Program-made: the position numbers and the translations under genes
The notes under the pieces: model-generated
Seen by the model: only the letters and a program-made list of their open reading frames with translations
Database searches by the model: none
What the model was told of the DNA's origin: nothing
Assembly (NCBI GenBank): GCA_027487315.1
Contig: JAIYDW010000102.1
Span: 1-34,784 of the forward strand
DNA length: 34,784 nt
Direction: 5' to 3'
Source of the DNA: Verrucomicrobiaceae bacterium
Lineage (GTDB): Bacteria; Verrucomicrobiota; Verrucomicrobiia; Verrucomicrobiales; Verrucomicrobiaceae
Shown: positions 1 to 34,784 of the stretch, in pieces
How the letters are laid out: each line of letters begins with the position of its first letter
Numbering within the stretch: the first letter of the stretch is position 1

Positions 1-734
1 GCCGCCACGCCGATTCCAGCCAGCAGCGAAAGGGCCAGCGCCGCCACGGCGCTCAGCACCGCCACATTCAGCACCCCCGAAAGCTGGAGCTCGTATTCCG
101 TCAGTTCAATGTCAACCCCCGCAACACCGACCAGCCCTTGATCAGCATCAAGGATCGGCGCGTAGCCGCTCAAAAACGTCCCCCAGCGATCTTCATACGG
201 GGTTTGATCCACTTTGGCGACTCCAGTTCTGAACACCTCGCGCAGCGCATCACTCGGCGTTTCATAGTGCTCCATGATGTGCGCCTTGTCGTCCCTTCCA
301 TCTCGGTCCAGGTCCCCGCTCGGGGTGGTATCGAGCACAAATCGGATCTCGTCGCCTTTCAAGGTGCAGGTGTAGACGAACTTGATCATCAAAGCCGGAT
401 CAAGCGCCATCTTCACCCTTTCCAATCGGTCGATCTCATTCTGATAAGCCTGAGAGCTCTCCTGCTCCGGATGGCTAAAAGTTTGATGAATGTCGGCATC
501 CACCTCTTGAGCAAGCACACGCGCCGCGCCCAGCAGTTGCTTCTGAATCGATTCCGTGAGGATCCTGTTCGCCCGATTGTACACGTTCCAAATGGTGCCC
601 AACATCGGCAGGACAAATAGCACAAACGTCGCGGCACCCACCACCTGCGGCCGCCAGCCCAACCAAAGCCTTTTGGCGGCTTGGCTGGGGGTCGGTGAGG
701 ATTCCAAAGGTGATGCTGATTTCAAAGAAGGCAT
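1..734 (-). CDS. Membrane sensor protein, N-terminal part (runs off the left edge)
   Basis: The frame is open from an ATG at 734 to base 1, giving 244 codons with no stop, so the C-terminal output domain lies outside the window. Residues about 31-50 form a membrane segment, residues 51-212 a periplasmic domain, and residues about 221-242 a second membrane segment. The periplasmic part contains a Gly-rich Asp stretch (DLDRDGRDD) and the motif GTFLSGYAPI followed by GVAGVDIE. This pattern is familiar from Cache/PAS-like sensor domains of histidine kinases and diguanylate cyclases. Whether the output is a kinase, a GGDEF domain or a methyl-accepting domain cannot be seen. The gene is divergent from the polysaccharide operon, so it could sense signals for it, but this is inference. 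Confidence 0.8.
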   Translation of the reverse strand, partial: MPSLKSASPLESSPTPSQAAKRLWLGWRPQVVGAATFVLFVLPMLGTIWNVYNRANRILTESIQKQLLGAARVLAQEVDADIHQTFSHPEQESSQAYQNEIDRLERVKMALDPALMIKFVYTCTLKGDEIRFVLDTTPSGDLDRDGRDDKAHIMEHYETPSDALREVFRTGVAKVDQTPYEDRWGTFLSGYAPILDADQGLVGVAGVDIELTEYELQLSGVLNVAVLSAVAALALSLLAGIGVA

Positions 735-749
735 GAAGGCTCACTAAGG

Positions 750-769
750 TAACTCCGAACGCAGAGTTA
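750..769. promoter_or_regulatory. Inverted repeat upstream of the sensor gene
   Basis: TAACTC (750-755) and GAGTTA (764-769) are perfect inverted arms separated by 8 bases. The repeat lies 15 bases upstream of the minus-strand sensor start at 734. Its symmetry and position fit an operator for a dimeric regulator. No T-rich tail follows, so a terminator is less likely. Confidence 0.35.
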
Positions 770-783
770 ACGACTTAAACCTA

Positions 784-802
784 CCCCCCACAATTGGGGG
801 GG
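784..802. promoter_or_regulatory. CCCC/GGGG inverted motif upstream of the first glycosyltransferase
   Basis: Six C, the bases ACAATT and seven G form a 7-bp hairpin-capable palindrome about 77 bases before the ATG at 880. Similar C-box/G-box pairs occur at 11617-11632 and 15582-15596, each upstream of another cell-surface gene. It has no T tract, so a regulatory site is favoured over a terminator. Confidence 0.35.
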
Positions 803-879
803 ACGATTCGATTTACCCTCGGTTGCGGGGACTGACGCCATCGCTCCGTCACCCTAAATTCGTCCCAACCAAGCAACCT

Positions 880-2145
880 ATGCGCATCCTCGTCCTCACC
901 AACCTCTACCCTCCCCACTATGTCGGCGGCTACGAACTCCGCTGCCGAGACATCACCGAATCTCTCAAAGCGCGCGGCCACGCCGTGCATGTTCTCACCT
1001 CCGATCACACTGTCGCCCCGCTCGATTCCCCCTTCGACTACCCCGTTGAGCGTTCCTTGCGCGTTCACGGTTTCTTTGGTCACCCCTGGCTCGGCGTTCG
1101 TGATCTCCTCGCGCTGGAACAGCACAACAACGCTCGCCTCGTGGCTGCGATCAAAAGTTTCAAACCAGATCTCGTCCACGTCTGGAACCTCGGTGGCATT
1201 TCCAAATCGCTGGCTCTCACCTTGCAGCGTTTGAATCTCCCAACGGTGTTTGATGTTTCAGATCATTGGATCGCCCGCAGCCTCATCGGCGATGTTTGGC
1301 TCGATTGGTGGAACCGCGATAATGCCTCCATCAGCGCCCGAATCGCCCGCAGCAGTCTGACGGCCACAGGTCAAAGACGCGCCCTTCAGCAAAGAGCCCC
1401 CACCAATCCTCTCCGGCATCTCAATTTTCAACGCATCTATTTTTGCAGCCGCCGACTTCGTGACATCACGGTTCAGGCTGGCTATCAGGTCGGGCATGGA
1501 GCGGTGATTCATTGCCCCGTGAACACAGAGGCCTATCACGGCAACGTCCGCTCCGAAGCTCAGCCCATGAAAAAGCTTCTTTATGCTGGCAGGCTCTCCG
1601 AAGACAAAGGCATCCTCACCGCATTGAAAGCGATGGCATCCTTGAAGCACCAATTCGAGGGGTCCCTGCACGTCTACGGAAAAGGAGACGCCGACTACGT
1701 GCAGATGCTCACCCGATTCGTCGCCGATCAGTCGCTTCCCGTCACGTTTCATAGCGCCACTCCCGAGCAGATGCCCGAGGTCTATCGAAGCCATGATGCC
1801 CTGCTCTTCACCTCCGAATGGGAAGAGCCCTTTGCGCTGACCCCTTTGGAGGCCATGGCCAGCGGGTTGCCAGTCATCGGCACCACGACCGGCGGCAGCG
1901 CCGAATTGTTCCAACAAGGCGTGAACGCTCTCACCTATCAGGCAGGTGATCCCATCCAACTCGCTGAAAACATCGCCACACTCGCCGCCAATCCCCGCTT
2001 GCGCAAAGACATCGCTCTCCAAGGCCAGCAACTCATGCAGTCCCAGTTCCACCTCTCCGCCATCGTCTCCGAGGTCGAAAACTACCTCGAGGAAACCCTC
2101 CAAATCTGGCAGCCCTCCCACCTGCCTCATTACCTCGCTGCATGA
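880..2145 (+). CDS. GT4 family glycosyltransferase
   Basis: This 421-residue protein is a GT-B fold retaining glycosyltransferase that would add a sugar during repeat-unit assembly on the cytoplasmic face of the membrane. The N-terminus MRILVLTNLYPPHYVGGYE is typical of the acceptor-side Rossmann domain with its glycine loop. The donor side carries YAGRLSEDKGI and the late motif EWEEPFALTPLEAMASGLPV, which matches the nucleotide-sugar binding EX7E region. An in-frame start at 823 exists, but the ATG at 880 begins the conserved fold, so it was chosen. The stop overlaps the next start by ATGA. Donor and acceptor sugars cannot be told from sequence. Confidence 0.92.
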   Translation: MRILVLTNLYPPHYVGGYELRCRDITESLKARGHAVHVLTSDHTVAPLDSPFDYPVERSLRVHGFFGHPWLGVRDLLALEQHNNARLVAAIKSFKPDLVHVWNLGGISKSLALTLQRLNLPTVFDVSDHWIARSLIGDVWLDWWNRDNASISARIARSSLTATGQRRALQQRAPTNPLRHLNFQRIYFCSRRLRDITVQAGYQVGHGAVIHCPVNTEAYHGNVRSEAQPMKKLLYAGRLSEDKGILTALKAMASLKHQFEGSLHVYGKGDADYVQMLTRFVADQSLPVTFHSATPEQMPEVYRSHDALLFTSEWEEPFALTPLEAMASGLPVIGTTTGGSAELFQQGVNALTYQAGDPIQLAENIATLAANPRLRKDIALQGQQLMQSQFHLSAIVSEVENYLEETLQIWQPSHLPHYLAA

Positions 2146-3272
2146 AAAAAAGGTTCACCATCGATGGCAGTGAAGCCTTGGAGTCCCACCTCTCAACCGT
2201 CTGCGATCAAGTGCAGGCAGGTGTCCTCGAACGCATCCCCAACCACAAGCTCGAAGGCCTCGTCCTCGCCGGTGGTTATGGACGTGGCGAAGGCGGTGTC
2301 CTCAAGACCGAGACCGCCGATTCGCCCTACAACGATCTCGAATTCTTCGTCTTCATCCGCGGCAATACCTTGCTAAATGACCGCCGCTACCGCCATTCCC
2401 TGCATCAACTCGCCGCAGAGCTGACACCCCAAGCCGGAATCGAGGTCGAATTCAAAATCCTCTCCCTCGCCAGTTTCGTCCGCAGTGACACCAGCATGTT
2501 CTACTACGACCTCGTCATGGGTCATCAGTGGTTGATTGGGGATGCCTCCCTGTTTGCCGCCTGCAATCATCACCGCGATCCAACCCGCATCCCCTTGCAC
2601 GAAGCCACCAGGCTCCTCTTCAATCGCTGCTCCGGCTTGCTCTACGCCAAAGAGCGTCTTCAACGGGAACCTTTCACCGATGAAGACGCTGACTTCGTCG
2701 GGCGTAACCTCGCCAAAGCGCAACTGGCTCTCGGTGACGCCTGGCTCGCCACGCAGGGTGCCTACCACTGGAGCTGTGTCGAACGTCAAAAGCGCCTCAA
2801 AAAGGCCAGTGACGAATGGTCAAAACGCCTCGCTTTTCACCATGCGGTCGGCGTTGCCTTCAAACTCCATCCACAGCGCGCTACCGCTTCCATGAAGCCC
2901 TCGCTCCTCGCGAAGCACACCGATCTGACTGAACTCGCTCAGCAATTGTGGCTTTGTCTTGAGAGTAAAAGAATCGGCACCCACTTCGCCTCCAGCAGCG
3001 ATTACGCCAAAGCGCGTGGCTCACTCTGCACTGAGCGCTCGATCCTCCGCAACCTCGCTTGCAACCTCCGCGCCTTCGGCATTTCAGGCCTCCTCTCCCG
3101 CTTCCGCACCCGCTACCCTCGTGAACGTCTCCTCCGCTCGCTTTCCCTCCTTTTGTGGGGGCAGACGAACGCCCCAAATCAAACGATCCTCTCCGCCTGC
3201 TTGAACTGTGGCGACTCCTCTCTGGACGGCTCGGTGAGAGCTTATGAATCCCTCTGGCACCGCTTCAACTGA
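2142..3272 (+). CDS. Nucleotidyltransferase-fold protein of unknown role
   Basis: This 376-residue protein starts inside the stop of the preceding glycosyltransferase gene (ATGA overlap). Residues 44-52 read GGYGRGEGG and are followed by acidic D65 and E67 in NDLEFFV, with a further acidic pair at E101 and E103. This is the pattern of the polymerase-beta-like nucleotidyltransferase fold: a glycine loop, two metal-binding acids and a third acidic strand. The remaining 270 residues are helical-looking and unrecognised, with no signal peptide or membrane segment. Its place between glycosyltransferase and acetyltransferase genes suggests nucleotide activation or modification of a sugar or other polysaccharide component. 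That role is inferred; no substrate can be named. Confidence 0.75.
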   Translation: MKKRFTIDGSEALESHLSTVCDQVQAGVLERIPNHKLEGLVLAGGYGRGEGGVLKTETADSPYNDLEFFVFIRGNTLLNDRRYRHSLHQLAAELTPQAGIEVEFKILSLASFVRSDTSMFYYDLVMGHQWLIGDASLFAACNHHRDPTRIPLHEATRLLFNRCSGLLYAKERLQREPFTDEDADFVGRNLAKAQLALGDAWLATQGAYHWSCVERQKRLKKASDEWSKRLAFHHAVGVAFKLHPQRATASMKPSLLAKHTDLTELAQQLWLCLESKRIGTHFASSSDYAKARGSLCTERSILRNLACNLRAFGISGLLSRFRTRYPRERLLRSLSLLLWGQTNAPNQTILSACLNCGDSSLDGSVRAYESLWHRFN

Positions 3273-3275
3273 CCC

Positions 3276-3797
3276 ATGTTCGACAACCTCCGGCAGGACA
3301 TCACCCGCAATCTGCGCGACTACGGCCCGCAGTCGGCGTTGCGTCGTGCCGCGCTCTGCTTGACCCTCAATAGCATCCATGCGGTGGCTCTCATCCGCCT
3401 CCAACTCTGGTGCGCTCGGCATCACCTGCCTGGCATCTTAGCCAGCAAGATCCTTTTCTGGTTCTTCAAAATCGAAATCAGCAGCAAAGCCACCATCGGT
3501 CCCGGACTCCGCCTCCCTCACCCCATGGGCATCATCATCGCACCCCACTCTGTGATCGGTGCCAACTGCGACCTCTACGCTGACGTCCGCCTCGTCCTTT
3601 CTCATGGCCGCAAGCACGGCCCGCATCTCGAAGACGGCGTCTTCATGGGAGATGGTGCCAAAGCCGTCGGCGCTGTACGCATCGGCGCTAAAGCCGTCAT
3701 CGGCGTCTCCGCTGTCGTCACTCGTGACATCCCCGCAAGTGCGGTGGCAGCGGGAGTACCTGCCCGTGTCTTACATTCTCAATCAGTAGCCTCATGA
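3276..3797 (+). CDS. Hexapeptide-repeat acetyltransferase, serine acetyltransferase-like
   Basis: This 173-residue protein has a helical N-terminus and then left-handed beta-helix hexapeptides from about residue 70: IGPGLRLPHPMG, IIIAPHSVIG, GVFMGDGAKAVG and AVRIGAKAVIGVSAVVTRDIP. It ends with the usual AAGVPARVL segment. The order resembles serine O-acetyltransferases and the related colanic-acid type WcaB acetyltransferases, which form trimers using acetyl-CoA. It is shorter than biosynthetic CysE (about 270 residues), and it sits between sugar-assembly genes. O-acetylation of the polysaccharide is therefore more likely than cysteine synthesis. It begins 3 bases after the previous stop and overlaps the next gene by ATGA. 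Confidence 0.85.
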   Translation: MFDNLRQDITRNLRDYGPQSALRRAALCLTLNSIHAVALIRLQLWCARHHLPGILASKILFWFFKIEISSKATIGPGLRLPHPMGIIIAPHSVIGANCDLYADVRLVLSHGRKHGPHLEDGVFMGDGAKAVGAVRIGAKAVIGVSAVVTRDIPASAVAAGVPARVLHSQSVAS

Positions 3798-5761
3798 ACA
3801 TACTCGTCGTCTATCCTTACATTCCCTTTCCGCTCGATCGCGGAACTTATCAGCGCACCTTTCACCTCCTCCGTGAACTCGCCCGTGAGCACACCGTCGA
3901 CCTCATCGCTCTCAGTGAAAAAGGTGAGCGATTGAATCAACGCCACGTCTTTGAATCCTTCTGCCGTGATGTGCGCTTCGTTCCCTTCACGCATCCTGCC
4001 TGGCCCAAGCTCATGCCGGATCGCCTCCTCAACCGGACGCCCTCCACCATCCGCCACTGGAACCTGCCTCAACTCGCTGATGCCATTCACGACCAACTCG
4101 CCCGCAACCAATACGACCTCGTCCATGTCTGCGACATCGTGCTCGCCCAATACTTTCTCAAAGAGCACCAAGACATCCCGCTCTCCATCGACCGCAGCCG
4201 CGTGGACTTGCAGTTCCAACTTCAACAAACCGCCTTCAACACGACCTCTCTAAAGGAAAAAGCCCTCGCCTGGGAAAACATGGCGAAGCTCTGGTTCTAC
4301 GAACGTCGCATCGCCAAGAGATCTCAACTGCAAGTCCTCTGTGGTCCGGACGACGAAGCCTTCGTCCGACGCCACATCAGCAAAAAGGTGCCGCTCAAGG
4401 TCGTCGCCAACGGAGTCGATCTCGACTTCTTCAAGGCAGAAGTGCTTGAGCAACCTCTCGCCGCCAAACCATCAATCCTCTTCTGTGGTGCCATGGACTA
4501 CACGCCCAATGTGGACGCGTTGCGCTGGTACTTTGCGGAAATTCATAAGCGCATCCTCAAACAGGTGCCTGACCTCCAGGTCTTCATCGTCGGCAAGTCA
4601 CCGCTGCCGGAGGTCCAGGCCTATGCCTCGCTCCCCGGAGTCATCGTCACCGGAAGCGTCGATGACGTGCGGCCCTACTATCGAAAAGCCTGGCTGCAAA
4701 TCGTGCCACTGCGCATCGGCGGCGGCACTCGCCTGAAAATCGTAGAAAGCCTCGCCATCGGCACCCCAGTCGTGTCCACCAGCATCGGTGCCCAAGGCCT
4801 CGACCTGATCCACGGTGCCAATGCGCTTCTGGCGGACGACGCCAAGTCCTTCGCTGAGCAAACCGTTCGTGCTTTGCACAACTCACCCCTCCGCCAGCAC
4901 CTCAGGTACAATGGTATTGCCTTAGCCAAAGAGCGCTTCGGTTGGAAAGGCATCGCTGCCAAACTCAGCGCCGAATACCGACGGTTCTCGCCCAACTCAA
5001 GTCCTCGCATTCAACTCCTCGACGTTCCCTTTGATGCCGTCACCATGCCCGAAACACTGGATCGGATCGATGCAATGATCGCCAGCCAAAAACCTCACTA
5101 CATCGCCACCGCAAACGTCGATTTCTGCGTCCAGGCAAAGAGCGATCCCGAATTGCACAGCATCCTGAAGCAAGCCGATCTCGTCGTTTGCGACGGCACT
5201 CCTCTCGTCTGGCTCTCACGACTGCTCGGCCGCTCGCTCCCAGAACGGGTTGCCGGTTCGGATCTCGTGCCTCAGTTGTTGGCCAAAGCCGAACAAAAAG
5301 ACTGGCGTGTCTTTTTCCTCGGCGGTCAGGAACAAGTCCTCGAAAAAGCAATTCAGAATGTCGGATTGAAGCATCGCAACCTCCGCATCGTCGGTGCTTA
5401 CTCACCTCCTTTCGCCCCCCTCGACCAAATGCCTCATGAGGAAATTTGCGCCCGCATTCGGGAGGCCAAGCCCGACGTGCTCCTGGTCTCCTTCGGGTGT
5501 CCCAAACAAGAGAAATGGATTGCCCGCAACTACCAAGCCGCAGGGGTCCCAGTCTGCATCGGCGTCGGCGCAACCATCGACTTCCTCGCCGGATCGATGA
5601 AGCGCGCCCCTCGCTGGATGCAAGTCATCGGAGCCGAGTGGGTCTTCCGTCTCGCTCAAGAACCCCGGCGCCTCTTCAAACGTTACGCCACCGACTTGTT
5701 CGTCTTTGGTCTCAGTGCCGCAAAGGAACTTCTCAAAAACCCTCAAGCCTCCCGCGCATGA
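3794..5761 (+). CDS. Fused GT4-GT26 (WecG/TagA/CpsF-type) double glycosyltransferase
   Basis: Two complete-looking glycosyltransferases share one 655-residue chain. Residues 1-400 form a GT4 enzyme with the N-terminal MNILVVYPYIPFPLDRG, an internal LFCGAMDYTPNVDAL and the donor-site stretch PLRIGGGTRLKIVESLAIGTPVV. Residues about 405-645 match the GT26 family, with TANVDF, LVVCDGTPLVW (Asp467), ERVAGSD and FGCPKQEKW. GT26 enzymes in enterobacterial and teichoic acid pathways transfer N-acetylmannosamine-type sugars to lipid-linked acceptors. The fusion would let consecutive sugars be added by one protein. It overlaps both neighbours by ATGA, which supports translational coupling. The frame is continuous, with no sign of a lost stop. 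Confidence 0.93.
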   Translation: MNILVVYPYIPFPLDRGTYQRTFHLLRELAREHTVDLIALSEKGERLNQRHVFESFCRDVRFVPFTHPAWPKLMPDRLLNRTPSTIRHWNLPQLADAIHDQLARNQYDLVHVCDIVLAQYFLKEHQDIPLSIDRSRVDLQFQLQQTAFNTTSLKEKALAWENMAKLWFYERRIAKRSQLQVLCGPDDEAFVRRHISKKVPLKVVANGVDLDFFKAEVLEQPLAAKPSILFCGAMDYTPNVDALRWYFAEIHKRILKQVPDLQVFIVGKSPLPEVQAYASLPGVIVTGSVDDVRPYYRKAWLQIVPLRIGGGTRLKIVESLAIGTPVVSTSIGAQGLDLIHGANALLADDAKSFAEQTVRALHNSPLRQHLRYNGIALAKERFGWKGIAAKLSAEYRRFSPNSSPRIQLLDVPFDAVTMPETLDRIDAMIASQKPHYIATANVDFCVQAKSDPELHSILKQADLVVCDGTPLVWLSRLLGRSLPERVAGSDLVPQLLAKAEQKDWRVFFLGGQEQVLEKAIQNVGLKHRNLRIVGAYSPPFAPLDQMPHEEICARIREAKPDVLLVSFGCPKQEKWIARNYQAAGVPVCIGVGATIDFLAGSMKRAPRWMQVIGAEWVFRLAQEPRRLFKRYATDLFVFGLSAAKELLKNPQASRA

Positions 5762-6987
5762 AAATCGCCATCTCCACCAGCGTCATCCAACGCGGCAAAA
5801 CCGGCGTCGCCCAATACGTCTTCGCCCTCGTCCGATCCCTCCTCGAACAAGCCCACGAGCACGAATTCCATCTCCTCGTCCTCCAGGAAGACCTGCCACT
5901 CTTCGACTTCGTCGGAGATCGCATGAAAATCATCCCCATCGCTGAGAAATGGCGCCCCGCCGTGAAGAACATCTTCTGGCACCAGTTCGTTCTGCCGGGA
6001 TGGCTAAAAAAAGAGGGCATCGATGTCCTCCACGTCCCCAGCTACCGCCGAATGCTCTGGCGCGCCCCATGTGCTACCATTGCCACCATCCATGACCTCG
6101 CCCCCTTCCACGTGAAGGGCAAATACGACCTCGCGCGGATGATCTACGGTCGCGTCTTCGTCAAGTGGCTCGCAAAAAGACAGGATCAAATCATCGCCAT
6201 CAGCACAAACACTGCAACGGACATCCAGAGGTTCCTTGGCATTCCACTCGAGCGCCAGCGTCTCATCCTGAATGGTCTGGATCACGACCGCTTCCACCCC
6301 GCGCCCTCCCAACCTTTTCCTGGTCTTGAGCAACCCTACTTCCTCTACATCTCCCGCCTCGAACATCCGGCGAAAAACCATGTTCGCTTGATCGAGGCGT
6401 TCAACCAATTCAAGGCCAAAACGGGTTCGCCTTGGTTGCTTGCCCTCGGGGGAAGCGATTGGCACGGTGCCGAACACATCCATGCCGCCGCCGCCGCATC
6501 GCCCTTTGCCGCTGACATTCGATTCCTCGGCTTTGTCAAAGACGCCGACCTCCCAAACTTGTATCGGTCCGCTGCGGCTTTCGTCTATCCTTCGCTGTTC
6601 GAAGGCTTTGGCATGCCTCCCGTCGAAGCCATGGCCTGCGGATGTCCCGTCATCAGTTCGGCCGCTGGCTCTCTGGCTGAGGTGATTGGAAATGCCGCCC
6701 GTGTCATCGATCCGGAAAGCGTCGACAGTCTGTTTCAGGCCCTCCACGCCTTGCATTCCAGTCCGACCACGCGTCGTCGCCTCGTTGATGAAGGCCTCCG
6801 GAATGCTCGGCGTTTCAACTGGAACACCAACGCGGCCCAAGTCCTCCAGACTTGTCGGCTGGCGCGTCGTCCACCTCCAGTTGGGGGGATTGTGAGGGAG
6901 CGGGCAAAGGGGGATGGTTCACGTGTCATCCCTCCTTCCCATGTCCGATTCATTGCTCCACTGGAACCTCGCTCGACGCCCCTTTGA
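5758..6987 (+). CDS. GT4 family glycosyltransferase with an extended tail
   Basis: This 409-residue enzyme starts at the ATGA overlap with the preceding fusion gene. The N-terminus MKIAISTSVIQRGKTGVAQY, the middle YFLYISRLEHPAKNHVRLIEAF and the donor-site block PSLFEGFGMPPVEAMACGCPVISS are classic GT4 features. The fold should end near RFNWNTNAAQVLQ. The last 40 or so residues are basic and proline-rich, and the final 47 bases overlap the next gene. A longer in-frame start exists at 5446, but it lies inside the preceding gene and was rejected. The tail may be real, or it may reflect a lost earlier stop or a sequence error. Confidence 0.9.
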   Translation: MKIAISTSVIQRGKTGVAQYVFALVRSLLEQAHEHEFHLLVLQEDLPLFDFVGDRMKIIPIAEKWRPAVKNIFWHQFVLPGWLKKEGIDVLHVPSYRRMLWRAPCATIATIHDLAPFHVKGKYDLARMIYGRVFVKWLAKRQDQIIAISTNTATDIQRFLGIPLERQRLILNGLDHDRFHPAPSQPFPGLEQPYFLYISRLEHPAKNHVRLIEAFNQFKAKTGSPWLLALGGSDWHGAEHIHAAAAASPFAADIRFLGFVKDADLPNLYRSAAAFVYPSLFEGFGMPPVEAMACGCPVISSAAGSLAEVIGNAARVIDPESVDSLFQALHALHSSPTTRRRLVDEGLRNARRFNWNTNAAQVLQTCRLARRPPPVGGIVRERAKGDGSRVIPPSHVRFIAPLEPRSTPL

Positions 6988-7792
6988 GGCCGCCTGGGAC
7001 GCTCGCTTTTTTTACCGCGGCACCCAGCACTTGGAGGCCTTGGACCGTCTCATGTATGTCGTCCTCGAAGGCGGCATGAACTTTGGCTTGCTGACAGGCG
7101 AAATCGGTTGTGGCAAAACACTCGTCAGAGCCGTCCTTCAACACCAACTGGCCGCTTCTGATTTCCGCTTCGTCACCATCGAAAACGGCGGTTTCACTGT
7201 CGAGGAGTTGTCGCTGACGATCCTCTCCCGGCTGGCTCCCGTCGGCAGCACGCTCCCTCAGGGGCGCCTCGCTCAGATGGACCGGCTTCAAGGTCTCCTC
7301 AACGAGCACGCCGATGCAGGACGGCAGGTCGTCATCTTGCTCGATGAAGCTCAAGACATGGGACCCGAGACTCTCAGTGGCCTGCGTTGGATCACAAACT
7401 TTAATGGCGGTGGCCGCAACCTCGTGTCGTTGCTGTTGATCGGACAGCCCAATCTTCGTTCGCTCGTGGAGTCGGTGCCAGCCTTGGATCAACGCGTCGG
7501 CCTGCGCTTCCATCTTCAACCGCTCGCATCGGTCTCCGACTCGTCTGCCTACCTCGCCCACAGGCTCCATGTCGCCGGGCATCCAAATGGAGAACTGTTT
7601 GATCAGGAGGCGGCTGCCCTCATCCATCAGCTTTCACGCGGCATTCCGCGACTCATCAATCGGCTCGCCAAGCTCTCTCTCGAGCACGGTTGGCTGACCG
7701 AATCGGATCGTCTCACCGCTGAGCATGTTCACTCCGTTTATCGCGATCTGCAGCGCCACCACGTCGCCAACCTCAGCCAATCCTGCCCATGA
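6941..7792 (+). CDS. ExeA/GspA-type AAA ATPase of an exopolysaccharide/exosortase locus
   Basis: This 283-residue P-loop ATPase has Walker A GEIGCGKT at residues 53-60, Walker B VVILLDEAQD at 130-139, a sensor strand LLIGQP at 165-170 and the GIPRLINRLAKLSL segment near the C-terminus. The start MSDSLLHWNLARRPF resembles the usual ExeA opening, in which a short helix leads into the RPF motif, so the ATG at 6941 is preferred over 6914. It has no membrane segment and no peptidoglycan-binding domain. ATPases of this type are known beside chain-length determinants in exosortase-linked exopolysaccharide operons. It overlaps the next gene by ATGA, and that gene's kinase-like domain lacks a P-loop. 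Confidence 0.9.
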   Translation: MSDSLLHWNLARRPFEAAWDARFFYRGTQHLEALDRLMYVVLEGGMNFGLLTGEIGCGKTLVRAVLQHQLAASDFRFVTIENGGFTVEELSLTILSRLAPVGSTLPQGRLAQMDRLQGLLNEHADAGRQVVILLDEAQDMGPETLSGLRWITNFNGGGRNLVSLLLIGQPNLRSLVESVPALDQRVGLRFHLQPLASVSDSSAYLAHRLHVAGHPNGELFDQEAAALIHQLSRGIPRLINRLAKLSLEHGWLTESDRLTAEHVHSVYRDLQRHHVANLSQSCP

Positions 7793-10700
7793 CAAACGAT
7801 TCGGACTTTAGCCTCAGCGCCATCCAGCAAAAGCGCAAGGGTGCCGCCTTCAGGCCTCCGCTTCTGCGTGATGAGGCCGATCCCAAGGGCCATCCCCTCG
7901 ATCCAATCACCGAGACTTCCTTGGGCTCATCTCATGCCGCTCCTCGTGGTTTCCTGCTTCCTTTCGACCCGCTGCTCGTTCTCGATGCCCTCATGAAGCG
8001 TCTGCCTTGGATCCTTGGTCTCGGCTTGCTCGCAGCGGGCATCCTGGCTTGGGTGGGCTGGAACCGCTTTGAAACTCGTCACATTGCCACCGCCCAATTG
8101 ATCAAAACAGAGCCTTCCTCGCCCCTGCGTCATTCCGATAGTGGCGAGCCCTATCAACCTCACGAACTTCCCATCCCCACCCTCATGGCGCTCATGCGCG
8201 GATCGGCTGTCTTGGAAAAGACCAGCGAACGCTTGGACAAAAAGCTCACAGAGGGCCAGGTCAAAGCCGGTCTCGTCATCACCCCGGAGCGCAATTCCGA
8301 CATCTTGCGTGTCTCCTTTTCCTCCGACAGTGGCTCGCAGGAAGCCGTCTCAGCCTTGCGCGCTTACATCGAGGAAGTCCTGTCTCTCGCTCGCGACATC
8401 CAAAAACATGACGCATCGGAAATGGTCGAGCTGTTGGCCGATCAGTCCGCCATCGCAGAAGCCGAGCTCCTCAAGGTCAATGAGGAATTGCTCGCCTACG
8501 CCCGCCGTGAGGAGTTGATTGATGCTGATAAACAAATGGACGCCTACCTCGGCGAATTGGCTAACCTCAGCCTCAAGTTCGAGGCCACCCGACTCGATCA
8601 CGAGACTCTCGATCTCAGAATTCAGTCCATCGAAAAAGAACTCTCAAAAGTCAGCCCGGCCGCTGCAAAACTCCAGCAGGCCCAGGACGAACTCGCCCAG
8701 GCCCGTCTTCGTTACACCGATCAGCATCCCGCCATCATGGAGGCGGTGGACCGCGTCGCTGCTTTTCAAGCCACCCTCAACGATGATAAACCCAGGATCG
8801 ATGCCCCGCCTCGGCCAGGCGAAAGCACCGTCGCTGAAAGCCTCTACATGGAATTGGTTCGTTACCGGTCCGAGAAACAGGTTCTTGGCGAGCAATTGCA
8901 AAAGCTCACCGCCATCCGCGGCGCGCTCAGCGCAAAGTTAGAGTTGTTGCCTCGAAAGGCCCTCGAATACGCCCGCATCAAGGCACGGCAACAGGATCTC
9001 GAAACCAGTCGGACCCTGCTCGCTGCTCGTCACCGCGAAGCCTTGATGCACTCGCAGAACGCCCAAGGTTCTTTCCGTCTTTTGGGTTTGGACCGGCCTC
9101 AGGATGTCGTCATTGTTCGCCCCACCCAAAAACTCGCCCTGTTTAGCCTTGGCGGCTTTGCAGCGGCGGCAGGAATCACTTCGCTCGTCGTCACGGTCTT
9201 GTGCCTCTCAGACCGGCGCATTCGAACCGTGGCCGACCTTCGACGCGTCACAGGTCTGCCCATCCTGGGTGCCCTGAATGCCGAAGGCAATGGCGACCCC
9301 ACGCTGTGGGCGTTCCAAACCTGGACCCGCCTGCAGCCCAAACTCCTAAGGCCACCCTCCACGCCCGCAACCATCTGCGGTCTCCTCACAAACGATGCCG
9401 TTTCCACCGGCCGCCTCCCCGGCCTGCTCGCTGCCGCTGCCGCCAGTCGTGGACAGTCCGTCATCTTGATCAGTCAGGGCCCAGCCATGTCCGTTTCAGC
9501 TCCTCTGTCCGAAGTGATCGGCTCTCCCGAGCAAGTCGTCGCTCAGTTGACTCGCACACCTCATCAAGTGCTGCATCTGACGCTCGATGATCTTTGGAAC
9601 TGGTCGCCAGAGCAGCGCCAGAGCTGGAACCGGGCTCTTGATCGCTGGTCGCAGCTCCGTGGCACAGTCATTCTCGTCCAGCTTTCGTCTCCAGAATCAG
9701 CCGAAACGTTGCTGGTGGCAGAGCGGCTCCCCAACCTCCTTTGGATCGACCAAAATGCCGCTACCCATCCTGAGAAATTGCAAAATCTCCTCCAAAACTA
9801 TCGGGCCGCAGGCTGCCGATTCGTCGGCGCCATGTTAGACGGTGTGCACACGTTCGGTTTCCAACCTCTAAACAAATGGGCCTTGTCCGCCTGCGCTCTT
9901 GGGTTGGCCTTCAGCCTTCCCGTTTCGGCCCAATCCGATGTCCTGCCACTGGGCCCTGGCGATGCCGTGAACATCACCGTTCCTGGCCGCCCCGAATACG
10001 CCCGCAACGATGTCGCAATCGGCCCGGACGGTTGTCTCACCTATCTTCAGGCGCAAAATCTCACCGCTGCGGGCCTCTCCATCGATCAGCTTCGCACGAA
10101 GCTCATGACCGAACTCCGGCGCTATCACAAAAATCTCATCGTGGTGGTCACCCCCATGACCTTCCAAAGTCGAAAGGTCTACGTGCTCGGCAAAGTAGTG
10201 AAAAAGGGCGCCATCAACCTGGATCGCCCCATGACCGTCCTCGAAACGGTCGCTGAGGCGGGTGGCCTCGAAACAGGGCTGTTCCAGCAAAACACCGTCG
10301 AACTTGCCGACCTCGGACGCAGTTTTCTCATGCGGGGTCAATCCCGGGTCGACATCGACATGGAAGCCCTTTTCTTCAAAGGCGACATGACCCAAAATGT
10401 CCGCGTTCAACCAGGTGACTACCTCTACTTCCCCTCAGCAAACTCGAACGAAATCTATGTCCTCGGTAATGTCAAAATGCAGGGCACCCAAGGGCTTCTG
10501 GCCCACACTTCCGTCCACAGCGCCATCGCTCAGGCCGGCGGCTTCACCCCTCGCGCCTACACCCAGCGTGTCCTGGTCGTTCGAGGTTCCTTTGATAACC
10601 CCCAGACTTTCACCGTCAACATGAGGGCCATTCTCGAAGGCCGCGAAAAAGGCTTCAAGCTTGAGCCCAAAGACATCGTCTTCATCGCCGACAAACCCTG

Positions 10701-10824
10701 GGCCCGCGCCGAAGAACTCCTCAGCTTCGCCCTCAACGCCTTCACCCAGGGCGCCATCTCCGGCTGGGTTGGTGCCAACACCATTCCGCTCATTCAGGAG
10801 GCGATCCTGCCCACCATGCGCTGA
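7789..10824 (+). CDS. Wzz co-polymerase, degenerate BY-kinase domain and Wza export domain in one chain
   Basis: This 1011-residue protein combines parts that are normally separate. Residues 71-91 are membrane segment 1. Residues 92-447 form a Wzz-like periplasmic region with long coiled-coil stretches (about 205-300 and 350-420). Residues 448-473 are membrane segment 2. Residues 475-690 resemble a bacterial tyrosine kinase domain, but the P-loop lysine is absent (NDAVSTGRLPG at 535-545) and the Walker A-prime Asp is replaced (VILISQG). Residues 697-714 are a third hydrophobic stretch ending VSAQS, like a signal peptide. Residues 715-970 match a polysaccharide export domain (LGPGDAVNI) plus two SLBB domains (KVYVLGKV and EIYVLGNV). 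The frame is unbroken. It would control chain length and export across both membranes. Confidence 0.88.
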   Translation: MTNDSDFSLSAIQQKRKGAAFRPPLLRDEADPKGHPLDPITETSLGSSHAAPRGFLLPFDPLLVLDALMKRLPWILGLGLLAAGILAWVGWNRFETRHIATAQLIKTEPSSPLRHSDSGEPYQPHELPIPTLMALMRGSAVLEKTSERLDKKLTEGQVKAGLVITPERNSDILRVSFSSDSGSQEAVSALRAYIEEVLSLARDIQKHDASEMVELLADQSAIAEAELLKVNEELLAYARREELIDADKQMDAYLGELANLSLKFEATRLDHETLDLRIQSIEKELSKVSPAAAKLQQAQDELAQARLRYTDQHPAIMEAVDRVAAFQATLNDDKPRIDAPPRPGESTVAESLYMELVRYRSEKQVLGEQLQKLTAIRGALSAKLELLPRKALEYARIKARQQDLETSRTLLAARHREALMHSQNAQGSFRLLGLDRPQDVVIVRPTQKLALFSLGGFAAAAGITSLVVTVLCLSDRRIRTVADLRRVTGLPILGALNAEGNGDPTLWAFQTWTRLQPKLLRPPSTPATICGLLTNDAVSTGRLPGLLAAAAASRGQSVILISQGPAMSVSAPLSEVIGSPEQVVAQLTRTPHQVLHLTLDDLWNWSPEQRQSWNRALDRWSQLRGTVILVQLSSPESAETLLVAERLPNLLWIDQNAATHPEKLQNLLQNYRAAGCRFVGAMLDGVHTFGFQPLNKWALSACALGLAFSLPVSAQSDVLPLGPGDAVNITVPGRPEYARNDVAIGPDGCLTYLQAQNLTAAGLSIDQLRTKLMTELRRYHKNLIVVVTPMTFQSRKVYVLGKVVKKGAINLDRPMTVLETVAEAGGLETGLFQQNTVELADLGRSFLMRGQSRVDIDMEALFFKGDMTQNVRVQPGDYLYFPSANSNEIYVLGNVKMQGTQGLLAHTSVHSAIAQAGGFTPRAYTQRVLVVRGSFDNPQTFTVNMRAILEGREKGFKLEPKDIVFIADKPWARAEELLSFALNAFTQGAISGWVGANTIPLIQEAILPTMR

Positions 10825-10889
10825 TGCATTCCTCTCCGGATCAATAGGAACTCTGTTGTCAGTCGCCCTGTCGTGTGGCAAATTTTGGG

Positions 10890-11570
10890 ATGCCAGCCAG
10901 CATTTCCGCCCCCGATTCAGCCAATCCCACCCGCCGAATTCTAAAGGTCGCTGTTGTCGAGGATGATCCCACCCTCCGCCTTTTCATCGAGAAGCTGATC
11001 CAGAAAAAGGACAACGACTTCGTCCCCGCTGGCTCGTTTGACAGCGCTGAGAAGGCCGTCGTCCTCCTCAAGGATAAGCCTGACGTCGTCATCGTAGATC
11101 TGGAGCTTCCTGGCGTATCTGGAGTAGAAATGATCAAACAACTCTCCCCGCACATGCCAGGCACCGCCTTCGTCGTCCTGACCATTCACGATGACCCTGA
11201 AAAAGTCTTCGGCGCCCTCCGAGCTGGCGCCCATGGCTATCTCCTAAAGACAGCCAAACCCTCAGACATCGCCGCCGGTATTCGTCAGGCCAGCGAAGGC
11301 GGCGCTCCTCTCAGCCAGGACATCGCCCGCCTTCTCATCCAAACTTTCAAAGAACCCGTCAAAGCCGAGAAAAAAGAGATCCCCGGCCTCACCCCCCGCG
11401 AAAGCCAGATCCTCGAGCGTCTTGCCAAAGGCATGGCTCCCAAGGAGGTCGCCCACGACCTTTCCCTCAGCTACGAAACCGTCCGCGACTACCTCAAAGC
11501 AGTCTATCAAAAGCTCCACGTTCGCTCTCGCACCGAGGCCGTCATCAAATACCTCGAAGCTACCCAGTAG
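10890..11570 (+). CDS. NarL/FixJ-type response regulator
   Basis: This 226-residue two-domain regulator has a receiver domain with an acidic pocket (D25, D26), phospho-acceptor D70 in VIVDLELPG, a Thr/Ser switch in VVLTIH and conserved K110 in YLLKT. After a short linker it has a LuxR-type helix-turn-helix from about residue 157 (LTPRESQILERLAKGMAPKEVA, with the second helix YETVRDYLKAVYQKL). A GTG start at 10875 would add five residues; the ATG is preferred. No partner kinase is adjacent. The truncated sensor at the left edge is one possible partner, 10 kb away. Its position inside the polysaccharide operon suggests it controls that operon, perhaps through the CCCC/GGGG motifs; this is inference. 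Confidence 0.93.
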   Translation: MPASISAPDSANPTRRILKVAVVEDDPTLRLFIEKLIQKKDNDFVPAGSFDSAEKAVVLLKDKPDVVIVDLELPGVSGVEMIKQLSPHMPGTAFVVLTIHDDPEKVFGALRAGAHGYLLKTAKPSDIAAGIRQASEGGAPLSQDIARLLIQTFKEPVKAEKKEIPGLTPRESQILERLAKGMAPKEVAHDLSLSYETVRDYLKAVYQKLHVRSRTEAVIKYLEATQ

Positions 11571-11616
11571 CATCAGCCCGCTTTCGTCGGCTAAGCGTCC
11601 TCCTGTCGCCTGTTCT

Positions 11617-11632
11617 CCCCACATCTGCGGGG
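11617..11632. promoter_or_regulatory. CCCC/GGGG inverted motif upstream of the Wza-type lipoprotein
   Basis: CCCC, eight bases (ACATCTGC) and GGGG lie 128 bases before the ATG at 11760, in a 189-base gap holding no other recognised element. It resembles the motifs at 784-802 and 15582-15596 in composition and spacing. It follows the response regulator stop by 46 bases, so a weak terminator stem is possible, but no T tract follows. Confidence 0.3.
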
Positions 11633-11759
11633 ATTGAGACTTGGCTTGTTTCATCGGATCGTCCGTCATTACCCACACGTTGGGGCTGTTGCCCGGCGGT
11701 TGTGAGGATCCCGTTTGATTCTCACAGCCGTCGTGGTCCCCCAGATTCTCTCCTTCACC

Positions 11760-12836
11760 ATGAACCGCTGTCTCATCCTCCTAGCCGCCCTCGCCCTGCT
11801 TCCGGTTGCCTGTTCGACCAAATCGCCAAATCAATTCGATGCGCGCGCGCACCCCGCCTCTCAGTCCGTCACCCCGGCCTTCGTGACGGAGGCCGCCCCA
11901 GCAACTCCATCCAAGGATCTCCTTCAACAACCCGCCAATCCCTTTACACTCGGCCCCGGTGACAAACTCGACATCGAAATCCTCGGCGAGACCGGTTCCA
12001 GAGCCGAAACCTTCGTCACTCCCGATGGCAAAATCTACTTCGATCTCCTGCCCGGCATCAACGTCAACGGCATCACCACCAACACGCTCAAGCAGCAGCT
12101 CGAATCAGGCCTCACTCAGTTCTACAAACACCCCCAGGTCAGTGTCAACCTGGTCGATGTGAGCAGCCAGCGCGTCTGGGTTCTTGGGCGCGTCAATCAG
12201 CCGGGCATCTATCCCCTCAAACGCCCCCTCCGCGTGCTGGATGCGGTCTCTCTCGCTGGTGGCCTCTTCACCTCCCGCTTTACCGGCACCACCGAAGAAC
12301 TCGCCGATCTCCAACACAGCTTCCTCGTTCGCAAAGGCGAAATGATGCCCGTCGACTTCCAAAAACTTATCCGCGAAGGCGACCTCTCCCAAAACATTTA
12401 CCTCCAGCCAGACGATTTCATCTACCTCCCTTCCAGCCTCACCAACGAGGTCTACGTTCTCGGCGCTGTGACTGAGCCACGACCCGTCGGCTTCATGAAC
12501 GAAATGAATCTCATGGCCGCTCTGGGTCGGGGACTTGGCCTCCGCCCGGATGCGGATCTCAGTCGCGTCAGCATCATTCGCGGTTCATTGACCAATCCCC
12601 AAGTCGCCACCGTCGACGCTCGTGACGTCATGAAAGGCAACGCCACCAATGTCAAACTCGAGCCGGGTGACATCATCTTCGTCCCCGGTGCCGGCCAGCT
12701 TTCGCTCGCCAGTATCGGCAAAGAAGCCGTTAACACCTTCGTCCGAGTTCTCGCCGCCAGCGAAGGCTCCGCCGCCGCGACCGGGCGCCCAGGCAACGTC
12801 GGCGTCAACGTCCCTCTGAGCGCCGCTACACCCTGA
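11760..12836 (+). CDS. Wza-type outer-membrane polysaccharide export lipoprotein
   Basis: This 358-residue protein begins with a lipoprotein signal, MNRCLILLAALALLPVAC, giving a lipidated Cys18. A longer frame from 11715 would bury that signal, so the ATG at 11760 was chosen. Residues about 60-135 form the polysaccharide export domain (LGPGDKLDIEILG). Two SLBB domains follow, marked by RVWVLGRVNQPGIYPL and EVYVLGAVTEPRPVGF, and the C-terminus is Ala/Gly-rich. Wza-family proteins form the outer-membrane channel for capsule or exopolysaccharide. It closely resembles the C-terminal third of the fusion protein encoded at 7789-10824 (both have an ELADL-x2-SFL block and an SNEIYVLG/TNEVYVLG block), so the two look like paralogues. 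Confidence 0.93.
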   Translation: MNRCLILLAALALLPVACSTKSPNQFDARAHPASQSVTPAFVTEAAPATPSKDLLQQPANPFTLGPGDKLDIEILGETGSRAETFVTPDGKIYFDLLPGINVNGITTNTLKQQLESGLTQFYKHPQVSVNLVDVSSQRVWVLGRVNQPGIYPLKRPLRVLDAVSLAGGLFTSRFTGTTEELADLQHSFLVRKGEMMPVDFQKLIREGDLSQNIYLQPDDFIYLPSSLTNEVYVLGAVTEPRPVGFMNEMNLMAALGRGLGLRPDADLSRVSIIRGSLTNPQVATVDARDVMKGNATNVKLEPGDIIFVPGAGQLSLASIGKEAVNTFVRVLAASEGSAAATGRPGNVGVNVPLSAATP

Positions 12837-12841
12837 CCCTC

Positions 12842-14164
12842 ATGTCTTCTCGCCCCCCTCGTCTGCGCCCCCTCCTCATCGCCGAAGGCGCCAACCCCGC
12901 GCTCACCAGCGCCTCCCTCGTCGGCTGGTCTTGCGCGAAAGCCATCGCTGATGTCACAGATGCTCATATCGTAACGGAATGGAGAAATCGTGACGACTTC
13001 CTGCGCGCCGGTCTCGTCGAAGGCAAAGACTTCACCGCCATCAACACCCGCCGCTCCCAGGGCTTCGCTTGGCGCGCCACCAAGCTGCTCAGCCGCAAGG
13101 ACACTTTCAGTTGGAGCCTTTACGCCGTCTTCTCAAATCTCACCTACCCGCTCTTCGAACGTGCCGTCTGGAAACACTTCAAATCGCGTCTCCGCGCAGG
13201 CGAGTTCGATGTTGTCCACCGAATCCTCCCCTTGTCTCCCACCACCCCCAGTTGGATCGCTTCAAAACTCAAAAAAATCGCTGTCCCCTTCGTCCTCGGC
13301 CCGCTCAACGGCGGAGTACCTTGGCCTGCTGGTTTCGATGACCTCCGGCAACTCGAAAAAGATGCCGCCGGCCGCCTCCGTCGATTCCACACACTCCTAC
13401 CTGGAAGCCAAAGCACCCGTCAGGACGCTTCCGCCATCATCACCGCCGCACGCACCACCCTCAAAGAAATTCCCAGTCAGCTCCACCACAAATGCGTCTT
13501 CATCCCGGAGAACGCGATCGACACTTCCCGGTTCACCCTCGAGCCCAAGCCCCCTCGCGTTCCCGGCCCGCTTCGGGTCGCTTTCGTCGGCAGGCTCGTC
13601 GCCCTCAAAGGCGTTGACATGCTCATCGAAGCCGCCGCTCCTCTGGTCAAACAGGGCAAAATCCACCTCGACCTCATCGGCGACGGCCCCGAGCGCCCCC
13701 GCCTGCAAGCTCTCGTCGACCGCGAGCAAATCCACAGCGGCACCCAACTCGAAGGCTGGGTTGACCATGCCCAACTTCAATCCCGCCTCAGCCAAAGCGA
13801 CGTCCTCGTGCTGCCCAGCATCAGGGAATTCGGCGGCGGCGTCGTTCTGGAAGCCATGGCCCTCGGCCTTCCCCCGATCGTCCTCAATCACGGTGGCCCA
13901 CCCGAACTCGTCCCCCCAGAAACCGGTTACGTTCTGCCCCTGCAAAGCCGCGGCCAAATCATCAATGACCTGCGCCTTCTTCTCTCGCGCCTCGCTGCAA
14001 ATCCCACCCCTCTCATAGCGCAAGGCTTAGCCGCACAAAGGCACATTCGCCGCCACTTTACCTGGCAGGCAAAAGCTGCTCAAATAACAGAGGTTTATCA
14101 CTGGCTATTGGGACACACCGCCCGCAAACCCTCCTGGGGCATTCCCATGGGATTCGAAGCCTAA
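12842..14164 (+). CDS. GT4 family glycosyltransferase
   Basis: This 440-residue GT-B enzyme has an acceptor domain containing FVLGPLNGGVPWP, a motif seen in a subset of GT4 enzymes. Its donor domain has RVAFVGRLVALKGVDMLIEA and the EX7E-type block PSIREFGGGVVLEAMALGLPPIV. It starts 5 bases after the lipoprotein stop, so it belongs to the same transcript. It converges with the O-antigen ligase gene, with only 11 bases between the two stops and no obvious terminator hairpin there. Sugar specificity is unknown. Confidence 0.92.
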   Translation: MSSRPPRLRPLLIAEGANPALTSASLVGWSCAKAIADVTDAHIVTEWRNRDDFLRAGLVEGKDFTAINTRRSQGFAWRATKLLSRKDTFSWSLYAVFSNLTYPLFERAVWKHFKSRLRAGEFDVVHRILPLSPTTPSWIASKLKKIAVPFVLGPLNGGVPWPAGFDDLRQLEKDAAGRLRRFHTLLPGSQSTRQDASAIITAARTTLKEIPSQLHHKCVFIPENAIDTSRFTLEPKPPRVPGPLRVAFVGRLVALKGVDMLIEAAAPLVKQGKIHLDLIGDGPERPRLQALVDREQIHSGTQLEGWVDHAQLQSRLSQSDVLVLPSIREFGGGVVLEAMALGLPPIVLNHGGPPELVPPETGYVLPLQSRGQIINDLRLLLSRLAANPTPLIAQGLAAQRHIRRHFTWQAKAAQITEVYHWLLGHTARKPSWGIPMGFEA

Positions 14165-14175
14165 ACCCCGGACGC

Positions 14176-15543
14176 CTACCTGCCCACCCGCCTCAACCGC
14201 TCCATCCCGGCAACCATCCCCGCCAGCATCAGCCAATGGGATAGATTTTTCGTCTGTGTCAAAATGCGCTCCACGGTCCCATGCGAGTAGCAGATCGTCA
14301 GCCCGATCAGAAACGACAAAGCCACCGCACCCATCAACGTTCCGCGCCGCTGCCACGCATTCCGTAGCGCCCACCACACCGTCATGACCGCAAACACAAT
14401 GAAACTGCCAAATCCCAACCACCCCGTTTCGGCCAACCACAGCCAATAGAGACTCTCCGTCAAAGGATTCGCATAGTAGTTCTCGTCATAGATCGTAAAC
14501 CCGCGCTCCTGGTCCCATTCCTCTAGAATCTCACTGAACTCCCCCCCTCGGGGCCGACTGTTCGCCACCCCAAAATTGTTCCAACCAATTCCCGTCAAAG
14601 GACTCGCCCGCAACATCGCCGCACTCTGCTTGTTCAGGATGTCCCGCAGATCCTCTTCCACCACTTCACTGCTTTGCTCCACTTCATTCAACCGCGCCTT
14701 GAACGAATCCAAAGCAAAAACCAACACCACGACCGCCCCAATCGCTCCCATCACGCTCACCATCGTCACCCGCAGATTCGGCCCGCGCAGCCACGCCGCC
14801 AAAAGCAGCATCATCGACCCCACCGCATAGGCCGCCAAGGCCGCTCGCGAGACCGACAGCAAAATGCACAAACCCGCCCCGCCATAGCCCGCCACACACA
14901 GCCAGAACAACCGCCCCTTCACCTTCGGCTCAAGCATCAGCGCCAACACCGGAAGCGCGCTCAAGTAACACCACATCGCCATCGGATTCTGATGCTCAAA
15001 CCACCCTTTCACCTGCCATGACCCGTCCAGTAACCGCATCTTCAAGCACAGCAATCCATGGTGAAACAGCGCCCCCGCCAGCGCCCCCACCGCCCAACGC
15101 AAATCCTTCTCATCCCGAAGATAAACCGCCGCCGCCGCAAAGATAATCGCTCCCTTAGCAAATCGGCTCATGGCCATCAACGCATAGGTCGGCTCATAGC
15201 TGCCAAATATCGATAGCATGCTAACACCACACCATAGCAAATACCACCCCAGCCCGGGAATCCGCCCCGATGGACTCCCGTTCGACCCTCGACGCACCGC
15301 AAAAAGCAAGGCCAGCGCCAGCACCTCAATCAACGATATCTCATACCCCTTCGTGTGTCCCCGGTAGGTCTCGATGCTGCCGATCATCATCATGAAGTTC
15401 CCCGGCCTCATGATCGTCAGCACCAGCATGCCGGCAAAAACCGCTCGCTGCCACAAGCGCCGTGGCGCCAGCCACCCGCCCAAAATCGGCGCTAGCCCGC
15501 CATACAGGGCGAGTGCCACCAGCATTTTGATCAGGTCCTTCAT
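14176..15543 (-). CDS. O-antigen ligase/polymerase family (Wzy-like) membrane protein
   Basis: This 455-residue polytopic protein has about ten to twelve hydrophobic segments, starting with MKDLIKMLVALALYGGLAPI. The large loop before the last helices contains PLTGIGWNNFGVANSR and then NPLTESLYWLWLAETGWLGF. This matches the Wzy_C/WaaL signature, in which a glycine-rich loop leads to the A-E-T-G motif at the start of a helix. Such proteins polymerise lipid-linked repeat units or transfer the chain to an acceptor at the periplasmic face. It is the only gene of the polysaccharide region on the minus strand. It diverges from the exosortase operon across 113 bases containing a CCCC/GGGG motif. Confidence 0.88.
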   Translation of the reverse strand: MKDLIKMLVALALYGGLAPILGGWLAPRRLWQRAVFAGMLVLTIMRPGNFMMMIGSIETYRGHTKGYEISLIEVLALALLFAVRRGSNGSPSGRIPGLGWYLLWCGVSMLSIFGSYEPTYALMAMSRFAKGAIIFAAAAVYLRDEKDLRWAVGALAGALFHHGLLCLKMRLLDGSWQVKGWFEHQNPMAMWCYLSALPVLALMLEPKVKGRLFWLCVAGYGGAGLCILLSVSRAALAAYAVGSMMLLLAAWLRGPNLRVTMVSVMGAIGAVVVLVFALDSFKARLNEVEQSSEVVEEDLRDILNKQSAAMLRASPLTGIGWNNFGVANSRPRGGEFSEILEEWDQERGFTIYDENYYANPLTESLYWLWLAETGWLGFGSFIVFAVMTVWWALRNAWQRRGTLMGAVALSFLIGLTICYSHGTVERILTQTKNLSHWLMLAGMVAGMERLRRVGR

Positions 15544-15581
15544 TCGAATTGAACATGCGTCCTCGCCCCCGGACCTGCATT

Positions 15582-15596
15582 CCCCTCATTTGGGGG
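15582..15596. promoter_or_regulatory. CCCC/GGGG inverted motif between divergent surface genes
   Basis: CCCC, six bases (TCATTT) and GGGGG lie between the ligase/polymerase start at 15543 and the surface-protein start at 15657, where a shared regulator could act on both. A T-rich stretch follows on the plus strand, which could look like a terminator. However, no plus-strand gene ends just upstream of it. Confidence 0.35.
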
Positions 15597-15656
15597 TCTT
15601 TTGCTTTTCTGGCTCCAGTCTAACTTCGGGCCCTGTTAGCAAACACACAACCCCCC

Positions 15657-16481
15657 ATGAAAAAAAATCCCCTCCTATTCCTAACACTCAGTCTCCTTCT
15701 CCCAGCTTCAGCCTCCGCTGCGCTCGTGATTACCTACGCCGAAAAGCCCGACGCCGTGAATTCCACTCTCGTCGGCACCGATGTTTTCAGCTTTGACTCC
15801 CTCAAAACTGGCGCCCAGTCCAATGTCGTCTGGAAAGGTGTCGGTGCCTTCGACCAACTTTTCATCAAGACCGCCGATATCTACGGCGGCGCTCCCAGTG
15901 ATAGGTCACCCAGAGGTTCTCTCTACAGCCTCCAGGGCGCCGGCACCAAGGTGCTTTCCAGCACCCTCACCCTCGATGAAGCCAGTTCCTACTTTGGCCT
16001 CTGGTGGTCCGCTGGCGACGCCCATAATATGCTCCGCTTCTACAACAAAGACGCCCTCGTCGCTCAGTTCACCACCGCCAGCTTGCTTGCCCCCCTCCCC
16101 GGTGAGTACGATGGCAACCCCATCAACCGCTCCCTCAACAGGGGTGAACCCTACGCTTTCATCAACTTCTTCGGCGACGCCGAAACCAGTTGGGACCGCA
16201 TCGTCTTGACCAATAACGGCAGTTCTGGATTCGAGTCCGACAATTACACGACGCGCGTCGAGGCCTGGGACCCCATCGTCGATGGCGCTCTCCCCGGCGT
16301 GCCTGTCGCCATCGTCTCCGGCAAGGACACCAAGCTGGTCACCAAGGACGACCTCAAAGGCACACTCTGGGCAGCCGCCCCCGCCGCTCCCCTCCCGCCT
16401 CTGCCTCTCCTCGTGGTCTTCGGTGCTTTCGCGCTCGCCCGTAGCCGTTTCGCCATGGCACGCGCTCCGCAACAAGCCTGA
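15657..16481 (+). CDS. Exported surface protein with a PEP-CTERM-like exosortase tail
   Basis: This 274-residue protein has a signal peptide at residues 1-21 (MKKNPLLFLTLSLLLPASASA). A beta-rich body follows, including a YFGLWWSAGDAHNMLRFYN stretch that resembles known exosortase-dependent surface proteins from memory. The C-terminus is tripartite: a Pro/Ala motif PAAPLPPLP from residue 242, a short hydrophobic helix (LLVVFGAFALA) and an Arg-containing tail (RSRFAMAR). That layout is the sorting signal cut by exosortases, although the exact PEP triplet is absent. The exosortase gene starts 35 bases downstream, which suggests this is its dedicated substrate. Its function at the surface is unknown. 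Confidence 0.8.
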   Translation: MKKNPLLFLTLSLLLPASASAALVITYAEKPDAVNSTLVGTDVFSFDSLKTGAQSNVVWKGVGAFDQLFIKTADIYGGAPSDRSPRGSLYSLQGAGTKVLSSTLTLDEASSYFGLWWSAGDAHNMLRFYNKDALVAQFTTASLLAPLPGEYDGNPINRSLNRGEPYAFINFFGDAETSWDRIVLTNNGSSGFESDNYTTRVEAWDPIVDGALPGVPVAIVSGKDTKLVTKDDLKGTLWAAAPAAPLPPLPLLVVFGAFALARSRFAMARAPQQA

Positions 16482-16516
16482 TCCGCCCAGTCTTCCTCGC
16501 CACCACGCCGACCGCG

Positions 16517-17899
16517 ATGAGCTCTCCTACCCAGCACCAGTCCATCCGACTCTTGCTGGTCGCCATCGCGGTCGGTTCCCTTCTCTCCCTCTCTCCCTCC
16601 CAGGGCGCCTTCCTCGACCTCACCCGACCCCTCCTCCTCGCCCTCTTCAACGCTTTCGGCATTCCCGCCACCGACTCCGGCGAAGCCCTTGTCATCGGCC
16701 GTCTCAACGTCCCCTGGACCCACGACTGCTCTGGCATCAATTTGCTCGTCATCCTCTTGGCCCTCACCGTCTGGGTCAATCGCACGCAGCCCGCCGGCCC
16801 CCGCTTCTGGCTGCTTCTCGCCTCCGTTTTTCCAGCCGCCATGGTGGCGAATACCCTGCGCGTCCTCTCTCTGCTCGCCTATCGCCACGCTGCCTATCCC
16901 GCCGTCGAAAGCCCCCAACTCCACTACTTCATCGGCTTTGTCTGGCTCGTCCCCATGATCCTTCTCATGGCTCCGCGCGATGGCCGCACCCGCCTTTGCC
17001 GCGCATTCGAGTCCCTCCACGCCGCTGCCATCCTCGCCTGGCTCTCACCCTTGATCTCCAGCCCGGGCGGTCCCTGGCTCGCCGCCGCCGCTCTGCTTCT
17101 GCTTTCGAAGTGCCGCCTCGCCTCCGACCACCTCCCGCTCCGTCTCACGCTCACTTCTGGCTGGCTCGTCGCTGGCTTCGCGATCGGCCTGCTCAGCATC
17201 GAGTCTCTCTGGCTCGTCTGGCTGCTCGTCTGCCCCCTCCTGCTGCCTGTCAGACTTTTCCTTCGTCCCGATTTCTGGCTGGTCCTCGCCGCCGCCCACC
17301 CTCTCCTCATCATGCTTCCCTTCGGCGAATACATCGCTGCCTCCGCTCTCGCCTGGATGCTGTTTCGCACCTTCAAAACCCCCCCTCCCTCACCCGACTC
17401 TCCATTCCCCCTCACCCCCGCCTGGCGCGCCGCTCTCACCCTTACCGCCCTCGCCTTGGCCCTGCCTTTCACCGCTACCAGCCTCTTCGCCACGCCTCAT
17501 TCGCCTCTCCTACCCCCGGCCCATCTCGTCGTTCAGGAAATCGGCGCCCAAGGCTACGAACTCCGCCTCCCCGGCCAGCCAGACTCCATCCGCCTTGTTT
17601 GGTATGCCGCTCAAAACAACGACCGCCACCACACCGTCCAGGTCTGCCTCAAATACCGCGGCCGCGACCTCGTTCCCGTCTCGGACACTCCCTCGGTGCA
17701 ATCCGATGGCCGCCACTGGCTGCGCGAGTTCTTCGTCCAGGATGGCCAACTCCTGCTCTCCTACTCCGACTACGCCCGCCGCACCCTCGCCCCCCGTTCC
17801 CACCCCGGCGCCCACCTCATCTTCATCGCCCCCATGGACGCCCTCACCCCAGCCGAGTTCGACCTCCAAACCCGCTCCCTCGCCACCCAACTCCCCTGA
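16517..17899 (+). CDS. Exosortase with an EpsI-like C-terminal domain
   Basis: This 460-residue polytopic membrane protein carries the exosortase catalytic triad. Cys71 lies in HDCSGINLL, Arg115 in ANTLRV and His136 in HYFIGF, each at or near a membrane helix. Exosortases cut C-terminal sorting signals and are thought to pass the protein to a surface acceptor. Residues about 1-325 are mostly helical membrane segments. Residues about 335-460 are soluble-looking and contain HHTVQVCLKYRGRDLVP, which resembles the H-x-x-E-V-C region of EpsI proteins that accompany or are fused to some exosortases. It lies between its probable substrate and a GT2 gene on one transcript. The exact exosortase subclass was not assigned. 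Confidence 0.88.
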   Translation: MSSPTQHQSIRLLLVAIAVGSLLSLSPSQGAFLDLTRPLLLALFNAFGIPATDSGEALVIGRLNVPWTHDCSGINLLVILLALTVWVNRTQPAGPRFWLLLASVFPAAMVANTLRVLSLLAYRHAAYPAVESPQLHYFIGFVWLVPMILLMAPRDGRTRLCRAFESLHAAAILAWLSPLISSPGGPWLAAAALLLLSKCRLASDHLPLRLTLTSGWLVAGFAIGLLSIESLWLVWLLVCPLLLPVRLFLRPDFWLVLAAAHPLLIMLPFGEYIAASALAWMLFRTFKTPPPSPDSPFPLTPAWRAALTLTALALALPFTATSLFATPHSPLLPPAHLVVQEIGAQGYELRLPGQPDSIRLVWYAAQNNDRHHTVQVCLKYRGRDLVPVSDTPSVQSDGRHWLREFFVQDGQLLLSYSDYARRTLAPRSHPGAHLIFIAPMDALTPAEFDLQTRSLATQLP

Positions 17900-17910
17900 T
17901 CCCCAACACC

Positions 17911-18723
17911 ATGCCTACCCCCACCCTCGGCGTCCTCATCCGATTCTCCGATTCCGCCTCCACCCTGCCAGCCGTGCTCGCAGCCCTCAAATCCCAAACC
18001 CTCCAGCCCGATGTCATCCTCGGCGTGAACTGCGGCAGCACCGACGCTTCCTCCGCCTACATCCGCGCCATCGGCGGCCGCATCGCTCAATGGACCCAAC
18101 CCTACGCCCACGCCAGCGTCCTCAACTTCGGCCTCCGCCTCCTCCCCACCGACCTCGTCCTCATTCTCAGCTCCCACACCGTCCTCGAATCCCCCGACAC
18201 CCTCGCACAAATGGTCGCCGCCATGCGCGATTCCGCCGCAGCCTGCGTCAGCCTCGCTTGGGATGACGATCCCTTCTACAGCGATGCCATCACCTTCGCC
18301 GAACTCCAGCGCAAGGGCCTCCGCTTCGGCTCCTTCTACAGCAACAGCATGGGCCTGATCCGCCGCCGGCACTGGCAAAAAAGCCCCTTCGACGAATCCA
18401 TCCCCACGGCCGAGGACTATGCCTGGGCCATCGAACAACTCAAAAAAGGCCACACCAGCCTGCGTCTGCGCCTCCCTTTCAGCTACCGTCGCGATGGCAC
18501 CTCGCGCGCCGGACCCTTCGCCCGGGTCGTCTTTCACCTCGCCCGTCGGCACTCCCTCAAGGTCACCTGGCTCGGCCCATTCGCCTCCCTCAAACTCCTC
18601 GCCACTCACCACTTCACCCGCCTCCTGCGCCGCACCCCTCCCACCCCAGAACCTCCCACCCTCCCCGCCGTCACCGACCGCTTCACCGCCTGGCTCCTCT
18701 CCCGCTTCGCCCAACCCACCTGA
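17911..18723 (+). CDS. GT2 family glycosyltransferase
   Basis: This 270-residue GT-A enzyme starts 11 bases after the exosortase stop. A much longer in-frame opening from 16282 overlaps the exosortase gene and was rejected. Residues 38-45 read GVNCGSTD, close to the usual NDGSTD nucleotide-binding turn but with Cys in place of Asp. The DxD position reads LSSHTV (about 86-91), as in rhamnosyltransferase-like GT2 members that carry S-x-H there. E168 and D169 in TAEDYAWA match the catalytic ED motif. Its place in the exosortase operon suggests it glycosylates the sorted protein or builds the acceptor; this is inference. Confidence 0.88.
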   Translation: MPTPTLGVLIRFSDSASTLPAVLAALKSQTLQPDVILGVNCGSTDASSAYIRAIGGRIAQWTQPYAHASVLNFGLRLLPTDLVLILSSHTVLESPDTLAQMVAAMRDSAAACVSLAWDDDPFYSDAITFAELQRKGLRFGSFYSNSMGLIRRRHWQKSPFDESIPTAEDYAWAIEQLKKGHTSLRLRLPFSYRRDGTSRAGPFARVVFHLARRHSLKVTWLGPFASLKLLATHHFTRLLRRTPPTPEPPTLPAVTDRFTAWLLSRFAQPT

Positions 18724-18731
18724 CACCACCC

Positions 18732-19829
18732 TCAACTCAACGCATTCACCTCCTCCACCGACGGCGCCTCCAGCCGCATCGGCCGGTCATGCTCCAAATA
18801 CGCCGCGCACACCTCAAACAGCGCCTCCCGGCTCCGCGTCCGCCGCATGCCATCCAGAAACGCACTCCTCGGCTCCACACCCAACCCGATGAAGTTGAGA
18901 TGCTTCTTCACCCGGTGCACTCGCTCCTCCTCCGTGTAACCCTCGTCCGTCACCGTCTCATACAGCGCCTCCAAATACCCCAGCACCTCCCGCCCCGTCG
19001 GCTCCACCACCTCCCGACCCGCCGCCGCCGCGCGAATCTGCTCAAACAACCACGGATTCCGAATCGCCCCGCGCCCCAGCATCAGCCCCCGCGCCCCCGT
19101 CTCCGCCAGCACCCGCAGCGCCGTCTCCGGCGAGTCCACATTCCCATTCGCCAGCACCGGACACCGCATCACCTCCACCGCATGCGCGATGAAATCGTAG
19201 TGCACCTCCGTCCGATACATCTCCCTCACCGTCCGCCCGTGCACCGTCAAAAGATCCGGCTCATGCCGCGCATAAATCGCCAGCAACGCCTCAAACTCCG
19301 CCAGCGACGCCGCCTCCACCCCGATCCGCGTCTTCACCGTGAACGGCACCTCCGTGATCGCCTCCCGCAGCGCCCCCAGGATCCGGTCAATCCTCGGCAA
19401 ATCCCGCAGCAGCCCGCCCCCCGCGCACTTGTTGAACACCCGCGGTGCCGGACAGCCCAGATTCAAATCAATCCCCGCCACCGGATGCTTCTGCAGTTCC
19501 TTCGCCGTCCGCACCAGATGCGTCACATCATTCCCAATCATCTGCAGCACCACCGGCCGCCCTGTCTCGTTCTCCGTCGCGCAACGCAAAATCTCCCGGT
19601 CCAGCTTCGAGTCCGCCGTCACCCGAAAATACTCCGCAAAACACACATCCGCCCCGCCATAACGCCTGAGCAAATGAATGAACCCATGGTCCGTCACCGC
19701 CTGCATCGGCGCCAGCGCCAGCACCGGCGCCTCCGCCCGCAATCGAGCCCGGAAGGCTTCAGCGGTGGCAGTTTCGGAAAAAGCAGATGAATCAGGCACG
19801 GCAAACAAACAAGAGCCCCACCATCGCAC
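18732..19829 (-). CDS. tRNA-dihydrouridine synthase
   Basis: This is a FMN-dependent TIM-barrel enzyme that reduces uridine in the D-loop or elsewhere in tRNA. Numbered from the GTG at 19829 (365 residues), it shows LAPMQAVTDHGF at 39-50, the catalytic Cys126 in NLGCPAP, FMN-contacting Lys166 in VKTRIG, His197 in VHGRT and the phosphate loop MLGRGAIRNPWL. The C-terminal helical domain contains KKHLNFIG. The start is uncertain: GTG at 19829 and GTG at 19799 both fit, and the fold begins well downstream of either. It is a housekeeping gene without evident links to its neighbours and diverges from the DUF1549 gene. Confidence 0.93.
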   Translation of the reverse strand: MRWWGSCLFAVPDSSAFSETATAEAFRARLRAEAPVLALAPMQAVTDHGFIHLLRRYGGADVCFAEYFRVTADSKLDREILRCATENETGRPVVLQMIGNDVTHLVRTAKELQKHPVAGIDLNLGCPAPRVFNKCAGGGLLRDLPRIDRILGALREAITEVPFTVKTRIGVEAASLAEFEALLAIYARHEPDLLTVHGRTVREMYRTEVHYDFIAHAVEVMRCPVLANGNVDSPETALRVLAETGARGLMLGRGAIRNPWLFEQIRAAAAGREVVEPTGREVLGYLEALYETVTDEGYTEEERVHRVKKHLNFIGLGVEPRSAFLDGMRRTRSREALFEVCAAYLEHDRPMRLEAPSVEEVNALS

Positions 19830-19888
19830 ACCCCAAAGAGTTTGCTCCCCTTTTGAGAGTTCGCGCTCCGAAAGACGTTGGTTTGCAG

Positions 19889-22444
19889 ATGATAGGCTCT
19901 GTTCAACGGCTCCCCGCTTGGGTCCGCATCACTGCTGTTTTAGCGGTGAGCGGAGCCGCGCCTCTGTCGGCCACCCCCGCCAACAAAAAAGCCGCCGCCA
20001 ACCACCTCGAGCACTTCCTCCCCACCGCCCTCGCCGACTGCACCCTCTGCCATCTGCCTTCGGCCAACCACGCCCCCGAGTCCCTCGAAGACTTCCCCCA
20101 CAACGCCTTCGGCAAAGCCCTCGCCGCCCTCGGCAAAAAGCCCCTCCCCGATCGCCTCAACCAAATCGCCGCCTCCGACAGCGACCAGGACGGCATCGCC
20201 AACCTCGCCGAAATCCTCCTCGGCGGCCATCCCGGGGACACCAGCGTCAAGCCCGTCCCCGCTGACATGGCGCAGCTCGCCACCAAACAGCAGGCCCTGG
20301 ACACCTTCCTCGCCCGCTACCCCTGGGAACCCTTCAAGCCCGTCAAACGCCCCGCCATCCCTGCTCCCGGCGCCCCCAGCCCCATCGACGCTTTCATCAA
20401 CGAACGCCTCGCCGCGCAAAACCTCACCCCCCTCGACTCCGCCTCGCCCGCGCAAATCGCCCGCCGCGTCCACGTCGATCTCACCGGCCTCCTCCCCAGC
20501 CCCGCGCAAATCACCGCCTTCGAAAACGCCTACGCCGCCCAGCCCGACCTCGCCCTCCGTGAACTCACCGACCGCCTCATGGAGCAACCCCAATACGGCG
20601 AACGCTGGGGCCGCCACTTCATGGACATCTGGCGCTACTCCGACTGGGAGGGCTACAAAGGCGTTGTCCGCCTCAGCCAGCCCCACATCTGGCGCTGGCG
20701 CGACTGGATCATCGAATCCCTGAACGCCAACAAGCCCTACGACCGCATGGTCCACGAAATGCTCGCCGGCGACGAGCTCGCTCCCACCGATGAAAAAATC
20801 CTCCGCGCCACCGGCTACCTCGCCCGCAATTTCCAAAGCGACCGCCTGCAATGGATGGACAACATCGTCGAGCACACCAGCAAGGCCTTCATGGGCCTCA
20901 CCATGAACTGCGTGAAGTGCCACGATCACAAATACGATCCCATCCCGCAAACCGACTACTACGCCATCCGCGCCGTCTTCGAACCCTACAACGTCCGCAC
21001 CGACCCCGTCCCCGGCCAGATCGATCCCCTCAAAGACGGCATGCCCCGCGCCTACGACCAGTCCCTCACCGCCGTCACCTACCTCTTCCAGCGCGGCGAC
21101 GAACGCTTCCCCGTCAAAAACAAACCCATCGCCCCCGCCGTGCCTACCCTGTTCCGGGGCGACCTCACCATCAAACCCGTCAGCCTCCCGCTTGTCGCCC
21201 GCCAGCCCGAAAAAAGCGACACCTACAAAGCCGCCATGCTCGCCGCCGTGGATTCCGTCAAAGACGCCGAGCTGCGCGAAATGAAGCGCAAGACCCTGGA
21301 GGAGCAGTTGAAGCTCGAAGCCCTCGAAGACGGTGGCATGGACAAAAAATCCGCCACCTGGAAAACCATGGCCACCCAAGTCGCCGAACTGCAAAAACAA
21401 ACCGCGCTGGCCGAAGCCAAAGACGCGAAGGAAAAAGCCGACGCCGCCCTGCAAAAAGCCATCGCGACCAAGCCCCTCACCACCGCCGTCAAAAAACTCA
21501 TCGCCACCGCTAAAACCACCGCCGCCACCGCCGCCAAACAACTCACCGCCGCCGAAGCCGCCGCCACCACCGCCGCCAAACCCACCGACTACAAACCCCG
21601 CGTGTTCAAGGCCTACCCCGCCTCCAGCAGCGGCCGCCGCCTCGCTTTCGCCCGCTGGCTCACCTCGCCCGACAACACCCTCTTCGCCCGCGTCGCCGTC
21701 AACCACCTCTGGCTCCGCCACTTCGGCACCGGCATCATCGCCACCCCGGATGACTTCGGCGCCAATGGCAAAAAACCCTCCCATCCCGCGCTGCTCGACT
21801 GGCTTGCCGCCGAGTTCATCGCCAGCGGCTACGACTTGAAGCACATGCACCGCCTCATCATCAGCAGCGCGGTCTACCGTCGCAGCTCCGGCGGCGGTGC
21901 CCCCGGCCCCAATGACCTCGCCGACCCCGACAACGTCTGGCTCTGGCGCTCCCCCGTCCGCCGCCTGGAGGGCGAGGCCGTTCGCGACAACCTCCTCCAC
22001 GTCGCCGGCCTTCTCGATCCCACCCTCGGCGGTCCCGAGATCGACAGCGCCGCCGCCGACACCTCCCGCCGCCGCAGCCTCTATCATCGCCACGCCCAGG
22101 AAACCCAGGCCGAAATGGTGCAAATCTTCGACGGCGCCCGACCCAGCGAATGCTACCAGCGCGAACTCAGCATCAAACCCCACCAAGCCCTCGCGCTTGC
22201 CAACAGCCAGCTCACGCTCGATGCCTCCATCGCCCTGGAAAAAACCCTCACTCGCACAGCCGGACCCGATTACCAAGCCTTCGTCACCACGGCCTTCCAG
22301 CATATCCTCAATCGCACCCCCAAAGCCGACGAGATGCGCCTCAGCTCCGGCTTCCTCAATCAATCAGGCAAGGACGCCACCCGCCTCCGCCAGCACTTCA
22401 TCGCCGTGCTGTTCAATCACAACGACTTCATCACTCTGCGCTGA
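19889..22444 (+). CDS. DUF1549/DUF1553 protein with haem-binding motifs
   Basis: This 851-residue exported protein is of the planctomycete-verrucomicrobial PSCyt2/PSD1 type. An in-frame start at 19787 would hide the signal peptide, so the ATG at 19889 (MIGSVQRLPAWVRITAVLAV) was chosen. Residues 51-55 read CTLCH, a c-type haem motif, followed by a calcium-loop-like SDSDQDGIANLAE at 96-108. DUF1549 spans about 165-375 and contains a second CVKCH motif at 341-345. An Ala/Lys-rich helical insert lies at about 430-570, and DUF1553 fills about 620-835 with WRSPVRRLEGEAVRD. The function of this family is not established; roles in polysaccharide breakdown have been suggested. The DUF1501 partner follows 5 bases later. 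Confidence 0.92.
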   Translation: MIGSVQRLPAWVRITAVLAVSGAAPLSATPANKKAAANHLEHFLPTALADCTLCHLPSANHAPESLEDFPHNAFGKALAALGKKPLPDRLNQIAASDSDQDGIANLAEILLGGHPGDTSVKPVPADMAQLATKQQALDTFLARYPWEPFKPVKRPAIPAPGAPSPIDAFINERLAAQNLTPLDSASPAQIARRVHVDLTGLLPSPAQITAFENAYAAQPDLALRELTDRLMEQPQYGERWGRHFMDIWRYSDWEGYKGVVRLSQPHIWRWRDWIIESLNANKPYDRMVHEMLAGDELAPTDEKILRATGYLARNFQSDRLQWMDNIVEHTSKAFMGLTMNCVKCHDHKYDPIPQTDYYAIRAVFEPYNVRTDPVPGQIDPLKDGMPRAYDQSLTAVTYLFQRGDERFPVKNKPIAPAVPTLFRGDLTIKPVSLPLVARQPEKSDTYKAAMLAAVDSVKDAELREMKRKTLEEQLKLEALEDGGMDKKSATWKTMATQVAELQKQTALAEAKDAKEKADAALQKAIATKPLTTAVKKLIATAKTTAATAAKQLTAAEAAATTAAKPTDYKPRVFKAYPASSSGRRLAFARWLTSPDNTLFARVAVNHLWLRHFGTGIIATPDDFGANGKKPSHPALLDWLAAEFIASGYDLKHMHRLIISSAVYRRSSGGGAPGPNDLADPDNVWLWRSPVRRLEGEAVRDNLLHVAGLLDPTLGGPEIDSAAADTSRRRSLYHRHAQETQAEMVQIFDGARPSECYQRELSIKPHQALALANSQLTLDASIALEKTLTRTAGPDYQAFVTTAFQHILNRTPKADEMRLSSGFLNQSGKDATRLRQHFIAVLFNHNDFITLR

Positions 22445-22449
22445 TCCCC

Positions 22450-23943
22450 ATGAAAACCCCGCTTCCCGGCTGCTCCGGCTCCCGCCGCCAGTTCCTGCTC
22501 GACACCGGCATGGGCTTCACCGGTCTCGCCCTCAACGCCATGATGTTCCGCGATGGCGTCGCTCAGGCCGCCCCCTCCGAGACCGATGTCCTCACCGCCT
22601 GGCAAACCGGCGAAGCCAAGGCCAAATCCGTCATCTGGATGTTCATGATCGGCGGCACCAGCCACATGGAGAGCTTTGATCCCAAACCCGAGCTCACCAA
22701 ATACGCCGGCAAATCCATCGACGAAACCCCCTACCGCAACGCCGCCGACCAGGCCCGCATCAACAAAATCCTCGTCGAACCCGGCAAGGAAAAACGCGAG
22801 GTCTTCAAGAAGATCCTCCCCCTGATCGCCGGCCACAAAAAATACGGCCAAAGCGGCATCGAAGTCAGCGATCTCTTCCCCCATGTCGGCAGCGCCGTCG
22901 ATGACATCTCCTTCCTCCGCGGCATGTGGACCATCGACAACAACCACGGCGCCCAGCTCACCTTCCACACCGGCCGCAAAATCGGCGACACCGGCCACCC
23001 CACCGTCGGCGGCTGGGCCAGCTACGGCCTCGGCTCCATGAATGCCAACCTGCCCGAGTTCGTCGTGCTCGGCGAACCCAGCGCCGACTGCTGCGGCCGC
23101 TCCTTCACCTACGGCAGCGCCTACCTCGGACCCGAACACGGCGGCGTCCGCCTCAAGGTCGATCCCAAAAACCCTTTGTCCTATGTCCATCCCGCCGACC
23201 CGACACTCACCCTCGACGAGCAGCGTGAGGCCTTCAGCCTCATCGGCGAGTTAAACCAGCTCTCCGGCATCGACTACCCCACCGACGCCCAACTCAACGC
23301 CCGCATCAAAGCCTACGAACTCGCCTTCCAAATGCAGATGGCCGTGCCCGGCCTCATGGATTTCTCAAAAGAGCCCGAGCACATCAAAGAACTCTACGGC
23401 CTCAACCGCACCGCGAGCCTCCCCTTCGGCTCCCAATGCCTCGCCGCCCGCCGCCTCGTCGAGCAGGGCGTCCGTTTCGTCCAACTCTTCCACGGTTACA
23501 GTGGCAGCGCCGGTCGCTGGGATCATCACAAGGACATCGCCAAATTGATGCCACCCATGTGCGCCGAGATTGATCAACCCATCGCCGGTCTGATCCACGA
23601 CCTCAAACAGCGCGGCATGTTGGACGAAACCCTCGTCGTCTGGGGCACCGAGTTCGGCCGCACCCCCGGTGCGGAGTTCCGCGACGCCAACGTCAGCGGC
23701 TCCGGACGCGATCACCACCCCCACGGCTTCACCTGCTTCATGGCCGGAGGCGGCGTCAAAGGCGGCCACGTCCACGGCGCCACCGACGAACTCGGCTTCC
23801 ACGCCGTCGAAGGCCGCCAATACGTCACCGACCTCCACGCCACCGTCCTCCACCAACTCGGCCTCAACCACCGCATGATGATCCCCGGCCGCCAACGCCT
23901 CGAACAAGACTACGGCAGCGTCATCCAGGAAATCCTCGTCTGA
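22450..23943 (+). CDS. DUF1501 protein, Tat-exported
   Basis: This 497-residue protein starts 5 bases after the DUF1549/DUF1553 gene; the pair is a standard tandem in this group of bacteria. A twin-arginine signal is visible (SRRQFLLDTGMGFTGL, Arg12-Arg13), so a folded protein is probably exported. The body belongs to the alkaline-phosphatase/sulfatase-like DUF1501 family, with MFMIGGTSHMESFDPKP, WGTEFGRTPGAEF and GRDHHPHGF providing candidate metal-binding Asp, Glu and His residues. An upstream in-frame opening at 22150 lies inside the preceding gene and was rejected. The biochemical role is unknown. Its stop codon is the first base triplet of a 73-bp direct repeat. Confidence 0.93.
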   Translation: MKTPLPGCSGSRRQFLLDTGMGFTGLALNAMMFRDGVAQAAPSETDVLTAWQTGEAKAKSVIWMFMIGGTSHMESFDPKPELTKYAGKSIDETPYRNAADQARINKILVEPGKEKREVFKKILPLIAGHKKYGQSGIEVSDLFPHVGSAVDDISFLRGMWTIDNNHGAQLTFHTGRKIGDTGHPTVGGWASYGLGSMNANLPEFVVLGEPSADCCGRSFTYGSAYLGPEHGGVRLKVDPKNPLSYVHPADPTLTLDEQREAFSLIGELNQLSGIDYPTDAQLNARIKAYELAFQMQMAVPGLMDFSKEPEHIKELYGLNRTASLPFGSQCLAARRLVEQGVRFVQLFHGYSGSAGRWDHHKDIAKLMPPMCAEIDQPIAGLIHDLKQRGMLDETLVVWGTEFGRTPGAEFRDANVSGSGRDHHPHGFTCFMAGGGVKGGHVHGATDELGFHAVEGRQYVTDLHATVLHQLGLNHRMMIPGRQRLEQDYGSVIQEILV

Positions 23944-24013
23944 CACCCGCTTCCATTCGCCGAGTTTGGGTTTAAGGGTCAGACCCATGAGAATCCTCCC
24001 CCTTGCGACCTTC
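23941..24013 (+). repeat. 73-bp direct repeat, left copy
   Basis: This copy matches 24660-24732 without gaps at 61 of 73 positions. It begins at the DUF1501 stop codon, includes the palindrome GGGTCAGACCC (23976-23986) directly before an ATG at 23987, and ends within the ninth codon of a GH10-like signal peptide. The two copies bracket the toxin-antitoxin module. The simplest reading is that the GH10-like gene once lay directly after DUF1501 and that the module arrived with a duplication of this junction. Confidence 0.85.
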
Positions 24014-24016
24014 TGA
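23987..24016 (+). pseudogene. Nine-codon stub of the GH10-like gene start
   Basis: The ATG at 23987 reads MRILPLATF and then TGA. The intact gene at 24706 begins MRILPLAAF, so this is a relic of its signal peptide left by the duplication. It has no coding value, but part of it now serves as the presumed -35 element of the toxin-antitoxin promoter. Confidence 0.6.
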
Positions 24017-24031
24017 TCTTCCCATTACAAT
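24003..24031 (+). promoter_or_regulatory. Probable sigma-70-type promoter of the toxin-antitoxin operon
   Basis: TTGCGA (24003-24008) and TACAAT (24026-24031) are separated by exactly 17 bases, matching four of six bases of the -35 consensus and five of six of the -10 consensus. Transcription would start about 7 bases after the -10 box, at or next to the antitoxin ATG (24038), so the message would be leaderless. The -35 box lies inside the duplicated segment. In the right-hand copy the same place reads TCGCGG, which is a poorer match. Confidence 0.6.
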
Positions 24032-24037
24032 CCATCC

Positions 24038-24337
24038 ATGAGTTCGCAAACCCTCGAAGTGTCCCTAAATCCTGCCTTGAAAAAGAAGGCCGCTAAGGTG
24101 CTGGATGGTCTGGGCCTGGATCTGGAAAGCGCGGTTCGCGTGTTTCTAACCAAAGTGGTGGCCACGCACTCCATCCCCTTTGCTCTCGCAGAGGAGCCAG
24201 AACCCTACCGTTTCACGGAGCGTGAGACCAAGGCGATCCTCGCGGCCAAGCGGGAAGCCAAAAAAGCCGGAAACGTCAGCGGCCCCTTCACCACGCCAGA
24301 AGCGCTCATCAGTCACTTGCGTAAAGCCAAGCCATGA
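24038..24337 (+). CDS. RelB/DinJ-family antitoxin
   Basis: This 99-residue protein has the ribbon-helix-helix N-terminus of DinJ-like antitoxins: a beta strand TLEVSLNPAL, a helix KKKAAKVLDGLGLD and a second helix ESAVRVFLTKVVATHSIPFAL. The C-terminal part is charged and would wrap around the toxin. The antitoxin should neutralise the following YafQ-like toxin and repress the operon by binding the promoter. The toxin start overlaps its stop by ATGA. The module lies between two direct repeats, so it appears to have been acquired by the locus. Confidence 0.9.
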   Translation: MSSQTLEVSLNPALKKKAAKVLDGLGLDLESAVRVFLTKVVATHSIPFALAEEPEPYRFTERETKAILAAKREAKKAGNVSGPFTTPEALISHLRKAKP

Positions 24338-24594
24338 CGATCCAAACGACGGGTCGGTTTGACAAAGCCTTTGCCAAGCTCGCTGTTCTTGACCAACGCC
24401 GGGTGGAGAGAGCTTTGGCGCTATTCATGGATCAACCCTTTCACCCCAAACTGAAAAATCACGGTCTGACGGGCAAACTACGCGGTCTGCGTGCCATCAG
24501 TGCGGGGTATGACCTGCGCATCGTCTATGAAGAGGAAGGTGGCCACGCGCGCGTGCTACTCCTGAACACGGGCACCCATGATGAAGTGTATTGA
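24334..24594 (+). CDS. YafQ/RelE-family toxin, probable ribosome-dependent mRNA endonuclease
   Basis: This 86-residue protein matches the compact RelE fold. Landmarks shared with YafQ are the N-terminal RFDKAFAKL, the middle HPKLKNHGLTGKLRGLRA and the C-terminal strand ending LLLNTGTHDEVY, whose His corresponds to the conserved catalytic His near the end of YafQ. Some YafQ active-site residues in the middle of the protein (the Y-R-D-A-H region) are changed to LRAIS, so activity is likely but not certain. It is translated from an ATGA overlap with the antitoxin. A short gap of 65 bases then leads to the right-hand repeat. Confidence 0.88.
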   Translation: MTIQTTGRFDKAFAKLAVLDQRRVERALALFMDQPFHPKLKNHGLTGKLRGLRAISAGYDLRIVYEEEGGHARVLLLNTGTHDEVY

Positions 24595-24659
24595 TTCATG
24601 ATTCCCGATCTGTCTATCAGTGCGTTTCTCGGGTGCCATCTTCCTTTGTAAGCTCAGCC

Positions 24660-24732
24660 TGACACCCGCTTCCAATCACGTCGATTGAGTGTATGGGTCA
24701 GACCCATGAGAATCCTCCCCCTCGCGGCGTTC
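24660..24732 (+). repeat. 73-bp direct repeat, right copy
   Basis: This is the partner of the copy at 23941-24013. It contains the leader and first nine codons of the intact GH10-like gene, with the palindrome GGGTCAGACCC at 24695-24705 touching the ATG at 24706. Mismatches cluster in the spacer (eleventh to thirty-fifth base), while the palindrome and the first codons are identical in both copies. Similar GGGTCAGACCC palindromes occur in some REP-type repeats, so a REP origin is an alternative. Confidence 0.85.
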
Positions 24733-26454
24733 GCCCTCCTGACCCTCACCAGCCTCGCCATCGATCTGCCCACCGGCGGCATCGACATCCGCCAGGGCAG
24801 GGGACTCCAAGCCAGTGCCAACAACGGTGCCGGCATCGTCGAGTCCCTCCCGGAAGGCAAACGCATCACCATTCCCGAAGCTCTCCCCGGCAAGCCCTAC
24901 GGCGCCCAGTTCACCGCTCCCATCACCGCCGCCATCGCCAAAAACGAGCCCGTCCTCGCCATCATCAAAGCCCGCGTGGTCGGTGGTGCCCCTCATGGCG
25001 AAGTCCTGGCCAAACTCCAACTGCGCTCCGCTCCCTACACCTCCTTCGGCGCCACCATCGGCCTCGGCATCCATTCCGAGTGGCTCGAACTCCCCGTCAC
25101 CTTCCTCCCGGACGAACCCATCCCCGCCGACTCCGCCGCCATCGTCCTGCTCTGCGCCCACAAGCAGCAATCCATCGAAGTCGAAAGCATCCGCGTCCTG
25201 AAATACCCCGCCGGCACCGACACCACTACCTTCCCCAAAGCCAAACCCATCCAGCGCACCTACCCGGGCCGCGAGCCCGATGCCCCCTGGCGCAAAGCCG
25301 CCCTCGACCGCATCGAAAAACACCGCAAAGCCGACCTCACCCTCACCCTCAACGATACCGCAGGCAAACCCCTCGCCGACACCGAAGTCACCCTCTCTCT
25401 CCGCCGCCACCAGTTCGGCTTCGGTTCCGCCGTCGTCGCCAAACGCTTCTCCGGCGACTCCGAAGACGACCGCCGTTACCGCGATCTCGTCGACCGCCTC
25501 TTCAGCATCATCGTCTTCGAGAACGACCTCAAAGACGGCAACTGGTCCCCCGACTTCAACGCCCAACGCAAAGCCACCCGCAACACCGAACTCGAAAAGG
25601 CCTTCGCCTGGCTCAAAGAACGCCACATCCCCGTACGCGGCCACTACCTCATGCAGGTCGCCACACCCTACAACCTGCAAAAAATCACCGACTCCACCGT
25701 CATTCGCGACCGCACCCTCGCCAGCGTCACCGAGCGACTCGCCTTTGTGAACGACCGCGTCATCGAGTGGGACGTCATCAATCACCCCATCGCCTGGGGC
25801 GGCGCCGACATGCTCAACAAACGCCCCGGCCTCGAGCACCTTGACCGCGAAGTCTTCAAACTCGCCCGCGAGAAAACCCAACTGCCCTTCTTCGTCAACG
25901 AAGACCAAGTCTTCCGCCCCGGCCCCCAGTGCGATGACACCTTCACCTACATCCAGGCCTTGAACCAAGCCGGCCTCACCGTCGCCGGCCTTGGCAACCA
26001 GGCCCACTTCCACGAAAGCTACCTGCCCTCACCCGAGCACCTCCTCGCCATCACCGACCGCTACGCCACCATCGTCCCGCGCCAAAGCATCACCGAATAC
26101 GACATCGTCACCAACGAGGATGAGCAACTCGCCGCCGACTACACCCGCGACGTCCTCATCGCCACTTTCAGCCACCCCGCCTACACCAGCTTCCTCCTTT
26201 GGGGCTTCTGGGAAGGCTCGCATTGGAAACCCGAAGCCGCCTCCTGGAACAAGGACTGGACCATCCGCCCCCGCGGCGCCGTCATCGAAGAATGGATCAC
26301 CAAACACTGGCACACCAAACTCACCGCCAAAACCAACGCCCAAGGCCAACTCACCTTCCGCGGCTTCCCCGGCTGGTACGAAGTCACCCACGCCACCCAA
26401 ACCCACCTCCTCCCCCTCACCACCGACAATCCGACTGCCACGTTAAATCCTTGA
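24706..26454 (+). CDS. GH10-like glycoside hydrolase with His at the acid/base position
   Basis: This 582-residue protein has a signal peptide (MRILPLAAFALLTLTSLA), an N-terminal beta-rich domain (about 25-165), a small linking domain (about 195-230) and a GH10 xylanase-like barrel (about 235-535). Family landmarks are FGFGSAVV, VRGHYLMQV, GLGNQAHFHE, SITEYDI (nucleophile Glu464) and LLWGFWEGSHW. The acid/base motif, normally WDVVNE, reads WDVINHP, so His360 replaces the Glu (codon CAC at 25783-25785). Classical retaining xylanase activity may therefore be lost or altered. The start at 24706 is set by the signal peptide and the repeat boundary. It follows the DUF1549-DUF1501 pair apart from the inserted toxin-antitoxin module. 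Confidence 0.88.
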   Translation: MRILPLAAFALLTLTSLAIDLPTGGIDIRQGRGLQASANNGAGIVESLPEGKRITIPEALPGKPYGAQFTAPITAAIAKNEPVLAIIKARVVGGAPHGEVLAKLQLRSAPYTSFGATIGLGIHSEWLELPVTFLPDEPIPADSAAIVLLCAHKQQSIEVESIRVLKYPAGTDTTTFPKAKPIQRTYPGREPDAPWRKAALDRIEKHRKADLTLTLNDTAGKPLADTEVTLSLRRHQFGFGSAVVAKRFSGDSEDDRRYRDLVDRLFSIIVFENDLKDGNWSPDFNAQRKATRNTELEKAFAWLKERHIPVRGHYLMQVATPYNLQKITDSTVIRDRTLASVTERLAFVNDRVIEWDVINHPIAWGGADMLNKRPGLEHLDREVFKLAREKTQLPFFVNEDQVFRPGPQCDDTFTYIQALNQAGLTVAGLGNQAHFHESYLPSPEHLLAITDRYATIVPRQSITEYDIVTNEDEQLAADYTRDVLIATFSHPAYTSFLLWGFWEGSHWKPEAASWNKDWTIRPRGAVIEEWITKHWHTKLTAKTNAQGQLTFRGFPGWYEVTHATQTHLLPLTTDNPTATLNP

Positions 26455-26549
26455 TCGATCAACTCCCGCATCGCGTTCTCACAGCTTCAATTGCCAGTCC
26501 AAGCCTTCGTAGTCATGGCTCCACGATCAATGGAATCCAACCATCTCCC

Positions 26550-27221
26550 ATGAAATCACCGCTCCTTGCCCTCGCCCTCGTCTCATCGCTTGCCTTCGCC
26601 GCCGATCCCGTTCCGCCTGCCACCCAAACCTGCCAACCGGACAAGCTCATCGCCGCCGAGGCCTTTGACAAGCCGGAGTCCTTCACGAAGCAAAAGCAGC
26701 CCGGCACCGACGGCTGGCGCGGCGGCATCGGCACCTGGAGCATCAAAGATGGTGCCGCCTACGCGGTGCAGGAAGGCCCCAGCGAGAAGCGCCCAAATGG
26801 CCATGAAGCCGTCTGCGAGCACATCGTGGACCTCGGCGATTACGTGCTGACCGGCGAGTTCAAGCTCGGCCCCTCGCCCCAAATTGGCTTTGTCTGCCGC
26901 GACACGAACCAACCAAACCACCATCAAGGCCGCGTGGTGATCACCCCCACCGCCATCTGGATTCAAAAGATGAGCGGCATCTCGAAAGAGACTCGCCGTG
27001 AGGAACTCAAAAAAATCGAGGTCCAGATCGATCCCAACACCTGGCACCGCATCACCATCGAGATCTGCGGCGACCGCTTCTTCGCCAAAATCAACGACCA
27101 CATCCTCGAAGCCAGTCACGAGCGCTTCAAAGAACGCAAAGGCCGCATCGGCTTCGTCGCAAGAGCAGAGGGCGCCCAGTTCCGCAACCTTTCACTCTGG
27201 AGCGCCAAACCGAAGTCGTGA
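26550..27221 (+). CDS. Secreted LamG/DUF1080-like protein
   Basis: This 223-residue protein has a clear signal peptide (MKSPLLALALVSSLAFA). The mature part is a probable concanavalin-like beta sandwich: a DGWRGGIGTWSIKDGAAY start, a strand-rich centre with GEFKLGPSPQIGFVCRD, and the ending KGRIGFVARAEGAQFRNLSLW. This order is typical of DUF1080 (3-keto-disaccharide hydrolase-like) and LamG domains, which bind or process sugars outside the cytoplasm. A longer in-frame opening at 26199 overlaps the GH10-like gene and was rejected. The stop overlaps the next gene's GTG start (GTGA). No catalytic residues can be assigned. Confidence 0.8.
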   Translation: MKSPLLALALVSSLAFAADPVPPATQTCQPDKLIAAEAFDKPESFTKQKQPGTDGWRGGIGTWSIKDGAAYAVQEGPSEKRPNGHEAVCEHIVDLGDYVLTGEFKLGPSPQIGFVCRDTNQPNHHQGRVVITPTAIWIQKMSGISKETRREELKKIEVQIDPNTWHRITIEICGDRFFAKINDHILEASHERFKERKGRIGFVARAEGAQFRNLSLWSAKPKS

Positions 27222-27652
27222 AATCCATCGCCTGTGCTCTCCTCACTCTGTTCCTCCCACTCTCAGCGGCTGAACCCACCATGAACCACGAAACTGCTCT
27301 ATCAACCTACGTTGAAAAGCTCAACACCCACTCCTGGGATCAGATCGCCCCCTGCGTCACCGAGGATGCCGTGTTCCTTTTCACCGAGGACACCTTTGTC
27401 CGCAAAGCTGCCGCCAAGGCCGCTTTCGAAAAGACGTTCCAGCTGATTGAGAACGAAGTGTTCAGCCTCCACGACATCGCGTGGACCGTCGTCACCGATG
27501 AGGTCGCCACCTGCCACTACGAATTCCGGTGGAAAGGCCTCATCAGCGGCCAGGAATCCTCCGGCGGCGGACGCGGCACCACCATTCTGCGCCGGGTCGA
27601 TGGCCGCTGGCTCATCGCCCATGAGCATCTCGGCCCATATCCGCGAAAGTGA
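27218..27652 (+). CDS. Exported NTF2-like (SnoaL/DUF4440-type) protein
   Basis: This 144-residue protein starts with GTG overlapping the previous stop. Residues 1-18 are a signal peptide (MKSIACALLTLFLPLSAA). The rest fits the NTF2-like cone fold: a helical start ETALSTYVEKLNTHSWDQIAPCVTEDAVFLF, then strands ending GTTILRRVDGRWLIAHEHLGP. Family members range from steroid isomerases to simple binding proteins, so the function cannot be assigned. Coupling to the LamG/DUF1080-like gene suggests a shared extracytoplasmic role. Confidence 0.82.
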   Translation: MKSIACALLTLFLPLSAAEPTMNHETALSTYVEKLNTHSWDQIAPCVTEDAVFLFTEDTFVRKAAAKAAFEKTFQLIENEVFSLHDIAWTVVTDEVATCHYEFRWKGLISGQESSGGGRGTTILRRVDGRWLIAHEHLGPYPRK

Positions 27653-27717
27653 GGCCCCTTTGATGGAGTTCTCTCTGCTGTCACCCAACTTTGCTTGCCT
27701 CACTCGTTTCCCGAACC

Positions 27718-29160
27718 ATGAAAACTCCCGAAACCTCCTCTCCATCATCCCGCCGTAGTTTCGTCAAACAATCCGTCGCCGCTGGTTTCGGATTCACTTT
27801 TCTGCCTGCCTACCTGACCAGCGCACGCGCGGCGGACAATCCCAAGTTGCCCCCAAGCCGACGCATCAACCTGGGCTGCATCGGCATTGGCGGACGGGCG
27901 GGCAGTGTCATTCCGGGCCTGACGGCTGGAGGCATCGCCACGCCAGTGGCGTTCACCGATGTGGATTTCGTCACGGCGAAGGGTGTGGAGAAAAACCTCA
28001 CCGCCTTTCCCGACGTCAAGCGCTTCCACGACTTCCGTGAGATGCTCGACCAGATGGGCAAAGACATTGACGCCGTCAGCGTGGTGACACCCGATCACAC
28101 GCACTTCACCGCCGCCATCAGCGCGATGGCCTTGGGCAAGCATGTGTATGTGGAGAAGCCGCTCACACACACCTTTGAAGAGGCCGAAATCCTCATGCGG
28201 GCGGAGAAGAAATTCAAAGTGGTGACGCAGATGGGCAACCAAGGTCACACCTCCGCCGGCGCTGACCAGTTCAAACAAATGCTTGCCGCGGGCATCGTCG
28301 ATGACATCGTGAAGATCGACGCGTGGAAATCACCCTCGCTCTGGTTCATGAACGCCGCCGAGCGTGCGCTCGTGAAGGGCTATCCCGCCGCCGAGCCGAT
28401 GCCTGAGTCGCTCAAGAGCTGGGACCTCTGGTGTGGCCCACAGGAAGTTCAGCCCTACAGCAAGCTGTATCACCCCTTCAACTGGCGCGGCTTCCACCTC
28501 TACGGCGGCGGCATGTTCGGCGACTGGGGCGCGCACATCATTGATTTCGTCCACGATCACCTGAAACTCGGCCTGCCCACACGGATCACGCCGCTGGCAC
28601 TCGCGGACTACAATCAGGTGAGCTACCCGCTCAGCTCGGACATCCGCTTCGAGTTCCCTGAACGCGGCGAAAAAAGGCCCGCTGTCGAACTGCATTGGAA
28701 AGCTGGTGGCGACACCAAGATCGAGATCGCAGAGAAGTTCGGCGATCCCGGCAAGGATGGCAAAGTCACCCTCCCAAATCCCGGCGGCACCGGTTCTCTG
28801 CTGCATCGCAAGCAAGGCGACTACCTCGTCCAACGCGGCTCCCATGACCGCCACTCGCTCGTCTATCCGCGATCCAAGATGGTCGAGTTCAAAGACGCGA
28901 TGGCCCTGCATCCGCCGAAGTACAATCACTTCGAAAGCTTCATCCACGCCTGCATGGGCGAAGGCACCACCGAGTCGCCCTTCAGCATCGCAGGCGAACT
29001 GACACAGGTGCTTAACCTGGGCACCATCGCCGAATACCTGAATGTCGATCTCCAATTCGACCCCAAAACCAAACGCTTCATCGGCAACGAAGAAGCCAAC
29101 GCCCGCCTCGCCGGCCCCCCTCCACGCGCCGAATGGGCGGATTGCTACAGGCTGGCGTAA
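27718..29160 (+). CDS. Tat-exported Gfo/Idh/MocA-family oxidoreductase
   Basis: This 480-residue protein has a Tat signal (SSRRSFVKQSVAAGFGF, Arg12-Arg13), so it should be exported folded with its NAD(P) cofactor. The Rossmann loop GIGGRAG lies at residues 56-62 and the family EKP motif at 146-148 (YVEKPLTHT). Further signatures are GGGMFGDWGAHIIDF and the C-terminal NHFESFIHACMGEG. Secreted members with Tat signals are common in Verrucomicrobia and Planctomycetes and are thought to act on sugars or sugar derivatives. The ATG at 27718 fits the Tat signal better than the in-frame opening at 27691. Its neighbours are other secreted sugar-active proteins. Confidence 0.92.
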   Translation: MKTPETSSPSSRRSFVKQSVAAGFGFTFLPAYLTSARAADNPKLPPSRRINLGCIGIGGRAGSVIPGLTAGGIATPVAFTDVDFVTAKGVEKNLTAFPDVKRFHDFREMLDQMGKDIDAVSVVTPDHTHFTAAISAMALGKHVYVEKPLTHTFEEAEILMRAEKKFKVVTQMGNQGHTSAGADQFKQMLAAGIVDDIVKIDAWKSPSLWFMNAAERALVKGYPAAEPMPESLKSWDLWCGPQEVQPYSKLYHPFNWRGFHLYGGGMFGDWGAHIIDFVHDHLKLGLPTRITPLALADYNQVSYPLSSDIRFEFPERGEKRPAVELHWKAGGDTKIEIAEKFGDPGKDGKVTLPNPGGTGSLLHRKQGDYLVQRGSHDRHSLVYPRSKMVEFKDAMALHPPKYNHFESFIHACMGEGTTESPFSIAGELTQVLNLGTIAEYLNVDLQFDPKTKRFIGNEEANARLAGPPPRAEWADCYRLA

Positions 29161-29200
29161 TCGCATCGGCTGTCTTTAGCCGCAAAAGACGGATCAAATC

Positions 29201-30355
29201 ATGAATCACCTCAGTCTGCTCATCGCTTCCGCATCGTTCGCGTCTTTGTCAGCTCTTGCTCAAGACGGCACCAAGCTTGATGCGGGCGATCCGAAGGTCA
29301 GCGCATCCGTTGTTCCGACATGGAAGCCCGCTTCGGCTGAGAACCTCATCGTTTACCAGGAACCCGGTCGCTACGGCGGCTGGCCGGCGAATCAGGGGCT
29401 GTGGCAGTGGGGCGATGAACTGGTCGTCGGCTTCACAGCCACCTATTACAAGGAGACGACCACGGATCATCGCATCGACCGTACCAAGCCGAGCCATCGC
29501 GTGCAGGCTCGCAGTCTCGACGGCGGCAAATCGTGGAAGGTCGAGGCGGAGCAGCCCTACTCGGATCGAAAGAACGAACCCGAGGTCACGGCGCTAAAGG
29601 AACCGCTCAATTTCACCGCACCCGACTTTGCGATGATGTTTCGCTTCAAAAGCCTGCACATCGGCCCCTCGTGGTTCTACACGACACAGGATCGCTGCAA
29701 GACCTGGCAGGGGCCGTTTAAGTTCGATGTCGCGGGCGTGGACGGCATCTCCACTCGCACGGACTTGATCCCGCTTGGGCCGAGTGAGTGCCTCATGTTT
29801 GGCAGTTGCGGCAAGAAGTCGGACAACAAAGAAGGCCGCGTCTTCTGCGCTCGAACCACCGACGGCGGGCTAACTTGGAAACTCCAGGGCTACATCGGCG
29901 ATGAACCACCGAAGGGCGGTTTCGCGATAATGCCCAGCAGCGTGCGCACGGCTGGCGGTGCCTTGCTCACGACGCTGCGGCGCGGCAAACCTGAATACAA
30001 CATCGAGCTGTGGCGCAGCGATGACCTCGGCAAAACGTGGTCCAAAATCAGCGATGTGACCGGCAACATCGGCGGCAATCCTCCCGCCACCGTCTTGCTT
30101 CCCGATGGCCGCCTCTGCGTGACCTACGGCCATCGCAAGAAGCCCTTCGGCATCCGCGCTCGCCTCAGCATCGACGAAGGTAAAACATGGTCGCCCGAAA
30201 TCATCCTCCGCGACGATGGCTTCGATGGTGATCTCGGCTATCCACGCACGCTTGTGCGTCCCGATGACCGCATTATCACCGCCTACTACTTCAACGGCCC
30301 CACAGGCTCGAACCGCACTATCGAAGCCACACTCTGGACACCGCCTGCGAACTAG
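29201..30355 (+). CDS. Secreted BNR/Asp-box sialidase-like protein
   Basis: This 384-residue protein has a signal peptide cut near residue 20 (ALA-QD). Five Asp-box repeats are visible, at residues about 105-112 (SLDGGKSW), 161-169 (TTQDRCKTW), 219-226 (TTDGGLTW), 272-280 (RSDDLGKTW) and 323-330 (SIDEGKTW). They mark a six-bladed propeller of the sialidase superfamily. Catalytic Arg, Tyr and Glu residues of true sialidases could not be placed with confidence, so it may act on another sugar or only bind one. It ends directly at a perfect hairpin (30356-30374). Confidence 0.87.
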   Translation: MNHLSLLIASASFASLSALAQDGTKLDAGDPKVSASVVPTWKPASAENLIVYQEPGRYGGWPANQGLWQWGDELVVGFTATYYKETTTDHRIDRTKPSHRVQARSLDGGKSWKVEAEQPYSDRKNEPEVTALKEPLNFTAPDFAMMFRFKSLHIGPSWFYTTQDRCKTWQGPFKFDVAGVDGISTRTDLIPLGPSECLMFGSCGKKSDNKEGRVFCARTTDGGLTWKLQGYIGDEPPKGGFAIMPSSVRTAGGALLTTLRRGKPEYNIELWRSDDLGKTWSKISDVTGNIGGNPPATVLLPDGRLCVTYGHRKKPFGIRARLSIDEGKTWSPEIILRDDGFDGDLGYPRTLVRPDDRIITAYYFNGPTGSNRTIEATLWTPPAN

Positions 30356-30374
30356 CTTCGATTGGCAATCGAAG
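30356..30374. terminator. Hairpin between convergent genes
   Basis: CTTCGATT (30356-30363) and AATCGAAG (30367-30374) are perfect inverted arms with a 3-base loop. The hairpin begins on the first base after the sialidase-like gene's stop and lies just beyond the 3' end of the convergent esterase gene. It could end transcription from both sides. The absence of a T tract on either strand lowers confidence. Confidence 0.5.
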
Positions 30375-30380
30375 AAGGAC

Positions 30381-31409
30381 TCACCCCTCCCACCCGCGCC
30401 AGAGCCACACGAGCGTGTCCCCCAGGGTGTGCTCAAAGACGCGTTTGTCGCAGTGGCCGCTCTTCTTGCTGAACAAGTAGCGGTGGTGGTAGCCTTTTTT
30501 GTCCAGGGCGATGTTTGTGCGCATCCCGGCCATAACCCAGTTGTGGTAGGTCTCTTCCGGGTCGTTGGCGCGGATGTCGTTTTCGGAGACGTGGGTGAAG
30601 ATGCGTAGCGGCTTGGGCTCGCTTGTTTCGATCAATTTCATGCCGGAGTGATACTCCCACGCGCCGAGCGGAAACTTGGCCTCCTCGGGCGCATCGTCGT
30701 CCTGTTGGTCCACGAAGGTGCCGGAGTAGGCGATGATCCGGCGGAACCAATCGGGCCGGAACCAGCCCATCGTCAGCGCGGCGGCTCCACCAGAGCTGCA
30801 ACCCATCACTCCACGGCCCCACGGATTCTCCGTGAGTGCGAACTTCGGATACGCAGCGCGGATCTCCGTGTTGCTGAGCACGGCGGGCAGCACCTCGTCG
30901 TGAACGAAGCGAGCGAGTCGATCCGACATTGTGTCGTACTCCAGGCCGCGTTGGCTATTCTTGCCATCGTTCCCTCCATTTTGCACGGCGATGCAGACAA
31001 AGGCCGGCAGCTTGCGCTTCGGTTCCTTCGAGATCGTGAGATTGTCGAGCGCATGACTGATGAGCTTCAACTGCCCCGGACCATCGTGAATGACGAGCAG
31101 CGGAGCCTTGGTGCCATCCTGGTAAGCCGCTGGCACATACACGGTGATCTTCCGCTCCGTATTCACCTTCTTCTTCTCGGGCTCCAGCGTCTTGTCCTTG
31201 CCATCGAAAATCTTGCTGTCCGCCAGCTTCATCAAGAACTCGAACTTCCGCCCCTTCGGATTGCCCTTATCAGTCAAATCGGGATCGATCCGATACTCCG
31301 GCCCAACTTCAAAGGCCCCATCGCCCTCCTTGCCGGGGTTCTCAGTACAGCTTTCGGCGGCGTGCAGGGTGGAAAGGTAGGCAAAGGCAAGGAGGAGTCG
31401 TTTCATCAT
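30381..31409 (-). CDS. Secreted esterase of the alpha/beta hydrolase fold (Fes/IroE/esterase D-like)
   Basis: This 342-residue protein has a short signal peptide (MMKRLLLAFAYLSTLHA). The fold begins at RKITVYVPAAYQDGTKAPLLVIHDG, typical of enterochelin-esterase-like and esterase D-like enzymes. The nucleophile elbow is GCSSG, with Ser205. A candidate acidic residue lies in HVSENDIRANDPEETYHNW, and the catalytic His is likely in KKSGHCD. Carbohydrate esters such as feruloyl or acetyl esters are plausible substrates given the neighbours, but this is not shown by sequence. It starts 34 bases after the serine hydrolase stop on the same strand, so the two are probably co-transcribed. Confidence 0.87.
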   Translation of the reverse strand: MMKRLLLAFAYLSTLHAAESCTENPGKEGDGAFEVGPEYRIDPDLTDKGNPKGRKFEFLMKLADSKIFDGKDKTLEPEKKKVNTERKITVYVPAAYQDGTKAPLLVIHDGPGQLKLISHALDNLTISKEPKRKLPAFVCIAVQNGGNDGKNSQRGLEYDTMSDRLARFVHDEVLPAVLSNTEIRAAYPKFALTENPWGRGVMGCSSGGAAALTMGWFRPDWFRRIIAYSGTFVDQQDDDAPEEAKFPLGAWEYHSGMKLIETSEPKPLRIFTHVSENDIRANDPEETYHNWVMAGMRTNIALDKKGYHHRYLFSKKSGHCDKRVFEHTLGDTLVWLWRGWEG

Positions 31410-31443
31410 GGCGTGTTTGGAGTATAAAAGTACTTCCCTGACA

Positions 31444-32559
31444 TCATTTGGCTTTCTTTGGCGGAGCGGGATGCGCGGTTAGGTTCGCGGTAACTTGCTT
31501 GAGCTTTTCGTGTTCGGCGGTGTTCGCAGGAAGAGCAGCTTTCGTGAAGGTGGGAAGCAACTTCTCCCACACCAGATCAAGCTCACCCTGCATCTGGCCG
31601 GTTTGCGCGGTGATGGCAATGACGGCGTCGTGCTCGGGGATCACGAGGCAGATTTGGCCGTCGCGCCCGTCGCCACGGTAGCAGTTGTGCTGGCAGCGCC
31701 AGAACTGAAAACCGTAGCCTTGCTGCCAGTCGGAGGTTTTACCGCTCGGGGCCTTGGAGTTGTCCACTTGATTCGAGGTCGCTTCGTCGATCCACTTTTC
31801 AGTGAGCAAGCGCTGCCCGTTCCACTTGCCGCGTTGCAGATAGAGCTGACCAAACTTTGCGATGTCCTCCGTTCGGATGTGCAGGCCGTAACCCCCCAGG
31901 CTGTAGCCCTCCGCGCTTGCATCCCAGACCGGACTCTCGATGCCAAGCGGCTCAAACAGGCGCGGCGTGAGGTAGTCGAGTACCGTTTTGCCTGTCACCT
32001 TGGTGAGAATGGCCGAGAGCATGTAGGTCCCGGGCGTGTTGTAGCGAAAGAAGGTGCCCGGCTTCTGGGTGACTGGATGGGCCAGGAAACCCTTCACGGA
32101 GGGGCCTGTGTCGAAACCAAACTTCGGCTCCACCTCGTGCCCGCCGCTCATGGACAGTAAATCACGCACCCGCATGGCCTTGAGGTTCTCGCTCGCATCC
32201 GCAGGCGCTTCATCGGGAAAAAACTTCAGCACCGGATCATCAAGCGTCAGCGTCCCCTCCGCCACCGCGAGTCCGATGGCAGTGGAGGTAAAGCTCTTGC
32301 TCAGTGACCACATGACATGCCGCTTCTCTGCCGACTCCGGCTTCCACCATGCTTCCGCGATCACGTGACCGTGACGCACCAGCATGAAACTGTGCAAAGT
32401 GTTGATCTGCTTGTCTGCTGTCTCGATGAAGTCGCGCACCGCAGCCGACGAAACACCCTGCTGCTCCGGCGTGCTGCGTGGCATGGCTTTGTCAGCGGCC
32501 TGGACGGTCGATGCGCTGACGAGTAGAATGAGGGGAAGAACGAAGAGACGCGAAATCAT
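31444..32559 (-). CDS. Class C beta-lactamase-like serine hydrolase
   Basis: This protein is 371 residues from the ATG at 32559, which begins a clean signal peptide (MISRLFVLPLILLVSASTVQA). An in-frame ATG at 32577 would add six residues. The SxxK catalytic motif is seen in MWSLSKSFTSTAIGLA, and the second-motif tyrosine in FRYNTPGTYMLSAIL. The C-terminal GYGFQFWRC and AITAQTGQMQ segments match the beta-lactamase/D-alanyl-D-alanine carboxypeptidase/esterase group. Members without a clear resistance context are usually esterases or peptidases, and nothing here points to antibiotic resistance. It is first in a two-gene minus-strand operon. Confidence 0.88.
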   Translation of the reverse strand: MISRLFVLPLILLVSASTVQAADKAMPRSTPEQQGVSSAAVRDFIETADKQINTLHSFMLVRHGHVIAEAWWKPESAEKRHVMWSLSKSFTSTAIGLAVAEGTLTLDDPVLKFFPDEAPADASENLKAMRVRDLLSMSGGHEVEPKFGFDTGPSVKGFLAHPVTQKPGTFFRYNTPGTYMLSAILTKVTGKTVLDYLTPRLFEPLGIESPVWDASAEGYSLGGYGLHIRTEDIAKFGQLYLQRGKWNGQRLLTEKWIDEATSNQVDNSKAPSGKTSDWQQGYGFQFWRCQHNCYRGDGRDGQICLVIPEHDAVIAITAQTGQMQGELDLVWEKLLPTFTKAALPANTAEHEKLKQVTANLTAHPAPPKKAK

Positions 32560-32687
32560 GACAGGGTTAAATGACATCCTCTTTCAACTCGACCAAATCC
32601 AACACTCTTTCGCTAAGGAACCTTGGTGATCGCAAGTTGTCCGCGACCATCGCCAGTTCCTGGAGTTCTTAATGAGCCTGTAAAGCC

Positions 32688-33665
32688 ATGAAGTTGCTTG
32701 TATTCCTTTTTATCACCTCTTTCGCCACTCCAGCGGTTTTGGCCTATGATCCGCTAACCCTGCCGAAGGCCGATCTGGCTGCGCCGCTCGACTTCACCGT
32801 GCAAGATGCCACACGCAACCGAGCCCTGCCGATCCGCGTGTATCTGCCTGCGGCGTCGAAAGCAGCGCCGGTGGTGCTTTTCAGCCATGGCCTGGGGGGT
32901 TCGCGGGAGAACAATCCGTATCTCGGCAAGCACTGGTCGGCTCGCGGCTATGCGGTGGTCTTTGTGCAGCATCCGGGCAGCGATGAATCCGTTTGGAAGG
33001 GCCAGGGCCCGGCCCGTATCCCAATGGCGATGAAGGAAGCCGCCAGCGTGCAGAATTTTATTCTGCGTGCGGCGGACATCCCGGCGGTGTTGGATCAACT
33101 CACGCGCTGGCATGCAGACGAGGCGCACGCCTTGCGCGGCAGACTTGATCTCACCCGCGTGGGCATGTCCGGGCATTCGTTTGGCGCGGTGACGACGCAA
33201 GCGGTCAGCGGGCAGGCCTTTCCCATCGGTCGCAGCCTCACCGATCCACGCATCAAAGCCGCCGTCATGATGAGCCCCAGCGTACCCGCCGCTGGCAGCG
33301 CGGAGCGGGCGTTTGGCGGTGTGACGCTCCCGTGGCTGCTCATGACGGGCACGAAGGACGTGGCCCGCATCGGCGGCATCACGCTCGGCGGTGAGCTCGA
33401 CTCACGTCTCGGCGTCTATCCCGCCCTGCCTCCAGGCGACAAATACGAACTCGTCCTCAAGGATGCTGAGCACGGTGCCTTTGGCGAACGCGCCCTACCC
33501 GGCGAAGGCCGCCAGCAAAATCCGAATCACCACCGTGTCATCCTCGCCCTCAGCACCGCCTTCTGGGATGCCTTTCTCAAAGGCGATGCCGAGGCCAAAG
33601 CCTGGCTGAATGGCGAAGCGCCACGCTCTGTGCTGGAGAAAGACGACAGGTGGCAGCGGAAGTGA
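32688..33665 (+). CDS. Secreted alpha/beta hydrolase, dienelactone hydrolase-like
   Basis: This 325-residue protein has a signal peptide (MKLLVFLFITSFATPAVLA). The hydrolase fold shows the oxyanion strand VVLFSHGLGGSREN (63-76), the nucleophile elbow GHSFG with Ser164, an Asp in LMTGTKDVA and a His in KDAEHGAFGE. The long insert with NFILRAADIPAVLDQL resembles predicted dienelactone hydrolases and platelet-activating-factor acetylhydrolase-like proteins, which cut small esters. It is divergent from the serine hydrolase across 128 bases in which no convincing promoter was found. The SUMF1 gene begins 18 bases downstream. Confidence 0.88.
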   Translation: MKLLVFLFITSFATPAVLAYDPLTLPKADLAAPLDFTVQDATRNRALPIRVYLPAASKAAPVVLFSHGLGGSRENNPYLGKHWSARGYAVVFVQHPGSDESVWKGQGPARIPMAMKEAASVQNFILRAADIPAVLDQLTRWHADEAHALRGRLDLTRVGMSGHSFGAVTTQAVSGQAFPIGRSLTDPRIKAAVMMSPSVPAAGSAERAFGGVTLPWLLMTGTKDVARIGGITLGGELDSRLGVYPALPPGDKYELVLKDAEHGAFGERALPGEGRQQNPNHHRVILALSTAFWDAFLKGDAEAKAWLNGEAPRSVLEKDDRWQRK

Positions 33666-33683
33666 GCGTTCTTGCTTATCCGA

Positions 33684-34784
33684 ATGCGCCCGCTCCTCTT
33701 CCTCTTCGCCCTCAGCCCACTGCTCTCCGCCGAGCCCCTCACCAACTCCATCGGTATGAAGCTGGTCTCGGTTTCACCGGGCAGTTTCACGATGGGGCAG
33801 GAGGGACCTGCGGCGGATTACAACGTGAAGAAGCATGCGGCAAAGTTTGATGATGCGGACTGGGATGAGAAGCCGGCGCATCGCGCGACGATCACACAGG
33901 CGTTTCATCTGAGCGCCACCGAGGTCACCGTGTGGCAGTATCGGCAGTTTGATCCCAAACATCGCGGCCAGCATGCCGATGACGCGGTCACGGAGGTGAG
34001 TTGGAACGACGCGGTGGCGTTTTGCGAGTGGTTGTCGAAGAAGGAGGGCAAACCATATCGTCTGCCAACGGAGGCGGAGTGGGAGTATGCGTGCCGAGCG
34101 GGCACCACGACGGTGTTTCACACTGGCGAGGCACTTCCGGCCGGTTTTCACTCGTGGCCGAACGACACCGGTGTACGCGACCGCTTTTTCCCGGAGGAAA
34201 CGCTTCCGCCGGAGTATCGGCCGAAGCCCACGAAGCTTTCGCTAAAGGTCGGACGTACACCCGCTAACGCGTGGGGCCTTTTCGACATGCATGGCAACGT
34301 CGCTGAGTGGTGCGCCGACTGGTATGGGCCGTATGAAGCCGCCGAACTGAGCGATCCGCTCGGTCGCGTCGATGGCGACTTCCGTGTGATCCGTGGTGGC
34401 AGTCACTCGGTGCAGACAAGATTGCTGCGCTCAGCAAATCGCACATCGTGGGTGCCCGAAGCAGTGAACGAGCGCATCGGCTTCCGTGTCGTGCTCGGCG
34501 AATGGCCGCAAGGTGAGAAACGGCCGCAGCCGAAGCCTGCGCTGCATGCGCAGGGCGTAAACCCTTTGCCTGCGAAGATCGAGCGGATGGACCCAAATCT
34601 ACCGGTTTTTGAAGGACCGAAGCCCTTCGTCAAAGTAGAGCCGAACTCCTTTGGCCCGACGTTTTCGTGGCACAATCACAGCCCCGCCATCGCCGAATGC
34701 CCGAACGGCGATCTGCTGGCGGTGTGGTATTCCTGCGTCGATGAGGCGGGCACAGAGCTGAACAACCTCGCGAGCCGATTGCGC
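33684..34784 (+). CDS. SUMF1-domain protein fused to a sialidase-like domain (right part missing)
   Basis: The frame is open from an ATG at 33684 to the last base, giving 367 codons without a stop. A signal peptide (MRPLLFLFALSPLLSA) leads into a SUMF1/formylglycine-generating-enzyme-like domain at about 20-275, with NSIGMKLVSVSPGSFTMG, RLPTEAEWEYACRAG, GLFDMHGNVAEWCADWYG and RVIRGGS. The cysteines of true sulfatase-activating enzymes near the domain end are absent (NERIGFRVVLG), so this is probably a non-activating relative. After a Pro-rich linker, residues from about 325 read FSWHNHSPAIAECPNGDLLAVW, the standard opening of a sialidase/BNR propeller. The joined architecture is unusual. The rest of the second domain lies beyond the window. 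Confidence 0.88.
   Translation, partial: MRPLLFLFALSPLLSAEPLTNSIGMKLVSVSPGSFTMGQEGPAADYNVKKHAAKFDDADWDEKPAHRATITQAFHLSATEVTVWQYRQFDPKHRGQHADDAVTEVSWNDAVAFCEWLSKKEGKPYRLPTEAEWEYACRAGTTTVFHTGEALPAGFHSWPNDTGVRDRFFPEETLPPEYRPKPTKLSLKVGRTPANAWGLFDMHGNVAEWCADWYGPYEAAELSDPLGRVDGDFRVIRGGSHSVQTRLLRSANRTSWVPEAVNERIGFRVVLGEWPQGEKRPQPKPALHAQGVNPLPAKIERMDPNLPVFEGPKPFVKVEPNSFGPTFSWHNHSPAIAECPNGDLLAVWYSCVDEAGTELNNLASRLR

Follow-up and report, generated by a model that had tools for sequence, protein, structure and literature searches.

The locus described here raises the question of what is made from a gene that carries, in one reading frame, both a Wzz/Wzc-like PCP and a Wza-like OPX: a single chain that links two parts of an exporter, or two proteins. 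The gene lies on a contig of 34,784 nucleotides from a Verrucomicrobiaceae bacterium (GCA_027487315.1, JAIYDW010000102.1; the window), where it runs on the + strand from an ATG at 7789 to a stop at 10824 with no internal stops and encodes 1011 amino acids (111 kDa) in the order PCP, bacterial tyrosine-kinase (BY) pseudokinase, putative internal signal peptide and OPX (OPX1). A preliminary description of this DNA proposed that the inner- and outer-membrane parts of the exporter are thereby placed in one chain at a fixed ratio. We favor another reading, to which we assign a probability of about 0.75: the gene would encode a polyprotein that is cut at the internal signal peptide into a PCP-pseudokinase and a periplasmic OPX1.

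Two membrane helices, identified from sequence at residues 72-91 (8002..8061, +; 72-93 in an AlphaFold2 model) and 449-473 (9133..9207, +; 446-474 in the model), flank a periplasmic co-polymerase domain (residues 92-448, 8062..9132, +) that was delimited by NCBIfam, AlphaFold2 and structure alignment and whose long helices span residues 183-241, 246-287 and 347-423. The Wzz part of the protein is too diverged in sequence to be matched by Pfam, while the NCBIfam XrtA chain-length determinant model covers residues 164-497 with an E value of 4.5e-16, under the model's own cut-off. The OPX1 part contains a Poly_export domain (residues 718-788, 9940..10152, +) followed by two SLBB domains (SLBB_2, residues 796-880, 10174..10428, +; SLBB, residues 889-933, 10453..10587, +), all above Pfam cut-offs, and a C-terminal helix at the place of the Wza pore helix (residues 974-997, 10708..10779, +), which AlphaFold2 predicts with low confidence. 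Poly_export and SLBB_2 were matched in 41 of the 41 members scanned, and a sequence search of the PDB matched Wza across residues 716-981. Hydrophobic moments along the C-terminal helices were moderate and did not tell OPX1 from OPX2, a separate Wza-like protein encoded in the same cluster.

The AlphaFold2 model of the fused protein, built from 41 sequences, has a mean pLDDT of 81.5 and a pTM of 0.44, a value that leaves the relative placing of the domains open; it replaced an earlier run with seven sequences, in which the mean pLDDT was 66 and the OPX part was poor. Structure comparison aligned residues 61-694 with Wzc, including the two membrane helices and the helical periplasmic domain between them, residues 475-694 with the CapB/Wzc kinases (Z about 19, rmsd 2.8-3.1 over 199-211 residues) and residues 715-969 with Wza (Z 18.2, rmsd 5.1 over 244 residues), with an rmsd of 1.7 for the part at residues 716-884. 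Like E. coli Wzc, the PCP-2a of the Wza-Wzc exporter (PMC12881504), the fused protein carries two membrane helices, periplasmic helical arms and a kinase fold on one chain; unlike Wzc, it lacks working Walker motifs and a tyrosine tail, and its chain runs on through a putative signal peptide into a complete OPX. OPX1 resembles E. coli Wza and the class 3 OPX of M. xanthus (PMC9603273, PMC9601211) in the succession of Poly_export and SLBB domains as well as in PDB sequence and fold matches, but differs from them in having no lipobox, in lying in frame behind a PCP and in having a second, lipoprotein OPX nearby.

The PCP-OPX fusion is made of known kinds of parts, and it is real and conserved. 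The assembly is a draft of 256 contigs, in which a sequencing or assembly error, a frameshift or a pseudogene might be suspected; against this, the same stop-free fused layout is found in 45 distinct relatives, among them a one-contig genome (G014) of the window's family, and on this evidence we rejected such an artefact, whose chance we consider negligible. The continuous 1011-residue frame, the two Wzz-type membrane segments, the kinase-like domain without the P-loop Lys and the Wza-type region with two SLBB domains, all noted in the preliminary description, were each confirmed.

The kinase-like domain (residues 475-692, 9211..9864, +) was defined by alignment, profile and structure match. 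A profile of 28 relatives retrieved CapB kinases in the PDB with an E value of 3.5e-6 and with Walker A and Walker B in register. At the P-loop site, where kinases have GKS/T, most relatives have GEGRST and a minority keeps GEGKST or NEGKST, while the loop is lost among the close kin of the window (NDAVSTGRLP in the window itself); the window's decayed P-loop GLLTNDAVSTGR (residues 531-542, 9379..9414, +) aligns opposite the GEGKST of the best-preserved relatives and lacks the Lys. The Walker A' Asp is lost in the alignment of relatives, and the Walker B Asp is replaced by Glu in most of them and by Gln in the window (VQLSS), so that the fold of a PCP-2a kinase is there while working Walker A, A' and B motifs are missing. 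A tyrosine-rich C-terminal tail was not found in the window, where residues 651-691 contain a single Tyr, nor is there a tyrosine cluster at the end of the PCP of relatives with separate genes. With a BY-kinase fold but neither catalytic motifs nor a tyrosine tail, the domain is a pseudokinase of a known type, represented by the tyrosine pseudokinases EcpK of M. xanthus and HfsB of C. crescentus; PCP-pseudokinases on a single chain, SMc01795 being one, have already been reported (PMC12004946). These proteins share with the fused protein a kinase fold that lacks catalytic motifs and tyrosine tail and serves a PCP; EcpK and HfsB, unlike it, stand alone, and no OPX is reported on any of these proteins. 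Because catalytic loss is common to the fused and separate forms, it is independent of the fusion, and the pseudokinase is older than the fusion. To judge from the missing motifs and tail, the protein would have no phosphorylation cycle of its own, as had been proposed. Conserved tryptophans, in WAFxTW at window residues 507-512 and WxW at 603-605 (alignment A4), persist where the ATP site has decayed, and are perhaps a candidate surface for binding the PCP or the membrane.

Near residue 690, where the preliminary description had envisaged a possible break, there is no stop; the sequence there contains a third hydrophobic segment (residues 697-714) that it did not report. On the basis of joint comparison, weight matrix and model, residues 694-714 (9868..9930, +) look like a Sec signal peptide, LNKWALSACALGLAFSLPVSA, ending in a signal peptidase I motif, with a predicted cut after Ala714 (9930/9931), beyond which the chain continues with QSD. 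In the model, a helix at residues 692-708 is followed by a stretch with pLDDT below 50 (709-716). Across the 45 fused frames the joint has a hydrophobic core and a small-x-small motif, with a basic n-region in nearly all, so that the n-h-c organization and the cleavage motif of a processed polyprotein are conserved among relatives. The uncharged stretch at the joint is also shorter, with a mean of 16 residues, than in the first (20) and second (23) membrane helices.

A plain count of AxA or small-x-A motifs was dropped as a discriminator, since a loose small-x-Ala motif also follows the first membrane helix in 84% of the proteins and the count did not separate it from the joint. A weight matrix built from 24 E. 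coli signal peptides was used for this reason, and the joints were compared with the first membrane helix, which has the same orientation. Median scores were 8.6 for the joints and 2.3 for the first helices of the same proteins (p 1e-9, although the proteins are relatives and hence non-independent). The window joint scored 7.4, with its best site between VSA and QS, and 5 of the 45 joints scored below 5, whereas the E. coli training peptides scored 14-26. Lower joint scores are to be expected, since the joints come from another phylum and the training peptides were scored with the matrix that they had built; the result is thus support for a signal peptide rather than proof. Further support comes from relatives in which the PCP and OPX1 parts are adjoining separate genes. 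In these, the PCP gene stops just past the kinase motif (GAVLN), and the OPX1 gene starts with Met and basic residues in the manner of a signal peptide, as in G268, where MRTPSSLPGCLALIIAFLMPFFVRA is followed by ED; the stretch that matches the joint is there the ordinary N-terminal signal peptide of OPX1. Because the joint resembles a signal peptide in fused and separate relatives alike, the "fusion" is most likely a cut polyprotein. Genes for signal peptidase I are present in the genome. On the other side, cleavage at an internal signal peptide is known for few bacterial proteins, and some helices that resemble signals stay uncut.

Two proteins could also arise if translation started internally, ahead of the signal peptide, with the full-length chain as a minor product. 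The window does offer a Met codon (VGAMLDG) 17 codons ahead of the hydrophobic core, but an ATG falls within 25 codons before the core in just 10 of the 45 relatives, as against 41% at randomly chosen positions of these genes, and a start codon combined with a Shine-Dalgarno match occurs in 4 of 45, as against 13%. Since neither is enriched, internal initiation was rejected and appears very improbable.

The alternative in which the whole chain stays uncut, closest to the original proposal, takes the third segment as a true membrane helix that tethers the OPX to the inner membrane in a fixed-ratio exporter. This is compatible with the single open frame of 45 relatives and with the predicted helix at 692-708, which could cross the membrane, but leaves the signal-peptide features and cleavage motif of the joint, shared with separate relatives, unaccounted for, and meets a difficulty of geometry. 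In the Wza-Wzc structures (PMC12881504), D1-domain loops of Wza contact residues that lie close to the distal end of the Wzc arm. In our model the arm helix 347-423 comprises 77 residues, or about 115 Å, and in the window about six residues separate the cut site from the OPX fold, so that an uncut OPX1 cannot reach a Wza-like position. Moreover, the GxGD motif of relatives lies 11 to 128 residues beyond the hydrophobic core, a spread indicating that linker length is not under constraint, and the fusion has repeatedly been replaced by separate genes. An uncut chain would amount to a new type of exporter, with an OPX ring held at the inner membrane on a third co-polymerase helix and a lipoprotein OPX ring above it; we regard this as unlikely.

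The cluster itself suggests where the outer-membrane part is to be sought. OPX2, a separate Wza-like gene that the preliminary description overlooked (11760..12836, +), was identified by Pfam, NCBIfam and locus comparison and carries the lipobox LLPVAC, the lipoprotein anchor of class 1 OPX proteins that OPX1, whose joint ends VSA/QS, does not have. The fused gene and OPX2 are separated by a NarL-type response regulator (10875-11570). Where related loci extend far enough, OPX1 is nearly always followed by a second OPX, mostly lipobox-bearing. OPX2 is a better candidate for the outer-membrane channel than the fused OPX domain. Given the cleavable signal-peptide features, the short linker and the lipoprotein OPX2, the idea that one chain unites inner- and outer-membrane parts is probably wrong; of the fixed ratio, 1:1 synthesis remains.

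Class-wide searches and domain mapping placed nearly all of the 45 distinct fused frames, which bear out the domain order in other genomes, in Verrucomicrobiae: in the window's family, Prosthecobacter, Phragmitibacter, Limisphaerales and Opitutaceae records. In a sample of the phylum beyond this class, no match had a frame long enough for the fusion, as judged by frame length alone. The locus is patchy: 11 of 57 relatives match at all, and it is absent from three members of the genus to which the window belongs. In a tree of OPX sequences, OPX1 grouped apart from OPX2 with a support of 100. The early OPX1 branches are separate (G053, G037, G048, G086, G050, G213, L111 and L125), and the fused or separate label must change 6 times on the OPX1 tree, which was built without fragments at contig ends, with at least 5 changes forced by supported branches. 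One genome, G216, carries both forms, and in at least two cases (G066 and G150) the parts are divided only by a stop codon and a new start in the same frame. That the form has changed so often suggests that the same functional parts result either way, which is easier to reconcile with cleavage than with a requirement that the chain stay linked. A fused frame at a contig edge in L130, labelled Acidobacteria, may reflect transfer or misbinning; L102 and L103, labelled Akkermansia muciniphila, also carry the fusion and are probably mislabelled assemblies, the listed small-genome members of genus g12 (probably Akkermansia) having given no match in the class-wide search.

Sequence and models show an inner-membrane PCP with a built-in BY pseudokinase, followed in frame by an apparently complete OPX precursor, Sec signal peptide included. 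According to the polyprotein model, upon membrane insertion the internal signal peptide would span the membrane as a third helix, N-in and C-out, and signal peptidase I would cut after Ala714, freeing a soluble 33-kDa OPX1 into the periplasm; the remaining 78-kDa PCP-pseudokinase would stay in the inner membrane and end in a third membrane helix. OPX1 might then form a ring seated on the PCP arms, in the way that Wza sits on Wzc, and polymer would pass from OPX1 to OPX2, the probable outer-membrane channel, a hand-off suggested by gene order only. We infer a stack of PCP, OPX1 and OPX2 that resembles the stacked rings discussed in a model for M. xanthus (PMC9603273). The pseudokinase would serve as a scaffold and would not cycle through phosphorylation, a role already proposed for EcpK and HfsB. 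Synthesis as one chain would yield 1:1 amounts and place OPX1 beside its partner, and lineages could have switched form because fused and separate genes would work alike.

We found no published account of a PCP-OPX fusion in the open-access literature, which is weak evidence of absence; the fusion is apparently undescribed, in agreement with the preliminary description. A comparable case is the cytochrome b/c1 precursor FbcH of Bradyrhizobium: two parts of a membrane complex are made together and are separated by cleavage at an internal signal peptide, although the complex is respiratory and the proteins are unrelated. In many Verrucomicrobiae, then, the two components whose contact lies in the periplasm, PCP and OPX, form one genetic unit, and this unit has repeatedly switched between fused and separate states. 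The fusion points to the OPX that partners the PCP, strengthens the argument that a PCP can function without phosphorylation, and provides a candidate polyprotein from bacteria in which cutting at an internal signal peptide can be tested directly.

The fused gene overlaps by 4 bases an AAA ATPase gene of the XrtA-system type (6914..7792, +; Pfam, NCBIfam), and the best NCBIfam matches of the cluster are of the XrtA/PEP-CTERM exopolysaccharide type, all below model cut-offs. An exosortase-family gene (16517-17899, +; PF09721 match at 16616-16969) overlaps, in another frame, a long ORF at 16282-18723, whose glycosyltransferase-2 match begins only past the exosortase gene. The gene directly ahead of the exosortase (15657-16481, +) encodes a small secreted protein that begins with a signal peptide and whose tail, APLPPLPLLVVFGAFALARSRF, is PEP-CTERM-like. 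The ORF at 3794-5761 (+) joins a GT4-type glycosyltransferase (XrtA-system stp1-like, residues 4-392) to a WecG/TagA glycosyltransferase (residues 461-631), and is another fusion of two usually separate enzymes.
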